From Coralliovum pocilloporae (GTDB taxonomy: Bacteria; Pseudomonadota; Alphaproteobacteria; Rhizobiales; Cohaesibacteraceae), in contig NZ_CP132542.1 in assembly GCF_030845175.1 (NCBI RefSeq), forward strand, positions 434,001-498,000: a stretch of DNA of 64,000 nucleotides, written 5' to 3'. Positions 1 to 64,000 of the stretch are shown piece by piece. The first letter of the stretch is position 1; every line of letters begins with the position of its first letter. Under the pieces are notes generated by a model. The model was given only the letters and a program-made list of their open reading frames with translations. It did not search any database and was not told the origin of the DNA. A program made the position numbers and the translations under genes.

Positions 1-1332
1 ACCAGTCAGGCGGCCAATCCGACAGAACGTCGGGAACAGGATCCTTCCGCTCCCAAGCAATCAGGTTCTCCTGCGATTGCGACAGATCCGCTGGCAGCCT
101 CTGCGGTCAGGACTGATCCCCGGGTTCAGACAACGCCACCACAGGCAGCTCCATCCGTGGTGTCCCCTGCGGCCGCACCGCGATCTGGTACGCAGCCGTC
201 AACAGCACCGTCAGCGACCAGTCCGTCTGCGCAACGCGCATCACAACCGGTAACAGAAGCATCCAGAAGAGTTGCGGCAGCGGCAAAACCTGCAGCAACC
301 AAAACACTCGATGACACTAAGACGGAAGCCAAACCGGCTTCAGCTCCCGTCGCGGCCCCGACGCCGACCCCAACATCGACAAAGTCAACTGCTCAGGCCT
401 CTTCTCAGGCGCCTAAACCTGTCAGCCAGACACTTGACCCTGCACCAGCGCCGGCCATGCCGGAACCGGAAGCAAAGACAGCAAGACGTCCAATCTTTGG
501 TGCTGGCCTGCAAACAGAACGCCGAACATCAGAGCAGAAGACAACAGAGCAACCCGATCAGAACAGCAAGGCAAAAGACAAGGGTGCACCGGAAGTCAAG
601 TCAGATGGAGACGCAAAGAAAGGGAACCAGCCTCCCAAAGCTGCAGCTTCTGGCAAGCCGGAAGAGGCAAAGGCACCTGCTCCACAAGAACAGACACAAG
701 GCGTAGCCAAAGAGACTGCTTCAAAAGCGGAAACCAGCGCAAAGGCAGAGAAAGACGCTCAGAAACCCAAGTCCCCTGCCCAAGAGGCGAAGAAGACGGT
801 TTCCGAGGAAAAAACAGACAATTCAAAAGCGCCTGACCCGGCTCCAAAAGTAGCGGGCGCAAAGACACCGGCTGCCGAGGACAAGCAGACCGACACACCT
901 TCCAGTGAGCCCGACAACCGCCAGAAAAACAAGGCGGAACCTGCTGCAGCAACGTCAGGAAAGGCACCAGCGAAGAGCAAGCCATCCGCTGACGCCTCGT
1001 CCAAGACAAAGGACGCCCCGGAACCCGCTGCTGAAGCCGGACAACAGGAAGAAGACGAAGGTATTATCTCCGCTGAATCCGTTGCACGGATGGAAGAAGA
1101 TCTGGCTAATCTGCTGAATGTGGTTGCAAACCGCGACCCGGCTCTGGATCAAGGCAATAAAGCACCATCTGTACGTCCGGAAGGGCAACCGAAGCAGGAC
1201 GCTGCTGAAGCCAGCGCTGACGATAATAAAGGCGGTTCATCCGAGACCGGTGCACAGAAGAAAAAGACCGATCCCATTGAAGACGAAATGGCCAAGCTTC
1301 TTGGCGAACTGAGTGCGAGTATCAAATCCTGA
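1..1332 (+). CDS. Disordered Pro/Ala/Lys-rich protein, C-terminal part; probable FliO tail (5' truncated)
   Basis: The reading frame is open from the first base of the window to the TGA at 1330-1332, so the gene starts upstream and at least 443 residues are visible. Nearly all of it is low-complexity sequence rich in Ala, Pro, Lys, Ser, Glu and Gln, with no recognisable fold. Only the end looks ordered: two short amphipathic segments with similar sequence (MEEDLANLLNVV and IEDEMAKLLGEL) separated by linker. It lies 61 bases upstream of fliP. In many alphaproteobacteria the gene before fliP is fliO, a single-TM export-gate assembly factor with a variable cytoplasmic tail, so I infer that this is a very long FliO tail. 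The TM segment that would prove it lies outside the window. An unrelated disordered protein remains possible. Confidence 0.5.
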   Translation, partial: TSQAANPTERREQDPSAPKQSGSPAIATDPLAASAVRTDPRVQTTPPQAAPSVVSPAAAPRSGTQPSTAPSATSPSAQRASQPVTEASRRVAAAAKPAATKTLDDTKTEAKPASAPVAAPTPTPTSTKSTAQASSQAPKPVSQTLDPAPAPAMPEPEAKTARRPIFGAGLQTERRTSEQKTTEQPDQNSKAKDKGAPEVKSDGDAKKGNQPPKAAASGKPEEAKAPAPQEQTQGVAKETASKAETSAKAEKDAQKPKSPAQEAKKTVSEEKTDNSKAPDPAPKVAGAKTPAAEDKQTDTPSSEPDNRQKNKAEPAAATSGKAPAKSKPSADASSKTKDAPEPAAEAGQQEEDEGIISAESVARMEEDLANLLNVVANRDPALDQGNKAPSVRPEGQPKQDAAEASADDNKGGSSETGAQKKKTDPIEDEMAKLLGELSASIKS

Positions 1333-1393
1333 ACTGGTCACACCGGGCTCTCATAGGAGAGCCCGGCACGGAACCCGAAGAGGCTTCGAATAT

Positions 1394-2131
1394 ATGACTG
1401 CTCGCATGCTGCTCCTCGGGTCTGCATTCCTGACAGGATTGCTGTTACTGGTCCCGATTGCCTCTGCCCAGGACATCACCATAGGCCTTGGAGACGAAGC
1501 AACGGTCACAGAACGTGCCGTTCAGCTCATCGCACTGGTCACAGTCCTCAGTCTGGCACCATCCATCCTCGTTATGGTCACCAGCTTCACCCGTATTGTT
1601 GTTGTACTGTCACTGTTACGATCGGCTATCGGCCTGCAGTCTGCGCCACCCAATACGGTGATGATCAGTCTGGCACTGTTTCTGACGGCCTTCATCATGG
1701 AACCCGTTCTGTCCAAGGCCTATGAGGATGGTGTTCAGCCGCTCATCAACAATGAGATCGAGCTATCTGAAGCGTTTGAGCGCGCAACGGTTCCCGTCCA
1801 TGAGTTCATGCGCAAACACGTTCGGGAAAAGGATCTGGGCCTCTTTATGGATCTGGCAAAAGTTGATCCACCGGAAACCCCGGAGGCCATCCCTTTGCGT
1901 GTTCTGGTCCCGTCTTTCATGATCAGTGAATTGAGGCGGGCCTTTGAAATCGGCTTCCTGCTCTATCTGCCCTTTGTGATTATCGATCTGGTGATCGCGT
2001 CAATCCTCATGTCCATGGGTATGATGATGCTGCCGCCTGTGGTGATCTCGCTCCCCTTCAAGCTGATCTTCTTCGTGCTTGTGGATGGCTGGCATCTGCT
2101 TGCGGGGTCACTGGTGCAGAGTTTCGGTTAA
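1394..2131 (+). CDS. fliP: Flagellar type III export gate protein FliP
   Basis: FliP is the core subunit of the FliP5-FliQ4-FliR1 export gate in the inner membrane at the centre of the flagellar MS ring. The protein begins with a cleavable signal peptide (MTARMLLLGSAFLTGLLLL, then ASA-QD), as is usual for FliP. It is followed by the conserved regions MVTSFTRIVVVLSLLR and PFKLIFFVLVDGW, with four hydrophobic segments in total. At 245 residues it has the normal family length. The ATG at 1394 is chosen because the in-frame codons upstream (from 1313) overlap the preceding gene and would place 27 charged residues before the signal peptide. fliQ and fliR do not follow; the next gene is convergent, so this is the end of a flagellar transcription unit that starts left of the window. 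Confidence 0.96.
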   Translation: MTARMLLLGSAFLTGLLLLVPIASAQDITIGLGDEATVTERAVQLIALVTVLSLAPSILVMVTSFTRIVVVLSLLRSAIGLQSAPPNTVMISLALFLTAFIMEPVLSKAYEDGVQPLINNEIELSEAFERATVPVHEFMRKHVREKDLGLFMDLAKVDPPETPEAIPLRVLVPSFMISELRRAFEIGFLLYLPFVIIDLVIASILMSMGMMMLPPVVISLPFKLIFFVLVDGWHLLAGSLVQSFG

Positions 2132-2163
2132 AGCGTGTTACGCTAAAACGGAAACGCATACGG

Positions 2164-5100
2164 TTACGATTCAACCGGCTGTTCGGGCGCATTCTCGTCA
2201 TCGCCTGCAGCCCTGCTTCCCCTGTTTGCACCATAGAGATGCCGATAATCCTTGAGGAAAGTCTCAAGCGTGTCGACGGATGCAACCTGACTGGCAATCG
2301 CCCGGAAATCAAAGCCCTGGCTGTTGATGGGTTGCGTCACTGATTCAAACGCGGTCGCCTGTGTGGTTTCAGCCATTTTAGGCTGATATTTGGACCGAAT
2401 GCGCCCAAGCCCCACTTCATCACCGGCCAGAGAGTAACCGATCGCCATACGGAGCAGATCACGCTGTTCATCAGTTTCCAGAGGAGCCGGATCAGACCAG
2501 CGATTGGCATACATGCTCTCAAGTTGCTCCGCAGCATCCTGCCAACGCTCCGCACCCCAGTAAGTATCAGCCCGCAACCGGTCCGCCTCAGGGCCTGTCA
2601 TCGGCTTCAGCAGTTCAAGTGCCAGATCTGCACGCTTCATGTCCAGAAGCGCGCGGGCTTCAACAATGGTCCGTTGACGTTTCAGCGCTGGTGGCACCTG
2701 AGATTGCTTGGTGCGACGCAAAACGTTCAGTGCCAGATGCGGTTTCTTGTCCATCAGGTAAATGACACCAAGATCCGCTGCAATCTGGGCGCGGGCCGCA
2801 CCCTTCAAACGGTTCTCAACCTGATGAGAGAGGAGCTGAGCAGCCTGATCGAGCAGTTCGATCTCAACCAGCCGGTCTGCAAGCCGGCGTACCATTTCAT
2901 CTCCACGCCGGCCGATCGGCGTCAGTTCACGGAAATCATAGTAGAGACTGAGAGCTTTTACGGCTGGAAGCTTGTCAGCCTTGCCTTCCAGAAACAGGGA
3001 TGCAAAGACCCCGTTCATTTCGTTCTGCAGCAATTGCGTGGTCTGGGCATCAGCGTCAGCAAAGACCGCGGACTTCATAGCTTCAAAAGCCTGCCTGTAA
3101 TCGCCCTGCTCTGCCTGAAGGCGAGCCAGCATCCGCAATGCAAACAACTCGGTCTCGTCACCCCGCCACCGCGTCGTGAGCTGTGCAAGCTCTTCAATTG
3201 CATCTTTTCTTTCAATCATTCCTTCACGGAACCGGATGCGGGTCAGTTCATAGGAAGCCTGCTCGGAAATCGGCAAATAACGGGATGTCTTGGCCTGTTC
3301 ATAGGCGGCAATCGCTTCCTTGGGCTTGCCCCCGGCATCAGCAAACTGTCCACGAAGAAGATCGTAGCGGGCCAGCATAGCCTCATTAAGATAGCGTGGT
3401 TCAATCTGCGACATGTAACGACGGGCACTGCCGAAATCATTCACGTCAATAGAACCGGCAACCGCTGCCAGAAGGAAACGGGATCGGATATCCTCAGGAT
3501 AGGAATTCAGAATGGCATAGCCGCGGTGAATACTGTTCCGAACCAGCTGCCAGTCCCGCAACTGGTCAGCAGCGAGGGTCCGCCAGACGGCAGCATCCGG
3601 GTTTTTGCGAAGCTGGCTGTCATTCAAGAGACGCAAGGCTTCTGTCGGCCGATTGGCAAGAACCAGCGCAGCGCCCTCAATCGTGTTGAAACCGGCATCC
3701 TGCTCAAAACGCGGGTTATCCTGCCGCATGATGCGGAACAGTCCAAGAGCTTCCACACCACGCTGGTTGGCAATCAGAAACCGCGCTTGCTGCAGACGCC
3801 ATCCGGTCCGTTCTTCTTCATCAGCGGCGGCAATTCTTGACTGCAAATGGGCCAGTGCAGACGAATAAAGGTCAGGCCGCGCAACCTGCCATTCAGAAAA
3901 ATCGAGGAATCCAGGGCGATCAAACGCCTTACGGCCAGACTTTTTTCCACCAGAAGACCGCCCTCCAACGGCAGAAATATTCAAACCCTGTTTCCGGGTG
4001 AGGATCAGCTGGTCATCTTCGAAATAGGCACGCAAGTCATCCACATGGGGGACGACGGCAATACCATGGCCGGAAATCAGTGATTCAAGCTCCACAAATC
4101 TGTGCGGTCTGATCAGGCCACGCGCTGGCCCCAAAGCCGTGGTCGCAATAATGGCATCCAGGCCATCCACATCATCAATCCGGTGGATCTTGCTATGACC
4201 GGTCAGCTTTGCCTTCAACATGGCGCGACCATCTGCCAGCACACCGCGTGACAGTTTAAGCGGCTTGGTCGGCTCCAGGATCATATCACCAATGGTCACC
4301 AGCCATCCGGTTCCATCCGCTGCAATGGTCGCAAGCTGGGGGCTGTCCAGCGCCACACGGACGACTACGCTGCCACCAGACTGAACAACACTTAAATCAC
4401 GCAGGCTCTCGCTCAGCGCATCACGCATCGCAGCCAGATCAAGCGTCCGCTCCGTGTCAAAGATCATCCATACCGCATTGCCGCGACGGAAAAGAGCAGA
4501 TGGCGTAGGTTCAGCAAACGGCAGGCTGACGCGCACCGCTGCACCAATGCGGCTGACCTGAGCACGAATGGTGTCATTCAAAGTGGAATCATCCAGCGTC
4601 GGCGTCTGTTCAGGATTTCCACGACCAACCGTCTCATCCGCAACAACCGGACGCTCTGGCGCAGGCTCTGGAGTCTCCTGCGTCTCGACCTCTTCCGGTT
4701 TCTCCTTGGGCGTAACCAGTGCATTCAGATCATCAAGAGATAATTCACGCACATTGGTTGAGCGTACCAGGTCAGACACCGGATCAGATGTCTGGTCATC
4801 TTCATCACGACGCCCTGGCGCAGTCACTTCTTCCTTGGAACCGCCTTCGGTCGACGCTCCAGCCTTCTTCATGGCATCGCCAGCGAGCTTGGCAGCCGTT
4901 TCCTTCTTGTTGCGAGCGCTTTTGCCAGACACATCGACAACATAGGTATTGTCTTCGCGGAATGCCCGAATATCAGCCGTGGGCTCAATACCCATCACAA
5001 CCTTCAGCTTGCCCTCATCGCTGATTGCGTCAATGCCGGTCACAAGCCCTGGCAGATCCGATCGAACCTCGCTCAAGTCGATCTCAATATCATGGTCAAA

Positions 5101-5841
5101 GGAGATTGTGACAAAGTCGTCTTCACGAATGAAAGACGTTCCAAACGGCACATTCCAGGCAAAAACGAAACGTGTGAAGGTCGGATGGCGTCCAACACGC
5201 AACTCGACCTGCGCCAAAACCTGGCGACCGGCTCTGCGGCGTTTCTCTGCTTCCGCAGCTTTCAGAGCCGCTTCAGCCCGACGGGCAAGATCCCGGACAA
5301 CATCTTCCGGCAAAGCTGGTGGCAAGCCATCCCAGTTCCGCGGCAGAAAATCGATAAACAGCTTCTCGCCCGCTTCCATGGTGTTGACGCGGACGCCGCC
5401 CAGAAGCGCCAACCGAAACCCTGTGCCTGTAGGATCAGCCCGGGCAATCGAGACATAGTCAGCAAGTTCTTCGACAACATTTTCCAGAGACAGGTCAGCA
5501 GGCGAGCTGAACGTCACCACCAGGATATTGTTCTGGGCTTTAACGCTATGCTCCGGCAGGAGAGACAGACCATCAAAGGTCAGCACCATGCGCCCATATC
5601 CCTTTTCATTGGATACATCAACCTGGACAGCCTGACGGGCATGAGCTGTTTCAAGACCCGTAGAGAGAAGAAACGCAGCACTCAGACACAGCAGCATAAA
5701 GGCAAAAACAGCACGTTGCCGACACAGATCTCCGTATCGCCATGCTGTCACCTGCATCTTGTCAACCAGTTGCGTCACGTGCCTGCTCAACTGTCTCCCC
5801 AAAAAATCAGCCGGACGATCATATCCCGCCCGGCTTAACAC
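2164..5841 (-). CDS. Large secreted TPR-repeat protein of the flagellar fliL operon
   Basis: This 1225-residue protein is the last gene of the leftward fliL-fliM-DUF6468-motE-like operon, 42 bases after the preceding stop. An N-terminal signal sequence (hydrophobic AVFAFMLLCLSAAFLLS, then AHA-RQ) sends it to the periplasm or outer membrane. Residues about 50-330 are beta-rich and resemble AMIN-type domains. A low-complexity acidic linker (about 340-430) leads to a second beta-rich part (about 440-620), and the C-terminal half (about 690-1170) is helical and TPR-like, with repeated Ala/Leu/Tyr spacing such as AIAAYEQAKTSRYLP. AMIN domains bind peptidoglycan or envelope partners and TPRs bind proteins, so I infer a scaffold for motor or stator assembly. 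The start is uncertain: GTG at 5841 gives a long n-region, while ATG at 5757 gives a more typical signal peptide. No experimental function is known to me. Confidence 0.85.
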   Translation of the reverse strand: MLSRAGYDRPADFLGRQLSRHVTQLVDKMQVTAWRYGDLCRQRAVFAFMLLCLSAAFLLSTGLETAHARQAVQVDVSNEKGYGRMVLTFDGLSLLPEHSVKAQNNILVVTFSSPADLSLENVVEELADYVSIARADPTGTGFRLALLGGVRVNTMEAGEKLFIDFLPRNWDGLPPALPEDVVRDLARRAEAALKAAEAEKRRRAGRQVLAQVELRVGRHPTFTRFVFAWNVPFGTSFIREDDFVTISFDHDIEIDLSEVRSDLPGLVTGIDAISDEGKLKVVMGIEPTADIRAFREDNTYVVDVSGKSARNKKETAAKLAGDAMKKAGASTEGGSKEEVTAPGRRDEDDQTSDPVSDLVRSTNVRELSLDDLNALVTPKEKPEEVETQETPEPAPERPVVADETVGRGNPEQTPTLDDSTLNDTIRAQVSRIGAAVRVSLPFAEPTPSALFRRGNAVWMIFDTERTLDLAAMRDALSESLRDLSVVQSGGSVVVRVALDSPQLATIAADGTGWLVTIGDMILEPTKPLKLSRGVLADGRAMLKAKLTGHSKIHRIDDVDGLDAIIATTALGPARGLIRPHRFVELESLISGHGIAVVPHVDDLRAYFEDDQLILTRKQGLNISAVGGRSSGGKKSGRKAFDRPGFLDFSEWQVARPDLYSSALAHLQSRIAAADEEERTGWRLQQARFLIANQRGVEALGLFRIMRQDNPRFEQDAGFNTIEGAALVLANRPTEALRLLNDSQLRKNPDAAVWRTLAADQLRDWQLVRNSIHRGYAILNSYPEDIRSRFLLAAVAGSIDVNDFGSARRYMSQIEPRYLNEAMLARYDLLRGQFADAGGKPKEAIAAYEQAKTSRYLPISEQASYELTRIRFREGMIERKDAIEELAQLTTRWRGDETELFALRMLARLQAEQGDYRQAFEAMKSAVFADADAQTTQLLQNEMNGVFASLFLEGKADKLPAVKALSLYYDFRELTPIGRRGDEMVRRLADRLVEIELLDQAAQLLSHQVENRLKGAARAQIAADLGVIYLMDKKPHLALNVLRRTKQSQVPPALKRQRTIVEARALLDMKRADLALELLKPMTGPEADRLRADTYWGAERWQDAAEQLESMYANRWSDPAPLETDEQRDLLRMAIGYSLAGDEVGLGRIRSKYQPKMAETTQATAFESVTQPINSQGFDFRAIASQVASVDTLETFLKDYRHLYGANRGSRAAGDDENAPEQPVES

Positions 5842-5883
5842 GCACTTACCAGGGTCAAGGGTGTGCCCCTAAACTGACCATCA

Positions 5884-6621
5884 TTAACCGGCTGTGTCCT
5901 GACCGATTTTCGGCAACTCTGCCAGTGGTTCAGCAGACGGGGTCTTCTCCTGCCCGCGCCGTGCAATTTCAATCGTCAGAGCCTGAGCGACCTCTGGTGC
6001 CATTTTCCCGAGAATTGCTGCCATTTTGGCCGGTTTCATGTGCCGAACCACATCAACCAGAATTCCAATATCAAGCTTGTCGAAGATACGGGCTGCACTG
6101 GCCGGTTTCATCTTCTCATACATGGCAATCAGGGTTTTGACGTCAGCAATCCGCTGTTCTTCTTCCTTCTTCAGTGCGACCCCGATCCGCGTCTCAAGCT
6201 TCTTCAGCTCTGCAATCCGCTTCTCAATACGTTTTTCAGCTGCTTTCAGAAGAGATTCGCGAAGCTCCAGCTCCTTCTCGCGCTTCTCTATCGTTGCCCG
6301 AGCATTTTTCAGTCGATTGACGATGGAAGTCTCAGAGCGAGAGACCTTTGTCGGCGTGACATCCCGCCCCTCATCAAGGCTGACAGGTTTTTTGGTCTCA
6401 GCCGTCTCCTGTCCATCACCTTCAGCTTTGGGGGCTTCCCCCTCTTTGGGAGCTTCAGCCGTATTCTCTTTCTCGGTTGCAGGTGTTTCCGCATCCTGAG
6501 CCGTTGCAAGGGTCGATCCCAGAAGAACGTAACCACCGCTCGTCATGAGACCGATGCTCTTCAGCGCTGCCAGGACCGCAATGGACAGCACCACAAGAGG
6601 AAGAAGACGGATCTGCTTCAC
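5884..6621 (-). CDS. motE: MotE-like flagellar motor chaperone (MgtE-N-like domain)
   Basis: The protein has 245 residues: an N-terminal membrane anchor or signal segment (LPLVVLSIAVLAALKSIGL), an acidic Glu/Ala/Lys linker (about 42-80), a long coiled coil (about 95-160, ENRLKNARATIEKREKELEL-type heptads) and a C-terminal MgtE-N-like helical domain (about 165-225) with two related MKPA repeats (KMKPASAARIFDKLDI and HMKPAKMAAILGKM). This architecture matches Sinorhizobium MotE, the periplasmic chaperone of the stator-associated protein MotC, and its alphaproteobacterial relatives. Its ATG overlaps the stop of the preceding DUF6468 gene (ATGA), showing translational coupling. No motC is in the window, so the partner may be the large TPR protein encoded next; that is inference. 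Confidence 0.82.
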   Translation of the reverse strand: MKQIRLLPLVVLSIAVLAALKSIGLMTSGGYVLLGSTLATAQDAETPATEKENTAEAPKEGEAPKAEGDGQETAETKKPVSLDEGRDVTPTKVSRSETSIVNRLKNARATIEKREKELELRESLLKAAEKRIEKRIAELKKLETRIGVALKKEEEQRIADVKTLIAMYEKMKPASAARIFDKLDIGILVDVVRHMKPAKMAAILGKMAPEVAQALTIEIARRGQEKTPSAEPLAELPKIGQDTAG

Positions 6622-7160
6622 GCTGCTACTCCATTGGTTTCGCGAATAGACCGCAGACGGCTTGTGGACTGCTCCGCAGCCTTCAAAAGCATATGCGGGG
6701 TCATCGGGATGGCCTCGGCGGGTGCCTGCGCAACAGGGTTTCTCGCAACCGGAGCTGCAACAGGCTGGGCCTGCATGGTCTGTTGCGGACGGCTCGGCAA
6801 GGATGAGACGGGCTCAGTGCGCGGCGGCATCGGTGCCTGTGCAGCTCTGGTAATCTGGGCCAGGCGATTGACCACAGCATCACCACCTTCGATCTGCTGT
6901 TTCAGCGTGACACAGAGGGTCGATGCCTCTTCAAGGCGCGTCGACAAGGTCTGATCACAATCATTGGCCGTTGATTTGAGACCCAGAATGGCCCGCTCGG
7001 CAATTTCCGTGGCCGTAATCAACTCACCAATCGTCGCCCGCATCGCTTCCTCATCGGCACGGAGGCGTTTCAGACGGGAATTCAACACGATACAGTACAC
7101 AATGGTCAGGATGAGGAGTACCGCAACCAGACTTTCAATAATCAACCCCAACGGCATCAT
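6618..7160 (-). CDS. DUF6468 family membrane-anchored flagellar-locus protein
   Basis: The 180-residue protein opens with one strong transmembrane helix (residues about 4-26, GLIIESLVAVLLILTIVYCI). A predicted coiled coil follows (about 30-110), and then a Pro/Ala/Gln-rich linker ends in a short helical tail (HMLLKAAEQSTSRLRSIRE). It matches what I know of the DUF6468 family, which occurs between fliM and the motE-like gene in alphaproteobacterial flagellar clusters and has no assigned biochemical role. The start overlaps the fliM stop and the stop overlaps the motE-like start (both ATGA), so the three proteins are probably made in fixed proportion. A membrane-bound motor accessory role is inferred from context only. 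Confidence 0.8.
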   Translation of the reverse strand: MMPLGLIIESLVAVLLILTIVYCIVLNSRLKRLRADEEAMRATIGELITATEIAERAILGLKSTANDCDQTLSTRLEEASTLCVTLKQQIEGGDAVVNRLAQITRAAQAPMPPRTEPVSSLPSRPQQTMQAQPVAAPVARNPVAQAPAEAIPMTPHMLLKAAEQSTSRLRSIRETNGVAA

Positions 7161-8326
7161 GACCCCGCAACCTCCATCGTTGGCTGAGCAGCTTGCTCAA
7201 ATGCTTCATATGTTACTTTCGGCTTCTTCAACGGCCGATTGATCCGAACGGAAACCTGCTCGCCGAAACGTCCCATCGTCCCTTCGGTCAGCAGAACGTC
7301 TCCACACTTGATCCCCACCGGATCCTGCGGCGACACATCAAAAAGCAGAGTATTGCCGACTTCAAGTTCCAGAACTTCAGAAAGCGGGATGTGGCGTTCG
7401 AACAGAACAGCATCTACATCCATATCCGAGTGAAAAATTTCCGTCGCCAGGTGCCCTTCCCAGATCGGGTCACGACCGAACTTCTCCCCCATGAACATCT
7501 GAAGCAGAAGCTCACGGATCGGCTCAATAGTCGCATATGGCAGAAGCAGCTCGATCTTGCCGCCGCGATCTTCCATATCAATCCGGAGCTGAACCAGAAT
7601 AGCCGCGTTGGCAGGCCGTGAAATGGCAGCAAAGCGCGGGTTCGTCTCAAGACGGTCCAGACTGAAATGCACCGGCGTCAATGGCGCAAAGGCGCGCTCG
7701 GCGTCAGTCAGGATGATCTCGATCATCCGGCGCACAAGGTTGGTTTCAATCGTCGTGTAAAGGCGACCTTCAACACGAATAGCCGCAGTTCCCCGACCAC
7801 CGCCAAGCAGCACATCAATAATGGAGTAGATCAGGTTCGAATCGACCGTAACAAGACCGAAATTGTCCCACTCCTCTGCTTTGAAAACAGACAGAATCGC
7901 TGGAAGCGGAATGGAGTTGAGATAGTCCCCGAAACGAACCGATGAAATCGAATCGAGTGATACCTCAACGTTGTCAGACGTGAAGTTTCTAAGACTTGTC
8001 GTGGTCTCACGCACAAGACGGTCAAAGACGATCTCGAGCATCGGCAGACGCTCGTAGGAGACCATGGCGGAATCGATAAGAGCTCTGATGCCGCTCTGCT
8101 CACCGGCAAGGCTGTCATCAACGTTGAAGCCGAGGAGGTTATCTATCTCTTCCTGATTGAGAACACGGTCAGCCCCTCGACCACCGTCATCATCATCGCC
8201 ACCGGCATCGTCGATCATCGCGGCCCATTGGGCCGCCATCTCATCAGCATCACCCGCGCCCTGCTCTTCCAGAGCAGCGCCCCATTCCGCCGCGAGATCC
8301 CCGCCTTCAAATTCCTCTTCGCTCAT
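7157..8326 (-). CDS. fliM: Flagellar motor switch protein FliM
   Basis: FliM forms the middle of the C-ring, binds phospho-CheY and sets rotation direction. The 389-residue protein has an N-terminal segment with the motif LNQEEIDNLL (CheY-binding or FliG-linker region), the central FliM domain (about 95-285) with GGGRGTAAIRVEGRLYTTIE, and a C-terminal SpoA/surface-presentation domain (about 305-385) with LEVGNTLLFDVSPQDPV. Before the first motif is a long acidic alpha-specific extension. I chose the ATG at 8326 (MSEEEFEGG), 10 bases after the fliL stop; the upstream in-frame codons to 8371 overlap fliL and are Cys-rich, unlike the family. The gene is coupled to the DUF6468 gene by an ATGA overlap. 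Confidence 0.96.
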   Translation of the reverse strand: MSEEEFEGGDLAAEWGAALEEQGAGDADEMAAQWAAMIDDAGGDDDDGGRGADRVLNQEEIDNLLGFNVDDSLAGEQSGIRALIDSAMVSYERLPMLEIVFDRLVRETTTSLRNFTSDNVEVSLDSISSVRFGDYLNSIPLPAILSVFKAEEWDNFGLVTVDSNLIYSIIDVLLGGGRGTAAIRVEGRLYTTIETNLVRRMIEIILTDAERAFAPLTPVHFSLDRLETNPRFAAISRPANAAILVQLRIDMEDRGGKIELLLPYATIEPIRELLLQMFMGEKFGRDPIWEGHLATEIFHSDMDVDAVLFERHIPLSEVLELEVGNTLLFDVSPQDPVGIKCGDVLLTEGTMGRFGEQVSVRINRPLKKPKVTYEAFEQAAQPTMEVAGS

Positions 8327-8336
8327 CGGTACACCA

Positions 8337-8873
8337 TCATTGCAGCAGGATCTGCTTGAACAGAACGCCATCCACTTTGGATGGATAGATTGCCGTGTTG
8401 ATTCTGCGCAGCAACTCTTCCTTCAGACGAAAGAGACCGGCAGACCCTTCAAGATCGGTTGATCTCAACTCCCTCAGATAGACCTGAAACGCATCCAGAA
8501 TGCGTGGCATAAACGGCTCAATCGCGGCTTTTGTATCTTCATCCGGAAGCTCAAGTGCGACACTGAGCTTCAGATACTGCGCACGCTGATTTGCTGAGCT
8601 CAGATTCACCGTCAGTTCAGGCAAATCGTAAAAAACAACCTCTTTCGGCGGCGGCAAAGCCTCCACCTGACCAGCCTCGGCATCGCCGCCCGCGCTTTCA
8701 GGCTCGCTGTCAAACACACCAAGAAAGAAAGCCGCAGCCCCACCGATAATGACCAGCAGCAAAACCGCAGCGACAATGATGATCAGCTTCTTCTTACCAC
8801 CACCGGAGGACCCTTCCTCCTCGCCTTCACCTTCAGCTGCCGCACCTTCGGCTTCTTCTGCCTCTTCGGCCAT
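8337..8873 (-). CDS. fliL: Flagellar basal body-associated protein FliL
   Basis: FliL is a single-pass inner-membrane protein that forms rings around the stator units and supports torque. The 178-residue sequence has an acidic, Gly-rich cytoplasmic N-terminus (residues 1-27), one TM helix (about 30-52, LIIIVAAVLLLVIIGGAAAFF) and a periplasmic SPFH-like FliL domain ending in VDGVLFKQILLQ, the typical FliL C-terminus. The ATG is preceded by a GGGGGCGG-type purine-rich site. It is the first gene of the leftward fliL-fliM-DUF6468-motE-like-TPR operon. A partial CtrA-like site lies about 70 bases upstream. Confidence 0.93.
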   Translation of the reverse strand: MAEEAEEAEGAAAEGEGEEEGSSGGGKKKLIIIVAAVLLLVIIGGAAAFFLGVFDSEPESAGGDAEAGQVEALPPPKEVVFYDLPELTVNLSSANQRAQYLKLSVALELPDEDTKAAIEPFMPRILDAFQVYLRELRSTDLEGSAGLFRLKEELLRRINTAIYPSKVDGVLFKQILLQ

Positions 8874-8939
8874 TCACCGCCCCCTTCGAGAGAGGGGAAA
8901 GCCACTTCCCCATAGACATTTAAAATAGGGAGAAAAAGG

Positions 8940-8954
8940 TTAACAAAAGGTTTC
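8940..8954. promoter_or_regulatory. Partial CtrA-like box upstream of fliL
   Basis: The sequence TTAACAAAAGGTTTC has one perfect TTAA half, the right seven-base spacer and a second half (TTTC) that departs from TTAA. It lies about 67 bases upstream of the fliL start. CtrA controls class II flagellar operons in Caulobacter. The assignment is tentative because half the motif is degenerate. Confidence 0.3.
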
Positions 8955-9072
8955 CAAATCCTTTCCACCGATGCCGGGCAGTAAGTTCCTGGTAGGAGTT
9001 TTTGGCAGGAAAATTCTGCCCATTGCTGGGAGATAAAATGGAATAATCGTTGATTTTATTGAGTTTTTCAAA

Positions 9073-9089
9073 TTGGCACGCCTCATGCT
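9073..9089 (+). promoter_or_regulatory. Sigma-54 (RpoN) promoter of flgF-flgG-flgA-flgH
   Basis: The sequence TTGGCACGCCTCATGCT matches the sigma-54 consensus TGGCACG-N4-TTGCW at all but one position and keeps the diagnostic GG-N10-GC spacing (GG at 9075-9076, GC at 9087-9088). It lies 70 bases before the flgF start, so the transcript would begin near 9100. Sigma-54 drives hook-basal-body genes in Caulobacter-type flagellar hierarchies. Confidence 0.72.
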
Positions 9090-9158
9090 TAACAATTTAC
9101 GAACGGCCCGGTTGGGGAACCGGATCGTTCTCGGGGAGCATAGAAACGGTTAACGGCC

Positions 9159-9899
9159 ATGGAAAACGCACAGCTTATAGGCTTATCACGACAAGTCGTC
9201 CTCAGACGTCAGCTTGATGTGGTTGCCAACAACCTCGCGAACCTCAACACAACGGGGTACAAACGCGACCGGATGGTCTTTGAAGAATTCGTCATGCCGA
9301 CAGCGCGCATGAATGAATTCGAAAATCGCGACAAGCGACTGTCATTCGTTCATGACCGCCTGACATTCCACGAATTTGCCCCTGGGGCGATTACCCAGAC
9401 TGGCAACCCTCTCGATGTGGCACTGGGCGGCAACGGTTATTTCGTGGTTGAGGGCGAGAACGGCGGCGAGCTGTTCACCCGGGCCGGAAGTTTCGTTACC
9501 AACGAGCTGGGCGAGCTTGTCACACTGGAAGGTCGCCGCGTTCTCGGCGAAGGCGGCCCAATCACATTTTCCCCGACAGATACAGACATCACCATCTCCG
9601 GCGACGGCACCATCTCCACAAGCGAAGGTGTCCGCGGGCAGCTTCGTGTGGTGCAGTTCGAAGATGAAAACATCCTGAAGAAAGCCTCTGCCTCCCTGTT
9701 CTCCGGAGAAGGAGCTCAGGCAGCACAGAATGCCCAGGTCATTCAGGGCTCTATTGAGCAGTCAAACGTCCAGGCTGTTTCAGAAATCACCAAAATGATT
9801 GAGGTCTCCCGCGCCTACCAGTCCGTCGCCCGGATGCAGGAGCAGGCCTCACAGCTGAGACAGGACGCAATCGACAAACTGGGCCGTGCCGACTCCTAG
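9159..9899 (+). CDS. flgF: Flagellar proximal rod protein FlgF
   Basis: FlgF is one of the four proximal rod proteins built outside the inner membrane after export through the type III gate. The 246 residues carry the N-terminal rod signature LDVVANNLANLNTTGYKR, the mid-protein flagellar basal-body motif around LDVALGGNGYFVVEG, and the C-terminal helix EITKMIEVSRAYQSVARMQ common to FlgB/C/E/F/G/K. Length and lack of an insertion fit FlgF rather than FlgG. It is the first gene of the flgF-flgG-flgA-flgH run behind a sigma-54 promoter. Confidence 0.95.
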   Translation: MENAQLIGLSRQVVLRRQLDVVANNLANLNTTGYKRDRMVFEEFVMPTARMNEFENRDKRLSFVHDRLTFHEFAPGAITQTGNPLDVALGGNGYFVVEGENGGELFTRAGSFVTNELGELVTLEGRRVLGEGGPITFSPTDTDITISGDGTISTSEGVRGQLRVVQFEDENILKKASASLFSGEGAQAAQNAQVIQGSIEQSNVQAVSEITKMIEVSRAYQSVARMQEQASQLRQDAIDKLGRADS

Positions 9900-9923
9900 G
9901 CGGCACACTGAGGAGATGATAAT

Positions 9924-10706
9924 ATGAAAGCACTCTATACTGCAGCCACCGGCATGCTGGCCCAGGAACGCAATGTTGAGGTTATCTCGAACAACATCGC
10001 CAACCTTCGGACAACCGGCTTCAAACGGGCCCGGGCTGAATTCCAGGACCTGCTCTATGAAGACCTGCGCCGGGTTGGCACGACCTCATCTGCAACAGGC
10101 ACAATTCTGCCGACCGGCGTTCAGATCGGCTCTGGTGTCAAACTCGCCGCTACATCACGTGTCATGTCACAAGGCAGCGTCCAGTCGACGGAACGAGACC
10201 TCGATGTTGCTATCCGGGGTGAAGGCTTCTTCCAGGTAAACCTGCCCGACGGCAGAACCGCCTATACACGAGACGGCTCCTTCCAGCTCAATGCCAACGG
10301 CCAGCTGGTTACCGCCGACGGCTTTACGGTTGTCCCCGGCATCACCGTTCCGAACAACGCCTCATCCATCACAATCAATGCTGAAGGCAGCGTTCAGGCG
10401 GTCATCGGAAACGGCAACCCGACTGATCTCGGCCAGCTGAACCTGGCAAAATTCGTCAACAAGGCTGGCCTCGACGCGATTGGGGACAACCTCTTTCTCG
10501 AAACGCCCGCCAGCGGCACACCGCAGATCGGCAACCCGGCATCCGCCGGTTTCGGAAACCTGCTCCAGCGTCACACGGAATCCGCCAATGTGAACGCGGT
10601 CGCCGAAATCTCCGACCTGATCTCCGCACAGCGCGCCTACGAGATGAATTCCCGTGTCATCCGGGCCGCTGACGAAATGCTCTCGTCCACAGCGAACATT
10701 CGATAA
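9924..10706 (+). CDS. flgG: Flagellar distal rod protein FlgG
   Basis: FlgG builds the distal rod, the drive shaft that passes through the P and L rings. The 260-residue protein starts MKALYTAATGMLAQERNVEV, a highly conserved FlgG start, and has the rod motif VISNNIANLRTTGFKRARAE, the FlgG insertion LLYEDLRRVGT, and the C-terminal helix DLISAQRAYEMNSRVIRAAD. A GAGGAGATG-like purine stretch precedes the ATG, 24 bases after flgF. The C-terminus precedes flgA by 10 bases. Confidence 0.97.
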   Translation: MKALYTAATGMLAQERNVEVISNNIANLRTTGFKRARAEFQDLLYEDLRRVGTTSSATGTILPTGVQIGSGVKLAATSRVMSQGSVQSTERDLDVAIRGEGFFQVNLPDGRTAYTRDGSFQLNANGQLVTADGFTVVPGITVPNNASSITINAEGSVQAVIGNGNPTDLGQLNLAKFVNKAGLDAIGDNLFLETPASGTPQIGNPASAGFGNLLQRHTESANVNAVAEISDLISAQRAYEMNSRVIRAADEMLSSTANIR

Positions 10707-10716
10707 GGAGGGTCTC

Positions 10717-11739
10717 GTGGTACTTCTTGATATGCTTTACAGAACCGGTCTTGTCATTGTTCTGGCCTTTGTGTTTCTGACAACTCCCACCTCCGCAAAC
10801 AGCTTCGAGCTTGAAGAGCTTGACGGAGAAATTGTCCCGCGCCTGAGAACATCGGTTCAGGTCGATTCCTACTATGTCACGATCGGTGATCTTTTTGAGA
10901 ACGCCGGTGTTCTGTCAGAAAAGGCAATCTTCCGCGCACCAGATCTCGGCACCAGCGGTCGTGTACGGGCAGAAACAGTTGCAGCAGCAGCCCGCCGTGC
11001 CGGAATGACCCGGATGGACACAGACAACGTTATCTCGGTAACAGTTGGTCGCAACAGCAAGCAGATCACCGAAGATCTGATCAAGGACATTGTTGCTGAT
11101 GAGGTTCGCAGCCAGAGCCGCCGCGTCATTGACCGGGAAATTACCGTGACAGTCGATGAATTCCCGTCAGTCCTTCATGCAGATCCGACCTCAGCCACGC
11201 CGGTGAGAGTGGCACGCTTTCGCCATGCGGACCGCAACGGCCGGTTTGAGCTGGCTCTGATCATCGACCAGGGTATGGAAGACAGACGCATCACAGTGTC
11301 AGGTCGCGCCATCGAAACCGTTGAAGTCGCGACACTGGCCCGTGCCCTTGGCCGCAGCGAGGTGGTTCAGGAAGGGGACATCATCCTGCAGCGGATTCCT
11401 GTTCGTCAGGCCTTGCGTATCGACCCTGTCAATCCATCAGAACTGGTCGGCATGGCATCCAAACGTCCGCTTCGCGCCGGTGCCCAGGTGGCAAAGGGAG
11501 ATTTCACCCTGCCCGTTATCGTACCGCGCAACAGCATTGTTTCCATTCTCTTCAAAGCAAAGGGACTAACCCTTTCTGTTCGCGGACGCGCTCTGTCAGA
11601 TGGCGCTGTCGGCGACACGATTACAGTTCTGAACGCACAATCAAAACGCACATTACAGGCAGTTGTTGAAGCGCCCGGCCTTGTTACGGTCGGTGGCGGC
11701 ATCGGCCCGGTTGCATCTCTTGGGGGAGAAATCCAGTGA
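10717..11739 (+). CDS. flgA: Flagellar P-ring chaperone FlgA
   Basis: FlgA is a periplasmic chaperone for assembly of the FlgI P ring around the rod. The 340-residue product has a signal peptide (RTGLVIVLAFVFLTTP, then SAN-S) and a C-terminal SAF domain (about 215-330) with LARALGRSEVVQEGDIILQR and PLRAGAQVAKGDFTLP, the usual FlgA features. GTG at 10717 is chosen because a strong AAGGAGGG site sits at 10705-10712; the in-frame ATG further upstream lies inside flgG, and the ATG at 10732 is too far from the site. The stop overlaps the flgH start. Confidence 0.93.
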   Translation: MVLLDMLYRTGLVIVLAFVFLTTPTSANSFELEELDGEIVPRLRTSVQVDSYYVTIGDLFENAGVLSEKAIFRAPDLGTSGRVRAETVAAAARRAGMTRMDTDNVISVTVGRNSKQITEDLIKDIVADEVRSQSRRVIDREITVTVDEFPSVLHADPTSATPVRVARFRHADRNGRFELALIIDQGMEDRRITVSGRAIETVEVATLARALGRSEVVQEGDIILQRIPVRQALRIDPVNPSELVGMASKRPLRAGAQVAKGDFTLPVIVPRNSIVSILFKAKGLTLSVRGRALSDGAVGDTITVLNAQSKRTLQAVVEAPGLVTVGGGIGPVASLGGEIQ

Positions 11740-12476
11740 GCCGTATGAAATCTCTTCTTGCCGCAGGGGTAACCTGCTCACTCCTCGCCGCCTGCAGTGC
11801 AGCCGACCGTCTCAGAAATGTCGGCGAAGTCCCGAACCTGTCCGCGATCGAAAATCCGGTGACCCAGGCAGGCTACAGACCTGTTCAGATGCCGATGCCT
11901 GATCCCGAACCGGTGGTCAGAAGTCCGAACTCTCTCTGGCAGAACGGCTCCCGGGCTTTCTTCAAGGACCAGCGCGCCGCCCAGGTCGGCGATATTCTGA
12001 CAGTCAATGTCCGCGTGGAAGACGAAGCCAATATCGACAACCGGACAACACGCAGCCGGACCAGCAGTGAAAATCTGGGCGCAACCGGTGCAGTCGGTAA
12101 CCAGCTTCTCAATATCCTGCCGAGCGGTACAAACCTGTCATCCATTGCAGATATCGACGGATCCGGGTCAAGCGAAGGCTCTGGCGCTGTCGAGCGGTCA
12201 GAAGAACTCACAACATCGGTTGCTGCCGTGGTGACCCAGGTTCTTCCCAATGGCAACATGGTGATTGAAGGCCGCCAGGAAATCCGCGTGAACTTTGAGG
12301 TTCGCGAGCTGATCGTGGCAGGCGTTGTGCGTCCTGAGGACATCACCGCTACCAACACCATCGATTCTCAGAAAATTGCCCAGGCCCGCATTTCCTATGG
12401 CGGCCGTGGTCAGATCACCGACGTCCAGCAGCCGCGCTATGGCCAGCAGGTGCTCGACATCATCCTGCCATTCTAA
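11736..12476 (+). CDS. flgH: Flagellar L-ring lipoprotein FlgH
   Basis: FlgH forms the outer-membrane L ring that acts as the bushing for the rod. The 246-residue precursor has a lipoprotein signal ending in the lipobox LAAC (Cys20) and the L-ring domain with SLWQNGSRAFFKDQRAAQVGD, VVTQVLPNGNMVIEGRQE, and the C-terminus YGGRGQITDVQQPRYGQQVL. The GTG start overlaps the flgA stop (GTGA) and has a GGGGGAG site seven bases upstream; an ATG at 11745 is an alternative. It is the last gene of the flgF operon. Confidence 0.95.
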   Translation: MSRMKSLLAAGVTCSLLAACSAADRLRNVGEVPNLSAIENPVTQAGYRPVQMPMPDPEPVVRSPNSLWQNGSRAFFKDQRAAQVGDILTVNVRVEDEANIDNRTTRSRTSSENLGATGAVGNQLLNILPSGTNLSSIADIDGSGSSEGSGAVERSEELTTSVAAVVTQVLPNGNMVIEGRQEIRVNFEVRELIVAGVVRPEDITATNTIDSQKIAQARISYGGRGQITDVQQPRYGQQVLDIILPF

Positions 12477-12611
12477 AAAACAAGGACATCCTCTCAACAA
12501 ACCGTCTCTTTCCCGAAGCGATCCTTCAGGATCATCATGGTCGATCCGGCATCCCCAGCCAGATTGCTTCGGTTCCCCAGCCGCTCCTGCTCTCCCCAAC
12601 CCTGGGAGCGG

Positions 12612-12651
12612 CAAAGCAAAGGGCGCGATCCTTTCCCCAAGGATCGCGCCC
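12612..12651 (-). terminator. Rho-independent terminator after dksA
   Basis: GGGCGCGATCC (12621-12631) pairs perfectly with GGATCGCGCCC (12641-12651) around a nine-base loop. On the minus strand the stem is followed by TTTGCTTT, so it fits termination of dksA. A weaker hairpin (CCGCTCC/GGAGCGG) sits between it and flgH and may serve the opposite strand. Confidence 0.7.
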
Positions 12652-12679
12652 CTTAAATATCTCGACTATTCAGGACCAA

Positions 12680-13096
12680 TCAGTCATCCCGATAAACACG
12701 TTCACGACGCTCATGCCGCTCCTGCGCTTCAATTGACAATGTTGCAATCGGTCGCGCATCCAGACGTTTCAGACTTATTGGCTCACCTGTTTCCTCACAG
12801 AAGCCATATGATCCGTCGTCGATCCGCGCGAGCGCTGCATCAATTTTTGAAATCAGTTTCCTCTGCCGGTCACGGGCACGAAGTTCAATCGCCCGATCTG
12901 TTTCGGATGAGGCACGGTCTGCCAGATCCGGATGGTTCTGGCTTTCATCCTGCAGAGCCTGCAAAGTCTCTTTGCTCTCTTGCAGAATATCATCTTTCCA
13001 GCGCAGTAGCTTCTTCTTGAAGTACTCCCGCTGGCGCTCATTCATGAAAGTCTCATCGTCAGAAGGACGATAATCATCATCGATTTCAACCGTCAT
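12680..13096 (-). CDS. dksA: RNA polymerase-binding transcription factor DksA (single-Cys type)
   Basis: DksA binds the secondary channel of RNA polymerase and, with ppGpp, retunes rRNA and amino-acid promoters. The 138-residue protein has the long antiparallel coiled coil with the tip motif DLADRAS (DxxDxA form, essential for activity) and the globular end GSYGFCEETGEPI followed by LDARPIATLSIEAQERHE. Only one of the four zinc-binding cysteines of E. coli DksA is present. This non-zinc form is known from alphaproteobacteria such as Rhodobacter, so I read it as functional. It lies between flgH and fliX, an arrangement I associate with Hyphomicrobiales. Confidence 0.94.
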   Translation of the reverse strand: MTVEIDDDYRPSDDETFMNERQREYFKKKLLRWKDDILQESKETLQALQDESQNHPDLADRASSETDRAIELRARDRQRKLISKIDAALARIDDGSYGFCEETGEPISLKRLDARPIATLSIEAQERHERRERVYRDD

Positions 13097-13297
13097 ACTT
13101 TACCCCTGACACCTCCGTTGGGACGCCGGACTATAGCCATGAGCGCAGAGCACGACAATCTCTGAAATTGTGAATTTTCTGTAAGAAGCCAACGGGCACG
13201 GGAAAAGTTCTATAAAACCCTTCTCAAGCAATGACTTGAAACAATCATCAATTCGTCAGTCAAAGCCGGTAAAAACCCGTAATGTGGTGCTGAAATG

Positions 13298-13729
13298 CTA
13301 TGTTTTGCGCGCCTGCTCGAGCTTCGCAAGTTCTACGCGCGCTCTCAGTTCTATGTCATTGAGAAGTGAGTCGAGCTTTTCATCGCCACTTCGCTCCTGA
13401 CGCCCGACTTTGGTGACGAGTGACTGCAACCGGGACTCAGGCATCTGGCCGCTCAGAAGATCCAGCCGGACCTTGTCCAGATCGTCCAGCATATCGAAGC
13501 CGTGCTGCACTGCTCTTTTGCGCTGACGCTGGAGAGGGTCTTCAACAGCCTGCAGAGCCAGCAACGCGTCAAGCCCACCAACAGCTGAGACACCGCCAGC
13601 AGAAACCGATGGACCAGAGGAAGGTGCGTCATCGTTGGAAACAGAAAAAGTCGAACCACCCTCTGTCTTACGCTTATCTGTACGAGCGCGGCCAACCTGT
13701 GAGGTCCGGTTTTGAGAATCGATGCGCAT
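13298..13729 (-). CDS. fliX: Flagellar assembly regulator FliX
   Basis: In Caulobacter, FliX links completion of the early basal body to activity of the sigma-54 activator FlbD and is itself CtrA-controlled. The 143-residue product starts MRIDSQNRTSQVG. It has a Ser/Gly-rich disordered N-terminus and a helical C-terminal domain with LQAVEDPLQRQRKRAVQHG, MLDDLDKVRLDLLSG and LNDIELRARVELAKL, which match the FliX family. ATG at 13729 is chosen from family length; upstream in-frame starts would extend through the CtrA-like box. It is divergent from flgI, as in several Hyphomicrobiales. Confidence 0.9.
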   Translation of the reverse strand: MRIDSQNRTSQVGRARTDKRKTEGGSTFSVSNDDAPSSGPSVSAGGVSAVGGLDALLALQAVEDPLQRQRKRAVQHGFDMLDDLDKVRLDLLSGQMPESRLQSLVTKVGRQERSGDEKLDSLLNDIELRARVELAKLEQARKT

Positions 13730-13779
13730 GGCATTGTCCGACTGCAGAGAAGTGATACGGTCAGACTTACCCCTTATGG

Positions 13780-13794
13780 TTAACAAAGTGTTAA
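13780..13794. promoter_or_regulatory. Perfect CtrA-type box between fliX and flgI
   Basis: TTAACAAAGTGTTAA is an exact match to the CtrA consensus TTAA-N7-TTAA. It lies 51 bases upstream of the fliX start, where a response regulator would act on the fliX promoter, and about 120 bases upstream of the sigma-54 promoter of flgI. fliX of Caulobacter is a known CtrA target. Confidence 0.6.
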
Positions 13795-13913
13795 TTTGCC
13801 CGGCAATTTCTGCCCTCAGCAGCGCAGGAGGCACGACGGCCATCGGCAAAACAACATTAAAAACCCTATCCCTATCAACGCTCTAAAAGAAAGCCACGCT
13901 GACTTTCGGGTTC

Positions 13914-13930
13914 TGGCACGCTTCTCGCTT
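13914..13930 (+). promoter_or_regulatory. Sigma-54 promoter of flgI-flgJ-flbY
   Basis: TGGCACGCTTCTCGCTT has a perfect -24 element and the exact GG-N10-GC spacing (GG 13915-13916, GC 13927-13928). The -12 element is TCGCT instead of TTGCW. The expected transcript start is near 13940, giving a leader of only about 20 bases before flgI. Confidence 0.7.
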
Positions 13931-13960
13931 AGAAAGGAGCGGGGAACAAAGGAAATGGCC

Positions 13961-15100
13961 ATGACACGTGTTTTGACATCTGCCAGATGGGTGATGACGG
14001 CAATTCTTACCGTCGCATTTCTCCTGCAGGTCACGCCGCAGATATCACCAGCCCATGCTCTGTCTCGGCTGAAGGATATCGCTGATTTTGAAGGCATCCG
14101 CGAAAACCAGTTGATCGGCTACGGTCTGGTCGTCGGCCTGAACGGCACCGGTGACACACTGGATAATGCACCCTTCACCAGGCAAAGCCTTGAAGCCATG
14201 CTGGAGCGCCTGGGTGTCAACGTCCGGAATACAGACCTGACCACAGACAATGTGGCTGCGGTTATGGTCACCGCGAACCTCCCCCCCTTTGCCACACAGG
14301 GTACCCGGATTGATGTCACCGTAAGCGCCCTTGGCGATGCTGACAGCCTGCAGGGCGGCACGCTTCTGGTTACTCCGCTTCTGGGCGCTGATGGCGAAGT
14401 CTATGCCATTGCGCAAGGAACCGTTGCCATTGGCGGCTTCACGGCACAGGGCGATGCGGCCAGCGTTACACGTGGTGTTCCAACAGCCGGTCGCGTCTCC
14501 AATGGCGGCCTTGTGGAACGTGAACTGCCATTCAATCTGGCAGCAATGACCCAGGTCCGCGTTGCCCTCAGAAATCCGGACCTCACCACATCGCGCCGAA
14601 TTGCCAAAGCAGTAAACGATCTGATGGGCACCCCCACAGCGGAGCCAACCGACCCGTCAACAGTCACCGTACGCCTGCCAGACGGTTTTGACGGCAATAT
14701 TGTCGACTTGCTCACCGATATCGAACAATTGCTTATCGACCCGGACCTTCCGGCCAAGGTTGTTATTGATGAAAGCTCCGGCATCATCGTTATGGGCAAC
14801 AAGGTTCGTGTCAGCACGGTCGCCGTCGCCCAGGGCAACCTCACAGTTACCATTACCGAAAGCCCGGCAGTGTCACAGCCAAACCCGCTGGCCAACGGTG
14901 ATACGGTTGTTGTGCCGCGCACAGATATCAATGTGGATACAGATACAGAGCGCAAGGTGGCCGTGGTTGATAGCGGCGTCACCCTGCAGGAACTGGTTGA
15001 TGGTCTGAATGCACTGGGTATCGGCCCGCGCGACCTCATCTCCATTCTGCAGGCCATCAAAGCCGCAGGTGCTCTTCAGGCAGAGATAGAGGTGATCTGA
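13961..15100 (+). CDS. flgI: Flagellar P-ring protein FlgI
   Basis: FlgI polymerises in the periplasm into the P ring around the distal rod. The protein has a signal peptide (TSARWVMTAILTVAFLL, ending at AHA) and then the FlgI landmarks LKDIADFEGIRENQLIGYGL, VVGLNGTGD, NVAAVMVTANLPPFA, IDVTVSALGDA and GVTLQELVDGLNALG near the C-terminus. ATG at 13961 is chosen because AAAGGA ends seven bases upstream; ATG at 13955, two codons earlier, is the alternative. The stop TGA overlaps the next start (TGATG). Confidence 0.96.
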   Translation: MTRVLTSARWVMTAILTVAFLLQVTPQISPAHALSRLKDIADFEGIRENQLIGYGLVVGLNGTGDTLDNAPFTRQSLEAMLERLGVNVRNTDLTTDNVAAVMVTANLPPFATQGTRIDVTVSALGDADSLQGGTLLVTPLLGADGEVYAIAQGTVAIGGFTAQGDAASVTRGVPTAGRVSNGGLVERELPFNLAAMTQVRVALRNPDLTTSRRIAKAVNDLMGTPTAEPTDPSTVTVRLPDGFDGNIVDLLTDIEQLLIDPDLPAKVVIDESSGIIVMGNKVRVSTVAVAQGNLTVTITESPAVSQPNPLANGDTVVVPRTDINVDTDTERKVAVVDSGVTLQELVDGLNALGIGPRDLISILQAIKAAGALQAEIEVI

Positions 15101-15411
15101 TGCTTGAGACAAACGCCCTCACCTATCTGCAAGGCCAGCTGCCCAGAGCCAATGCCGCAGCGTCCAAGGATCACGCGAAGGCCTGGCAGACAGCCCAGGA
15201 ATTCGAAAGCGTTTACCTGTCGACGGTTCTGTCCTCAATGTTCAGCGGCATCAGCACAGAAGCTCCGTTTGGCGGCGGCCATGCGGAAGAAACCTATCGT
15301 GGCCTGCTGATTGAAGAATACGGCAAGTCAATTACCGGCGCCGGTGGTGTTGGCATTGCCGACAGCATCTACAGAGAACTTATTTCAATTCAGGAAGGAG
15401 CCCAGTCATGA
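15100..15411 (+). CDS. flgJ: Rod-binding protein, FlgJ N-terminal type
   Basis: The 103-residue protein matches only the rod-scaffold domain of FlgJ (AQEFESVYLSTVLSSMFSGI and EETYRGLLIEEYGKSI, then GVGIADSIYREL). The C-terminal peptidoglycan hydrolase domain of enterobacterial FlgJ is absent, as is normal in alphaproteobacteria, where a separate lytic enzyme opens the wall. No such enzyme is encoded in the window. It is coupled to flgI upstream and to the FlbY-like gene downstream (ATGA overlap). Confidence 0.88.
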   Translation: MLETNALTYLQGQLPRANAAASKDHAKAWQTAQEFESVYLSTVLSSMFSGISTEAPFGGGHAEETYRGLLIEEYGKSITGAGGVGIADSIYRELISIQEGAQS

Positions 15412-15905
15412 CTCTCCCTTCGGCCCTGATGAACCAGGAAACAGGTCGTCTTGAACGCCCTTCTCCTCAGACCAAGACAGACTCAGAGAGCCTTTGCCAG
15501 AACCTCATGCTTCTCATGGACAGTCTGACCGGTGTGCTGGATGAAGAGAGCCAGCTGGTTCGATCCGGCTCTCTGATGGAGGCAAGCGAGCTGTCAGAAC
15601 GCAAGACAGGGATAGCAGGCGAGTTGATGGCGATGATGGTCTATGCAGGAGAGCATGCATCCGTTATCGAGCATTTCGCGCCGGTTACGTTCCGCGCTCT
15701 CCGTGAGGCACATGAAAAGCTGAAGACGGATCTTCAGATAAACCTTTCCGCCCTGGCTTCAGCTCGTGATGTTTCAGAAGTTCTACTGGACGATGTGGCC
15801 AAGGCTGTGAACGGTGCCCAGACGCCAAAGGTGTATGGCGCGACAGGCGGTATGGCTGGAAACCATGCTCTTAACTACGGGATTTCCGTCAACAGAGCCT
15901 TATAG
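15408..15905 (+). CDS. FlgN/FlbY-like flagellar chaperone
   Basis: The 165-residue protein is mostly helical. Two long helices (about 27-80 and 90-140) carry DSLTGVLDEESQLVRSGSLM and ALREAHEKLKTDLQINLSAL, which fits the FlgN family of export chaperones for the hook-junction proteins FlgK and FlgL and its Caulobacter counterpart FlbY. It is translationally coupled to flgJ, as FlbY-type genes often are. The assignment rests on helix pattern, length and position rather than a sharp motif. Confidence 0.7.
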   Translation: MTLPSALMNQETGRLERPSPQTKTDSESLCQNLMLLMDSLTGVLDEESQLVRSGSLMEASELSERKTGIAGELMAMMVYAGEHASVIEHFAPVTFRALREAHEKLKTDLQINLSALASARDVSEVLLDDVAKAVNGAQTPKVYGATGGMAGNHALNYGISVNRAL

Positions 15906-16307
15906 ATCTCCAATATGATTCAGAATTCGCGAGCAACTTTGCAGTTTTCCAGAGCAAAACGTTAACGCGGATTTACGGGTATTAAGAAAGGATTCAGACT
16001 CCTTTCTCAATTTGCAACCAATTCTAACAATCTATGCTAGGATTTTGGTGTTGATCCGGCTGCCTGACTTTGCCCGGCTTATTTATCCGGATGAACAACC
16101 CATGCTCTGGACCTGCCAGAGACACAAACACCCCCAATGACACCCGTTTTATTGAAACGGTAACTGGAGGAGAGGGAGAAATCCCCCTCCTCCAGCGATC
16201 TATTGTGCCTGCCGAACAGCACAGACCTCATCTGCCGGACTGATTCCCGCTTCATTTTCAACAGCTTCCAAAAGTGTAAACGGAGGTCTTCAAAGGGTAA
16301 CGCAGGA
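15906..16307. other. Intergenic region with three consecutive hairpins
   Basis: No gene was found here. Three perfect or near-perfect hairpins follow each other: CCGTTT/AAACGG (16144-16160), CTGGAGGAG/CTCCTCCAG (16164-16195, with three further inner pairs) and TGTGC/GCACA (16204-16223). None is followed by a T-run, so they are not simple terminators. A small RNA or a long structured flagellin leader is possible. Confidence 0.4.
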
Positions 16308-16329
16308 TTAACCTAAACACCCGTTAACC
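16308..16329 (+). promoter_or_regulatory. Paired TTAACC sites upstream of flagellin 1
   Basis: TTAACC at 16308-16313 and GTTAACC at 16323-16329 are 16 bases apart. Similar pairs lie upstream of flagellins 2 and 3. TTAACC resembles a CtrA half-site; the regulator is not identified. Between here and the start codon are two small hairpins, CCATCC/GGATGG (16378-16394) and ACCTT/AAGGT (16409-16423), the second containing the ribosome-binding site. Confidence 0.35.
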
Positions 16330-16432
16330 ATATAACTTTACTGAATGATTCCAGTCACCTGCCAGTTTTGACCCACGCCATCCAGGACGGATGGTTGGGG
16401 ATGTTTGAACCTTAGGAAAAGGTATTAAGACA

Positions 16433-17944
16433 ATGGGTGACATTACACTTACATCAGCAGTTCGCGAGAACCTTTCTTCTCTGCAGAACACAGCGGACCT
16501 GCTGAACAGAACACAGAATCGTCTCGCGACAGGCAACAAGGTGAACTCCGCTCTGGACAATCCGAGCTCCTTCTTCACCGCTTCCGGCCTCCAGAACCGT
16601 GCAAACGACCTGTCCGGCCTGCTTGATGACATTGGCCAGAGCGTTCAGACGCTGCGCGCAGCTGACGAAGGTATCAAGTCAATCACCAAGCTTGCAGAAT
16701 CTGCCAAAGCGAAAGCCAACCAGGCTCTCCAGACCAACAGCCAGGCAGAACGCCGCGGCTTTGCTCAGGAATATAATGAGCTGCTGACCCAGCTTGAAGA
16801 CATCGCGAAAGATGCAAGCTTCGGCGGCAAGAACCTGCTCGGCGGCGCTGGCAACGATCTGACGGTTATCTTCAACGAAACCAACACATCGAAACTGGAA
16901 ATCGGTGCTGTTGACTTCACCGACACAACCAACAGTGACGGCCTCAACCTTCAGGATCTCACAGAAGGTTCTTCAGGTGCTGTCTCCTTCCAGCTGGCTG
17001 GTGGTTCCGCAACAGAAACCTCTGACTTTGCAGGTCTGAAGACAGAATCGCTTGTTTCTGACTCCAGCTCTTTTGAAGTTGGCGACGTTCTTCAGCTCGA
17101 GACACTGCCTGCCGGTAGTGGTTCAACTGTCGCTAACTCCAGCATTACAATCTCTGCGGATACAACCGTTCAGGATGTTGTAGACACACTCAATGGTGTG
17201 GCTGGTGTCGAAGTAACGTTTGACGAGGCAGATGGTTCCTTGACCATTAACTCTTCGGAAAACGTAACCCTTCGGAACACAGATGGAGGTGCAGCAACGC
17301 CCTCACCGACTGATCTTCTGACAGTATCCGCATCCAATTTTAGCGCTGGATCCGACCTTCTGGCCGGAAGCGGTGGCATTTCTGCAGGTGATACGCTGAC
17401 CTTCACCGATGGTAACGGCTTTGAAGTCGGCACACTGGAAGTGGATGAAACAACCACTGTTAACGATCTGACGACAGCCCTGAGTGATGGAAATGGTGTA
17501 ACAGCCAGCTTCAACTCTGGTACAGGTCAGATCACAGTGGAAAGTGATGTGGATCTGACAATCTCGTCAGATAACGCCAACTTCAATTCACAAACCGGTT
17601 TCGTAGCGGACACCAATGGCGGTGTACAGCTGAACGCAGACGACTCCGGCTTTGCCAGCGACTCTGACATTGAAGGTGCTATCGACCGCGTAAACGCCGC
17701 CCTGAACACACTTCGTTCACAGGCATCTACCTTCGGCACAAACCTGTCGATCGTGGAAAACCGTCAGGGCTTCACGCGGAACCTCATCAGCACTCTGGAA
17801 TCCGGTGCAGGCAAACTGACACTTGCCGATACGAACGTGGAAGGTGCCAACCTGCTGGCTCTGCAGACACGACAGCAGCTGTCCTCTTCAGCTCTATCCC
17901 TGGCAGCGCAGGCAGACCGGAACGTTCTCAGCCTCATCCGATAA
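16433..17944 (+). CDS. Flagellin 1 (divergent copy)
   Basis: This is a filament subunit of 503 residues. The N-terminal D0/D1 helices (LTSAVRENLSSLQNTADLLN, TGNKVNSALDNPSSFFTA) and C-terminal D1/D0 helices (TLADTNVEGANLLALQTRQQ, ending NVLSLIR) are strongly conserved with the next two flagellins. The central 300 residues are a large variable insert with two flagellin-IN-type repeats (SFEVGDVLQLETLPAG and SAGDTLTFTDGNGFEVGTLE). The leader differs from those of flagellins 2 and 3. Bases 17387-17469 are identical to 21233-21315 in flagellin 3. Confidence 0.95.
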   Translation: MGDITLTSAVRENLSSLQNTADLLNRTQNRLATGNKVNSALDNPSSFFTASGLQNRANDLSGLLDDIGQSVQTLRAADEGIKSITKLAESAKAKANQALQTNSQAERRGFAQEYNELLTQLEDIAKDASFGGKNLLGGAGNDLTVIFNETNTSKLEIGAVDFTDTTNSDGLNLQDLTEGSSGAVSFQLAGGSATETSDFAGLKTESLVSDSSSFEVGDVLQLETLPAGSGSTVANSSITISADTTVQDVVDTLNGVAGVEVTFDEADGSLTINSSENVTLRNTDGGAATPSPTDLLTVSASNFSAGSDLLAGSGGISAGDTLTFTDGNGFEVGTLEVDETTTVNDLTTALSDGNGVTASFNSGTGQITVESDVDLTISSDNANFNSQTGFVADTNGGVQLNADDSGFASDSDIEGAIDRVNAALNTLRSQASTFGTNLSIVENRQGFTRNLISTLESGAGKLTLADTNVEGANLLALQTRQQLSSSALSLAAQADRNVLSLIR

Positions 17945-17965
17945 ATGGTCAGGCAGATATTACAG

Positions 17966-17994
17966 AAAGGGCGGGATTTCCCGCCCTTTTTTTT
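17966..17994 (+). terminator. Terminator after flagellin 1
   Basis: AAAGGGCGGG and CCCGCCCTTT form a ten-base perfect stem around a short loop, followed by a continuous T-run to 17994. This is a classic Rho-independent terminator. Confidence 0.92.
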
Positions 17995-18288
17995 GTAACC
18001 ATGCCCCTCACCTCAATTGCCAGGGGTTAAAATCATAGAATTAAGATCCAACATATAAACGCAATCAAAAAAACACATCACCGATGGCAGATGATTTCGG
18101 CACACATCCAACATCATATTTACAATATTAATTAATTATCAATAAATATTAATGCTTATTATTAATTTTTATTATTGAATAAATAAAATATTTACTAAAT
18201 AAATTCCAAAAATCAAAATAAATACTGAAAAATATAGTTCAAAATAAAGAATAAGTCCGTCAATTTTATGAAACTATTCGCATTTATG
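17995..18288. other. AT-rich intergenic tract upstream of flagellin 2
   Basis: No gene is present. From about 18116 to 18265 the sequence is almost entirely A and T, with repeated AATATTAA, ATTAAT and AAATAAA runs, sharply unlike the surrounding DNA. Such a tract can act as an UP element, a curved DNA segment or a binding site for a nucleoid protein such as MucR or an H-NS-like factor. It is absent upstream of flagellins 1 and 3. Confidence 0.5.
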
Positions 18289-18310
18289 GTAACCAAGCAG
18301 TAAGGTTAAC
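18289..18310 (+). promoter_or_regulatory. Paired TAACC/TTAAC sites upstream of flagellin 2
   Basis: GTAACCA (18289-18295) and GTTAACA (18305-18311) lie at the same spacing as the pair before flagellin 3, immediately upstream of the leader hairpin. They may be CtrA-like half-sites or part of the promoter. Confidence 0.33.
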
Positions 18311-18319
18311 AGAACACAA

Positions 18320-18365
18320 TCCCCTTCAACTGCTCAGGATGAGCGGTGCGTAACCTAGAAGGGGA
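18320..18365 (+). promoter_or_regulatory. Nested leader hairpin hiding the flagellin 2 ribosome-binding site
   Basis: TCCCCTTC (18320-18327) pairs without mismatch with GAAGGGGA (18358-18365), and this right arm contains the Shine-Dalgarno sequence AAGGGG that lies ten bases before the ATG. Inside it CTGCTCA (18330-18336) pairs with TGAGCGG (18340-18346) around the loop GGA. The flagellin 3 leader has the same structure with only pairing-preserving changes. FlbT of Caulobacter binds flagellin leaders, and flbT lies 4.4 kb downstream. Confidence 0.62.
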
Positions 18366-18374
18366 ATAGTATTT

Positions 18375-19883
18375 ATGTCTGATATCACGCTCACCTCCGC
18401 GGTGCGGTCGAATCTTCTGTCCTTGCAGAACACGGCCGATCTCCTCGGACGGACCCAGAACCGGTTGGCTACGGGTAACAAGGTCAACTCGGCTCTCGAT
18501 AATCCAGGTGCGTTCTTTACCGCATCCGGCCTTCAGAATCGCGCCAGCGACCTCTCAAATCTGCTTGATGACATCGGTCAGGGCGTCCAGACAATCCGGG
18601 CGGCTGATGACGGCATCTCAGGCATTACCAAGCTGGTGGAATCCGCTAAAGCCAAGGCCAACCAGGCTCTCCAGACACAGAGCCAGGAAGAGCGCCGCGA
18701 ATTTGCCACCCAATATAACGAGCTGCTTGGTCAGATCGAAGATCTGGCGAAAGATTCCAGCTATGGCGGCAAGAACCTTCTCGGTGGGGACGGCAACGAC
18801 CTGACTGTAATCTTCAATGAAGACAACACCTCCAGCCTGACCATCAATGCTGTCGATTATACCGATACAACATTGTCCAATGGCTTGAACCTGCAGGATC
18901 TGACAGAAGGCTCCAACGGTGCCGTAACCTTCAATCTAACAGGTGGCAGCGGCACAGAGACATCTGACTTTGCAGGCCTTAAGACCGAATCCCTGCTGAC
19001 CGATTCAAGTTCTTTCGAAGTTGGTGACGTTATTGAGCTCCAGACGCTGCCTGCTGGCAGTGGATCGCAGGTCAGTGGCTCAAACATCACGGTCTCAGCG
19101 GACACCACCGTGCAGGATCTTCTGGACCAGCTCAACAGTGTTGCGGGCGTTGAAGTCACCTTTGATGAAGGCGACGGCTCCCTGACCATCAACTCCTCGG
19201 AAAACGTAACTCTGCGGAACACCGATGCAGGTGCAGCAACACCATCTCCAACGGATCTCTTGACAGTTAGTGCATCAGCCTTCAACCAGGGTACTCAGCT
19301 TCTATCTGGAAGCGGTGGTATCTCTATCGGTGACACACTGACCTTCACAGATGGAAATGGGTTTGAAATCGGCACTCTGGAAGTTGATGAGACAACCACT
19401 GTTAACGACCTTACCACAGCGCTGAACGACATTGACGGGGTTAACGCCCAGTTCAACAGTGGTACAGGTGGTGTGACCCTTGAAAGTACGGTTGATTTCT
19501 CAATCACCTCCGACAATGCCAATTTCAACTCCGGTACAGGCTTTGCCGCAGACCCAGATGGCGTTACGATTGATGCGGATGACAGTGGCTTTGCCAGCGA
19601 CTCCGACATCAATGATACCATCACACGGTTGAACTCAGCCCTGAACAACCTCAGGGCCCAGGCTGGTACCTTTGGTACGAACCTGTCCACCGTGGAAATC
19701 CGTCAGGACTTCACCAAACGGGTCATCAACAACCTCGAAACAGGTGCAGGCCTGCTGACACTGGCAGACACCAACCTCGAGGGTGCAAACCTGCTGGCCT
19801 TGCAGACACGACAGCAGCTGTCTTCATCAGCTCTGTCCCTGGCAGCCCAGGCTGACCAGTCAGTGCTGCAGCTCATCCGATAA
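18375..19883 (+). CDS. Flagellin 2
   Basis: This is a 502-residue flagellin. Its N-terminal region (LTSAVRSNLLSLQNTADLLG, TGNKVNSALDNPGAFFTASG) and C-terminal region (LTLADTNLEGANLLALQTRQ, ending SVLQLIR) are almost identical to flagellin 3. The variable centre (about 150-410) holds two flagellin-IN-type repeats that are exposed on the filament in related proteins. It has its own structured leader upstream and its own terminator, so it is a separate transcription unit. Nucleotide identity with flagellin 3 is essentially complete over the first few hundred bases, which suggests recent duplication or conversion. Confidence 0.96.
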   Translation: MSDITLTSAVRSNLLSLQNTADLLGRTQNRLATGNKVNSALDNPGAFFTASGLQNRASDLSNLLDDIGQGVQTIRAADDGISGITKLVESAKAKANQALQTQSQEERREFATQYNELLGQIEDLAKDSSYGGKNLLGGDGNDLTVIFNEDNTSSLTINAVDYTDTTLSNGLNLQDLTEGSNGAVTFNLTGGSGTETSDFAGLKTESLLTDSSSFEVGDVIELQTLPAGSGSQVSGSNITVSADTTVQDLLDQLNSVAGVEVTFDEGDGSLTINSSENVTLRNTDAGAATPSPTDLLTVSASAFNQGTQLLSGSGGISIGDTLTFTDGNGFEIGTLEVDETTTVNDLTTALNDIDGVNAQFNSGTGGVTLESTVDFSITSDNANFNSGTGFAADPDGVTIDADDSGFASDSDINDTITRLNSALNNLRAQAGTFGTNLSTVEIRQDFTKRVINNLETGAGLLTLADTNLEGANLLALQTRQQLSSSALSLAAQADQSVLQLIR

Positions 19884-19904
19884 GTTCGGACAAACAAAAT
19901 ATCG

Positions 19905-19931
19905 AAGGGCGGGTTTTTCCCGCCCTTTTTT
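19905..19931 (+). terminator. Terminator after flagellin 2
   Basis: AAGGGCGGG (19905-19913) pairs with CCCGCCCTT (19919-19927) around a T5 loop and is followed by TTTT. Confidence 0.92.
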
Positions 19932-20192
19932 GTTGTCTGTTTTTGCACGCGTCCGTAACGTTTATTCATGTGTCAGGCAAGCGTTCACGCAGAAGAACCG
20001 CCCAGGATCACGGCTCACGAATCGCACTTCATCCGGCAGCTATTCCCTCATCCGACAAGGCAGAAAAATCGGGAAACGTATCGATTTTAGGAAGTTCCAA
20101 CACGTCAAGTGCCCTCCCCTTCGGTCCATCAAGAAAGCCACGTTTCGTTGTTTGAAAGTTTTTCTTAATATACCCGCCCATTCAGCCATTTT
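19932..20192. other. Intergenic region between flagellins 2 and 3
   Basis: No gene, strong hairpin or recognisable promoter consensus is seen here. It is not AT-rich like the equivalent region before flagellin 2. Confidence 0.5.
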
Positions 20193-20216
20193 GTTAACCA
20201 TTTGGTAGGGTTAACA
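20193..20216 (+). promoter_or_regulatory. Paired GTTAACC/GTTAACA sites upstream of flagellin 3
   Basis: GTTAACC (20193-20199) and GTTAACA (20210-20216) are 17 bases apart and sit just upstream of the leader hairpin, as before flagellin 2. They resemble CtrA half-sites. Confidence 0.35.
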
Positions 20217-20224
20217 AACCATTA

Positions 20225-20270
20225 TCCTCTTTAACTGCTCAGAATGAGCGGCAATGGACCTAGAAGGGGA
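20225..20270 (+). promoter_or_regulatory. Nested leader hairpin hiding the flagellin 3 ribosome-binding site
   Basis: TCCTCTTT (20225-20232) pairs with GAAGGGGA (20263-20270). Compared with flagellin 2 the left arm carries two C-to-T changes, and both keep pairing as G-U wobbles while the right arm with the Shine-Dalgarno site is unchanged. The inner stem CTGCTCA/TGAGCGG (20235-20251) is conserved with loop GAA instead of GGA. The ATG follows nine bases after the stem. Confidence 0.62.
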
Positions 20271-20278
20271 AAGTTTTA

Positions 20279-21787
20279 ATGTCTGATATCTCGCTTACCT
20301 CCGCGGTGCGGTCGAATCTTCTGTCCTTGCAGAACACGGCCGATCTCCTCGGACGGACCCAGAACCGGTTGGCTACGGGTAACAAGGTCAACTCGGCTCT
20401 CGATAATCCAGGTGCGTTCTTTACCGCATCCGGTCTTCAGGATCGCGCCAGCGACCTCTCAAATCTGCTTGATGATATCGGCCAGGGCGTCCAGACAATC
20501 CGGGCGGCTGATGACGGCATCTCAGGCATTACCAAGCTGGTGGAATCCGCTAAAGCCAAGGCCAACCAGGCTCTCCAGACACAGAGCCAGGAAGAGCGCC
20601 GCGAATTTGCCAATCAATATAACGAGCTGCTTGGTCAGATCGAAGATCTGGCACGGGATGCAAGTTATGGCGGTAAGAACCTTCTCGGTGGGGACGGCAA
20701 CGACCTGACCGTGATCTTCAATGAAGACAACACCTCAAGCCTGACTATTGATGCTGTTGATTACACCGATACAACATTGTCCGATGGTTTGAACCTGCAG
20801 AATCTGGATCGCGGTGCCAATGGTGCCGTAACGTTCAATCTAACAGGTGGTAGCGGCACAGAGACATCTGACTTTGCAGGCCTTAAGACCGAATCCCTGC
20901 TGACCGATTCAAGTTCTTTCGAAGTTGGTGACGTTATTGAGCTCCAGACGCTGCCTGCTGGCAGTGGGTCACAGGTCAGTGGCTCAGATATCACTGTCTC
21001 AGCAGACACCACCGTGCAGGATCTTCTGGACCAGCTCAACAGTGTTGCGGGCGTTGAAGCCACCTTTGATGAAGGCGACGGTTCACTGACCATCAACTCC
21101 TCGGAAAACGTAACTCTGCGGAACACGGATGCAGGTGCTGCAACACCATCTCCAACGGATCTCTTGACAGTTACTGCATCAGCCTTCAACCAGGGCACTC
21201 AGCTTCTGTCAGAAAGTGGCGGTATCTCTGTCGGTGATACGCTGACCTTCACCGATGGTAACGGCTTTGAAGTCGGCACACTGGAAGTGGATGAAACAAC
21301 CACTGTTAACGATCTCACCACTGCACTGAATGATCTTGACGGGGTTAACGCCCAGTTCAACAGTGGTACGGGTGGTGTGACCCTTGAAAGTACGGTTGAT
21401 TTCTCAATCACCTCCGACAATATCAACTTCAATTCCGGCGCAGGCTTTGCTGTGGACAGCGATGGTGTGAACATTGATGCGGATGACAGTGGCTTTGCCA
21501 GCGACAATGACATTAATGATACCATCACCAGGCTGAATGCGGCTCTGAACAACCTCAGAGCCCAGGCTGGCACCTTTGGTACGAACCTGTCCACCGTGGA
21601 AATCCGTCAGGACTTCACCAAACGGGTCATCAACAACCTCGAAACAGGTGCAGGCCTGCTGACACTGGCAGACACCAACCTCGAGGGTGCAAACCTGCTG
21701 GCCTTGCAGACACGACAGCAGCTGTCTTCATCAGCTCTGTCCCTGGCGGCTCAGGCCGACCAGTCAGTACTGCAGCTCATCCAGTAA
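20279..21787 (+). CDS. Flagellin 3
   Basis: This is a 502-residue flagellin, the closest paralogue of flagellin 2 in both conserved ends (NPGAFFTASG, TLADTNLEGANLLALQTRQQ, ending SVLQLIQ) and most of the central insert. Bases 21233-21315, coding for the second flagellin-IN repeat (GDTLTFTDGNGFEVGTLEVD), are identical to flagellin 1 and differ at many positions from flagellin 2, although sequence on both sides follows flagellin 2. This indicates a short gene-conversion tract. It has its own leader hairpin and terminator. Confidence 0.96.
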   Translation: MSDISLTSAVRSNLLSLQNTADLLGRTQNRLATGNKVNSALDNPGAFFTASGLQDRASDLSNLLDDIGQGVQTIRAADDGISGITKLVESAKAKANQALQTQSQEERREFANQYNELLGQIEDLARDASYGGKNLLGGDGNDLTVIFNEDNTSSLTIDAVDYTDTTLSDGLNLQNLDRGANGAVTFNLTGGSGTETSDFAGLKTESLLTDSSSFEVGDVIELQTLPAGSGSQVSGSDITVSADTTVQDLLDQLNSVAGVEATFDEGDGSLTINSSENVTLRNTDAGAATPSPTDLLTVTASAFNQGTQLLSESGGISVGDTLTFTDGNGFEVGTLEVDETTTVNDLTTALNDLDGVNAQFNSGTGGVTLESTVDFSITSDNINFNSGAGFAVDSDGVNIDADDSGFASDNDINDTITRLNAALNNLRAQAGTFGTNLSTVEIRQDFTKRVINNLETGAGLLTLADTNLEGANLLALQTRQQLSSSALSLAAQADQSVLQLIQ

Positions 21788-21809
21788 GGTTGCGCGGAAC
21801 ACGATACAG

Positions 21810-21836
21810 AAGGGCGGGACATTCCCGCCCTTTTTT
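21810..21836 (+). terminator. Terminator after flagellin 3
   Basis: AAGGGCGGG (21810-21818) pairs with CCCGCCCTT (21824-21832), loop ACATT, followed by T-run to 21836. The stem is the same as those after flagellins 1 and 2. Confidence 0.92.
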
Positions 21837-21938
21837 GCTACAATTTGATTAAGAGTTTAAGGTTTCTCAGGATAAAGTTTTTAAGTTCATTGAGTAGGGT
21901 AGTGAGTCAGTTTCGACAATCGCACCAAGCAATGAGCC

Positions 21939-22646
21939 ATGGCAGACGGATCGATCACAAATCGTACAGCGCCAATTCAATCGGGTTTCGGCCAAACCGA
22001 ACCCGGTGCTCTACCGTTGAAAAAACGCAAATCCAATGATCATCAGGACGACGATACCCCTGACGAGCACAAAGATCAGTATGACAAATCAGCTTTTGTC
22101 TTCGCATTTCTGAATGCAGCAATGGACAATCTGTCCGGGTCTTATGTGGAAACAGATCGCGAGCGTCAGCCTTTCGTTGATCTGAAAGCAATACTTACTG
22201 ATCTGGAAAAATCGCTTACCTTTTTTGCAAGGCGTGCACCAAAAGATCTGCTTCCATCTCTGGAAGCCGTTGAGAAATACAGTTCTGCAAAGATGACCGC
22301 CGATCATCATATCCAGGCTTTTCCGGAACTGTCAGAAAACCCCGCCTTTCTTGAGACCTATAAGACCGTTCCCCCTCGCCTTTTGCAGTTTGATCTGCAA
22401 GAGCTTGGCTCATTACTGACCAGCATAGACAAGCTGAAGAAAATCCTGTCAGCAGAAGTAAAGAGTCATTCAAACGGGATCGATCCGCTGTCCAAACTTG
22501 AACAGCTTTTGCCAGGTGACACTCATATCGCATCAGCAGGAGATGACACCGCTGAACGGTGTAGTCACGACCTGATTGACGATCTCAAACGGGCGCGTAC
22601 GAGCATCAGTTCGACGACAATGATGCACCTGCTCAAACAGCTGTAA
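21939..22646 (+). CDS. Hypothetical protein between the flagellins and flbT
   Basis: The 235-residue product is not one I recognise. It has a polar N-terminus with a basic patch (LKKRKSNDHQDDD), no signal peptide and no membrane segment. The rest is predicted to be mainly helical (for example FVFAFLNAAMDNLSG, PFVDLKAILTDLEKSLTFFA and LQFDLQELGSLLTSIDKLKK), ending in DDLKRARTSISSTTMMHLLK. It reads in the same direction as the flagellins and flbT-flaF, between the flagellin 3 terminator and flbT, so a role in flagellin expression or export is a fair guess from position alone. Confidence 0.72.
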   Translation: MADGSITNRTAPIQSGFGQTEPGALPLKKRKSNDHQDDDTPDEHKDQYDKSAFVFAFLNAAMDNLSGSYVETDRERQPFVDLKAILTDLEKSLTFFARRAPKDLLPSLEAVEKYSSAKMTADHHIQAFPELSENPAFLETYKTVPPRLLQFDLQELGSLLTSIDKLKKILSAEVKSHSNGIDPLSKLEQLLPGDTHIASAGDDTAERCSHDLIDDLKRARTSISSTTMMHLLKQL

Positions 22647-22707
22647 AAACATAGAAAAACAGCCGTTTATCGCCATTTTTACCGTGCTTTTTCCCACCGA
22701 TTCGCTA

Positions 22708-22721
22708 CACTGAAAACAGTG
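22708..22721. promoter_or_regulatory. Inverted repeat upstream of flbT
   Basis: CACTGAAAACAGTG is a perfect five-base inverted repeat with a four-base spacer, 26 bases before the flbT start. It is flanked by two direct copies of GATTCGC. It could be a repressor operator or a small leader hairpin; no family is assigned. Confidence 0.3.
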
Positions 22722-22746
22722 ATTCGCAGCTGGAGATTCAGCACAT

Positions 22747-23163
22747 ATGGCACTCAAGGTCGAACTGAAACCTGGTGAAAAAATCATTGTCGGAGACAGC
22801 GTTCTCACCAATGGCGACCAACGAACTCGCCTGTTTGTCGAGGGTCAGGCCCCAATTCTGAGGGAAAAAGATATTCTGACCCCGGGAACAGCCAACACAC
22901 CAGCAAAACGGATCTATCTTGCAATTCAGATGATGTATCTCGATGGAGACCTCGAGCGACATCATGATGATTACTTTACACTGGTGAATGATTTTATTCA
23001 GGCTGCGCCAAGTGCGATGCCGTATATTCAAAAGATTAACAACACAATCTTAACCGGAACGTTTTATAAAGCATTGAAGGATGCACGCGAGCTTATCGCC
23101 TATGAAGAGGACTTGATTCAGAATGCACTATCAGTCAGTAGCGGCGTATCAGACAGCAAGTAA
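22747..23163 (+). CDS. flbT: Flagellin mRNA regulator FlbT
   Basis: FlbT is a post-transcriptional regulator that associates with the 5' leader of flagellin mRNA in Caulobacter and, in several alphaproteobacteria, tunes flagellin synthesis to filament assembly. The 138-residue protein shows the family start LKVELKPGEKIIVGDSVLTN and the body TPAKRIYLAIQMMYLDGD with YEEDLIQNAL near the end. It is followed by flaF with a 41-base overlap. The SD-hiding hairpins before flagellins 2 and 3 are its most likely targets here, which is inference. Confidence 0.93.
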   Translation: MALKVELKPGEKIIVGDSVLTNGDQRTRLFVEGQAPILREKDILTPGTANTPAKRIYLAIQMMYLDGDLERHHDDYFTLVNDFIQAAPSAMPYIQKINNTILTGTFYKALKDARELIAYEEDLIQNALSVSSGVSDSK

Positions 23164-23491
23164 AGCCGCATCCGATCCGCGTGAACTTGAAAGCGGCCTG
23201 CTGTTGAAAGCGGCTGCCCGGTTGAACGCGATCCGCGATAAATGGGATGAAATGCAGGGCGATCTGGATGAAGCACTTGTCTTCAACCGCAAGCTTTGGA
23301 CAATCTTTGTGACGTCAGTGACGCAGCAGGATAACCCACTGCCCAGCGAGATAAAGCAGAACATCGCCAATCTCGGCATCTTCATTTTCAATCAGACAAT
23401 CCAGATCCAGGCGCAGCCTGCACCGGAAAAGCTGGATGTTCTGGTGTCGATCAACAAAGACATTGCCATGGGCCTGCGCGGCCAGAGTTGA
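23123..23491 (+). CDS. flaF: Flagellin synthesis regulator FlaF
   Basis: FlaF is required for flagellin synthesis or secretion and acts against FlbT. The 122-residue protein has the typical YQTASKAASDPRELESGLLL start and FNRKLWTIFVTSVTQQDNPL, followed by IKQNIANLGIFIFNQTI, all FlaF landmarks. Its ATG lies inside flbT (41-base overlap), so the two are translationally linked. A strong terminator follows 25 bases after the stop. Confidence 0.93.
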   Translation: MHYQSVAAYQTASKAASDPRELESGLLLKAAARLNAIRDKWDEMQGDLDEALVFNRKLWTIFVTSVTQQDNPLPSEIKQNIANLGIFIFNQTIQIQAQPAPEKLDVLVSINKDIAMGLRGQS

Positions 23492-23516
23492 TCGACAAAA
23501 CAGTTCTGAAATGAGG

Positions 23517-23542
23517 AAGGCCGGAATTCTCCGGCCTTTTTT
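23517..23542 (+). terminator. Terminator after flaF
   Basis: AAGGCCGG (23517-23524) pairs with CCGGCCTT (23531-23538) and is followed by a T-run. A second hairpin, GCCCCG/CGGGGC, lies at about 23558-23577. Confidence 0.88.
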
Positions 23543-23700
23543 GTGTCTGCAAAAAATGCCCCGTTCAGGTTCGGGGCACATCAAGCAATACAGTCAGGGT
23601 GGTTTTCAACGATTTTCGCAAAGCCGAACCGGAAAACACCTCCGTCCCCACCGTCGCTACGACAGGTTAAATGGAAAGGCGAAAACTATACGGCTGAATC

Positions 23701-23800
23701 CTACAGCGTGCTTCTGAAAAGTTGATAGACTTTTCAGACAAAAGCTCGCGCAGCAATAAACTCTTAAAGCACCGCTACCAATTCAAATTAAAGATTTGGG
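23701..23800 (-). repeat. Dispersed intergenic repeat, copy A
   Basis: Read on the minus strand this roughly 100-base segment aligns along its length with 45478-45585 and with 38725-38797. Shared blocks include GGTGCTTTAAGAG, CGAGCTTTT and TATCAACTTTTCAGAAGCAC. It contains the inverted repeat CTGAAAAGT/ACTTTTCAG (23713-23736). It lies between the converging flaF and flgL genes and reaches within three bases of the flgL stop. Confidence 0.7.
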
Positions 23801-23802
23801 GC

Positions 23803-25314
23803 TTAACGGAGGAAGTTGGTCAGGCGAAGCTCTAGAAGGGTTGCTGAAGCCTGGAAGGACGCCTGCAAACGCGTCTGGAGACTACGCAGGCTCACCACTG
23901 TCTCGGACAGGTCAACACCCTTTTTCTCCTCGAGCGTTGTCAGCAATGTTCCACGAACCGCTGTATGCCTTTCCTTCAGCACATCTGCCGTCTTGAAAGC
24001 GGCGGCCAGTTCGATGCGGATCTGGTTGACGGTCCCCTCGCCCTGATCATCAGCAAGACGGTTGTCCAACCGGTTGGCCAGCGCATCATAGCGTGATTTC
24101 TCCGTGGCACCGCCCGCTGAAAAGTCCTGTGCAATAAAAACAGCAAGATCCTGGACAAGCTCCCGCAGGCCTTCTTCATTCGCTCGGATGCCATAGTCGA
24201 CGACCACGTTGTCATCCACGCGAACCGACACGCTTTCGCGAGCGACACCGGCACTGTTTTCACCCTTGTACCATTCAACTGTGTTGGTCGTTGTTCCATC
24301 AACCAGTGCAGTTGAAGTATTCAACGGAGATCCGGAAACCCTCTGGGGCGCGGCACCATTCGCCGTGTTGAAGAAGTTCTCGCCAGCCACCAGAGAGGAT
24401 GCCGCAACCAGCTTGCGGTCGGCGGTCTCAACGAGCTTGGCATTCAAAGCGGCAGTAAAATTTGTTGCCGTATCCGTTGGGGTTGCTCCAATGGTGAAGC
24501 TGTCATCAGGAGCTGGAGAGGCAATTGTTGCCTTCAACTCAACGGTTTCCGAGGTGCCGTCGGGAAGATCAAGTTTGACCCGGAACACATTGCCGGCCAC
24601 CGGCTGGTTGGTGAAATCAACAGAGATGGATTCAGGCGTACCGCTCGGCCCGGATACGGTCGTGGTGGCTGATGATGTGGAGATGGAATTGACCTTGAAG
24701 CCAAAGGGGCTTGGGTCAGCATCTTCAGCAATATCCACCACACCGGCCGATGGAGAAGATACGACAAGACGTCCCTTCCCGTCCGCCCCCAGATCAGCCT
24801 GCTGACGCTCGGAGATAATCTGGCGCAAACCAGCCTGGGTTCCATTGCCATTGAGAATGGTATCAAGATCAGTCACAGGCGGTGCATCGGTCGCCGATCC
24901 ACCAAAGATGTATCGTCCGCCGACCTCGGAGTTCAGCAGACCAATCAACTCCGCAACAAGACTTTCTGTGCCACGCTGTGCTCCGGTTCTACCATCACTC
25001 AGCAACGTGAATTCATTGGCATCAACAAGACCCTGAGTATCCTGACCAATGGCAGAAATACGCTCAAGCGTCGTATCAATCACACTGGACCGGACCGTCA
25101 GCAGATTGATTGTCTCAAGATAGGCTTCCGTATTTGACAGGCGCTGCTGGAAATTGATCACCAGATTGGCATCACGTCCAAGACCACCATAGGTCTCGGA
25201 ACGCTGGCCGGTGCCAAGCTGCCGCTCAAGGTCTTCAATACTGGATCGCAGATTACGTGTGTCACGGATCAGCTGAGTGGCAAACGTTCCAGCAATGGGT
25301 GAAGATGTAACCAT
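23803..25314 (-). CDS. flgL: Flagellar hook-filament junction protein FlgL (HAP3)
   Basis: FlgL joins the hook-associated ring FlgK to the flagellin filament. The 503-residue protein has a flagellin-like N-terminal helix (LERQLGTGQRSETYGGLGRD) and a C-terminal helix (LRSLQTRLQASFQASATLLE) typical of FlgL. In between is a long variable insert with Ser/Thr/Val-rich repeats, larger than the roughly 300-residue enterobacterial form, in keeping with the large flagellins here. It is the last gene of the leftward flgE-flgK-flgL operon, 15 bases after flgK. Confidence 0.93.
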   Translation of the reverse strand: MVTSSPIAGTFATQLIRDTRNLRSSIEDLERQLGTGQRSETYGGLGRDANLVINFQQRLSNTEAYLETINLLTVRSSVIDTTLERISAIGQDTQGLVDANEFTLLSDGRTGAQRGTESLVAELIGLLNSEVGGRYIFGGSATDAPPVTDLDTILNGNGTQAGLRQIISERQQADLGADGKGRLVVSSPSAGVVDIAEDADPSPFGFKVNSISTSSATTTVSGPSGTPESISVDFTNQPVAGNVFRVKLDLPDGTSETVELKATIASPAPDDSFTIGATPTDTATNFTAALNAKLVETADRKLVAASSLVAGENFFNTANGAAPQRVSGSPLNTSTALVDGTTTNTVEWYKGENSAGVARESVSVRVDDNVVVDYGIRANEEGLRELVQDLAVFIAQDFSAGGATEKSRYDALANRLDNRLADDQGEGTVNQIRIELAAAFKTADVLKERHTAVRGTLLTTLEEKKGVDLSETVVSLRSLQTRLQASFQASATLLELRLTNFLR

Positions 25315-25329
25315 CGGATCAGCCTATCT

Positions 25330-27207
25330 TTAAAATCTCAGAAGTGTGTTGAGCATTTCCTGCACGGCCTGGAGCACACGGGCATTCGCCGCATAGGCAC
25401 TTTGCAGTTCACTCAACCGCGCGACTTCTTCATCAATATTCACCTTGGTTGCGTCTCGAAGTCGGGTCTCAAGCCCGTTCAGCGTCGTCTGCTGGGCGGT
25501 ATTGATACTCTTGGTCGCTTCAGCTGCTGCCCCCTGAAAGGTAATCACCTGCCGGGCATAATCTTCGATCCGACCGCGGAACGGCGCGCCGTCCGAGCCA
25601 ATACCTGTCCCCTCCGCGCTGAATTCAAAGAAACCATTCTTGAAAGCATCGGAAAGAGCGACAGCGCGTGTCGTGTCCCCGGCGGGTGTTTCTGGTGACG
25701 TACTATGGATCACAAGGAGTGAATTGTCCCTGAGAAGGGCCGGGTTAACAGTGATCCGCTGGGAGAAACCAACCTTCTGCCCATTGCCATCCAGGCTGCC
25801 CGTATAAGGATTACCACCGCTTCCATCGACAAAGAACGGCAAGGCTTCCGCCGATTCATCCTGCAAAGAGGATGCTGTTACAGAAGCCGAGACGCCCGTT
25901 ATGTCAATCGTAGCAGCCGCTCCGTCATCCAGAATCTGAATGGTGGAGCCAGACGGGTTACTGACTGTAAAGCTTCCGCCAAGAGCCGCACCGATCTGGG
26001 TCGCCACAGAACCAATACCGCCCGAGAAATCAATGCCGAAAACTGTGTCATTGGGATCGGCAGTCGCATTGTTCGGCAATGGCAGAACGGACGGGTCGTC
26101 GACGCGGACCAGCGTGACTGTGCGGTCTTCACCCGGAGGCGTTTCCCGATACTGGATGGTCACTTCATTGCCAGCAGCCAAAGACGACAGATCAATATCG
26201 AAACCTTCTTGAGCGCCGGATGTAACTGCTGTGCCATCAACATCGTAGTTGGACAGAGCCAGAGCGAAGCTGTGCGCCAGTTCATCCAGCTGCTGTTGGG
26301 CCTGGGGCAGAACACTGTCACGCAGGTCTATGAGTGATTTGATCCGGCCTGACCTCAAAACATCAAGTTCGATCAGATCGATATTGGCCCCGCTCGCGCT
26401 TCTGAGCTCAAGCGTACCCACACCACGCTCCGTATCATCAGCAGACCATTCCTGATTGGCTGTAAGCGTGGAGCGGGTGTCAAAATCAAATTGCGCCGCC
26501 CGCCTGTCAAACAGCGTCAGGCCTGACTTGGTGAAAATCCGGACGGAGTTATTTTCTGCCGGAACAACCGTTACATCAAACAGTTCCGAGATCGTCTGGA
26601 CCTGCCTGTCCCGCTCATCAAGAAGGTCAGCAGGCGGGGTTCCGTTCGTTGAATTCTCAATAATCTGATTGGTCAGAGTTTCAATCTGCTGCAAGGCAAG
26701 ATTGGCTTCCTGAACGGCTGAACCGATATCTCGCTCCGCATCACTGCGCAGCGATTGGATCTCTCCCGACAGCGCATTGAACTGCGATGCCAGGATCTGG
26801 GCACGTGACAGGACTTCAGAACGGGCGGCAAAAGAGTCGGGACTTGCGGTCAGAGTTTCCAGAGACTGCGAGAAATTGCTCAGGATCGTATCAAGCGCAT
26901 TCGTCGACCCCGGAGCGCCATAAGCCTGATCCAGCCGTTCAGCATAGGTGGCCCGGGTATCCGCATAATTCGCATCAGCCAGGCTGGCCCAGTACTGTCG
27001 CTGAATGGCCTTGTCCAGCAGGCGCGTCACCTCATCAGCCTGGATACCAATAACCCGTGAGCCGCCCACCTGAACCCGCTGGTTCAGTGACTTTTTGGTA
27101 TAGCCCGGCGTATCCGCATTAGCGATATTCGCTGCGGTCAGCTCAAGATTTCTTTGGTTGGCATTAAGACCGGACAGCGCCAATCCCAATGCGGAACTCA
27201 GCCCCAT
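25330..27207 (-). CDS. flgK: Flagellar hook-associated protein FlgK (HAP1)
   Basis: FlgK is the first junction ring on top of the hook. The 625-residue product starts with LGLALSGLNANQRNLELTAA and NIANADTPGYTKK, the N-terminal signature of rod/hook proteins in its FlgK form. It ends with INIDEEVARLSELQSAYAAN-like sequence and VLQAVQEMLNTLLRF, the FlgK C-terminus. The ATG at 27207 is chosen because AGGGAG lies seven bases upstream; a GTG at 27225 would add six residues. It follows flgE by 57 bases. Confidence 0.95.
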   Translation of the reverse strand: MGLSSALGLALSGLNANQRNLELTAANIANADTPGYTKKSLNQRVQVGGSRVIGIQADEVTRLLDKAIQRQYWASLADANYADTRATYAERLDQAYGAPGSTNALDTILSNFSQSLETLTASPDSFAARSEVLSRAQILASQFNALSGEIQSLRSDAERDIGSAVQEANLALQQIETLTNQIIENSTNGTPPADLLDERDRQVQTISELFDVTVVPAENNSVRIFTKSGLTLFDRRAAQFDFDTRSTLTANQEWSADDTERGVGTLELRSASGANIDLIELDVLRSGRIKSLIDLRDSVLPQAQQQLDELAHSFALALSNYDVDGTAVTSGAQEGFDIDLSSLAAGNEVTIQYRETPPGEDRTVTLVRVDDPSVLPLPNNATADPNDTVFGIDFSGGIGSVATQIGAALGGSFTVSNPSGSTIQILDDGAAATIDITGVSASVTASSLQDESAEALPFFVDGSGGNPYTGSLDGNGQKVGFSQRITVNPALLRDNSLLVIHSTSPETPAGDTTRAVALSDAFKNGFFEFSAEGTGIGSDGAPFRGRIEDYARQVITFQGAAAEATKSINTAQQTTLNGLETRLRDATKVNIDEEVARLSELQSAYAANARVLQAVQEMLNTLLRF

Positions 27208-27264
27208 AACATTCTCCCTGCCCACAGATTACCGGGGGAGAACACCCCCGGCATCAGAGGCGAT

Positions 27265-28632
27265 TTATCGGATGATGTTGGTGATTTCCGACAACATTTC
27301 ATCCGTCGTCGTGACCACCCGCGTGTTGGCCGTATAGGCCTGCTGGGTCACAATCAGCTTCGAGAACTCACTGGCAATATCCGTGTTCGATGCCTCTACA
27401 GCGTTACCTGTAATGGAACCGGTTCCGCCCAGAGTTGCCTGGCCTGACTGGGTGTTGGCGCTGAAGGCACCACCATCTTCCAGTTTCAGCTGGTTAGGCG
27501 CGTTGAACACAGCCAACGGAATCTGAGCGATGGCCTGGCTTCGGTTATTGGAGTAGTTCGCAATAATCCGGCCGTCTTCGATGGAAACGTCAACCAGCTC
27601 ACCAGCCGGAGAGCCGTTCTGGGTCAGGTCGGTGATCCGCGCGACACCATTGCTGTCATCAAACTGCGTCAAGCCGCTGGAACCATGGCTCAGCGTGATA
27701 TTACCAAGGTTTAGACCTCTGACTGTCAGGTTGTTCACGGTCACCGTATTGGTGGATGACGTCATGGTGCCGGAAGCGTCGAATTCATAATCGGCACCAA
27801 CATTGGTCCAACCAACATCTGTCCCCGTTGCACTGGCATCATTCTGATAGAAAAGGTTCCAGGTCTCAGGAGAAGTATTGGACGTCTTTGCCCAGCGAAG
27901 CTGGATGTCAACAGGGGTACCATTGCTGTCAAATGCTGTAATGGAGCCGCCAGCGATGGAGTTTTCGAGGAAAAGAGTATTCTCACTCCCGATAACAGTG
28001 CCAGCACCGCCGGTTGTCGGATCATTGGTGAAATCCGCCGGATCAAGCAATTCACTATCCGCAACATCACTATCGGCATCAGTGGTCCGCGGGAAGCTGG
28101 CCAGGTTGGCACGATATTCAATCGTGGTCGTCGCTTCAGCAGCCAGGAAGCCCGCGCCAACATTGATGGCCTCCGGCGTACTGCCCTGCGGGTTACCCGT
28201 TGACGGATCAAGTGGCAGTGCCTGCAGATAGTAACCGCCACCGTTTACGAGGAAGCCTGAGTTATCCAGATCAAAATCACCGCGACGGGTGTAGAGATCG
28301 GTCCCACTAAAGATTGGCTGACCATTGTTGTCACCAATCCGGCTGGAAACAACAAAGAATCCCTCACCGTTAATCGCGATATTGGTATCAACAGCAGTAC
28401 TCTGAACCGCACCCTGAATAGAGTTTGTCGCCTGGGACCGCGCCAGAACCGAGCCTGCAAACTGCCGAGCAACCGTCGAAGCATCAGACGAGATCAGGTC
28501 CTGGAAAGACGTGTCAAGCCGCTTGTACCCGACGGTCTGAGAGTTTGCGATATTACCGGAGATGTTCTCCAGCGCGAAAGACTGTGCCTGCAGGCCACCA
28601 ACGGCGCTGAACAAGGCGTTAAAAATACCCAT
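27265..28632 (-). CDS. flgE: Flagellar hook protein FlgE
   Basis: FlgE polymerises into the universal joint between rod and filament. The 455-residue protein has the N-terminal signature SFALENISGNIANSQTVGYK, the FlgE basal-body motif around DTNIAINGEGFFVVSS, a large variable domain, and the C-terminal EFSKLIVTQQAYTANTRVVT. This is the first gene of the leftward flgE-flgK-flgL operon, behind a good sigma-54 promoter. Confidence 0.96.
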   Translation of the reverse strand: MGIFNALFSAVGGLQAQSFALENISGNIANSQTVGYKRLDTSFQDLISSDASTVARQFAGSVLARSQATNSIQGAVQSTAVDTNIAINGEGFFVVSSRIGDNNGQPIFSGTDLYTRRGDFDLDNSGFLVNGGGYYLQALPLDPSTGNPQGSTPEAINVGAGFLAAEATTTIEYRANLASFPRTTDADSDVADSELLDPADFTNDPTTGGAGTVIGSENTLFLENSIAGGSITAFDSNGTPVDIQLRWAKTSNTSPETWNLFYQNDASATGTDVGWTNVGADYEFDASGTMTSSTNTVTVNNLTVRGLNLGNITLSHGSSGLTQFDDSNGVARITDLTQNGSPAGELVDVSIEDGRIIANYSNNRSQAIAQIPLAVFNAPNQLKLEDGGAFSANTQSGQATLGGTGSITGNAVEASNTDIASEFSKLIVTQQAYTANTRVVTTTDEMLSEITNIIR

Positions 28633-28909
28633 CGTGTTTGCCCTTCAGTCGACTCGCCCATCCTGGGCCTAACCAAATTCCTGATCCCTACAAGCAATGG
28701 GCATGCCAGATAGATTTCATTAACCATAACAGCATGTTGACCAATAGAGGCCTCAACACCCCTCCGTCAAAGCGGCAGGATCTGCCGCCTGAAGGCAGAA
28801 AATACCCATCAGAACAAAGCATGCGGACCACCCCTGTGTTCCATTCTTCTTGAACGAAACAAGCCCAGGCACTACGGTCTCCACCAACAGTATGAGCAGG
28901 ATGAATCGT
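28633..28909. other. Divergent promoter region between flgE and the MoxR gene
   Basis: No gene is placed here. It holds the sigma-54 promoter of flgE, and a CtrA-like TTAACCAT half-site at 28720-28727 upstream of it. In-frame codons upstream of the MoxR start (to 28850) are not supported as coding. Confidence 0.5.
28692..28709 (-). promoter_or_regulatory. Sigma-54 promoter of flgE-flgK-flgL
   Basis: On the minus strand CTGGCATGCCCATTGCTT matches TGGCACG-N4-TTGCT with one mismatch in the -24 element and a perfect -12 element, with exact GG-N10-GC spacing. It lies 60 bases before the flgE start. Confidence 0.75.
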
Positions 28910-29752
28910 ATGGCCTTTGAAAGCACCGATACCTATGTCGCCACCGATGATTTGCGGATTGCAGTCAATGCCGCAGTCACACTTGAGCGCCCGCTTCTTG
29001 TGAAAGGTGAGCCCGGCACTGGGAAAACGGTACTGGCACAGGAAGTCGCCAACGCACTCGGCACCAACCTCATCCAGTGGCACATCAAATCCTCCACAAA
29101 GGCGCAGCAGGGACTGTATGAGTATGATGCGGTTTCACGCCTCAGGGACAGTCAGCTTGGGGATGAAAAAGTTGAGGACATCGGCAACTACATCAAGCGA
29201 GGCAAGCTCTGGGAAGCGTTTACAGCCGACAATCGCCCTGTTCTGCTGATTGATGAAATCGACAAGGCAGACATCGAGTTTCCGAACGACCTTCTGCAGG
29301 AACTCGACCGCATGGAATTCCATGTCTACGAGACAGGCGAAACGGTCAAAGCTGAAAACCGCCCGGTTGTCATCATTACATCAAACAACGAAAAAGAGCT
29401 GCCGGATGCGTTCCTGCGCCGGTGTTTCTTCCACTACATCAAATTCCCTGATGCCGACACAATGGCAGCAATTGTGGATGTTCACTTTCCCGATCTGAAA
29501 TCCCGCCTTCTGAAGGAAGCCCTTGGTGTCTTTTATCAGCTGCGGGATATTCCCGGCCTGAAGAAGAAACCATCCACCTCAGAACTGCTCGACTGGATCA
29601 AGCTTCTGCTGAATGAAGATGTAGACCCGGAAGTCCTCCGGGAAACGGAACAGAAAAAGCTGATCCCTCCCCTGCACGGCGCACTTCTGAAAAACGAGCA
29701 GGATGTTCATCTCTTTGAACGGCTCGCTTTCATGGCCCGTGGCAACCGCTGA
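28910..29752 (+). CDS. MoxR-family AAA+ ATPase
   Basis: MoxR ATPases are chaperone-like machines that mature or insert cofactors into partner proteins, usually together with a VWA-domain protein. The 280-residue product has Walker A (GEPGTGKT), Walker B (VLLIDEIDKAD), sensor 1 (VIITSNNEKE) and an arginine finger region (PDAFLRRCFFHYIKFP). ATG at 28910 is preferred, with GCAGG nine bases upstream; earlier in-frame ATGs exist at 28901 and 28850. The probable partner is the CoxE-like VWA protein at 33766-34941, four genes downstream. Confidence 0.92.
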   Translation: MAFESTDTYVATDDLRIAVNAAVTLERPLLVKGEPGTGKTVLAQEVANALGTNLIQWHIKSSTKAQQGLYEYDAVSRLRDSQLGDEKVEDIGNYIKRGKLWEAFTADNRPVLLIDEIDKADIEFPNDLLQELDRMEFHVYETGETVKAENRPVVIITSNNEKELPDAFLRRCFFHYIKFPDADTMAAIVDVHFPDLKSRLLKEALGVFYQLRDIPGLKKKPSTSELLDWIKLLLNEDVDPEVLRETEQKKLIPPLHGALLKNEQDVHLFERLAFMARGNR

Positions 29753-29909
29753 ACACACTGGCCCGTTCCCGACAAATTGCCGAACCGGGTACATATCCCG
29801 TTAACCAGGGCAGCAGACCTCTCGACAGGGTTATAAATTGTTGTCCGGCCTTACAGATCAGACTGCTATAATCCAGCCTGCTGATTGATCGATTCGAATT
29901 GGAAGTCCC

Positions 29910-30443
29910 ATGCTGCGCCTCATGCTTCTCCGCCACGCCAAATCATCCTGGACCGGCACGACGCAGACCGACTTTGACCGGACCTTGAACGAGCGCGGCC
30001 GTCGCAGCGCTGCTCTTATGGGACACCATCTGTCAGATCATCGCCTGGTCCCCGAGCGCATTCTCTGCTCTTCAGCCCAGCGCTGCCGAGAAACCCTGGC
30101 GGGCCTGCTGCCTTATTTCTCTTCCGCAATGGATATCGATGTCTCACGTCCGCTCTATGACGCGATGGATGACGATTATATCGATCACATTCACGCCTTT
30201 GGTGGCAATGCCCGTTCGCTCATGCTGATCGGGCATAACTCGGCAACACAGGATACCGCCCTGTCTCTTATCGGCTCCGGTAATCCGGAACTGATCGAAC
30301 AGATGAATGCTAAGTTCCCGACCGCCGGCATCGCGGTTATCGACTTCGACAAAACGGCCTGGTCAACAATTACGGCCAGTTCCGGGCGACTGGTCGCCTT
30401 CTTCCGCCCCCGTGACCTTGCCGCCAATGACATGGACGAATAG
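29910..30443 (+). CDS. SixA-like histidine phosphatase
   Basis: The 177-residue protein belongs to the histidine phosphatase (RHG) superfamily. The N-terminal RHAKSSW motif contains the phospho-accepting His9, and the second catalytic His is in MLIGHNSATQD. SixA of E. coli removes phosphate from histidine phosphotransfer proteins such as ArcB or NPr. The size, without extra domains, fits SixA. The substrate here is unknown; the HPt protein at 39.3 kb is one conceivable target. Confidence 0.88.
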   Translation: MLRLMLLRHAKSSWTGTTQTDFDRTLNERGRRSAALMGHHLSDHRLVPERILCSSAQRCRETLAGLLPYFSSAMDIDVSRPLYDAMDDDYIDHIHAFGGNARSLMLIGHNSATQDTALSLIGSGNPELIEQMNAKFPTAGIAVIDFDKTAWSTITASSGRLVAFFRPRDLAANDMDE

Positions 30444-30512
30444 GCCCACCCGCTCATCAACGGTTGTCACCCCCCAAAAGAGGCTTATATCTGGTGAGAA
30501 CCGGAGACCCAT

Positions 30513-32021
30513 ATGCCTCGACTGACCAGCCTGACCGATGAAGCCAAACTGGCACTGGATACCCTCAAGGATCAGGCAACATCCCTCACCACACCCGTTA
30601 TCAAACTGGGTGTGACAGGGCTTTCCCGATCCGGGAAGACCATTTTCATTACAGCTCTGCTGAACCATCTTATCAACGGTGGCCGCCTGCCTCTCTTCGA
30701 GCCGTTCAACTCCGGCCGTATCACCCGCGCCTATCTGGAACACCAGCCCGATGATCTGGTGCCACGCTTTAATTACGAAAGACATCTGGGACAACTGAAC
30801 GGGGAAAGATTGTGGCCGCAATCCACTCACTCAATCAGTGAGATGCGGCTGACGATTGAATATGAGAGCGACAGTCTGAGATCCCGCCTTCTCGGTGGTG
30901 GGCGTCTTCATCTCGATATTGTCGATTACCCCGGCGAATGGCTGCTTGATCTGCCGCTGTTGTCGATGACCTATCGTGACTGGTGTCTGCAGGCCCATAA
31001 GCAGGCTCGCCACCCGGCCCGGCTGAAGCTCGCCGGGGATTGGCTCGAAGTTCTGGAAAAGACAGATCCCGCAACCCCCGCAGATGAAGTTGCAGGCGCC
31101 AGACTCGCACAGGTCTTTACTGACTATCTCAAAGCATGCAGGCACGACGCACACGCACTCTCCTACCTGCCTCCCGGGCGCTTTCTGATGCCCGGAGATC
31201 TAGCAGGCTCCCCTGCGTTGACATTCGCCCCTCTTGTCGTGTCAGAAGAGACGGACGCTCCGAACCGCCATTCCTTATGGGCTATGATGGAGCGACGGTT
31301 CGAAGCTTATAAGAACCATGTTGTCCGACCATTTTTCAGAGATCATTTCGCACGACTGGATCGGCAGATCGTCCTTGTTGACCTGCTCAGCGCACTGAAT
31401 GCCGGACCCGACGCTGTCACTGATCTGGAACAGACATTACAGGATGTACTCCAGTGCTTCCGGCCGGGCCGCACCGCCTGGCTGAGCAAACTGCTGAGTA
31501 GACGCATAGATCGTATCCTGTTCGCTGCGACAAAGGCAGATCACCTGCATCAGGCAGATCATGACCGGTTAGCCGCCATTCTGAAGCACCTGGTTTCAAG
31601 AGTGATTGATCGTGCTGAAATCAAAGGTGCCGGTATTGATGTCACAGCGCTCGCATCCATTCGAGCAACACGTGAAGCAGAGATACAGACCGGCGATGAA
31701 GCGCCCCTGCCAGCAATTATCGGAACCCCTCAGGAAGGTGAACGCATAAACGAACAAACATTCGATGGAAATCAGGAAATCGCCATATTTCCCGGTGACT
31801 TACCCGACAATCCGGATTCAGTTTTCAAGCAAATTGATTCAGCATCTGAAGATGCTGAATCTGCGTCTGATCTCACTGGTTCCTTGCGATTTGTGCGCTT
31901 TAGACCGCCCTTACCAACCCAAGCATCGGTGCCATCTACTCATGGCAAGCAAAGCAGCCATCTCCCTCATATCCGGCTGGACAAAGCACTGCACTTTCTG
32001 ATCGGAGATCAGTTCCAATGA
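30513..32021 (+). CDS. YcjX-family GTP-binding protein
   Basis: The 502-residue protein matches the YcjX/DUF463 family of dynamin-like or Ras-like GTPases. The P-loop is GLSRSGKTIF (about residues 37-46), followed by LHLDIVDYPGEWLLDLPLL, a Walker B/switch-like element (DYPGEW), and ATKADHL as the nucleotide-specificity motif. The C-terminal extension after about 385 is acidic and poorly conserved. The stop overlaps the next gene (ATGA), giving the well known ycjX-ycjF pairing. In enterobacteria the pair belongs to the phage-shock regulon, but no pspA or pspF is visible here. Confidence 0.9.
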   Translation: MPRLTSLTDEAKLALDTLKDQATSLTTPVIKLGVTGLSRSGKTIFITALLNHLINGGRLPLFEPFNSGRITRAYLEHQPDDLVPRFNYERHLGQLNGERLWPQSTHSISEMRLTIEYESDSLRSRLLGGGRLHLDIVDYPGEWLLDLPLLSMTYRDWCLQAHKQARHPARLKLAGDWLEVLEKTDPATPADEVAGARLAQVFTDYLKACRHDAHALSYLPPGRFLMPGDLAGSPALTFAPLVVSEETDAPNRHSLWAMMERRFEAYKNHVVRPFFRDHFARLDRQIVLVDLLSALNAGPDAVTDLEQTLQDVLQCFRPGRTAWLSKLLSRRIDRILFAATKADHLHQADHDRLAAILKHLVSRVIDRAEIKGAGIDVTALASIRATREAEIQTGDEAPLPAIIGTPQEGERINEQTFDGNQEIAIFPGDLPDNPDSVFKQIDSASEDAESASDLTGSLRFVRFRPPLPTQASVPSTHGKQSSHLPHIRLDKALHFLIGDQFQ

Positions 32022-33034
32022 CGGCAAAAAGACAACCCGGTGCCTTCGACCCCAATGCAGATAACGTCATCTCCGCACCGAAAGAGGCGCCAGAACAGGA
32101 AGACATTTCGTCGCCCCATACGCCTGAGACATCGGGACAGCCAGCAAAGAGACGAACCGGCTGGCTGACCGTGTTGGGATCAGCCCTGTTTGGACTGCTT
32201 CTGATCTGGTTGACGGAAAGCATATGGACCACGCTCCAGGATGCTCTCAACGGAACAAGCTGGTTCGGCTGGGCTACACTTGCATGTCTCTCCCTCGCCT
32301 TGCTGTCCGTCCTGGGTCTCATCGCACGTGAAGCCTTCGCGCTTCGTCGGCTGGGCAAGGTTGAACAGTTCCGTTCCCGCTTCACAGACGACAAAACTCA
32401 CAGAGACAGAAAGACCGCAGAACTCTTTACCAGCGAGCTGATTGCACATTTCAGGCACATTCCGGAAACAGCGCGGGATCGACACAGCCTCAAGACCTAT
32501 ATGAAAGATGTGATGGATGCCGACGATCTTCTGATCCTGACTGAACGCACTCTGATTGCTCCCATCGACGAGCGCGCCATCGCCGTCATTCGACGAAACG
32601 CTCTACGCGCTTCCGCGATCACCGCACTCAGCCCACGCGCAATCATCGACATCCTTGCCATCCTTTACCTGTCGGCCAGAACGGTCCGAGATATTTCAGA
32701 ACTCTACGCAGGTCGCCCGGGCTTTATCGGCATGTGCCGGATCGCTCGCTCAGCTGTCACGCACCTTGCTGTAACGGGAACTCTGGCCGCCGGAGATACG
32801 CTGTTGCAGCAGCTTCTGGGTCATGGCCTTGCGTCCCGTCTGTCTGCACGTCTCGGGGAAGGTATTCTGAACGGCCTGATGACCGTACGGCTTGGACTGG
32901 CGGTCATGGCTGTTTGCCGTCCGGTCCCGTTTACAGAAGACAATCGCCCTCGCCTGAAGACAGTCGCCAATGGTCTCTTCGAGGGTGTAGTCACGAACTC
33001 TTCAGAGACACGAGAGCACGAGAGGGTTGGTTAA
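32018..33034 (+). CDS. YcjF/TIGR01620-family inner-membrane protein
   Basis: The 338-residue protein has a polar N-terminus, two TM helices (about 48-66, LTVLGSALFGLLLIWLTES; about 81-102, GWATLACLSLALLSVLGLIA), and a DUF697-like C-terminal domain with ALSPRAIIDILAILYLSART and GTLAAGDTLLQQLLGHG. It is the usual partner of YcjX and is translationally coupled to it. The exact function is not known; a membrane-stress role is inferred from enterobacterial homologues. Confidence 0.88.
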   Translation: MTAKRQPGAFDPNADNVISAPKEAPEQEDISSPHTPETSGQPAKRRTGWLTVLGSALFGLLLIWLTESIWTTLQDALNGTSWFGWATLACLSLALLSVLGLIAREAFALRRLGKVEQFRSRFTDDKTHRDRKTAELFTSELIAHFRHIPETARDRHSLKTYMKDVMDADDLLILTERTLIAPIDERAIAVIRRNALRASAITALSPRAIIDILAILYLSARTVRDISELYAGRPGFIGMCRIARSAVTHLAVTGTLAAGDTLLQQLLGHGLASRLSARLGEGILNGLMTVRLGLAVMAVCRPVPFTEDNRPRLKTVANGLFEGVVTNSSETREHERVG

Positions 33035-33086
33035 TCTTCAGCGAATAGACTAAGGTTGCAAAAAATAACCGACTGGAGAGACCGGG

Positions 33087-33662
33087 ATGGAGCACTCGAA
33101 CACATCGAGACTGTCAGTTTTGCGTCATCTGTTGATGATCCTCGCCCTGACATCCCTGGGAGTTATTGACAGCCTGACCTCATCCGCCTGGGCTGAACCG
33201 AACAGCCGGTTTCTCTCCCGCCTGGACGGCACCTGGGAAGGCCGTGGCCATATGGCCTTCGGACCCCAGAATACATTTGATTTCAATTGCCGCATCCAGG
33301 GCGATCCGAAACGCCAGGGACAGCAGGTCAAACTGACTGCAAGTTGCTGGCGTGGCCTTCTGTCCACATCAATGAATGCCGAACTCAAATATAACCCCCG
33401 GACCAGACGATATGAAGGTCTTTTCAACGACGTGACCAAGGCCTGGAAAATCGATATCAACGGTCGCCGCAAAGGCAACCGGCTGTCACTGGATCTGAAA
33501 CAAGGCAGAGGACGCGGAATACTAAGCGCTAAATTCACCAAGGATGACAAGCTTGACCTGAACGTATCGATCGTCCACCTCAAATCAAAGAGGAAGATTC
33601 CGGTCATTTCCGTCAATCTGAAAAAAACCAGCGACAAAACCGTCACCCGTCGATTGCGCTAG
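33087..33662 (+). CDS. Hypothetical secreted protein
   Basis: The 191-residue protein has a signal peptide (RHLLMILALTSLGVID, cleavage likely at AWA-EP) and a beta-rich mature part with alternating charged strands (FDFNCRIQGDPKRQGQQVKL, LKYNPRTRRYEGLF). The pattern DGTWEGRGHM followed by strands suggests a small beta-barrel like lipocalin-type domains. I do not recognise the family. It follows ycjF by 53 bases on the same strand. Confidence 0.75.
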   Translation: MEHSNTSRLSVLRHLLMILALTSLGVIDSLTSSAWAEPNSRFLSRLDGTWEGRGHMAFGPQNTFDFNCRIQGDPKRQGQQVKLTASCWRGLLSTSMNAELKYNPRTRRYEGLFNDVTKAWKIDINGRRKGNRLSLDLKQGRGRGILSAKFTKDDKLDLNVSIVHLKSKRKIPVISVNLKKTSDKTVTRRLR

Positions 33663-33765
33663 AACACGCTTAGTCACGATACCTCCCAATACGGCGTGCG
33701 CCAGTCATTGCAATAAGCCTCTGCATGCGAATATAGTCCTGCCACACATCTGACAGGGTTGCTCC

Positions 33766-34941
33766 ATGTTCACCACCTTCTTCCTGGAACTCAAACAGGC
33801 TGGCTTGCCTGTTTCCCTGCGGGAATATCTCACCCTGCTTGAGGCTCTGGACAGGGATCTCGCCAATCGCCAGGTGGAGAATTTCTACTACCTCTCCCGT
33901 ACGGCACTGGTAAAAGACGAGCGCCATCTGGACAAGTTTGACCGTATTTTCGGCAGCACTTTCAAAGGGCTAGAACTCTTGTCTGAAGATGTCACCACAG
34001 AAATTCCTGAAGAGTGGCTCAGGAAACTGGCTGAGAAATACCTGACAGAAGAAGAAAAGCAGCAGATCCAGTCACTGGGGGGCTGGGACAAGCTGATGGA
34101 GACACTCAAGGAGCGCCTCAAGGAGCAGAAAGACCGGCATCAGGGTGGCAACAAGTGGATCGGAACAGCGGGCACTTCTCCTTTCGGGGCTTATGGCTAC
34201 AATCCCGAGGGCATTCGCATTGGTCAGGATGAAAGCCGCCATCGCCGGGCCGTGAAAGTCTGGGACAAACGGGAATTCAAGGATCTCGATGATACGGTTG
34301 AACTTGGAACCCGTAACATCAAGGTTGCTCTCAGACGCCTTCGCCAGTTTGCCCGAACTGGAGCGGCAGATGAGCTTGATCTTGGCAACACAATCCGCAG
34401 CACCGCAGAGCGCGGCTATCTCGACATCCAGATGCGCCCGGAACGCCGCAACGCCATTAAGGTTCTGATCTTCTTTGATATCGGCGGTTCAATGGATGAT
34501 CATATCCGGGTGTGTGAGGAGCTGTTCTCTGCTGCCAGAACAGAATTCAAGACGCTTGAATATTTCTACTTCCACAACTGCCTCTACGAATATGTCTGGA
34601 AGGACAACAAGCGCCGCTATACGGAACGGATCCCGACCTGGGACGTGCTGCACACCTACCCTTCCGACTACAAGATCCTGTTCGTTGGTGATGCATCCAT
34701 GTCACCTTACGAGATCGCCTATCCGGGTGGTTCTGTCGAACACTGGAATGAAGAAGCCGGCGCTGTCTGGCTGGACCGTCTGTTGCAGATCTATGATCGA
34801 TCTGTCTGGCTTAATCCGACGCCGGAACAGCACTGGTCCTATACGCATTCCATCGGCATGATCCGCCAGATATTCTCGGACCGCATGTATCCACTTACGC
34901 TGGAAGGCCTGGACGAGGCCATGCGGGAGCTGAGCCGTTAA
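33766..34941 (+). CDS. CoxE-like VWA-domain protein
   Basis: The 391-residue protein begins with a helical N-domain (FFLELKQAGLPVSLREYLTL), then a charged middle region, and ends in a von Willebrand A domain. The metal-site motif is FFDIGGSMDDHIRV rather than strict DxSxS, with one Ser replaced by Gly. CoxE-type proteins act with MoxR ATPases in assembling metalloenzymes or other complexes, and the MoxR gene lies about 4 kb upstream on the same strand. The target of the pair is not apparent because no dehydrogenase is nearby. Confidence 0.88.
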   Translation: MFTTFFLELKQAGLPVSLREYLTLLEALDRDLANRQVENFYYLSRTALVKDERHLDKFDRIFGSTFKGLELLSEDVTTEIPEEWLRKLAEKYLTEEEKQQIQSLGGWDKLMETLKERLKEQKDRHQGGNKWIGTAGTSPFGAYGYNPEGIRIGQDESRHRRAVKVWDKREFKDLDDTVELGTRNIKVALRRLRQFARTGAADELDLGNTIRSTAERGYLDIQMRPERRNAIKVLIFFDIGGSMDDHIRVCEELFSAARTEFKTLEYFYFHNCLYEYVWKDNKRRYTERIPTWDVLHTYPSDYKILFVGDASMSPYEIAYPGGSVEHWNEEAGAVWLDRLLQIYDRSVWLNPTPEQHWSYTHSIGMIRQIFSDRMYPLTLEGLDEAMRELSR

Positions 34942-35065
34942 GACTTTATCGTCATCGCTATTGAGAACTGCTTAACCCTCTTTGTTTGCCTGACTTTAAG
35001 GGTCAATCACTACACTGCCAGCTATCTAACCGGGCGTGAGAACAGCCCCGATGACAGAGGTAGTG

Positions 35066-36283
35066 ATGGCAATCTCGGACTTTCAGGACGCTTTAGCAAA
35101 GCGTACCGGCTACGCCGGATGGCGAGAAAGCCTTGCTCGTCAGGGAACTGGCACCCTCTCTGTTGACTGGATAACCTCCATCACATCTCTTATGGAGCTT
35201 GAAGCTGACTGGCTTGAAATTCAGTCAGACAGCGGCCATCCCATCTATTTTCAGTCATTCAGCTGGGCAAAAACCTGGTCCAACTATTTTGCTGATGGTC
35301 CTGATGCTCCGTACCAACTGGCTATTGCGACCATACGGGACGATCACGAACTGGTCGGGATTCTTCCACTTGCACTGAAGAAAAGCTCTCTTGGGAACAT
35401 TCTGGTCGGTCTCGGCGAGCCTATTGCCCAGTATGATGACATCCTCGTCCGCCATGGCTGGAATCCGCACGTGGTTCTTGATGCCTTCTGGCGATCATTG
35501 AAGCAAAGGGTGGATATTGATGGCCTGATGCTGCGTCGCATTCGCCAAACATCACCACTCTATACATATCGCTATCTGCAGCCATGGGCCGCAGAAAGGA
35601 CCGAAGTCCCAATCCTGGATTTGAATGGCTACATCTCATCCGGAGCTGATTTCCTGGCAGAGGCATCTTCCGGCCTCAGGAAAGAAGTGCGACGCAAGGA
35701 AAAGAAGCTGGCCGAACTGGGTACGATCAAACAGAGCTTTTTCAGAGGCGGTCCTGAGGCTCAGCTTCTGACCCGCAAGGCACTCAGCTGGAAACAGGAC
35801 TGGTTGCTGGCTAACAACATGACCAGCCGGATGTTCATGGATCAGAATGCGCTCAACATGCTGATTGAGTATACCGGCCGTACAAACAGCAACACACTGG
35901 TAAGCGCGCTCTACAAAGACGACACACCCATCGCAATCGAGCTCTCCTTTGCCTGCAACAAGCATCTTGGAAGCTTTCTCGGAGCCTATGATCCTGCCTT
36001 CAGCACCAATGGGGCGGGCCTTGTTCAAATGCAGAGAACAATCCAGTGGTCGATTGAAAACAGCTTCAGTCTGTATGATCTGTTACCGCCTGATGCCAGT
36101 TACAAACGCCGGGTCTCGAACCAGACTGTTGATATTGTGGATTTTGCCTGCCCTCTTTCTGAAAGAGGCTGGTTGACCTTTTACTGGTGGAACCGCCTTC
36201 TGAAACCGCGTCTGAAGCAGACTTTCTACCGCCTGCCGGAAAGCTGGCGATATCGTCTGGTCAATGCGCTCAACGCCGGATAG
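35066..36283 (+). CDS. GNAT-like acetyltransferase (BioF2/CelD type)
   Basis: The 405-residue protein fits the Acetyltransf_6 (BioF2-like) family, with two GNAT-fold halves. Visible features are YFQSFSWAKTWSNYFA near the N-terminus, the strand-loop PYQLAIATIRDDHELVGILP, and a C-terminal domain with PIAIELSFACNKHLGSFLGA and NGAGLVQMQRTIQW. Relatives occur in exopolysaccharide loci (CelD-like). ATG at 35066 is chosen for the GAGG site just upstream; a GTG at 35036 and an ATG at 35051 are in frame. Its substrate is not inferable from the neighbours. Confidence 0.78.
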   Translation: MAISDFQDALAKRTGYAGWRESLARQGTGTLSVDWITSITSLMELEADWLEIQSDSGHPIYFQSFSWAKTWSNYFADGPDAPYQLAIATIRDDHELVGILPLALKKSSLGNILVGLGEPIAQYDDILVRHGWNPHVVLDAFWRSLKQRVDIDGLMLRRIRQTSPLYTYRYLQPWAAERTEVPILDLNGYISSGADFLAEASSGLRKEVRRKEKKLAELGTIKQSFFRGGPEAQLLTRKALSWKQDWLLANNMTSRMFMDQNALNMLIEYTGRTNSNTLVSALYKDDTPIAIELSFACNKHLGSFLGAYDPAFSTNGAGLVQMQRTIQWSIENSFSLYDLLPPDASYKRRVSNQTVDIVDFACPLSERGWLTFYWWNRLLKPRLKQTFYRLPESWRYRLVNALNAG

Positions 36284-36391
36284 CTCAATTGTTACCGTGA
36301 TTTCGCCTTTTTTGAGTTTTCGAACTAGCCAGCGTCCACACCACCGGATTATGGTGTAGGTGGTATATCTGACCGGGGTTCGCACACACGC

Positions 36392-36928
36392 ATGCAATCT
36401 TCCAACGAACGTGAGCTGGTAAGCGGCGCATTGCCGGAAATCCTTCCGAGGCTATGGCGCTTCGCAATGGTGTTGTCCGGTCGTAGAGATGTTGCCGACG
36501 ATCTGGTGCAGGCCACCTGCGTGCGTGCACTTGAACGCGCACATCAGTTTCAGCCAGGCACGCGGATAGATCGCTGGACTTTCACGATTCTGTCATCCAT
36601 TTGGAAAAATCAGCTCAGATCCGAGAAGATCCGCCAGGGCCAGGGGTTCGTAGACCCTGAAGACGTTCTTGTTGAAGATGGAAATCGGAAGATCGAGGCG
36701 AATATTTTCCTCCAACAGGTGTTGAAGGAAGTACAGGCTTTGCCGGAAGCTCAACGCGTAACAGTCCTTCTCGTATATGTTGAAGGATTGAGTTACCGCG
36801 AGGCCTCGGAAGTGCTTGATATTCCAATCGGGACCGTTATGAGTCGTCTCTCTTCAGCCAGAGCTTCCCTGGGAAAGCTGGCAAAGGATACGCCCAGCGC
36901 GTCCGGCAGAACAAGGAAAGGGTCGTAA
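36392..36928 (+). CDS. ECF RNA polymerase sigma factor
   Basis: The 178-residue protein has sigma region 2 (about 17-85, with DVADDLVQATCVRALERAHQ and IDRWTFTILSSIWKN) and region 4 (about 110-165, with LPEAQRVTVLLVYVEGLSYR and the helix-turn-helix IPIGTVMSRLSSARASL). The sequence DDLVQATCVRALE places it among the alphaproteobacterial RpoE-like ECF sigma factors. The next gene begins at the base after its stop and is its likely anti-sigma factor. Confidence 0.93.
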   Translation: MQSSNERELVSGALPEILPRLWRFAMVLSGRRDVADDLVQATCVRALERAHQFQPGTRIDRWTFTILSSIWKNQLRSEKIRQGQGFVDPEDVLVEDGNRKIEANIFLQQVLKEVQALPEAQRVTVLLVYVEGLSYREASEVLDIPIGTVMSRLSSARASLGKLAKDTPSASGRTRKGS

Positions 36929-37732
36929 ATGCCGTCTGAGGAACGGATGATCACGGACGAAATGATCGTCGCCGTTTTGGACGGGGAGGCGGACGAGAAT
37001 CTGCGTCAGGCTGTTGAAGATGCAGTCGATGCCGATCCGAACGTCGCAGCCCGGGTTGATCTGCTGGCAGCGGGTGAGCGGCCATTTGCAGAAGCGTACG
37101 ACCTTGTCCTGGAGCAGACAGATCAGACTCATCTGGCGCAACTCCTGAAAACTGCAGAAGAGAGTATCAGTAAACCTGCGCTGACGGTTGAGAATACAGG
37201 AACTGTTATCCCATGGCGTCGCCTGTCAGCTCTGGCCGCTGTACTGGTACTGGGTGTTGGCCTGGGCTTCGGCAGTTCACACCTGTCTACCCAGACGCAG
37301 CAGACGCAGATCGGCTGGCGACAGGCCGTTGCTGACTATCAGGCACTCTACACAAAAGACACTCTGGATCTCGCACGGCAAACCACAGAGCAGCAGACAA
37401 AAATTCTCGCCACAGTCTCAGAGAGACTGGGTCGACCGCTCACCCTTGAAGGTGTCAATCTTGACGGATTGAGCTATAGGCGCGCCCAGATCCTGAATTT
37501 CAAGGGGAAGGCTCTGGCCCAGCTTGCCTATCTGTCAGGTGAAGACGCGCCAATCGCGTTTTGCATTGTTGCGTCCGACAAGGGTGCAAAGCCGATGGCG
37601 ACGGAAACACGCAACGGCCTCAATATCGCCTTCTGGAACGATGGCTCGCATGCCTACATGATCATTGGTGATCTGGATGAAGAGAGCCTGAAAAAACACG
37701 CTGCGGCCCTGCAAGCCGGCCTGACATCGTAA
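36929..37732 (+). CDS. Membrane-bound anti-sigma factor
   Basis: The 267-residue protein has a cytoplasmic N-terminal helical domain (about 1-85, DEMIVAVLDGEADENLRQAV), one TM helix (about 92-112, LSALAAVLVLGVGLGFGSSH) and a periplasmic domain (about 120-265). There is no HxxxCxxC zinc motif, so it belongs to the non-ZAS anti-sigma type. It follows the ECF sigma gene without a gap, which supports a sigma/anti-sigma pair. The signal that releases the sigma factor is unknown. Confidence 0.86.
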   Translation: MPSEERMITDEMIVAVLDGEADENLRQAVEDAVDADPNVAARVDLLAAGERPFAEAYDLVLEQTDQTHLAQLLKTAEESISKPALTVENTGTVIPWRRLSALAAVLVLGVGLGFGSSHLSTQTQQTQIGWRQAVADYQALYTKDTLDLARQTTEQQTKILATVSERLGRPLTLEGVNLDGLSYRRAQILNFKGKALAQLAYLSGEDAPIAFCIVASDKGAKPMATETRNGLNIAFWNDGSHAYMIIGDLDEESLKKHAAALQAGLTS

Positions 37733-38083
37733 GATTAAAGCGCGTTGTACATAAGCGGGAAACGGTTCAGCGACAAACAACTCGTTTCAGTGAAATGTGT
37801 AAGGCGTGTTGCATGAGTTCCATTCAGCGCAACACGCTCTGATCTCGTCGTAACGGACATTGTCTTCAGCAGTTATCGGGAAGCAGAAGCCGCGGACCTG
37901 CTAAACAAGGCAAAAATCACCCATAACTGACTCAATGGCCTGTCATTTAAAGAAATAAGTCAAATGGCACTTTCTGATGTGTGCTGATCGGAAGGTCACA
38001 ACACAGATGGTCAACGGTGAAATTCAGATACAACGCGTATTCTCGTTATTAGACAACGAAGGCAAATACCCTTCGAAAAATTG
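37733..38083. other. Intergenic region with palindromic element and a decayed reading frame
   Basis: GCGTGTTGC (37804-37812) pairs with GCAACACGC (37829-37837), a long hairpin of the kind found dispersed between genes in alphaproteobacteria. Immediately after it an open frame without a start (about 37829-37930) encodes VVTDIVFSSYREAEAADLLN and ends at TGA 37928, possibly the remnant C-terminus of a lost gene. The remaining sequence shows nothing recognisable. Confidence 0.4.
37804..37837. repeat. Palindromic intergenic element
   Basis: A nine-base perfect inverted repeat (GCGTGTTGC/GCAACACGC) with a 16-base loop. A related AAGCGTGTTACGC sequence follows fliP at about 2131-2145. No T-run follows, so it is not a typical terminator. 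Confidence 0.55.
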
Positions 38084-38545
38084 CTACGAACATATAGCTT
38101 TTATCAGCTGACTCTCCGTTGTGAGCCAATCTTCCTGAAGTATTGCCTTCTCTGCGTGGCTCGCTCTTGAATCAAGATTATCCAAACCATTTAAGATCTG
38201 AAACCCTTTGTCGAAATGAACTGCTATCACGGGATGCGAATGTCTACCTGCATCTACCTTCACCGTAAAACACTTATCATCAAGCCAATAGGCAAACGGA
38301 CGCTCCCAGCAATAGACTGCGACTTTCTGTAAGCATCCAACAACGACTGACTGTTGATCACCGCCCGAACCCCAAACAATCATTCCCATATCGTTCAACA
38401 TTGTCGCTTCAACGATATTGAAGGCGATCACAAATCGTGTGCTTGAAGCATTGAAGCACGTTTCATCACGGGCCCAGGGGTGACGGTCATGCGGGGCTAT
38501 TGATTGGATGTCTAAATCATCTGGAATTCTATCTATATACTGCAC
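38084..38545 (-). CDS. Hypothetical protein in an AT-rich pocket
   Basis: The 153-residue product (MQYIDRIPDDLDIQSIAPHD) is unrecognised. It is soluble, with five cysteines, several Trp and a mixed alpha/beta pattern (RFVIAFNIVEATMLNDMGMI, HPVIAVHFDKGFQILNGL). Base composition around it (38.0-38.7 kb) is more AT-rich than in neighbouring genes, and it stands alone between a palindromic element and a dispersed repeat, which together suggest recent acquisition. An antitoxin or immunity-like role is possible but nothing in the sequence shows it. Confidence 0.62.
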   Translation of the reverse strand: MQYIDRIPDDLDIQSIAPHDRHPWARDETCFNASSTRFVIAFNIVEATMLNDMGMIVWGSGGDQQSVVVGCLQKVAVYCWERPFAYWLDDKCFTVKVDAGRHSHPVIAVHFDKGFQILNGLDNLDSRASHAEKAILQEDWLTTESQLIKAICS

Positions 38546-38794
38546 GCATAACCCTATAAATTGATAGTTCTAGTGAACATTACTTCGCGACAACATCCAA
38601 ATTTTCAATTATCTTTGCTAATCATATCGAAGTCTATGAAATCTCGCTTCTCTTTTGAGAACTAATTGAACCCACTCTGCTGACGGACATTCGTAATCCC
38701 TGCCTGATCATTGCGAAGAACATTAAAGCACCAGAACTTTAACCTGAATTGGCGGCGGTGTTTTAAGAACTTGCTCCTACGCGAGCTTTTATCC
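38546..38794. other. Intergenic region with dispersed repeat copy B
   Basis: AT-rich sequence without a gene up to about 38724, followed by a copy of the dispersed repeat. Nothing else was seen. Confidence 0.5.
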
Positions 38795-38797
38795 AAA
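38725..38797 (+). repeat. Dispersed intergenic repeat, copy B (shortened)
   Basis: This segment aligns with the first 70 or so bases of copies A and C: AAAGCACC, then TTTAACCTGAATTGGCGGCGG, TTTTAAGA and GCGAGCTTTTATC in the same order and spacing. The terminal inverted repeat of copies A and C is missing. It abuts the ferredoxin terminator. Confidence 0.62.
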
Positions 38798-38845
38798 AAG
38801 AAACCCTGCTTCCCGCGCTAGGCTATAGCGAGGAAACAGGGTTTC
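38795..38845 (-). terminator. Terminator after the ferredoxin gene
   Basis: GAAACCCTGCTTCC (38800-38813) pairs with GGAAACAGGGTTTC (38832-38845) with one mismatch, with an inner CGCTA/TAGCG stem. On the minus strand it is followed by TTTTT. Confidence 0.85.
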
Positions 38846-38866
38846 AATAATTCTGCACAAAATCTG

Positions 38867-39187
38867 TCAGGCCTGGCGTTCCGGAATCTCGAAGACCGCG
38901 CCATCAAGCTCATCCGTGATCTTGACCTGGCATGACAGACGGCTGGTCGGCCGGATGTCATAGGCAAAGTCCAGCATATCCTCTTCCATCGGATCAACGT
39001 CGCCAGCCTGATCTTTCCACTGCTCGCCAACATAGACATGACATGTCGCACAGGCGCAGGCACCACCACATTCGGCTTCAATACCCGGAACTGCATTCTT
39101 GATGGCATTTTCCATCACAGTGGTGCCATTGGCCGCTTCTACCGTGAAGGTCTTTCCGTCATGTGTCTGAAAGGTGATCGTTGCCAT
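38867..39187 (-). CDS. 2Fe-2S ferredoxin, adrenodoxin type
   Basis: This 106-residue electron carrier has the cysteine ligands in the adrenodoxin/ISC-ferredoxin arrangement: CGGACACATC (first three ligands) and RLSCQ for the fourth. The N-terminal [20 protein letters not shown] and the motif [12 protein letters not shown] are typical of this class, which serves cytochrome P450s or iron-sulfur assembly. No ISC or P450 genes flank it, so the partner is not known. It is monocistronic with its own terminator. Confidence 0.95.
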
Positions 39188-39281
39188 TCCAATTCCCTAC
39201 CTGTCCGAATATGCCGCTTCGGCTCTCATGATTATTCAATTTGCCATATAAGGGATTTCTCGCTTTCAGACCAGCGTGTTT

Positions 39282-39605
39282 TTACAGCTTGGCTCGAAAG
39301 CTCCGAACCGCATCAAGCGTTTCCTTAATCAGAAAAGAAAATCGCGCCTGATTCAGGTCTGAATGGACTGCGTCATCCGAACAGTGAGGCGCCAGGAAAT
39401 CTGCAAGCGCAAGGCACCCCACCCCAAGGCTGGCCCCTTTCAGGGTATGAGCTGCAGCCCTGAATCCGTCCGGCTGATCGCGGATTATGGGACATAAGGC
39501 CTCTATCTGTTCCTCATAAAGACCCAGAACAGTCTTCATGACGTCTTCGTCTCCAAAAGTCTGTTTCTCCAGTGTCTGGAGGTTAAAAATGCCATGTTCA
39601 GACAC
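39282..39605 (-). CDS. Histidine phosphotransfer (HPt) domain protein
   Basis: The protein is a stand-alone HPt domain of about 107 residues with the phospho-accepting histidine in AAHTLKGASLGVGC (His53). HPt proteins relay phosphate between hybrid histidine kinases and response regulators. GTG at 39605 is chosen because GGAAAGG lies eight bases upstream; an ATG at 39644 would add 13 residues but has no good site. It is divergent from the GPR/RgsE-like gene, and no kinase or receiver gene is adjacent. Confidence 0.86.
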   Translation of the reverse strand: MSEHGIFNLQTLEKQTFGDEDVMKTVLGLYEEQIEALCPIIRDQPDGFRAAAHTLKGASLGVGCLALADFLAPHCSDDAVHSDLNQARFSFLIKETLDAVRSFRAKL

Positions 39606-39972
39606 ACATCTGACCTTTCCAACGATAAAAAGACGCCCCAGCATGCAGATTCCAGCACAATGTGGAAAAGACTCGGAATACGTGCAAGCGTCGATGACGG
39701 CAGAGACACCCTAGGAATTTATGGTTAACGCCCGACTACCTGATCTTAACATTAATGAAACGTCACTTTTCTGCGATTTTTCGGTTCCTTTTCTGCACTA
39801 TTCCCAGTACGATAGCCTCGCGGCGAGAACTTTGTGTATATACGTTTGGTTGCATTTCTCTTGAGCGCATCTAGGGGGACACTTGCGTATCATCGATATA
39901 TCGCGGTCGTAGAAGCCTGCTGCGTAATGTGGCAGACTAGGGTGTTTTGAGTATCGATCCGAGGCGACATTC
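39606..39972. other. Divergent promoter region before the giant coiled-coil gene
   Basis: No gene was found. A GTTAAC site (39723-39728) and CTTAACATTAATG (39747-39759) are CtrA-like fragments without the full TTAA-N7-TTAA spacing. No sigma-54 site and no strong hairpin were seen. Confidence 0.4.
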
Positions 39973-42900
39973 ATGGCGAAGAATACAACACCAAAGCAGG
40001 ATCCGGCGGAAGCAGCGCTGTCTGCGGTAGAAGAAGCATTGAAGCTGGATTTCGGTGCAGAAGACAAGGACGCTTCATCAGAAGCAGCCCCTCCGGCTGA
40101 CAAGAAGGCGTCAAAACGGGCAGCTGGCAAGGACGCGAAGGCAGCCGATGCCAAAGCGGCACGCCCTGGCATCAAGCGGCCTGCCAATGCCGCTAATGAT
40201 GATCGGCGCTCCGTTGGCAATCTTGTCTATTCACTTCAAAGGCGCCCGTCCACGGCACCGCTCTGGATCGCATTCCTCCTGTCTGTCCTCTGGATAGCCG
40301 GTGGTGCCTATGTGACCATGACATCCTTCGGAGATACGCTGAAATCACTGACAACTGTGGGCGATCTCGCAGGCAGACCGGGGCTCCTTGGCGCTGTAAT
40401 CGCCACGACATTGCCGGTTTTCTTCTTCTGGGTCATGGCCGCCATGATCAGACGTGCTCAGGAAATGCGCATTGTTGCCCGCTCCATGACGGAAGTCGCC
40501 ATCCGTCTTGCTGAGCCGGAAGGAGTCGCAAAAGAAGCTGTTGTCAGCGTTGGACAGGCCATTCGCCGTGAAGTGGCTGCCATGGGTGACGGGATTGAGC
40601 GCGCTCTTGCCCGGACCAATGAACTTGAAGTCATGGTCCACAATGAAGTCGCCTCTCTTGAACGCTCCTACAATGACAACGAATTGCGCATCCGTGCACT
40701 GATTGAAGAATTGGTCAACCAGCGCGAAGCGATCGTCAACAATTCAGAACGGGTGAGCGCGGCCATCAGTGGCGCACATTCCGGTTTCCAGGACGAATTG
40801 CTCTCCGCAAGCAGCAAAATCGTTCAGGACATCACCGATGCAGGCGGAATAATCTCATCCGGCCTCAGCGAACGCGGTGAACACATCACAGTTGCTCTTG
40901 CCAATGCCGGTGAGACAATGATTTCCATGCTGTCTGATCGCGGCACTGATCTTGTGGATCGTTTGTCCAATACAAGTCAGGATGTGACCAGCGCTTTGCA
41001 GAAAACGGGCGCTGAAGTCGCAGGCTCCCTGCAATCCGCCAGCACTGACGTGTCCAACGCCCTTCAGTCAACCGGAACAGATGTGACCAACATGCTGGCC
41101 ACCACCGGAACGGAAGTGGCCAAAACCATTTCCGATCGTGGTGACGAGGTCAATAATATCCTCTCCTATGTGGGCAGTGAAATTACGTCCAACATTGCCG
41201 CACGCGGTGATGAGGTGAATGAGAAACTCACAGCCGTCAGCAACCAGATGGAAGAGACCATCACGTCTCAGGGCCGTGACATCACAGATTCACTCAATCG
41301 CGCAAGCACAGAGCTGACAGCGTCCCTCACGCTCGCCAGCACCGAGCTCAACGCCACGGTTGAAGAGAAGCTGGGCAATGCCACACAGACCCTCACAGAC
41401 ACCGGGCAACGCGTTGTCGAGACGATCTCGACCCAGGTTGCAGACGTCAACTCCTCACTTCAGGCCACAGGCGAAGCTCTGCTTGTTGATCTCTCCCTGC
41501 GCGGCAACCAGCTGACCGACAAGCTTGATGAATCCGCAGGTCGGATTTCTGAAACAATCAGCACCAAAGGTGGTGAACTGGCGTCTCGTCTGGACACAAC
41601 CAGTGAGCGGATTGACAATGCTGTCTCTGTTCGCGGTGCGGAACTGGCAGATCGTTTGACTGCCGCCGGAGAGGCAATTGCCTCCACGTTTGACACGCGG
41701 ACCAACGATCTCGAGCTGCGCATCAACGACGCGACACAGCGCGTCAGCGACGCGTTTGGCAGCCATAGTGCCGATGTAACGGACCGTCTTGCAACGGTTG
41801 GCGCAGAAGTCGCCAAGGCCATTGCAACGCGTGGCAACCGCATTTCCGAAAGCATTCTGGAAACCAGCGAGCGGTTCTCGGCCAAACTGGCTGATGGCAC
41901 CGATGCCCTGCAGGGTATCTTCGACGAACGCGGTTCCGCCATCCGTGATCTTCTGGATCAGCGTGTCAGCTCGTTTGATGACATCGTGACCATCAAGGGC
42001 CACAATCTTGTCGACTCTCTTGGCGGACGTATCGACGACCTGTCCATCAGTCTCGACAAGCATTCCGAAACGCTGACCAGCGCAATGGAAAGCCGTATCG
42101 GCAAACTGGACCAGACCCTGGATGACAAGACGAAAGCCCTGTCCAGCCTTCTTGAAGACAGGTCTGAGGCCATTGAAATCAGCTTCAATGACACATTGAG
42201 CAAGTTCAGCTCGTCCATCGACACCCACGCAACCGGCGTTGCCGATACCCTGTCTGATCGCCTGACTGGATTTGAGACATCGATCTCCACCCGTCTCACC
42301 ACCTTTGAAGACAAGGTTGGTGGTCGTCTTGAAACGGCTGCAACAGCGTTTACCAGCAAGGCCGATTCCCTGGCCGATACGCTGGATGAGCGCACGGGAC
42401 GTATCAACGATACGCTTGACGCACGGTCCCGGCAGATCAACGAGACCCTGCTTGATCGGACAAAAGAGATCGCGCAGGCCTTCGCACAGGGTCAGACGGA
42501 AATTTCAACAGCGCTTGACGGACGCCTGTCTGAAGTTGGGGACGTTCTGTCCCGCCAGGCCAATACGCTCACAGAAACCCTGTCTGACCGTGTGGCAGAG
42601 ATCAACGTATCTCTCGGCTCCAAGGTCTTCGAAGTTGCGGAGACCCTCGATAGCCGTGCCACTGATCTGGAACGCGTCCTGAATGAACGCCTGCACAGCA
42701 TTTCAACCGCATTTGCGACAGAAAGCGAAAAGGCCCGCGAGACACTGGCGACATCTGTCGACCTTGCAAACGACACCTTGCAGGTCCGCACCCGCGAGAT
42801 CAATTCCGTTCTCGGCACGCGCAGTGCAGAGCTCGCAGCCCTTCTCGACAACCAGGGCAACACACTCGTGGCAACTCTGGAAACCCGCGGCGCGGATCTG

Positions 42901-45309
42901 TCCGGCAAGTTCCAGGAAGCTGGCGACGCAATCGTTCTGGCCCTCTCCACCAAAGGCGGGGAAATTGCCGAGACTGTTGCACGTCAGGGCCTTCAGGCAA
43001 CCCGTTCGATTACAGAGAGCGGCGAAGCCCTGATTGGCGCGCTGACCGAGCAGAGCTCGGGTGCTGTTGAGGCCATGAGCAAGTCCAGCGCTGAGCTGGC
43101 TGAAACTCTCGACAGCAGAAGCCAGGCAGCCGTGACGGCTATGATACAGTCCAGCGCCGAGCTGTCGGAGACGCTCGCCACCCAGAGCCAGGCAACGGTT
43201 GATGCACTTACACGTACCGGTTCTGATATTGTCACAGCCTTTGACGGTCAGAGCCAGCAGACGCTGGAAGCAATGGCCGCAACGGGTAAGGATGTTGTTG
43301 CAACCCTTGACGAGAGAAGCCGTGACACGATTGCCTCCCTCACGGAGACCGGCGATAAGGTTGTGGCAAGCCTCGATGCCAACAGCAAGGAAATGGCCGA
43401 ACTGCTGACCCAGGCTGGCGATGGAATGGTCAACGCCTTTGCAGCACGCAGCCAGGACGCGGTGGATGCTATCACCCGCACCAGCGGCGAGGTTGCTGCA
43501 ACATTCGGCACCCGCAGCCGTGAGGCCGTCGAGGCTATTACCCAAACCAGCGACCATCTCGTCAATGTTCTGAGCACCCAGAGTGACAAGGCTGCCGAGG
43601 CCATGACCCAGTCCGGGACCATGCTGGCCTCGACCTTCAGCGAACAGACCCGTATGGCTGTCGAGACGCTGAATACAGCCAATGATCGCCTGACAACAAC
43701 CATCGAAGAAAGCAGCCGAGAAGCTGTCAGCAGCCTCAGCGAATCCGGTGAGAAACTGCAGACAGAAGTCAGCTCCCTGCTTGGTGGTCTGGACAATGCC
43801 AATGTCATGCTGCGCAAGGTGCTTGATGATGCCGGTGCAAATCTGACTGAAGTCGAAACCACCCTGAGCCAGCGCGCCGGAGACTTCCGTACCGTCGTTG
43901 ACCAGGCGGTTACTGACACGACACAGTCCAGCCACGTCATCTCCGATCAGGTGTCCATTCTGCGTGATGTTTCAACGTCGGTCCTTGCTGACGTCCAGTC
44001 TCTTGCCGAGAAATTTGACGAGCAGGCCCGCTCCCTTTCTGATGCTGCAAGCTCACTCGACAAGACCAACAAGACCATGGAAGACACTGTCGATGAGCGC
44101 CGCGCATCACTCGAGGCCCTGACCGACAGCCTGCTGCGCAAAACCCAGGACGTTGATCAGACAATGCGGTCCTTCATGACCCTCATCAACGAGACACTGG
44201 AAGCTGCAGAAATCCGTGCGAAGGATGTTGGTTCATCCCTCAGCCACAGTGCTGAGACAGCCGCCGCGACCATCGTCGACCGGCTTAACGCACTACGCAT
44301 TACTGCTGATGAAGAAGGCCGACGTGCGTCCGATACCATGCAGACGGTTCAGTCCAAGGTGACAGAAGATCTGGCAGCAACGATTGGTGATGTCAGCTCA
44401 CGCTTTGAAGCAACGGCTCAGGAACTGCGCCGCACCACCATGGATATGCGCACAGAGCTTGAAAGCACACGTGCTGATCTGAAGCGGGGTATCCTTGACC
44501 TCCCAGAGGAAACCAAGGAAGCCACAGCATCTATGCGTAAGGCGGTTCAGGATCAGATCAAGGCCCTGAACGAGCTGTCCTCTCTCGTGACAAAACACGG
44601 TGGTGGACTGGATCTGGCCAGCGCCCGCCGCGCCCAGACGCAGGTACAGGCCCCGGCTCAGCCGGCTCCTGCTGCGGAACCGGCTCCAGCCTATGTGCGG
44701 CAGGAACCAGCCCCTGCCTCGGCACCGGAGGTTCCGGCAGCCCGGGATACCGGACTGGACTTTACACTGCGCACCAGAGCTCAGGAGCCCCAGATTGAGG
44801 AAGAAGAGCGGGCACAGCCTCGCGGATGGGTAACCGACCTGCTTCGTCGGGCCTCCCGTGATGAAGAGGATCATGTCCCGGCACAGGAGCCTGTCTACCA
44901 GAGCGCCCAGCCAGCACGGGCACCTCAGCAGGCTGCACCAAGAGAAGATGAGCGCTCGCCGCTGCACATGGTGGAATCGCTCAACTCCCTGTCTGTCGAT
45001 ATCGCCCGTGCCATTGACCACGATGCCTTTATCGACCTGTGGAACCGGTACCGTCGTGGCGATCGTGATGTCTTCACCCGTCGTCTGTACACACTGCAGG
45101 GTCAGCAGACATTTGACGGCATCCGCCGCAAATATGCTCAGGACAATGAGTTCAAGCTGGCCGTGGATCGCTATATCGAAGATTTCGAGCGGCTGCTCGG
45201 AGAGGTTTCCCAGAACGATCGGGATAATATGCTCTCCCAGACCTATCTCACCTCCGATACAGGCAAGGTTTATACCATGCTGGCCCATGCCAGCGGGCGC
45301 CTAGGATAG
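39973..45309 (+). CDS. Giant membrane-anchored coiled-coil protein, GPR/RgsE (polar growth) like
   Basis: The 1778-residue protein has a charged cytoplasmic N-terminus, two TM helices close together (about 96-116 and 137-158), and then more than 1,200 residues of apolipoprotein-like helical repeats (about 190-1540) built from units such as LSDRGTDLVDRLSNTSQDV and RSEAIEISFNDTLSKFSSSI. A Pro/Ala-rich linker (about 1555-1660) leads to a compact conserved C-terminal domain with NSLSVDIARAIDHDAFIDLW and LSQTYLTSDTGKVYTMLAHA. This architecture is that of Agrobacterium GPR (growth pole ring) and Sinorhizobium RgsE, which organise polar growth in Hyphomicrobiales. Caulobacter TipN also has two N-terminal TM helices and a coiled coil but is about half as long. 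It is monocistronic with a strong terminator. Confidence 0.78.
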   Translation: MAKNTTPKQDPAEAALSAVEEALKLDFGAEDKDASSEAAPPADKKASKRAAGKDAKAADAKAARPGIKRPANAANDDRRSVGNLVYSLQRRPSTAPLWIAFLLSVLWIAGGAYVTMTSFGDTLKSLTTVGDLAGRPGLLGAVIATTLPVFFFWVMAAMIRRAQEMRIVARSMTEVAIRLAEPEGVAKEAVVSVGQAIRREVAAMGDGIERALARTNELEVMVHNEVASLERSYNDNELRIRALIEELVNQREAIVNNSERVSAAISGAHSGFQDELLSASSKIVQDITDAGGIISSGLSERGEHITVALANAGETMISMLSDRGTDLVDRLSNTSQDVTSALQKTGAEVAGSLQSASTDVSNALQSTGTDVTNMLATTGTEVAKTISDRGDEVNNILSYVGSEITSNIAARGDEVNEKLTAVSNQMEETITSQGRDITDSLNRASTELTASLTLASTELNATVEEKLGNATQTLTDTGQRVVETISTQVADVNSSLQATGEALLVDLSLRGNQLTDKLDESAGRISETISTKGGELASRLDTTSERIDNAVSVRGAELADRLTAAGEAIASTFDTRTNDLELRINDATQRVSDAFGSHSADVTDRLATVGAEVAKAIATRGNRISESILETSERFSAKLADGTDALQGIFDERGSAIRDLLDQRVSSFDDIVTIKGHNLVDSLGGRIDDLSISLDKHSETLTSAMESRIGKLDQTLDDKTKALSSLLEDRSEAIEISFNDTLSKFSSSIDTHATGVADTLSDRLTGFETSISTRLTTFEDKVGGRLETAATAFTSKADSLADTLDERTGRINDTLDARSRQINETLLDRTKEIAQAFAQGQTEISTALDGRLSEVGDVLSRQANTLTETLSDRVAEINVSLGSKVFEVAETLDSRATDLERVLNERLHSISTAFATESEKARETLATSVDLANDTLQVRTREINSVLGTRSAELAALLDNQGNTLVATLETRGADLSGKFQEAGDAIVLALSTKGGEIAETVARQGLQATRSITESGEALIGALTEQSSGAVEAMSKSSAELAETLDSRSQAAVTAMIQSSAELSETLATQSQATVDALTRTGSDIVTAFDGQSQQTLEAMAATGKDVVATLDERSRDTIASLTETGDKVVASLDANSKEMAELLTQAGDGMVNAFAARSQDAVDAITRTSGEVAATFGTRSREAVEAITQTSDHLVNVLSTQSDKAAEAMTQSGTMLASTFSEQTRMAVETLNTANDRLTTTIEESSREAVSSLSESGEKLQTEVSSLLGGLDNANVMLRKVLDDAGANLTEVETTLSQRAGDFRTVVDQAVTDTTQSSHVISDQVSILRDVSTSVLADVQSLAEKFDEQARSLSDAASSLDKTNKTMEDTVDERRASLEALTDSLLRKTQDVDQTMRSFMTLINETLEAAEIRAKDVGSSLSHSAETAAATIVDRLNALRITADEEGRRASDTMQTVQSKVTEDLAATIGDVSSRFEATAQELRRTTMDMRTELESTRADLKRGILDLPEETKEATASMRKAVQDQIKALNELSSLVTKHGGGLDLASARRAQTQVQAPAQPAPAAEPAPAYVRQEPAPASAPEVPAARDTGLDFTLRTRAQEPQIEEEERAQPRGWVTDLLRRASRDEEDHVPAQEPVYQSAQPARAPQQAAPREDERSPLHMVESLNSLSVDIARAIDHDAFIDLWNRYRRGDRDVFTRRLYTLQGQQTFDGIRRKYAQDNEFKLAVDRYIEDFERLLGEVSQNDRDNMLSQTYLTSDTGKVYTMLAHASGRLG

Positions 45310-45335
45310 GACGCTTAGCACCTGCAAAACACAAA

Positions 45336-45364
45336 CCCCGGATCATTTAATGATCCGGGGTTTT
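45336..45364 (+). terminator. Terminator after the GPR/RgsE-like gene
   Basis: CCCCGGATCATT and AATGATCCGGGG form a near-perfect 25-base palindrome followed by TTTT. Confidence 0.9.
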
Positions 45365-45477
45365 CTTATGCCTTCAGCAGACCGCAGACAGCCCTGACCG
45401 ATGACGACATCAGAAGAAGAGAGATGAATAGAGAAGACTGAAACGGCACCCGTACGCACGTTTCGGGAAACTGCTTT

Positions 45478-45585
45478 AAAGTACCAAACCTTAATGTTGA
45501 ATCGGCGGCAGTACTTTAAGAGTCTGTTGTTGCACGAGCTTTTATCTGAAAGGCTGCCTATCAACTTTTCAGAAGCACACTCTAA
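45478..45585 (+). repeat. Dispersed intergenic repeat, copy C
   Basis: This is the longest copy together with copy A. It runs from AAAGTACC to the pqiC-like stop codon, and includes TACTTTAAGAG, CACGAGCTTTTATCTGAAA and CTATCAACTTTTCAGAAGCAC. The terminal inverted repeat CTGAAAGG/CTTTTCAG needs one G-U pair. It ends inside the last codon of the lipoprotein gene, so the repeat may supply its terminator. Confidence 0.7.
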
Positions 45586-46199
45586 ATCCGTTGCAGGACC
45601 CAGCGGACAATATCGTCAGCTGCAGTATTGAAGGCCTGGTTGATACCCTCGACAACAAGATCAGCATCATGCCCTGCAACCGGTGCATTCGCTTCAAAAA
45701 CGCGCTGTCCTACCAGTCGACCGTTGCGTTCATTGATGATCTTTACGCCAAACCGGACCACTGCCCGGCTGTCCCCGTCAGAAACAGCCTCAAAAGCCCT
45801 CACATCAAAAGCAAGCTGATAGTCAATCAGCAGTCCCTCACCTGGGCGACCAATCGCCCGTGTTCGCCCGCTGTTTTCAAACGTCTGGATCATCCGTGCC
45901 TGAACGAGCTTGGGGACGCTGTCCGTCCACTGAGCTTTGGCTAGATAGGACACCTCAAACGCATCCGATCTGATCGCGATCCGCTCACTGTCCAGAACGC
46001 TGACAGCAGAAGGTTCCTTGATCAGGAGTTGAGCACTGGTACCACTCTGCAAACCGTCAAAGGATGCAGGAGCCACCACGTCAAATGTTGCCCGCTCCTC
46101 ACCACCAAGAAGCGCTGCGCAACCCGCCGTCGTCGCCAGCAAGGCCGTAACAACAGCCGCGCGGCTCATTTGTGCCAATCGACAATGGAAAGATACCAT
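45582..46199 (-). CDS. PqiC-like lipoprotein of the MCE lipid transporter
   Basis: The 205-residue precursor has a lipobox (LATTAGC, Cys27) and then the ABC-type transport auxiliary fold: SAQLLIKEPSAVSVLDSERI, AFEVSYLAKAQWTDSVPKLV, ending AADDIVRWVLQRI. PqiC-type lipoproteins sit in the outer membrane and receive lipid from MCE tunnels. It is the last gene of the four-gene operon. ATG at 46169 is an alternative start that gives a shorter signal peptide. Confidence 0.86.
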   Translation of the reverse strand: MVSFHCRLAQMSRAAVVTALLATTAGCAALLGGEERATFDVVAPASFDGLQSGTSAQLLIKEPSAVSVLDSERIAIRSDAFEVSYLAKAQWTDSVPKLVQARMIQTFENSGRTRAIGRPGEGLLIDYQLAFDVRAFEAVSDGDSRAVVRFGVKIINERNGRLVGQRVFEANAPVAGHDADLVVEGINQAFNTAADDIVRWVLQRI

Positions 46200-46372
46200 C
46201 AGTTACGCCGCCTGGACCCCAGCTCAACAAATCAATACAGAGTTTTCTTTCTAAAGGCTTTCTTAACGTGATGAAAGTGCCAATGCGTCACACAGACCGG
46301 TAATCTCCGTCAAATGACACACCGCCATTCAAATCACTACCTGAGCACCCCACGGCAAACGAGACACCAGGA

Positions 46373-47812
46373 TCAGAACCGGCGGCCGTTATATTCCTTC
46401 ACCTTTGATCCGCCAAACAACAGACTGTCTGGTTCCGTCTCGATCTTTTTGACCACACCTTCAATCCGCCGCAGAGTGACCCGGGCATCACCCACCAGTG
46501 CCTCTACGTCGCGCAATCCCCGTGTGGAGAATCGCGCCAGGCCATTGGCGATGGCATCAGCCCGTCCCTCAAAACTCTCGGCAATCTTGCGGATGGATTT
46601 CGCGGCCTGCTGGATTTCAGCAAAGAGCCCCTGCTCACTCAGATCACCAACAACCCCGTCAACCTTATCCAGGACACCATTGATCCGAAGTGAAGCCGCG
46701 TTCAGCCTCTGGGCAAGAGTCTTGGCATCCGCAACAATTGCATTGATGTTGTCGCGATTGTCCGACAGGGTCTGGGTAAAGTCCTTCACGTTACCAGCCG
46801 CAGCCTGCGCATCAGCCAGAATAGTATCAATCTGATCGCCCGACTCAGACAGAATCTTGGCAAAAGCGGACAGATCCTCACCACTCTTCACAAGGCCTGC
46901 CGTAAAGGTATTGGCATTTTCAATCGTCTGCCGGATCTGCTCGCTATCAAGTGCTGCAACGATTGTCTGAACGCTTTCAAGAGTTACATTCAGGCCGCTT
47001 GAGAAAGTTGAAAACTGTGATGCAGCTGTTTCGGCCTTGTCCACAATGGACTGGAAGTTTTCTGAGGCTTCAGACAAACGGACTGAGAACGCCTCCACAT
47101 TGTTGATCGTGTTCCGAACCTTCTCTGGCTGGATCGCTTCAAGAATCGGATCAAGATTGGCCGAGACAACCTCCAGTCTCTGGGCAAGGCTGCCCACCTG
47201 ATCGGCGGCGGATGAAACGCTGGACAGGAACCTGTCTACACCTTCAGAATTCTTCGCAAGAGCTTCGGTGAACACTTCAGCATTCTTGATGGTCTGGTTG
47301 AAGGACGGACTGTTATCGTCGAGAACCTTCTCAATTTTGAGCAGAACCGTATCTGCCCGCTGCACCAACCGGCGACCAGCCTGCAGGATATCCTGAAACG
47401 CAGACGGTTCCGCCGTCAACTGAGGTGTTCCCTCCTGACGCAATATATTGGGCTTGGTCGCAGTGCCTCCTTCCAACTCCACCAGAGCAACACCGGTAAG
47501 CCCCTGAAAAGCCAGAGATGCCCGTGTATCGCCCTTGACCGGAGTATTGGGATCCAGAAGCAGTTGACCAATCACGCGCCCCGGGTCATTCGGGTCAAGC
47601 GAGAGAGATTCAACAGATCCCACCTTGATACCGTTAAACAGAACATTGGCACCTTCACCCAGGCCCGTAACCGTGCCAGGGAAAACCACCGTCAATCGGG
47701 ACTTTTCAGCGCCATCATCATATCGGGCAATCCACAAGGTCAGCCCCACACCAAGCAGTAAAACTGCCAGTGTGAAAAAACCGATCAGGACATAATTGGC
47801 CCGCGTTTCCAT
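46373..47812 (-). CDS. MCE-domain (MlaD-like) lipid-transport protein
   Basis: The 479-residue protein has an N-terminal TM anchor (YVLIGFFTLAVLLLGVGLTL), a single MCE domain (about 40-120, VVFPGTVTGLGEGANVLFNG and ASLAFQGLTGVALVELEGG), and a long helical, coiled-coil C-terminal part (about 160-440). It is longer than E. coli MlaD, which has only the MCE domain. It forms a hexameric ring in the periplasm that passes lipid between membranes. It lies nine bases downstream of the ATPase gene. Confidence 0.93.
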   Translation of the reverse strand: METRANYVLIGFFTLAVLLLGVGLTLWIARYDDGAEKSRLTVVFPGTVTGLGEGANVLFNGIKVGSVESLSLDPNDPGRVIGQLLLDPNTPVKGDTRASLAFQGLTGVALVELEGGTATKPNILRQEGTPQLTAEPSAFQDILQAGRRLVQRADTVLLKIEKVLDDNSPSFNQTIKNAEVFTEALAKNSEGVDRFLSSVSSAADQVGSLAQRLEVVSANLDPILEAIQPEKVRNTINNVEAFSVRLSEASENFQSIVDKAETAASQFSTFSSGLNVTLESVQTIVAALDSEQIRQTIENANTFTAGLVKSGEDLSAFAKILSESGDQIDTILADAQAAAGNVKDFTQTLSDNRDNINAIVADAKTLAQRLNAASLRINGVLDKVDGVVGDLSEQGLFAEIQQAAKSIRKIAESFEGRADAIANGLARFSTRGLRDVEALVGDARVTLRRIEGVVKKIETEPDSLLFGGSKVKEYNGRRF

Positions 47813-47821
47813 CTGTCGCTC

Positions 47822-48643
47822 CTAACCGGTCATATGGCGTGCACGGACGCCGTAGAAATAATCCCGGACCCAAGGGTGATCGACCTGCTTCATAGCATTC
47901 ATATCGCCCGTGACAAGCACTTTACCCTCGGCAAGCACGGCAATTCGATCACAGGCTGTATAAAGACTACTCAAATCATGAGTGACCATAAAGACCGTCA
48001 GACCCAGCGTATCCCGCAGTTTGATAATGAGATCATCAAAGGCTGCTGCACCGATCGGATCGAGACCGGATGTGGGTTCATCAAGGAAGACAAGTTCCGG
48101 ATCAAGAGCCAGGGCACGCGCCAGACTGGCTCGCTTGATCATGCCGCCGGACAATTCAGACGGCATCTTGTTGGCAGCATCCTCCGGCAGCCCCACAAGC
48201 TGAAGTTTCAGCATGGCCAGCTCATCCATCAGCTTCTTTGGAAGCTGCAAATGCTCCCTCATGGGAATTTCGATATTCTGCTTGACGGTCAGTGAGGAAA
48301 TCAGCGCTCCATGCTGGAACAGCACTCCCCAGCGCCGCTCGACACTGCGTCGCTTATTGTCCCGTTTCTTGCGATCAATAGAGCTGCCCAGAACACACAC
48401 TTCACCAGACTGCTTGCTGTTCAGCCCGACAATTGTCCGCAGAAGAACAGATTTCCCCGTTCCGGAAGCCCCGACCACGCCCAGAATTTCACCACGATGA
48501 AGGTCAAGGTCCAGATCCTGCAAAACCCGGTGCTCTTCAAATCCCACGCAAAGGCCCCGCACCGACAGCACAACATCCCGCATATCACCGGAGGCAGGTT
48601 CGCCGGGCACCCGAGGATCACTCTGATGGGAAAGGTCTGCCAC
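47822..48643 (-). CDS. ABC transporter ATPase, MlaF type
   Basis: The 273-residue protein powers the lipid transporter. Walker A is GVVGASGTGKS, the signature is LSGGMIKRASLARAL, Walker B is LVFLDEPTSGLD, and the H-loop is VTHDL. GTG at 48643 is chosen because it lies directly after the permease stop (one base between) with a GGGG-rich site upstream; in-frame codons further up would overlap the permease, and ATG at 48583 is a shorter alternative. Confidence 0.95.
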   Translation of the reverse strand: MADLSHQSDPRVPGEPASGDMRDVVLSVRGLCVGFEEHRVLQDLDLDLHRGEILGVVGASGTGKSVLLRTIVGLNSKQSGEVCVLGSSIDRKKRDNKRRSVERRWGVLFQHGALISSLTVKQNIEIPMREHLQLPKKLMDELAMLKLQLVGLPEDAANKMPSELSGGMIKRASLARALALDPELVFLDEPTSGLDPIGAAAFDDLIIKLRDTLGLTVFMVTHDLSSLYTACDRIAVLAEGKVLVTGDMNAMKQVDHPWVRDYFYGVRARHMTG

Positions 48644-48644
48644 T

Positions 48645-49805
48645 CTAATACCCCACAAAACCGAAGAAGATGGCAAACAGCCCATCAACAACAATCACCA
48701 TGAAGATGGCCTTCACCACGGAAATCGTTGTTTGCCGACCGAGGGATTCAGCGCTTCCTTTTGTCCGCAAGCCTTCACTGCAGGCAATCAGCGCAATAAT
48801 CAGCCCCATAAATGGCGCCTTGATCAATCCGACAAACAACGTATTCAGCTCAACAGCATCCTGCAGACGATCAAGGAAGATCTGTGGCGGCAATCCGGAA
48901 TAGGCCCATGCCATCATCCCGGCCCCGAACAGACCGGACAGATTGGAGATAATCGTCAGAAGCGGCAGTGCGATAACAAGGCCGATCAATCGGGGGGCAA
49001 CGAGCACCTCAACCGGATCAACGCCGATCACGCGCAACGCATCAATCTCCTCACGCATTTTCATGGAGCCGATTTCTGCCGTGAACGCGCTGCCCGACCG
49101 CCCGGCAATCATGATTGCCGTCAACAAAACACCCACCTCTCGCAGAACCAGGATGCCGACCAGATCGACCACAAAGAGCTCCGCACCGAATGTCCTGAGC
49201 TGGAAGGCCCCTTGCTGGGCCACAATCCCACCGATCAGAAAGGACATCAGGGCAATAATCGGCACAGCGGACAGGCCCGTCCGCTCGACCTGATTGATCA
49301 CTGAAATGAACCGGATACGCCCCCGGCCCACAAGCCCTTTCAGAACACCAAGAATGACCTGTCCGATCAAGGAAGAGATTGCGAGAATGTCCAGCCAGAC
49401 ATTCATGACAACCCGACCAAGCCGTTCCAGAATATCCTGAACCGGGTTCCTCAACTGCTTTAAGGGAGCTTCCTTGCGGTCAATGCTGGCAATGGATGTG
49501 AGGAGAACCTGATGCTGGTCGCTGGCATTACGGACAGAGACCGAGGAAACACCTTCTTTGCGAGCCCGCCGCATAACCCGACAGAGGATCCAGGCCCCTG
49601 CTGTATCCAGTTCCTGCAATTCTGAAAGGTCGGCGACAATTGCCTTTTCTCCGGCAAGACGAACATCTCTGACGACAGGGTCAAGGTCTGTGGTGGCTTC
49701 AAGCGTCCAGTCTCCGGCCGGGCGCAGAACCAACGCGTCTCCGTCATGCAAAACAGACAACGTGCCCGCTGTGTCATTCGGTACCGTATTGTCCAGTGAC
49801 GACAT
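48645..49805 (-). CDS. STAS-domain/MlaE-type ABC permease fusion
   Basis: The 386-residue protein fuses an N-terminal STAS domain (about 15-105, LVLRPAGDWTLEATTDLDPV and LQELDTAGAWILCRVMRR) to an MlaE permease (about 130-385, with IPIIALMSFLIGGIVAQQ-like and GSMKMREEIDALRVIGVDP, the EEID motif that contacts the ATPase). In E. coli the STAS function is a separate protein, MlaB. The fused form is known in alphaproteobacteria. It heads the leftward permease-ATPase-MCE-lipoprotein operon. Confidence 0.94.
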   Translation of the reverse strand: MSSLDNTVPNDTAGTLSVLHDGDALVLRPAGDWTLEATTDLDPVVRDVRLAGEKAIVADLSELQELDTAGAWILCRVMRRARKEGVSSVSVRNASDQHQVLLTSIASIDRKEAPLKQLRNPVQDILERLGRVVMNVWLDILAISSLIGQVILGVLKGLVGRGRIRFISVINQVERTGLSAVPIIALMSFLIGGIVAQQGAFQLRTFGAELFVVDLVGILVLREVGVLLTAIMIAGRSGSAFTAEIGSMKMREEIDALRVIGVDPVEVLVAPRLIGLVIALPLLTIISNLSGLFGAGMMAWAYSGLPPQIFLDRLQDAVELNTLFVGLIKAPFMGLIIALIACSEGLRTKGSAESLGRQTTISVVKAIFMVIVVDGLFAIFFGFVGY

Positions 49806-50004
49806 TCCAGAGCCTCAATACCGGTCTGTATCCGCTCTAACCTGGACACCTCACCAACATGGTGTTCGCCATTAGTTAAATTAACACAGAATCCATTGCA
49901 CAAGTCAGCTTTGCATGGATATATCAGGTTCTCATCAGAACACATAGTGGCGGTCTGGCAATTTTGCCGATGCCGTCGAACACAATCGCTGCAAAGGTGC
50001 TGAG

Positions 50005-51012
50005 ATGGAACTGAAGACACCCTACCTGCTATTCCTCGGCGACGTGCCGGACGCGCTGGCAGCCAAGACGGCACTTGGTATCGTCGACTGGCGCCCCGAA
50101 TGGTGCATCGGCCAGCTTCGCCTGCCAGGCTGCAAGGCGGATTGCGGAGTTCCGGATCTGTCCCTGGATGAGGCGCGCGAAAAAGGTGTTCAGACCATGG
50201 TTATTGGCGTGGTCAATGCTGGTGGCGTGTTGCCTGACCATTGGGTAGACACTGTTGTTGCCGCACTTGAAGCCGGTCTTGATGTGGCGTCTGGCCTGCA
50301 CAAGAAACTGGAATCCAACGAGCGCATCAAAGCTGCCGCAGAAGCCAATGGCCGCACATTGCACAATGTCCGTCATTCAGATCGCACATTCGACACAGGC
50401 AAGGGTACCAAACGCCGCGGCAAGCGCGTGCTGGCAGTGGGAACGGATTGTTCTGTGGGCAAGAAGTACACAGCCCTCGCCCTTGAAAAAGCCATGCGTG
50501 CCCGTGGTATGGACGCTGATTTCTGCGCAACCGGTCAGACAGGAATTTTCATCTCGGGCCGCGGCGTCTCTATTGATGCCGTTGTTGCAGATTTTATCGC
50601 CGGTGCAGCCGAATGGATCAGCCCGGCAGCCGAGAGCGACGACCACTGGGACGTGATTGAAGGCCAGGGCTCTCTTTTCCACCCGAGTTTCGCAGGCGTA
50701 TCCATCGGGCTTCTACATGGGTCCCAACCGGACGCCCTGATCATCTGTCATGAGCCCACGCGCACAACGATGCGTGGAGTGGCAACACCTCTGCCAAGCA
50801 TTCAGCAGGTCATCGACCTCAATCTGTCCTGTGCCAGGCTGACAAACCCGAATGTGCGGTGTGCGGGTATTGCCGTCAATACGCAGGCACTTGCCGAAGA
50901 TGAGGCAAGAGCTTATCTCGCCGGGCTTTCAAGCGAATATGGCCTGCCTGCCACAGATCCCGTCCGCTTTGGCATGGACGAGATTGCAGCCAAATTGCAG
51001 GACGACTTCTGA
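50005..51012 (+). CDS. dgcN: N-acetyl-D-glutamate synthase DgcN (DUF1611)
   Basis: DgcN acetylates D-glutamate in marine bacteria that use D-amino acids. The 335-residue protein has an N-terminal Rossmann-like half (LLFLGDVPDALAAKTALGIV) and a C-terminal P-loop half with GTDCSVGKKYTALALE, then FCATGQTGIFISGRGVSID and VIEGQGSLFHPSF, all typical of DUF1611. The stop overlaps the start of the next gene (TGATG), which encodes its pathway partner DgcA. Confidence 0.9.
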   Translation: MELKTPYLLFLGDVPDALAAKTALGIVDWRPEWCIGQLRLPGCKADCGVPDLSLDEAREKGVQTMVIGVVNAGGVLPDHWVDTVVAALEAGLDVASGLHKKLESNERIKAAAEANGRTLHNVRHSDRTFDTGKGTKRRGKRVLAVGTDCSVGKKYTALALEKAMRARGMDADFCATGQTGIFISGRGVSIDAVVADFIAGAAEWISPAAESDDHWDVIEGQGSLFHPSFAGVSIGLLHGSQPDALIICHEPTRTTMRGVATPLPSIQQVIDLNLSCARLTNPNVRCAGIAVNTQALAEDEARAYLAGLSSEYGLPATDPVRFGMDEIAAKLQDDF

Positions 51013-51998
51013 TGTCTGAACGCACGCTGAGCCATTCCATCGACCGTTTTCCAATTGCCGGGAGCTTCACGATCTCTCGTGGAAGTCGGACGGAAATCGT
51101 TGTTGTCAGCGTGACAATTTCCGAAGGGGGTCTTCAGGGGCGAGGAGAATGCGTCCCGTATGCCCGTTATGGGGAGAGCACCGACAGCGTCATTGATCAG
51201 ATCAATGCTGTTACAGAGGCACTTTGCGCCGGTATGAGCCGACAGGAACTCCAATCTGCAATGCCCGCTGGCGCAGCCCGCAATGCTGTCGATTGTGCCC
51301 TTTGGGACCTTGAGTGCAAAAGCTCGGGCAGAACGGCAGCTGAGATTGCAGGCCTCCCCCGCCTCACCTCAGGCACGACAGCTTACACTTTGAGCCTTGG
51401 CACGCCGGATTCGATGTTTGACGCCGCCCGAACGAATGCCCACCGTCCTTTGCTGAAGGTGAAACTGGGCGGCGATGGTGATGCAGACCGGATCCGGGCC
51501 GTCCGTGACGGTGCACCCGATAGCCGCATTATCGTCGATGCCAACGAATCCTGGCGCGCGGATATCTACGAAATCAACATGGACGCTTGCGCAAAAGCAG
51601 GCGTCGTACTCGTAGAGCAACCACTTCCGGCATCTGATGACAGCGTGCTTTCTGAGCTGCCGCGCCCGATCACAGTCTGTGCAGATGAAAGCCTTCACAC
51701 AAGGGCAGACCTGCCTCGCCTCAGACCTCTCTATGATGCGATCAATATCAAGCTCGACAAGGCTGGCGGTCTGACTGAGGCTCTGCTCCTTCAGCAGGAC
51801 GCAAGAGCACAAGGGTTCAAGATCATGATCGGCTGCATGCTTGGCACCTCTCTAGCCATGGCTCCGGCCATGCTTATTGCGCAGGACGCTGACGTCATCG
51901 ACCTTGATGGCCCGCTGTTGCTGGCCCAGGACAGGGATAACGCCCTGGCCTATGAAGACGGCCTGATCATGCCTCCTACCCCGGCACTCTGGGGCTAG
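51012..51998 (+). CDS. dgcA: N-acetyl-D-glutamate racemase DgcA (enolase superfamily)
   Basis: DgcA converts N-acetyl-D-glutamate to the L-form, completing entry of D-Glu into metabolism. The 328-residue protein is of the muconate-lactonizing type: LLKVKLGGDGD carries the first catalytic lysine, metal ligands lie in IIVDANESW, VLVEQPL and CADES, and INIKLDKAGG holds the second lysine. Enzymes with this fold are often annotated as dipeptide (L-Ala-D/L-Glu) epimerases, but coupling to dgcN favours the DgcA function. Confidence 0.87.
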   Translation: MSERTLSHSIDRFPIAGSFTISRGSRTEIVVVSVTISEGGLQGRGECVPYARYGESTDSVIDQINAVTEALCAGMSRQELQSAMPAGAARNAVDCALWDLECKSSGRTAAEIAGLPRLTSGTTAYTLSLGTPDSMFDAARTNAHRPLLKVKLGGDGDADRIRAVRDGAPDSRIIVDANESWRADIYEINMDACAKAGVVLVEQPLPASDDSVLSELPRPITVCADESLHTRADLPRLRPLYDAINIKLDKAGGLTEALLLQQDARAQGFKIMIGCMLGTSLAMAPAMLIAQDADVIDLDGPLLLAQDRDNALAYEDGLIMPPTPALWG

Positions 51999-52017
51999 AG
52001 CCAGTCCAGGAAGGTGT

Positions 52018-53205
52018 TCATTCTCTTAGTCTCTGGGCATTCAACATCCTCTCACCCAACAGGATCGCCGCCCCGGCAAAGGATGTCACAGCCATTACTG
52101 AAAACAGGATTTCGGCTCCCGCCTCATAGAGGAACCCTGCTGCCAGTGTGGTGACAGCCATCGCGACACTGGAAATTGTCGAATAGAGACCCTGTGCAGA
52201 CCCGGCCTTGCGCCCATGAACCTGAGAGGCAATGAAGGCAACGATCCCCAAATGCGTCGCTCCAAAAGAGGCTGCGTGCAGGATCTGGAGAACAAAGGTC
52301 GTTTCAAGTCCTGATACAAACGGGAAAATCAACCAGCGCGCACCACCTAAAGCCGCACCCAGCCCGATCAGAAACACCGGACTGAGTATCCGCAGATGTT
52401 TTGAGACAAAGAACAGCAGGATTTCGGCAGTTACGCCAACAGACCACAAAAGTCCGATCTCTGTGCCACTAAACCCGGATCGCTGCCAGTAGAGTGTCCC
52501 AAAAGAATAGATACCTGCGTGAGCCGCCTGCACAAGTGCAGCAGCAGCCATGACAATTATCAGGCGACCCGTCAACCAGCGGGGCACCTCACCTGGCAGT
52601 ATATATGCCTCAGCCATCGGCTGCTCAGATCGTGCCACGTCATCCGCCAGACGAGGCAACAGGACCGCACTGCCTGCAAGAACAGCAAACAGGATGGCCA
52701 GTGCCAGGAAAGTCTGGTCAGCAGACCCGGCCTCCATCAGCACACCACTCCCAAGTGTCCCCACAATGAAAGCCAGAGAGCCCCAGATCCTTATTCGCCC
52801 ATAGTCGAGCTGGCGCAGACGAGCACCCAAAGCCGCTGATGCATCTGCCAGCGGCAGCAAAGGCTGCCAGAAAGCAGACACTGCAAACAGCATCAGAAAC
52901 AGAAAAACAAGACCAGTCTGAAACCACAGAAGCGGAAAAATCAGGCAGGCCATGACGCTACAGCCAATCAGGGCTGTCCGCCGATCGCCATGCTGGTCCG
53001 CATAATGACTGATCACAGATGAGAACAGGATTTTCGCAACAATTGGTGCTGCCAGAACAACAGACAAATCAGCATTGCTGTCCAGTCGCTCATTCAACCA
53101 GACCGGAAATACGGGAATATAGAAGCCTAAAATAAGAAAAAAAGAGCCGTAGAAGACGGAAAAACGCAGCCCAAACCGATCTGACCGACTTCTTGATTGC
53201 GTCAT
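52018..53205 (-). CDS. MFS transporter, phenylpropionate (PPP) family type
   Basis: The 395-residue protein has about 12 TM helices and the loop motif DQHGDRRTALIG between helices 2 and 3. It starts with GLRFSVFYGSFFLILGFYIP, which fits the HcaT-like PPP family. Its 3' end faces dgcA, 19 bases away. Transport of a D-amino-acid precursor would suit the neighbourhood, but this family is usually linked with aromatic acids, so the substrate is open. Confidence 0.85.
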   Translation of the reverse strand: MTQSRSRSDRFGLRFSVFYGSFFLILGFYIPVFPVWLNERLDSNADLSVVLAAPIVAKILFSSVISHYADQHGDRRTALIGCSVMACLIFPLLWFQTGLVFLFLMLFAVSAFWQPLLPLADASAALGARLRQLDYGRIRIWGSLAFIVGTLGSGVLMEAGSADQTFLALAILFAVLAGSAVLLPRLADDVARSEQPMAEAYILPGEVPRWLTGRLIIVMAAAALVQAAHAGIYSFGTLYWQRSGFSGTEIGLLWSVGVTAEILLFFVSKHLRILSPVFLIGLGAALGGARWLIFPFVSGLETTFVLQILHAASFGATHLGIVAFIASQVHGRKAGSAQGLYSTISSVAMAVTTLAAGFLYEAGAEILFSVMAVTSFAGAAILLGERMLNAQRLRE

Positions 53206-53291
53206 TGCAATGAGATTCCTAAACTTTTTGATAAAGATTCGCCTTCATTCTTTGAAGGACACCGCATAAGCGAACTGAATGGCACGACCAG

Positions 53292-54419
53292 ATGACGGAA
53301 AAAACTATGGCTATCGATACGCCTCCTGTCCCGATAAGGGAAGAAGATTATGAAGCGATTGAATCAGCCGTTATGGAGACTGCGCGAGGCCGCTGGTTTC
53401 TGAAGGAATACACGAGACGTCATCGGTCTGCAGATACCAATATGCTGCTGGATGCCATCAGCCGCCTCGAAAAAACGATTACCGGACCTCAACCCGCTCA
53501 TGATGTCGACGCAATCCGCTTTGATCTGGCGGATATGGCCAATGCGATTGAGCGCACGAAGGAAGAGATTTCCCGCCTGCAAAGCGAAAACAATCCGGAC
53601 AATCAGTTTGAACGCGCGTCATCCGAACTGGATGCCATTGTCGGTCAGACAGAAACTGCCACGTCTGAAATTCTGTCTGCAGCGGAAACCATCCAGGAAA
53701 TCGCCTGGACTCTGCGTGAAAGTCAGGTTGATGAAGAAGCCTGCGATACGCTTGATGCCCGTTCCACCGAAATCTACATGGCCTGCTCTTTCCAGGATCT
53801 GACCGGACAGCGTATCCAGAAAGTGGTGCATGTTCTCAAATATCTGGAAGGCCGGATCAACGCGATGATGGACATCTGGGGCGAAGCTTCAGAAGCTGCT
53901 GGGGCCACCCCGGCGGCATCATCCGAAAACCCGTTCCGCCCTGCTGGTGATACAAGACCTGATGCTCATCTGCTCAACGGCCCTCAGCTTGAAGGGGAAG
54001 GCGTTGATCAGAGCGACGTGGATATGCTGCTCAGTGGCGCATCTGCAGATGACATGGAATTTGACGCCATCGACATCACGCCCTCAGCTGAGGCTGTTAC
54101 GACAGACCCTGTCGAGATGGTTGCCGAACCAGCAGCTCTCGTAGAGGATGCGACCGAGCTTGCAACAGATGACATCGCTGCATTCGATGCTGATCTTGCT
54201 GAAGACATCGCAGATCTTGATAGTGGCTTCGAGCTCGATGCAAGTCCGGAAGTGATCCCGGCTGACGAGCCGACAGAAGCAGAAGTCGTTGCACCCGTCA
54301 CAGATGAAACCCTCGAAACAGATTTCAGCGAAGCTATGGCAGATGCAGGAATCTCAATCGATATCGAGACGGATGCCGACGATCTGAGCTTCGGCGAACG
54401 TGCTGCTCTCACACAATAG
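53292..54419 (+). CDS. CheZ-like phosphatase
   Basis: The 375-residue protein has a helical N-terminal half with the CheZ active-site motif CSFQDLTGQRIQKVV, in which Asp169 and Gln173 correspond to the two catalytic residues of E. coli CheZ that remove phosphate from CheY. The C-terminal 170 residues are acidic and disordered (long runs with Asp, Ala and Glu), unlike the short CheZ tail. No che genes are in the window, but the flagellar island is 25 kb upstream. An ATG at 53307 is a possible alternative start. Confidence 0.85.
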   Translation: MTEKTMAIDTPPVPIREEDYEAIESAVMETARGRWFLKEYTRRHRSADTNMLLDAISRLEKTITGPQPAHDVDAIRFDLADMANAIERTKEEISRLQSENNPDNQFERASSELDAIVGQTETATSEILSAAETIQEIAWTLRESQVDEEACDTLDARSTEIYMACSFQDLTGQRIQKVVHVLKYLEGRINAMMDIWGEASEAAGATPAASSENPFRPAGDTRPDAHLLNGPQLEGEGVDQSDVDMLLSGASADDMEFDAIDITPSAEAVTTDPVEMVAEPAALVEDATELATDDIAAFDADLAEDIADLDSGFELDASPEVIPADEPTEAEVVAPVTDETLETDFSEAMADAGISIDIETDADDLSFGERAALTQ

Positions 54420-54433
54420 ATAATAGTCCCTTA

Positions 54434-55438
54434 TCAGGGCCGGTGAGCTGCAGACGCAATTGTCAAAAACGTCTGAGCGCAACGCGCCCAGCTGTTTTCC
54501 AGGGCAAAATCCCGACAAGTATCCCGAGAGAGCTCCAGAGCATCCAGAGATGCCTGCCTGAGATCTCTGTTCAGGCAGCCGACAGGACGATCTCCCACCA
54601 CATCAAGCGGACCTGTTACCGGATAGGCAGCGACAGGTAATCCCGAGGCCAGAGCCTCCAGAAGAACCACCCCGAATGTATCCGTCAAACTGGGGAAAAC
54701 AAAAACATCCGCAGACGCATAGGCCTCCGCCAGCGCCTCTCCGGTGCGCGGTCCGACAAAATGTGTGTCAGGAAAAGCCTCTTCCAGTCCCTGGCGGGCA
54801 GGCCCGTCGCCAACCACGACTTTTGAACCGGGAAGATCCAGCTCCAGAAAAGCTTCGATGTTCTTTTCAACAGCCAACCGTCCCACATACAGAAAAACTG
54901 GTCCGGGCACATCGAACACAGCAACATCCCTTGGGCGAAACAGCTCTGTATCGACCCCACGCCACCAGACATGCAAATTGTCAAAGCCCCGTCCAGACAG
55001 GTCTTCCTTCATGCTCGGGGTTGTCACCAGAACCCCGGATCCGGAATTGTGAAACCTGCGCAGCCAGCGATAGGTCCAGCCGGTCGGAATGGGTGCGCGA
55101 GCACGGAGATATTCTGGAAACTTCGTATGATAACTTGTGGTGAACGAGACATCATTTTTGATGCACCATCGTCGGACAGCAAGGCCAATGGGCCCTTCTG
55201 TGGCAATATGCACATGCTCCGGTTCAAACGCCTGGATATGCCTCGCAACACCTCTGACACCGGTGAGGGACAGCCTGATCTCGGGATATGTCGGACAGGG
55301 AACGGTCCGAAAAAGCTCTGGCGACAGGATAAAAACACCATGCCCGTCAAGCCGTAATTCTTCGGTGACAGCCTGTAAGGTTCGGACAACCCCGTTGATC
55401 TGAGGCAGCCATGCATCCGTTGCAATGAGAATCTTCAT
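54434..55438 (-). CDS. Agt-like glycolipid glycosyltransferase (GT4)
   Basis: The 334-residue GT-B enzyme has the N-terminal motif IATDAWLPQINGVVRTLQAV and the C-terminal GT4 signature TDTFGVVLLEALASGLPVAA with FVFPSLTDTF. Agt of Agrobacterium makes glycosyl-diacylglycerol lipids that replace phospholipids during phosphate limitation. The start lies seven bases after the PlcP-like gene's stop, the arrangement of the plcP-agt pair in marine bacteria. Other GT4 roles cannot be excluded from sequence alone. Confidence 0.8.
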   Translation of the reverse strand: MKILIATDAWLPQINGVVRTLQAVTEELRLDGHGVFILSPELFRTVPCPTYPEIRLSLTGVRGVARHIQAFEPEHVHIATEGPIGLAVRRWCIKNDVSFTTSYHTKFPEYLRARAPIPTGWTYRWLRRFHNSGSGVLVTTPSMKEDLSGRGFDNLHVWWRGVDTELFRPRDVAVFDVPGPVFLYVGRLAVEKNIEAFLELDLPGSKVVVGDGPARQGLEEAFPDTHFVGPRTGEALAEAYASADVFVFPSLTDTFGVVLLEALASGLPVAAYPVTGPLDVVGDRPVGCLNRDLRQASLDALELSRDTCRDFALENSWARCAQTFLTIASAAHRP

Positions 55439-55445
55439 CGTAGGG

Positions 55446-56246
55446 TCAAGCCGCCGCCTTGTGCTGGGATCGGCTCGGCACGGGCACCTGATCTTTCAAC
55501 ATGGTCCAGCGGATAAGCTCAAATGTGCCATCGTGATGCTCAGCGATTGCCGTACAGCTCTCAACCCAATCACCGGAATTGATGTATTCGATGCCATCAA
55601 TGTTTCGGATCGCTGCATGGTGGATATGGCCACAGATAACCCCGTCCACCCGATGGCGACGGGCCTCTGATGCCAGAATACGCTCATAGTCACCGATATA
55701 ATTGACGGCATTCTTGACCTTCGCCTTGGCCCAGGCAGACAGAGACCAGTATTGTAACCCCAGACGACGGCGGACATAATTGCTCACCGTGTTGAGGTCC
55801 AGCGCCAGTGTGTAGGCCCAATCCCCCACGAGGGCCAACCACCTGGCATGGCGGACGACCACATCAAAGTAGTCACCGTGAATAACCAGATAGCGCCGGT
55901 CATCCGCAGCCTGATGAATGGTATAATCCACCACCTCAATGCCGCCGAAATGAGAGCCGAGATAGCTTCTCAGAAATTCATCGTGATTACCGGGCGTATA
56001 GACAATACGCGTACCCTTACGGGCCTTTCGCAGCAGTTTCTGCACCACATCATTGTGTTGTTGAGGCCAGTACCAGCCCTTCTTCAATCGCCAGCCATCG
56101 ACAATGTCACCGACCAGATAGATCGTCTCCGCATCATTGTGCTTCAGAAAGTCCAGAACAAAGTCCGCCTGGCACCCCCGTGTTCCAAGATGCAAATCGG
56201 AGAGGAACAAGGCGCGGTAATGCCGGTTTTTCAATTGGTCAGTCAT
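55446..56246 (-). CDS. plcP: PlcP-like phospholipase C (metallophosphoesterase)
   Basis: PlcP degrades phospholipids to diacylglycerol under phosphate starvation in Sinorhizobium. The 266-residue protein has the calcineurin-like motifs DLHLG, GDIVDGW, GNHDEFL, HGDYFD and GHIHHA. It resembles UDP-2,3-diacylglucosamine hydrolases, with which it is often confused. ATG at 56246 (MTDQLKN) is chosen because the upstream frame to 56381 is Cys-rich and runs through a PHO-box-like site. It is the first gene of the plcP-agt operon. Confidence 0.84.
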   Translation of the reverse strand: MTDQLKNRHYRALFLSDLHLGTRGCQADFVLDFLKHNDAETIYLVGDIVDGWRLKKGWYWPQQHNDVVQKLLRKARKGTRIVYTPGNHDEFLRSYLGSHFGGIEVVDYTIHQAADDRRYLVIHGDYFDVVVRHARWLALVGDWAYTLALDLNTVSNYVRRRLGLQYWSLSAWAKAKVKNAVNYIGDYERILASEARRHRVDGVICGHIHHAAIRNIDGIEYINSGDWVESCTAIAEHHDGTFELIRWTMLKDQVPVPSRSQHKAAA

Positions 56247-56301
56247 GCAGATGCCCCAGCAGCGGAACGTTAACAATTTGAGCACCTTATCGACGATTCC
56301 G

Positions 56302-56319
56302 ATTTCAGAATTATGACAC
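56302..56319 (-). promoter_or_regulatory. PHO box (PhoB site) upstream of plcP-agt
   Basis: On the minus strand GTGTCATAATTCTGAAAT aligns with the PhoB consensus CTGTCAT-AAAT-CTGTCAC: six of seven in the first heptamer and four or five of seven in the second, with the correct four-base A/T spacer. It lies 55 bases upstream of the PlcP-like start, consistent with phosphate-starvation control of lipid remodelling. Confidence 0.55.
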
Positions 56320-56413
56320 CCCCGGGATCGGAGAAACCGGACATGAAACAGAGCCTTGCAACAGACCTCACACGGCCCCATTCTGAAAACAGGAAAGAGA
56401 ACGGGAGTTGATT

Positions 56414-57193
56414 ATGGATCTGGGGATCAAAGGTTTGGACGCAATCGTCTGTGCATCCAGTCGAGGGCTTGGCAAAGGCTGCGCTATGGCGTTGGCAGAG
56501 GCCGGGTGCAATCTGGTCATCAATAGCCGAAACGAAACCACGCTCAATGAGACAGCAGACGAGATAAGAGACCGTTTCGGAGTAAGGGTCACAGCGATTG
56601 CCGCAGATGTCAGTACGGCAGGTGGTCAGGCTCTGCTTCTGGAAGCCTGCCCGAACCCGTCCATTCTGGTGAATAACAATGGCGGCCCACCGCGCAAGGA
56701 CTTCCGCGAAATCGGTCGCGAAGAAATCATTGATGGCGTGGTTCAGAACATGGTCACACCCATCGAACTCATCAAGGCAACGATAGACGGCATGGCTGAA
56801 CGAGGCTTCGGGCGGATCGTCAACATCACCTCCCTGAGCGTCCGCCGCCCCCTGTCGGGCCTTGATGTTTCAAGCGGCGCCCGCGCCGGACTGACCGCCT
56901 TCCTTGCCGGCGTCTGTCGTCTCTATGCTGAGCAGAATGTAACAATCAACAATCTCCTGCCCGGCAAAATGGACACCACCCGACTGACAGGCGGTTTTGA
57001 GAAAGCAGCGCTCGCTACAGGCAGAACCATAGAGGAAGTCGCTCAGCAGCAAACCGCTGAAATTCCCGCAAAGCGCTTTGGCACTCCCGAGGAATTCGGC
57101 CAGACATGTGCCTTTCTCTGCTCACAACACGCCGGATATATGACAGGCCAGAACGTCTTGCTCGACGGTGGCCTGTTCGAAAGCGCATTCTGA
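56414..57193 (+). CDS. Short-chain dehydrogenase (SDR) with atypical active site
   Basis: The 259-residue Rossmann enzyme has ASSRGLGKGCAMALAEAG in place of TGxxxGxG, and NNNGGPP instead of NNAG. The catalytic YxxxK is missing; the aligned region is ITSLSVRRPLSGLDVSSGAR, so Tyr and Lys are replaced. This matches the known BKR-like subgroup lacking the usual tetrad, rather than a sequencing error, because the frame is intact and the C-terminal GYMTGQNVLLDGG is standard. Its substrate is unknown. ATG at 56414 has GGGAG seven bases upstream. Confidence 0.86.
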   Translation: MDLGIKGLDAIVCASSRGLGKGCAMALAEAGCNLVINSRNETTLNETADEIRDRFGVRVTAIAADVSTAGGQALLLEACPNPSILVNNNGGPPRKDFREIGREEIIDGVVQNMVTPIELIKATIDGMAERGFGRIVNITSLSVRRPLSGLDVSSGARAGLTAFLAGVCRLYAEQNVTINNLLPGKMDTTRLTGGFEKAALATGRTIEEVAQQQTAEIPAKRFGTPEEFGQTCAFLCSQHAGYMTGQNVLLDGGLFESAF

Positions 57194-57214
57194 AGCGACC
57201 CTGCCAAACACAAA

Positions 57215-57240
57215 AAAGGCCCGGAAAACCGGGCCTTTCA
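57215..57240. terminator. Bidirectional terminator between the SDR and FadL genes
   Basis: AAAGGCCCGG (57215-57224) pairs perfectly with CCGGGCCTTT (57229-57238) around AAAA. On the minus strand a T-run follows (the plus-strand run of A before 57218), and on the plus strand TTTC. Confidence 0.88.
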
Positions 57241-57264
57241 ATTCGATACCGTAGTAACGACAGT

Positions 57265-58536
57265 CTACCACTTGTACTTCATAGCAGCACTGAGGATGTG
57301 TACATCCGCGTCGACGTCCGCTGCAAAAGAAACTCCGGCGAAATCCTGATGACCAGGGCCGATAAGCACTTCCGTATCAAACGTGGTGATATAGGAATAC
57401 CCCAGATCAAAACCGAGCTGATCTGAATACTGATAGCTCATGCCAGCACTCAGCCAGAGCCGATCATCATCCGGAATTCTCAAACCACGAATTTCGGTAT
57501 CAATCGGTGAAATTTCCCAGGCAGCACCAGCTCTCAACGTGAGTTTTTCATTATATCTGTATTCACCGCCAAGGGCGAAATACCAACCATCATCATAGTT
57601 GAACTCGAACGCCAGATCGGCAGGGATCACGGTTGTCGCCTGCTGAACCGGGAAAGAACCAAACCGGCTCCAATTGGTCCATTCAACCGTACCCAAAAGG
57701 TCAAATTCTTCCGTTATCGTCTGTCTGAAACTGAACGTGACAATCTCCGGCAGGGTCACATCATCAATGCGAATACCTGTCTGTCCGTTGAACGGCGCGC
57801 CAGCGGTCAAATCACCTTCAAGGTCAAAACTGACCGGTGACCGGTAACCAAGTCCAAGCTCGGTCCCTTCGAACGGCTTGAACGTAATCCCGGCCGTTCC
57901 ACCAAAGCCGATGTCATCGCCTTCGAGCTCGAGCGTACCATTGGTCGGACCGAGGGAATTGGTCAGACGCGCATCGAAATAGGCTATGATCCCGCCGACA
58001 GCAACACTGACCTGATCGTTGATCTGGTAGGAAACAATCGGATTGCCATACAGTGACAGAACCTCATTGGTTCTCGAGAAAGTCTGTCCGGAGCCGTTCG
58101 GATTAGCCTTGGTCCGCAATCCGAATGGCGCATTGAGGGCAAAACCGAGAACAACATCGTCATTCAGACGATAAGCTGCATAAGATGACCCGACCAACCC
58201 GTCTCGACCGATGTCGCCCGGACCACCCAGGTTAAAAGGTGCATTCGCCAATGTGGTACCAGTGGGATCCACGTCGAAATCAGAGTTGGGCAGGATCACT
58301 GAGTAGTGACTTTCAGTCGTGATCCCCTCACCAGCCTGAGACAACGTTGCCGGATTCCAGAAAATAGAGCTGATGCCACTGCCATTTGCAGCCACACCAG
58401 CAAACGAAGAACCCTGCCCTGTTGCCGACTGTTCACGAAGGGCGAAGCTTCCTGCTTCAGCCATTCCAAGTGTTGAGACCAAGGCCACGCCGGACAACAA
58501 AGTCGCCAGCCCATGCTCTGCCCGAATTCTTCTCAA
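57265..58536 (-). CDS. FadL/OmpP1-family outer-membrane transporter
   Basis: The 423-residue protein has a signal peptide (LATLLSGVALVSTLGMAEA) and the FadL N-terminal hatch pattern SFALREQSATGQGSSFAG with FWNPATLSQAGEG, which binds long-chain hydrophobic compounds. The rest shows alternating amphipathic strands of a 14-strand barrel, ending with a terminal aromatic residue (MKYKW). TTG at 58536 is the best start, because GGGAGG lies exactly seven bases upstream; in-frame codons to 58608 have no site. Confidence 0.9.
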   Translation of the reverse strand: MRRIRAEHGLATLLSGVALVSTLGMAEAGSFALREQSATGQGSSFAGVAANGSGISSIFWNPATLSQAGEGITTESHYSVILPNSDFDVDPTGTTLANAPFNLGGPGDIGRDGLVGSSYAAYRLNDDVVLGFALNAPFGLRTKANPNGSGQTFSRTNEVLSLYGNPIVSYQINDQVSVAVGGIIAYFDARLTNSLGPTNGTLELEGDDIGFGGTAGITFKPFEGTELGLGYRSPVSFDLEGDLTAGAPFNGQTGIRIDDVTLPEIVTFSFRQTITEEFDLLGTVEWTNWSRFGSFPVQQATTVIPADLAFEFNYDDGWYFALGGEYRYNEKLTLRAGAAWEISPIDTEIRGLRIPDDDRLWLSAGMSYQYSDQLGFDLGYSYITTFDTEVLIGPGHQDFAGVSFAADVDADVHILSAAMKYKW

Positions 58537-58902
58537 TGCACCGCCTCCCGAGTTCACAGCATTGATTAATACAATCACGTTAGTGTGTAAGAAACGACGA
58601 ATCACCAATGGCAGTCAATGCCACCACACAAATACTTGCTGTGATAAGCAACATGACTCCGGCAAACCGAAATACATTCACACTACCTGATATGTCATAA
58701 AACCTTGATATTCATCTCATTTACGAAAGCTCACCTAACGGAACTGTCATTTTGATCGATTCAGTAATAAGAATCAAAAAGTTATCCCTTGTTGCACCAG
58801 AAACACAGGTGACGTAGGGAGAGATAACGTAAGGTGATTGGTATGTTTGACCATCGGCAGATGCCACCGATCAAAGGTGATCACAGATGTGTAGGGGTTT
58901 GA
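58537..58902. other. Intergenic region between FadL and LysE genes
   Basis: No gene is seen in these 366 bases. An imperfect dyad, TTTGACCATCGG with CCGATCAAA (about 58847-58876), lies just upstream of the LysE gene and might be an operator. No recognised promoter motif was found. Confidence 0.4.
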
Positions 58903-59517
58903 ATGATGACTTTTGAGCATATCCTTGCCTTTAATCTTGCCCTGCTGGCAGCCATGGCAAGCCCTGGTCCGGCCCTCCTCGCAGTCTTGCACACGACACT
59001 CTCAGCCGGCCGAATATCCGGCATCCTGACTGGCCTCGGCCTGGGACTGGTTGCCGCCACCTGGACAGCGGCAGCCCTTATCGGCCTCGACATCGTATTC
59101 AAGCTGTTCCCATGGGCCTACACATTATCAAAGATCGTAGGGGCACTTTATCTGCTCTACATCGCCCGCTCGATCTGGAAGTCAGCGACGGATGACATAG
59201 GTGGCGGCGCACCCGTCAAAGCCGGAACAGCATTGCTGCGCGGCATGCTTATCAACCTGCTTAATCCAAAGTCGGTTCTCTTTGCTGCGGCCGTGCTCGT
59301 GGTGATTTTCCCGTCCGGGCTCAGTTCTCTGGAAAAGGGTTTCATCATCCTCAACCATCTGCTTGTTGAATGGCTGTGCTACACAGTGCTGGCCATCCTG
59401 ATTGGCACCCGGGCCATGAGCAGGCGTTACCTTGCTGCCAAGCATTATCTCGACAGGCTGACCGCCCTGGTGCTTGGTGCGCTTGGAGTACGTCTTTTGC
59501 TGGATGTTCAAAGGTAG
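58903..59517 (+). CDS. LysE/RhtB-family amino-acid exporter
   Basis: The 204-residue protein has about six TM helices and the LysE-family start LALLAAMASPGPALLAVLHT, then LLNPKSVLFAAAVLVVIFP in the middle of the protein. This family exports lysine, homoserine, threonine or related compounds from the cytoplasm. The AGGGG site before the ATG supports the start. The substrate is not determined by its neighbours. Confidence 0.9.
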   Translation: MMTFEHILAFNLALLAAMASPGPALLAVLHTTLSAGRISGILTGLGLGLVAATWTAAALIGLDIVFKLFPWAYTLSKIVGALYLLYIARSIWKSATDDIGGGAPVKAGTALLRGMLINLLNPKSVLFAAAVLVVIFPSGLSSLEKGFIILNHLLVEWLCYTVLAILIGTRAMSRRYLAAKHYLDRLTALVLGALGVRLLLDVQR

Positions 59518-59624
59518 AATACAACTGGACTTGCCATTCCCTTAACCCTAAACAGACCCGACTATTCAACCGTCGTCTGTTTCATATCTGCTTCATCCTG
59601 AAGCCAACCATATGCTGAAGCTCC

Positions 59625-60827
59625 ATGCCATTTGTTCTGCCCGGCTCGAAGAAACGTTTTAACATCCGCTACGCCAGATGGGTCTGGTGGCGCGCGATCT
59701 GTCGGATCCTGCCTGCCCTCAGACACAAAATCCATTTTTACGACCGCCTGATTACTCCGGACAAGGTGCCCCACGAAGTTCTGTCCACTGTCGAACATCA
59801 CTATGATCTTTGCACCCTCGGTCATGGCATGACAGACGCTGAAACAGCATTCATGGAACTGGCCTACGATCATGACAAAGCAACCAACAAGATTACCAAT
59901 AAACGGACAGTCCGATGCCTGCGCGATATCCAGCTTCACGGCCAGGCGGGCAACCTGATCTACAATGCGCAAACTGTAGGGACAGATCCCAATCTGGTGA
60001 ACTATTCCCATTGTCGGGCCTTTTTCAATCCACGCATTATAGAGCAGCCGGACGACCGGTTATGGTTGCCAATGCTTGGCATTCATCAGGGTCATAAACA
60101 TTTCGGCCATTTCTTCATCGATTATCTGGCAATGATCTTCTATGGCATCCATGATCTGCCGAAAGACCAGCCCATCACCGTGGTGACCAGACAGGATCTC
60201 GCACCGTTCCAAAGGCTGGTTTATGAGCGCATCAAAGAGCGTTTCCCAAATGTCTCCTTCGTTGAAATGCCTACGGATGAATTCTGGGTATTACCGCGCG
60301 TCATCTTCGTCGACAGGCAACTGACGATCGGTTCGATTTTCTTTGACCCGGAATACACAGCATTTCTGAGAGACATCCTGTCGCCGGACGCGGAAGAACA
60401 ACAAGCCATTGATAGCGGCGCCATCAAACTACCTACAGGCGGCCGCTACTACATCTCGCGCGGTGATGTTCCGAAACGCAATATTGCCAACGAAAGAGAC
60501 CTGACCGAAGCACTGGAGCGGCATGGCTTCCAGACTATCCGACCAACGGAATATTCACTCACGCAGCAAGCAGCCATTTATCGCTCAGCAGACGCCATTG
60601 TCGCTGCAGCGGGCTCAGCCATGATCAACCTGACCCATGTGTCCCCTGAGACGAAAGTTCGCCTCTTTTACCCCTCCAATCAGGTTGGTGGAGATTTTCT
60701 CTGGCTTGCCAAATCGCTTGGCATTCAGGATCATAGGCATATCATCATGGGTCCGTCAGAAGGACGACGGGGGCATTATCGCGTGGATGCCACAGCAATT
60801 AATGAGATATTGGAAGGTGTCGACTGA
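59625..60827 (+). CDS. Glycosyltransferase, GT61 (DUF563) family
   Basis: The 400-residue protein matches the DUF563/GT61 family: the central part has WLPMLGIHQGHKHFGHFFID, the C-terminal catalytic part has RYYISRGDVPKRNIANERDL and AAAGSAMINLTHVSPETKV. It is predicted soluble with no signal peptide. GT61 enzymes act in polysaccharide or surface-glycan synthesis. It overlaps the next gene by one base (TGATG), giving the start of the surface-glycan cluster. Confidence 0.86.
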   Translation: MPFVLPGSKKRFNIRYARWVWWRAICRILPALRHKIHFYDRLITPDKVPHEVLSTVEHHYDLCTLGHGMTDAETAFMELAYDHDKATNKITNKRTVRCLRDIQLHGQAGNLIYNAQTVGTDPNLVNYSHCRAFFNPRIIEQPDDRLWLPMLGIHQGHKHFGHFFIDYLAMIFYGIHDLPKDQPITVVTRQDLAPFQRLVYERIKERFPNVSFVEMPTDEFWVLPRVIFVDRQLTIGSIFFDPEYTAFLRDILSPDAEEQQAIDSGAIKLPTGGRYYISRGDVPKRNIANERDLTEALERHGFQTIRPTEYSLTQQAAIYRSADAIVAAAGSAMINLTHVSPETKVRLFYPSNQVGGDFLWLAKSLGIQDHRHIIMGPSEGRRGHYRVDATAINEILEGVD

Positions 60828-61576
60828 TGAGCAAAGAAGGGCTTGTAACCACGGGGCCAAACGGACAGTCTGTCTTGAAAACAGATCGTATGGCCGGATC
60901 TGCAGGCGATCAGTTGATCATTGTCGGTGGTGGAGAGACAGCGACGCTGGCCTATGAGTACTTCACTCACGACAGCCCTTACCAGGTTGTCGGTTTTGCA
61001 ATCGAAAGCCAATACAGGGAAACGGACAGTTTTCTAGGTCTTCCTCTTGTCGATCTTGAAACGCTTGAGGAACATTTCCCTCCCGGCACCCATGATGCTC
61101 ACGTTGCGGTCAGCGCTTCACAGTTGAACAGGAATCGAGCTCGACTGTTCAACGAAGTCAAAGGCAAAGGTTATCACTGTGCCAGCTATGTCAGCAGCGC
61201 ATCATTTGTCTGGCACAACGCAAAGATCGGTGAGAATGTCTTCATTTTTGAAGACAATACCATACAGCCCTTCAGTGATATCGGCGACAACGTCGTTTTG
61301 TGGAGCGGCAATCATATTGGCCACAGAACGGTTGTGAAACCACATTGCTTCATCACCTCACATGTGGTGGTCTCGGGTTTCTGTACAGTGGGCGAGTACA
61401 GCTATATCGGCGTCAATGCGAGTATTGGCGACGAGATCACAATTGCCGAGGATAACTTCATCGCTATGGCCGCGGTTATTGCGAAAAGCACAGAACCGGA
61501 CAAGGTCTATAAAGGCAACCCGGCTGAAGCCAGCAAGATTTCCGCTAAGCGCTTTTGCCGTGTACCCAAGGGCTAG
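60827..61576 (+). CDS. NeuD/PglD-like sugar O-acyltransferase
   Basis: The 249-residue protein has an N-terminal Rossmann-like domain (DQLIIVGGGETATLAYEYF) and a C-terminal left-handed beta-helix built from hexapeptide repeats (IGENVFIFEDNTIQPFSDIG, IGHRTVVKPHCFIT). NeuD- and PglD-type enzymes O- or N-acetylate nucleotide sugars or glycans. It is coupled to the GT61 gene. Confidence 0.88.
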   Translation: MSKEGLVTTGPNGQSVLKTDRMAGSAGDQLIIVGGGETATLAYEYFTHDSPYQVVGFAIESQYRETDSFLGLPLVDLETLEEHFPPGTHDAHVAVSASQLNRNRARLFNEVKGKGYHCASYVSSASFVWHNAKIGENVFIFEDNTIQPFSDIGDNVVLWSGNHIGHRTVVKPHCFITSHVVVSGFCTVGEYSYIGVNASIGDEITIAEDNFIAMAAVIAKSTEPDKVYKGNPAEASKISAKRFCRVPKG

Positions 61577-61696
61577 AGTCAAAGCCTATTCATTCTGCGG
61601 AGGCGGTTTTCCGTTCGGCCTGGCGAAAGTCTGAAGGAACCCTGCCGGGTTTTCGAAGAACGTCAACAAAAAGCCGAGCAGTAAAATCTCCCTGCC

Positions 61697-62578
61697 CTAG
61701 GCAATCAGTCCGGTCAGATAGGCCCCATAAGGGCTTTTGGCATATTTGGCAGCCAGTCGCAGCAATTGCTCGTCATCAATGTAACCACAGTGATGGGCCA
61801 CTTCCTCAATGCAGCCGATCTTGAGGCCCTGCTGCTGCTCGACAATCGAAACAAAATTTGATGCCTTCATGAGGGAATCAACCGTCCCCAGATCAATCCA
61901 TGACGCCCCGCGCGACAGGATCAGAGCCTGAAGCGACTGTTCCTCAAGGTACAGATTGTTGAGATCGGTAATCTCAAGCTCACCACGTGCTGAAGGTTTC
62001 AGATCACGGGCAAAATCACAGACGCGCTCGTCATAGAAATACAGACCGATAGCAGCGATGTTGGATTTAGGCCTGGCTGGCTTTTCCTCAAGTGACAGAA
62101 TACTACCGGTCTCGTCGGTCTCAATGATCCCGAAACGCTCCGGTTCCCGCGTCCGTGTACCCACAATAAACGCGCCATTTTCGACACTCAGACAGCGTTG
62201 CCACTCGGCATTCAGATTGCCCCAATAGAGGAGATTGTCCCCCAGCATCAGGGCAACAGGATCACCATTGACGAACTCGGCACCAACAATGAATGCATCT
62301 GCCAAACCGCGCGGTTCGTCCTGGACAGCATAAGAGATGGAAATACCGAGATCAGAACCGTCCCCCAAAATGTTCTGGAGGGAAGGTGTATCCTTTTCCG
62401 TACTGATAATCAGGATTTCCTCTATTCCCAACAGCATCAGGGTAGACAGAGGGTAGTGGATCATCGGCTTGTCATAGACAGGCAACAATTGTTTGCAGAC
62501 AACATTTGTCAACGGCTGAAGACGTGTCCCGTGGCCACCGGCCAGAATAATGGCTTTTCTGATCACAATTCTGCTCAT
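61697..62578 (-). CDS. rfbA: Glucose-1-phosphate thymidylyltransferase-like nucleotidyltransferase
   Basis: The 293-residue enzyme has the nucleotidyltransferase signature GGHGTRLQPLT (usual GGxGTRLxPLT), the sugar-binding YDKPMIHYPLSTLMLLGI, and the metal site LGDNLLYWG. It makes dTDP-glucose for dTDP-rhamnose or similar sugars, but no rfbB, rfbC or rfbD is in the window. It is transcribed against its neighbours. ATG at 62578 is chosen; the upstream frame to 62623 has no family match. Confidence 0.9.
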   Translation of the reverse strand: MSRIVIRKAIILAGGHGTRLQPLTNVVCKQLLPVYDKPMIHYPLSTLMLLGIEEILIISTEKDTPSLQNILGDGSDLGISISYAVQDEPRGLADAFIVGAEFVNGDPVALMLGDNLLYWGNLNAEWQRCLSVENGAFIVGTRTREPERFGIIETDETGSILSLEEKPARPKSNIAAIGLYFYDERVCDFARDLKPSARGELEITDLNNLYLEEQSLQALILSRGASWIDLGTVDSLMKASNFVSIVEQQQGLKIGCIEEVAHHCGYIDDEQLLRLAAKYAKSPYGAYLTGLIA

Positions 62579-62771
62579 TCTCTTACCGGAACTCAAAGCC
62601 GGTCCTGATATAGACCGATACACTTATACGAAAACGCGACTGCATAAAATTGTTTTCCGTTCCGGGCAAAAAAAGGGAAACACCGCTATTCACCCATAGG
62701 GCCTTTCGGGTATGGTCGCGCGACTTCAGAATAACGGTGACAGACCGCCCGGACGCGGAGACGAGAACACG

Positions 62772-63704
62772 ATGCAATGGAAAAAGCACGGCCTTGTATA
62801 TGGGCCGGATGGAAGCCTGCCCTGGGCACAATCTCACGCGATGATTCCAACACCCTTCCAGCTCAACAAGGATGTTGTCCGGGTCTTCACCAGCTTCTGC
62901 GATGCATCCGGAATGGGGCGTCCGGGCTATGTGGATATTTCAGCACGAGACCCCATGCAGGTTCTTGACGTGTGTCAGACGCCTCTTATTGATGTTGGCA
63001 AGCCCGGAACCTTTGATGAAAATGGTGCTGTGGTCTGCTCAGTCACTCGGGCATCGTCCGGCGACGTTTTGATGTTCTATGTAGGCTTCGAGCTCGGCAC
63101 CAAGATCAGGTACCGGCTGCTCACAGGTCTTGCCATCAGTCATGATGGCGGGCAGACCTTCATCAAACACCAGGAGACACCTGTTCTCGAACGCTCTACA
63201 GAAGAGCTGTTTTTCCGTTGTGGTCCTTATGCAAAAGCCCGACCAGACGGCAACGGTGTTGATCTCTGGTATGTAGCCGGTAGTGAATGGGTGGATGTGG
63301 AAGGCAAGGATATGCCGGTTTATGATGTTCGGCATGCTTTTTCCCCAGACGGGAAGACATGGCCCTCATCCGGCAATATCATCCTCGAAATCACTGACGA
63401 TGATGAGCACGGTTATGGACGCCCATGCGTGATGCCACGCCCGGGTGGCGGCTATCGCATGTTTGTTTCAGTGCGGAAGAAGTCCGTCAAAGCCTATCGG
63501 CTTGCCTATGCCGAGTCAGAAGACGGAATCTCCTGGCAACGGGCGGATCACAAACTCAATCTTGATGTCAGTGAAAGCGGCTTCGATTCAGACGCCATCA
63601 TGTATGCGACTCCATTCGAGATGAATGGCAAACTCTATGTCTTCTACAATGGCAACAACTTCGGTCGTGATGGATTTGCGCTGGCGGAGCTGATTGAAGA
63701 ATGA
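62772..63704 (+). CDS. Five-bladed beta-propeller protein (GH32/GH43-like fold)
   Basis: The 310-residue protein shows the repeating propeller pattern of the arabinanase/levansucrase/invertase superfamily: MFYVGFELGTKIRYRLLTGL, AISHDGGQTFIKH, VDLWYVAGSEWVD, AYAESEDGISWQRAD and LYVFYNGNNFGRDGFALAEL. There is no signal peptide, so it is cytoplasmic, where related proteins sit in surface-glycan clusters as uncharacterised partners. The catalytic acids were not identified with confidence. Stop overlaps the next start (ATGA). Confidence 0.78.
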   Translation: MQWKKHGLVYGPDGSLPWAQSHAMIPTPFQLNKDVVRVFTSFCDASGMGRPGYVDISARDPMQVLDVCQTPLIDVGKPGTFDENGAVVCSVTRASSGDVLMFYVGFELGTKIRYRLLTGLAISHDGGQTFIKHQETPVLERSTEELFFRCGPYAKARPDGNGVDLWYVAGSEWVDVEGKDMPVYDVRHAFSPDGKTWPSSGNIILEITDDDEHGYGRPCVMPRPGGGYRMFVSVRKKSVKAYRLAYAESEDGISWQRADHKLNLDVSESGFDSDAIMYATPFEMNGKLYVFYNGNNFGRDGFALAELIEE

Positions 63705-64000
63705 CCCTCACCATTCAACCATTCACGCAAACACAATCAGACAATTGGGATGCTTTTGTTGAGCGCTCGTGTCAGGGAACGTTCCTGCACAGCAGATTGT
63801 TTCTTTCCTATCATGGCGACCGATTCCAGGATCGTTCCCTGATGATCCTCCGCGATGACAAGCTTGTCGGAGTCCTTCCGGCAGCGAAACATCCCTCTGA
63901 TCCCACAACAGTGATCAGTCACCCCGGAAGCTCTTATGGGGGCATTCTCCATGACGGTTATCTGTCAGGCGAGATCATGGTGACCACACTTCAGGCCATC
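63701..64000 (+). CDS. GNAT/FemAB-like transferase, 3' truncated by window edge
   Basis: An open frame begins with ATG at 63701, overlapping the propeller stop, and runs to the last base without a stop (100 codons visible). The sequence WDAFVERSCQGTFLHSRLFL, RSLMILRDDKLVGVLPAAKH and SHPGSSYGGILH is typical of the N-terminal part of GNAT/FemAB-like acyltransferases found in polysaccharide and peptidoglycan loci. It resembles in type the BioF2-like protein at 35066-36283. Confidence 0.75.
   Translation, partial: MTLTIQPFTQTQSDNWDAFVERSCQGTFLHSRLFLSYHGDRFQDRSLMILRDDKLVGVLPAAKHPSDPTTVISHPGSSYGGILHDGYLSGEIMVTTLQAI

Follow-up and report, generated by a model that had tools for sequence, protein, structure and literature searches.

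The window, a stretch of 64,000 nucleotides from a genome that consists of one contig of 3.9 Mb, carries three flagellin genes in tandem, followed by a frame of 235 residues without a Pfam match and then by flbT and flaF (Table 1). The earlier note on this DNA had placed flbT near the flagellins, and this was borne out, with both flbT and flaF lying downstream of the flagellin trio.

Two small predicted RNA hairpins with the identical loop type AGRAN precede each of the three flagellin genes. Hairpin A lies at about position −45 relative to the start codon and hairpin B at about −20, over the Shine-Dalgarno sequence; in the window leaders, hairpin B is short, with 3 to 5 pairs. The flagellin 1 leader was predicted to fold with −34.6 kcal/mol (z = −3.08; matched by none of 200 shuffles), and both AGRAN hairpins, with the loops AGGAC and AGGAA, are contained in this fold. 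This leader had previously been regarded as different from the other two, which was found not to be the case; it carries the same two AGRAN hairpins and was scored by the covariance model R1 (see below) with 42.6 bits vs 42.8 and 43.7 bits for flagellins 2 and 3, all three leaders being training rows of that model. Flagellin 1 differs only by missing the outer stem. For the inner stem, the earlier note had assumed a loop of three bases. The stem itself was present, but its loop is better read as an AGRAN pentaloop closed by a C-G pair, since the base facing the first A of the loop varies (A in 57, C in 34, T in 19 and G in 9 of 119 pooled hairpins A).

Table 1. Genes and predicted leader structures at the flagellin locus (positions within the window).
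Feature	Position	Strand	Sequence, evidence and remarks
Flagellin 1 hairpin A	16377..16395	+	GCCATCC-AGGAC-GGATGGT; fold and covariance model match
Flagellin 1 hairpin B	16409..16423	+	ACCTT-AGGAA-AAGGT; includes Shine-Dalgarno AAGG; fold and model match
Flagellin 1 gene	16433..17944	+	Flagellin_N and Flagellin_C above cut-off; candidate target
Flagellin 2 outer stem, left arm	18320..18327	+	TCCCCTTC; pairs with 18358-18365; predicted fold
Flagellin 2 hairpin A (inner stem of the earlier note)	18329..18347	+	ACTGCTC-AGGAT-GAGCGGT; fold and model match
Flagellin 2 hairpin B	18354..18364	+	CCT-AGAAG-GGG; includes Shine-Dalgarno; mutually exclusive with outer stem; model match
Flagellin 2 outer stem, right arm	18358..18365	+	GAAGGGGA, the Shine-Dalgarno; predicted fold
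Flagellin 2 gene	18375..19883	+	Pfam domain search; candidate target
Flagellin 3 outer stem, left arm	20225..20232	+	TCCTCTTT; pairs with 20263-20270; predicted fold
Flagellin 3 hairpin A	20235..20251	+	CTGCTC-AGAAT-GAGCGG; fold and model match
Flagellin 3 hairpin B	20259..20269	+	CCT-AGAAG-GGG; includes Shine-Dalgarno; model match
Flagellin 3 outer stem, right arm	20263..20270	+	GAAGGGGA; predicted fold
Flagellin 3 gene	20279..21787	+	Pfam domain search; candidate target
flbT	22747..23163	+	PF07378, E 5.4e-44; candidate reader of the hairpins
flaF (flagellin secretion chaperone gene)	23123..23491	+	PF07309, E 3.8e-33

A nested fold, in which an outer stem of eight bases covers the Shine-Dalgarno sequence, had been proposed for the leaders of flagellins 2 and 3. 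It was recovered with the very arms that had been named and constitutes the minimum-energy fold of both leaders. For flagellin 2, a stretch of 60 nt folded with −21.5 kcal/mol (z = −3.14; matched by 2 of 200 shuffles), and a z of −2.36 (4 of 200 shuffles as good) was obtained over 81 nt. The flagellin 3 leader, with −15.3 kcal/mol over 75 nt, taken alone folds no better than chance, as evident from a z of −0.26 and 70 of 200 shuffles being as good; a 54-nt stretch truncating the left outer arm gave a different fold (z = −1.01). The two left-arm differences between the paralogs had been taken as a sign of selection on RNA. Both are C-to-T changes facing a G, so that pairing is kept as G-U, but between close paralogs this is weak evidence, because every C-to-T change opposite a G still pairs; the real evidence comes from the relatives.

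An outer helix, defined as at least 8 pairs formed by the final 26 bases, counting the start codon, with a stretch of at most 32 bases that precedes hairpin A, was searched for in 140 leaders with hairpin A. It was found in 26 of these 140 leaders vs 7.3% of shuffles, with sequences differing between families. The duplex energy gave a mean z of −0.52, with 12% of values below −2.5; by gene, the values were −3.1 for flagellin 2, which was the sole outlier, +0.4 for flagellin 3 and +0.5 for flagellin 1. Hence, the outer stem is not the conserved feature that it had been thought to be, as 114 of the 140 hairpin-A leaders are devoid of a helix of at least 8 pairs while their flagellin genes are kept, which is the situation that the earlier note itself had named as speaking against it. 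Given this modest excess, the outer stem was rejected as a general conserved unit and is regarded as a mostly local addition on top of the twin hairpins. In flagellins 2 and 3, the outer stem and hairpin B are mutually exclusive, because the same Shine-Dalgarno bases are used by both.

Such exclusive pairing could form a protein-free RNA switch, where the outer stem and the two small hairpins would interchange by temperature, cotranscriptional folding or ribosome competition. The dominance of the outer stem in the flagellin 2 fold, which precludes hairpin B there, is in line with this idea, as is the excess of outer helices of family-specific sequence; however, a switch of this kind gives no account of AGRAN being kept in both loops despite a variable stem in hairpin A, and its central helix is missing from most of the hairpin-A leaders. 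We consider it unlikely.

To place the leaders among their relatives, two samples were used. The first comprised 127 distinct leaders from 78 genomes and 28 families (136 minus 9 duplicates) of the window's family and order, with 100 order leaders hand-picked, mostly from the best flagellin matches listed, and one leader of only 64 bases (L101) excluded. An AGRAN pentaloop hairpin of at least 5 pairs was present in 66 of the 127 leaders, compared with a mean of 1.07 and a maximum of 4 in 30 runs of dinucleotide shuffles; the next most frequent pentaloop start was found in 7 leaders. In 91 of the 127 leaders, the final 32 bases contain the string CC(Y)AGRA..GG. For the second sample, 80 named loci around flbT were inspected, 67 of which yielded 131 leaders; no flagellin start was obtained at the other 13, and the flagellin motif overlooked at least two flagellins in the named loci. 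Here, 76 of 131 leaders contained the AGRAN hairpin, a count that stands without a shuffle comparison.

The two samples overlap in part and were pooled and deduplicated, giving 245 leaders. Hairpin A was accepted between −70 and −28 with 4 or more pairs and a loop of 4 to 6 bases starting with AGRA, and hairpin B between −25 and −7 with 3 or more pairs. Both hairpins were found in 115 leaders, A only in 32, B only in 41 and neither in 57, where shuffling predicts 0.1 leaders with both (10 runs), 8.8 with A and 8.1 with B. In hairpin B, the Shine-Dalgarno sequence sits in the 3′ arm. Of the 119 hairpins A with a pentaloop, 112 are closed by a C-G pair; across all 119, the third position of the loop is occupied by G (76) or A (43), and the fifth base is free. 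The resemblance to family-level relatives resides in the loop and not in the stem. Some Bosea leaders contain three AGRAN-type hairpins. When the tetramer was located first and its flanks were inspected afterwards, AGRA at −70 to −32 was flanked by at least 3 pairs in 47% of cases (n = 140) vs 4.9% for other tetramers (n = 4813), and at −31 to −12 in 40% (n = 143) vs 4.5% (n = 2397).

The stems covary on an alignment that was selected by sequence. This alignment was obtained with R2, a sequence-only model made from the training rows of R1 and applied to other loci, which, at E ≤ 1, gave 36 matches across 45 named loci. In it, pairing holds for 88.1% of the cells, and both sides have changed in 45 cells, with 0 of 500 shuffles reaching either value and slid registers pairing at 39–53%; the covariation score was likewise reached by 0 of 500 shuffles. 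Double changes fell on 6 of 10 pairs, a number reached by 101 of 500 shuffles, and the number of pair types was reached by 24 of 500. Pairing amounted to 94.9% of cells in helix A and 79.6% in helix B. With one double-change cell only, helix B hardly covaries, and its support comes from its position and loop. On the training alignment A3 (19 leaders from 11 families), double changes were seen at 11 of 11 pairs, a count that, like all pair counts on R1 and A3, is circular, because the presence of both hairpins was the criterion by which the 19 rows had been picked.

A set of 19 leaders with both hairpins, including those of all three window flagellins, served to train the covariance model R1. 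On the window's own genome, R1 gave three matches up to E 10, corresponding to the three flagellins at 42.6 to 43.7 bits, all of them training rows. On 47 of the 80 named loci (749 kb, both strands), of which one (L274) contains a training leader, 51 of 52 matches at E ≤ 1 ended at a flagellin start codon; the single non-flagellin match in the 749 kb had an E of 0.55. Since these 47 loci contain at least 91 flagellin starts, R1 detects little more than half of them. Among 150 genomes of the order, R1 again gave 52 matches, all at flagellin starts (49 ending not more than 6 bases from the extrapolated flagellin start and 3 read directly as flagellins; 19 training rows and 33 others), and 40 genomes had a match at E ≤ 0.1. 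Both the named loci and the 150 genomes were scanned with speed filters, by which weak matches can be lost. Of 240 genomes of the class, 11 including the own genome matched, with 14 matches in total, 11 of them at flagellins, 1 at a contig end and 2 elsewhere. Beyond the own genome, this leaves 10 of 239 other class genomes with a match; in 7 of them, all outside the order, the match was at a flagellin, which implies that the element extends beyond the order, though thinly.

The matches are nearly restricted to flagellin starts. The earlier view that the ribosome site lies within a helix and that the leaders bear signs of selection on RNA structure is supported, and we hold it to be almost certain that a conserved cis-acting RNA element is present at the flagellin start sites as a feature under selection. 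That the hairpins have no regulatory role and merely stabilise a very abundant mRNA, or arise as a by-product of purine-rich ribosome sites, appears highly unlikely. AGRA does resemble the Shine-Dalgarno core, so that hairpin B could form easily (on average in 8.1 of 245 shuffled leaders), but hairpin A, which is not a ribosome site, carries the same loop, A and B occur together far more often than in shuffled leaders (115 vs 0.1 of 245), and the paralogs nearest to flbT at the same loci are usually free of hairpins.

The flg-Rhizobiales RNA of Weinberg 2010 is said to lie upstream of flagellar genes. Listed as RF01736, it is described as a structured cis-element of Rhizobiales with three stem-loops (PMC3765529) and shares with the present leaders the order of the window genome. 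Rfam at gathering revealed 0 matches in the window, and RF01736 was absent up to E 10 in positions 16000–23800 and, at E 5, from the flagellin loci of nine relatives; in 190 class genomes, few of them of this order, it gave two matches, both under its cut-off. In the alignment of these two weak matches, compared by eye, the sequence and the loops are different; each window leader has its pair of AGRAN hairpins, to which the outer stem is added in two of the three. Membership in RF01736 was rejected, as no match was found in the window leaders.

Hairpins with a GGA-like loop motif, one of them at the ribosome site, are also a trait of the CsrA-FliW system of Bacillus and Campylobacter, and an analogy of CsrA-FliW with FlbT and FlaF has already been suggested (PMC4894983). 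However, CsrA was detected in none of the 150 order genomes searched, the own genome included, while three control genomes were positive. The loops differ, too, since the A found as third loop base in 43 of 119 hairpins A is disallowed by the CsrA GGA motif. CsrA was rejected as the reader for the 150 order genomes searched.

FlbT was found in 100 of the 150 order genomes and is, by correlation across genomes, the best candidate for the reader. Among the flagellin matches listed, flagellin and flaF occur without flbT in one genus (G030, G077, G113 and G144). In this genus, flaF was present in 4 of 4 genomes and the AGRAN hairpin in 0 of 4 leaders, and a FlbT-sized frame between flagellin and flaF was absent in the two loci read; it represents one event only. 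The leaders of G030, G077 and G113 retain the CUGCUC..GAGYAG stem, with the loop AAAGG instead. At least six flagellin-positive order genomes among the matches listed were without FlbT, comprising the four of this genus, G084 and G101. Speaking against FlbT as the reader, G101 has an R1 match (E 1.3e-4) and G084 a B-like hairpin by a looser test; the flbT status of both is uncertain, because their flagellins lie at contig breaks (on a 4669-base contig in G101 and in the terminal 0.6 kb of a contig in G084) and FlaF is missing too.

Hairpin A or B was present in at least one fetched leader of 51 of 61 FlbT-positive genomes; the other 10, whose fetched leaders show no hairpin, weigh against FlbT as the reader. 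These figures derive from a per-genome tally with hairpins in 63 of 73 genomes (G007 excluded), from which the 12 genomes of the window's family, all with a hairpin, were taken out as lying outside the FlbT search. At least one of these 10 genomes, G105, has R1 matches at other flagellins. For the class, 40 leaders were chosen, of which 2 had no start, 2 had an internal start (L338 and L339) and 5 came from genomes without a FlbT match, so that 31 were tallied. These 31 leaders all belong to FlbT-positive genomes that lie outside the order; at 4 or more pairs, the lead among their pentaloops is shared by AGAA (7) and AAAA (5). An AGAA-type hairpin was also seen in 2 of the 5 leaders from genomes without a FlbT match (L342 and L344, from G193 and G341). 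G323, which belongs to the same genus as G193, has FlbT. Around a second, divergent type of FlbT, neither a flagellin by motif nor a model match up to E 5 was found in 20 stretches of 20 kb, and 7 of these stretches gave no Rfam match at gathering.

The loops might be read by a factor other than FlbT, such as FlaF, an unknown RNA-binding protein or an RNase setting the half-life of the mRNA. FlbT binding is a prediction here, the two AGAA-type leaders outside the order come from genomes without a FlbT match, and FlbT of Caulobacter is itself reported to promote the decay of its target (PMC4347634), all of which leaves room for such a factor; on the other side, the retention of flaF in the genus that is missing both flbT and the loops argues against FlaF, and CsrA is absent from the genomes searched. 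Another reader is, in our estimation, not very likely, and FlbT is preferred.

The AlphaFold model of FlbT (pLDDT 92.9) shows five short strands followed by helices, a strand order that we take to resemble that of CsrA. Profile comparison of FlbT with CsrA (hhalign) gave probabilities of 0.9% and 3.3%, a shuffle test gave a mean z of 0.93 over 21 sequences with a best single value of 2.84, and Foldseek with the FlbT model gave no match at E below 1. None of these comparisons gave a significant match, and a homology of FlbT with CsrA is not supported by them. CsrA was also absent among the rows listed in a fold search. For the N-terminal domain of FlbT, the fold search ranked TRAP, an RNA-binding protein, first (3aqd; Z 3.4; rmsd of 1.8 across 40 residues), which is not evidence, as the rows within 1 of its Z are unrelated proteins. 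Pfam Sm_like was obtained on 8 of 21 N-terminal pieces of FlbT (best E 0.0066), which is not significant.

Each flagellin mRNA may open with a translational operator of two hairpins, both with an AGRAN loop. An AGRAN-recognising protein, most likely FlbT, would grip both loops and keep the weak hairpin B shut, and the closed hairpin B would bar ribosomes until the hook is complete. In flagellins 2 and 3, the outer stem, by tying the Shine-Dalgarno sequence to sequence upstream of hairpin A, could act as a local second lock. We regard this full reading, with the twin AGRAN hairpins as a translational operator read by FlbT, as reasonably probable on the sequence evidence. It presumes full transcription of the leader, FlbT as the reader and simultaneous binding of both loops; repression as the outcome and the tie to hook completion are assumed by analogy with Caulobacter. 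A translational switch controlled by FlbT, already favoured in the earlier note, is supported as the simplest reading, with FlbT as the candidate reader.

FlbT reportedly acts on flagellin leaders of Caulobacter crescentus, following Anderson and Gober 2000, who may describe related Caulobacter hairpins; no description of the AGRAN element was found in the literature searched, the scope of which covered few subscription papers. Binding of FlbT to flagellin leaders in Caulobacter is stated in later accounts (PMC4347634, PMC3930126). The window agrees with the Caulobacter system in having a flagellin 5′ leader with flbT and flaF in the genome, and the predicted structured leader covers the ribosome site; in Caulobacter, translation is said to wait for the hook. 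The available text of the later Caulobacter descriptions gives no consensus element. A review from 2015, in its available text, calls the mechanism of FlbT unresolved and gives no binding motif (PMC4347634). In Brucella, FlbT was proposed as an activator (PMC4347634), so that the sign of control may differ. The short element described here, covarying, found almost only at flagellin starts and absent in the flbT-less genus, offers a concrete candidate for the FlbT site.

The regulatory flagellin FljJ of Caulobacter is described as binding FlbT, co-repressing the other flagellins and being removed by secretion (Ardissone 2020, PMC7591256). At loci with several flagellins in relatives of the window genome, the paralog next to flbT is usually hairpin-free, as would be expected of an exempt co-repressor (27 of 36 flbT-proximal paralogs). 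In the own genome, in contrast, no hairpin-free paralog was seen among the three flagellins found. A wider reading, which we put forward tentatively as a serious possibility, would make AGRAN the RNA code of FlbT through much of the Alphaproteobacteria, where it would replace CsrA-FliW; in genomes that have several flagellins, one paralog, usually the flbT-side one, would be free of the code, be made first and act as co-repressor, reporting hook completion once it is secreted, with the outer stem again a local second lock.

The paralogs were compared at 36 named loci where at least two flagellins were found upstream of flbT. The AGRAN hairpin was present in 9 of the 36 flbT-proximal paralogs and in 60 of the 64 others. 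At 7 of the 36 loci, the gene counted as proximal lies at least 1 kb away from flbT, so that another flagellin closer to flbT may have escaped detection; at the remaining 29 loci, the proximal paralog had the hairpin in 4 cases. In Stappiaceae, when 4 or more pairs were required, the hairpin was found in 0 of 21 proximal and 44 of 45 other paralogs, and the looser test revealed a B hairpin in one of the 21 proximal paralogs (L205). This suggests a rule by which exempt, possibly regulatory, flagellin paralogs may be spotted from DNA. The pattern of an exempt paralog was also seen in Bosea, Microvirga, Methylobrevis and one Devosia, and it was reversed in Pelagibacterium (L225 and L248).

Inspection of the named loci around flbT (L195-L274) revealed the leader hairpins to be usually missing from the flagellin paralog nearest flbT, while they were present in the neighbouring flagellins. 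The hairpin-free flagellin beside flbT is a candidate counterpart of FljJ, the regulatory flagellin of Caulobacter. Many relatives have about 45-120 bases between the end of the nearest flagellin and flbT, and the 235-residue frame found between flagellin 3 and flbT in the window thus looks like an insertion into this locus. In genome G038, a second, divergent FlbT-like frame was found head to head with a flagellin bearing the AGRAN-loop element. Coordinates are compiled in the table.

Features at the flagellin loci (window coordinates unless a locus is named)
Feature	Position	Location	Remark
Terminator-like hairpin	17969-17994	after flagellin 1	GGGCGGG..CCCGCCC + T run
Terminator-like hairpin	19907-19933	after flagellin 2	GGGCGGG..CCCGCCC + T run
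Terminator-like hairpin	21812-21838	after flagellin 3	GGGCGGG..CCCGCCC + T run
235-residue frame	21939-22646	between flagellin 3 and flbT	no Pfam match
Second, divergent FlbT-like frame	L360:1807-2169	G038	below Pfam cut-off

Outside the order, hairpins with an AAAAY loop and a C-G closing pair were recurrent in flagellin leaders (class-level leaders L305, L309, L311 and L314), and this loop is perhaps the local version of the AGRAN loop.

Upstream of the flagellin leaders of related loci, a TTAA-N7-TTAR pair, the form of CtrA sites, was present in 98 of 244 upstream regions versus 1.95 in mononucleotide shuffles; spacings of 5, 6, 8 and 9 gave 0, 7, 21 and 11. The pair most commonly started at -84 to -99 relative to the flagellin start codon (e.g., L080 and L088), and degenerate forms were found in the window 5' of flagellin 2 (18375) and flagellin 3 (20279).

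An AT-rich stretch (18020-18260), with an A+T content of 77% versus 46% window-wide, separates flagellin 1 from the leader of flagellin 2. The terminator-like hairpins 3' of the three flagellins share an identical stem and differ in their loops, and it was mostly at these hairpins that chance Rfam matches fell when 16000-23800 was searched up to an E-value of 10.
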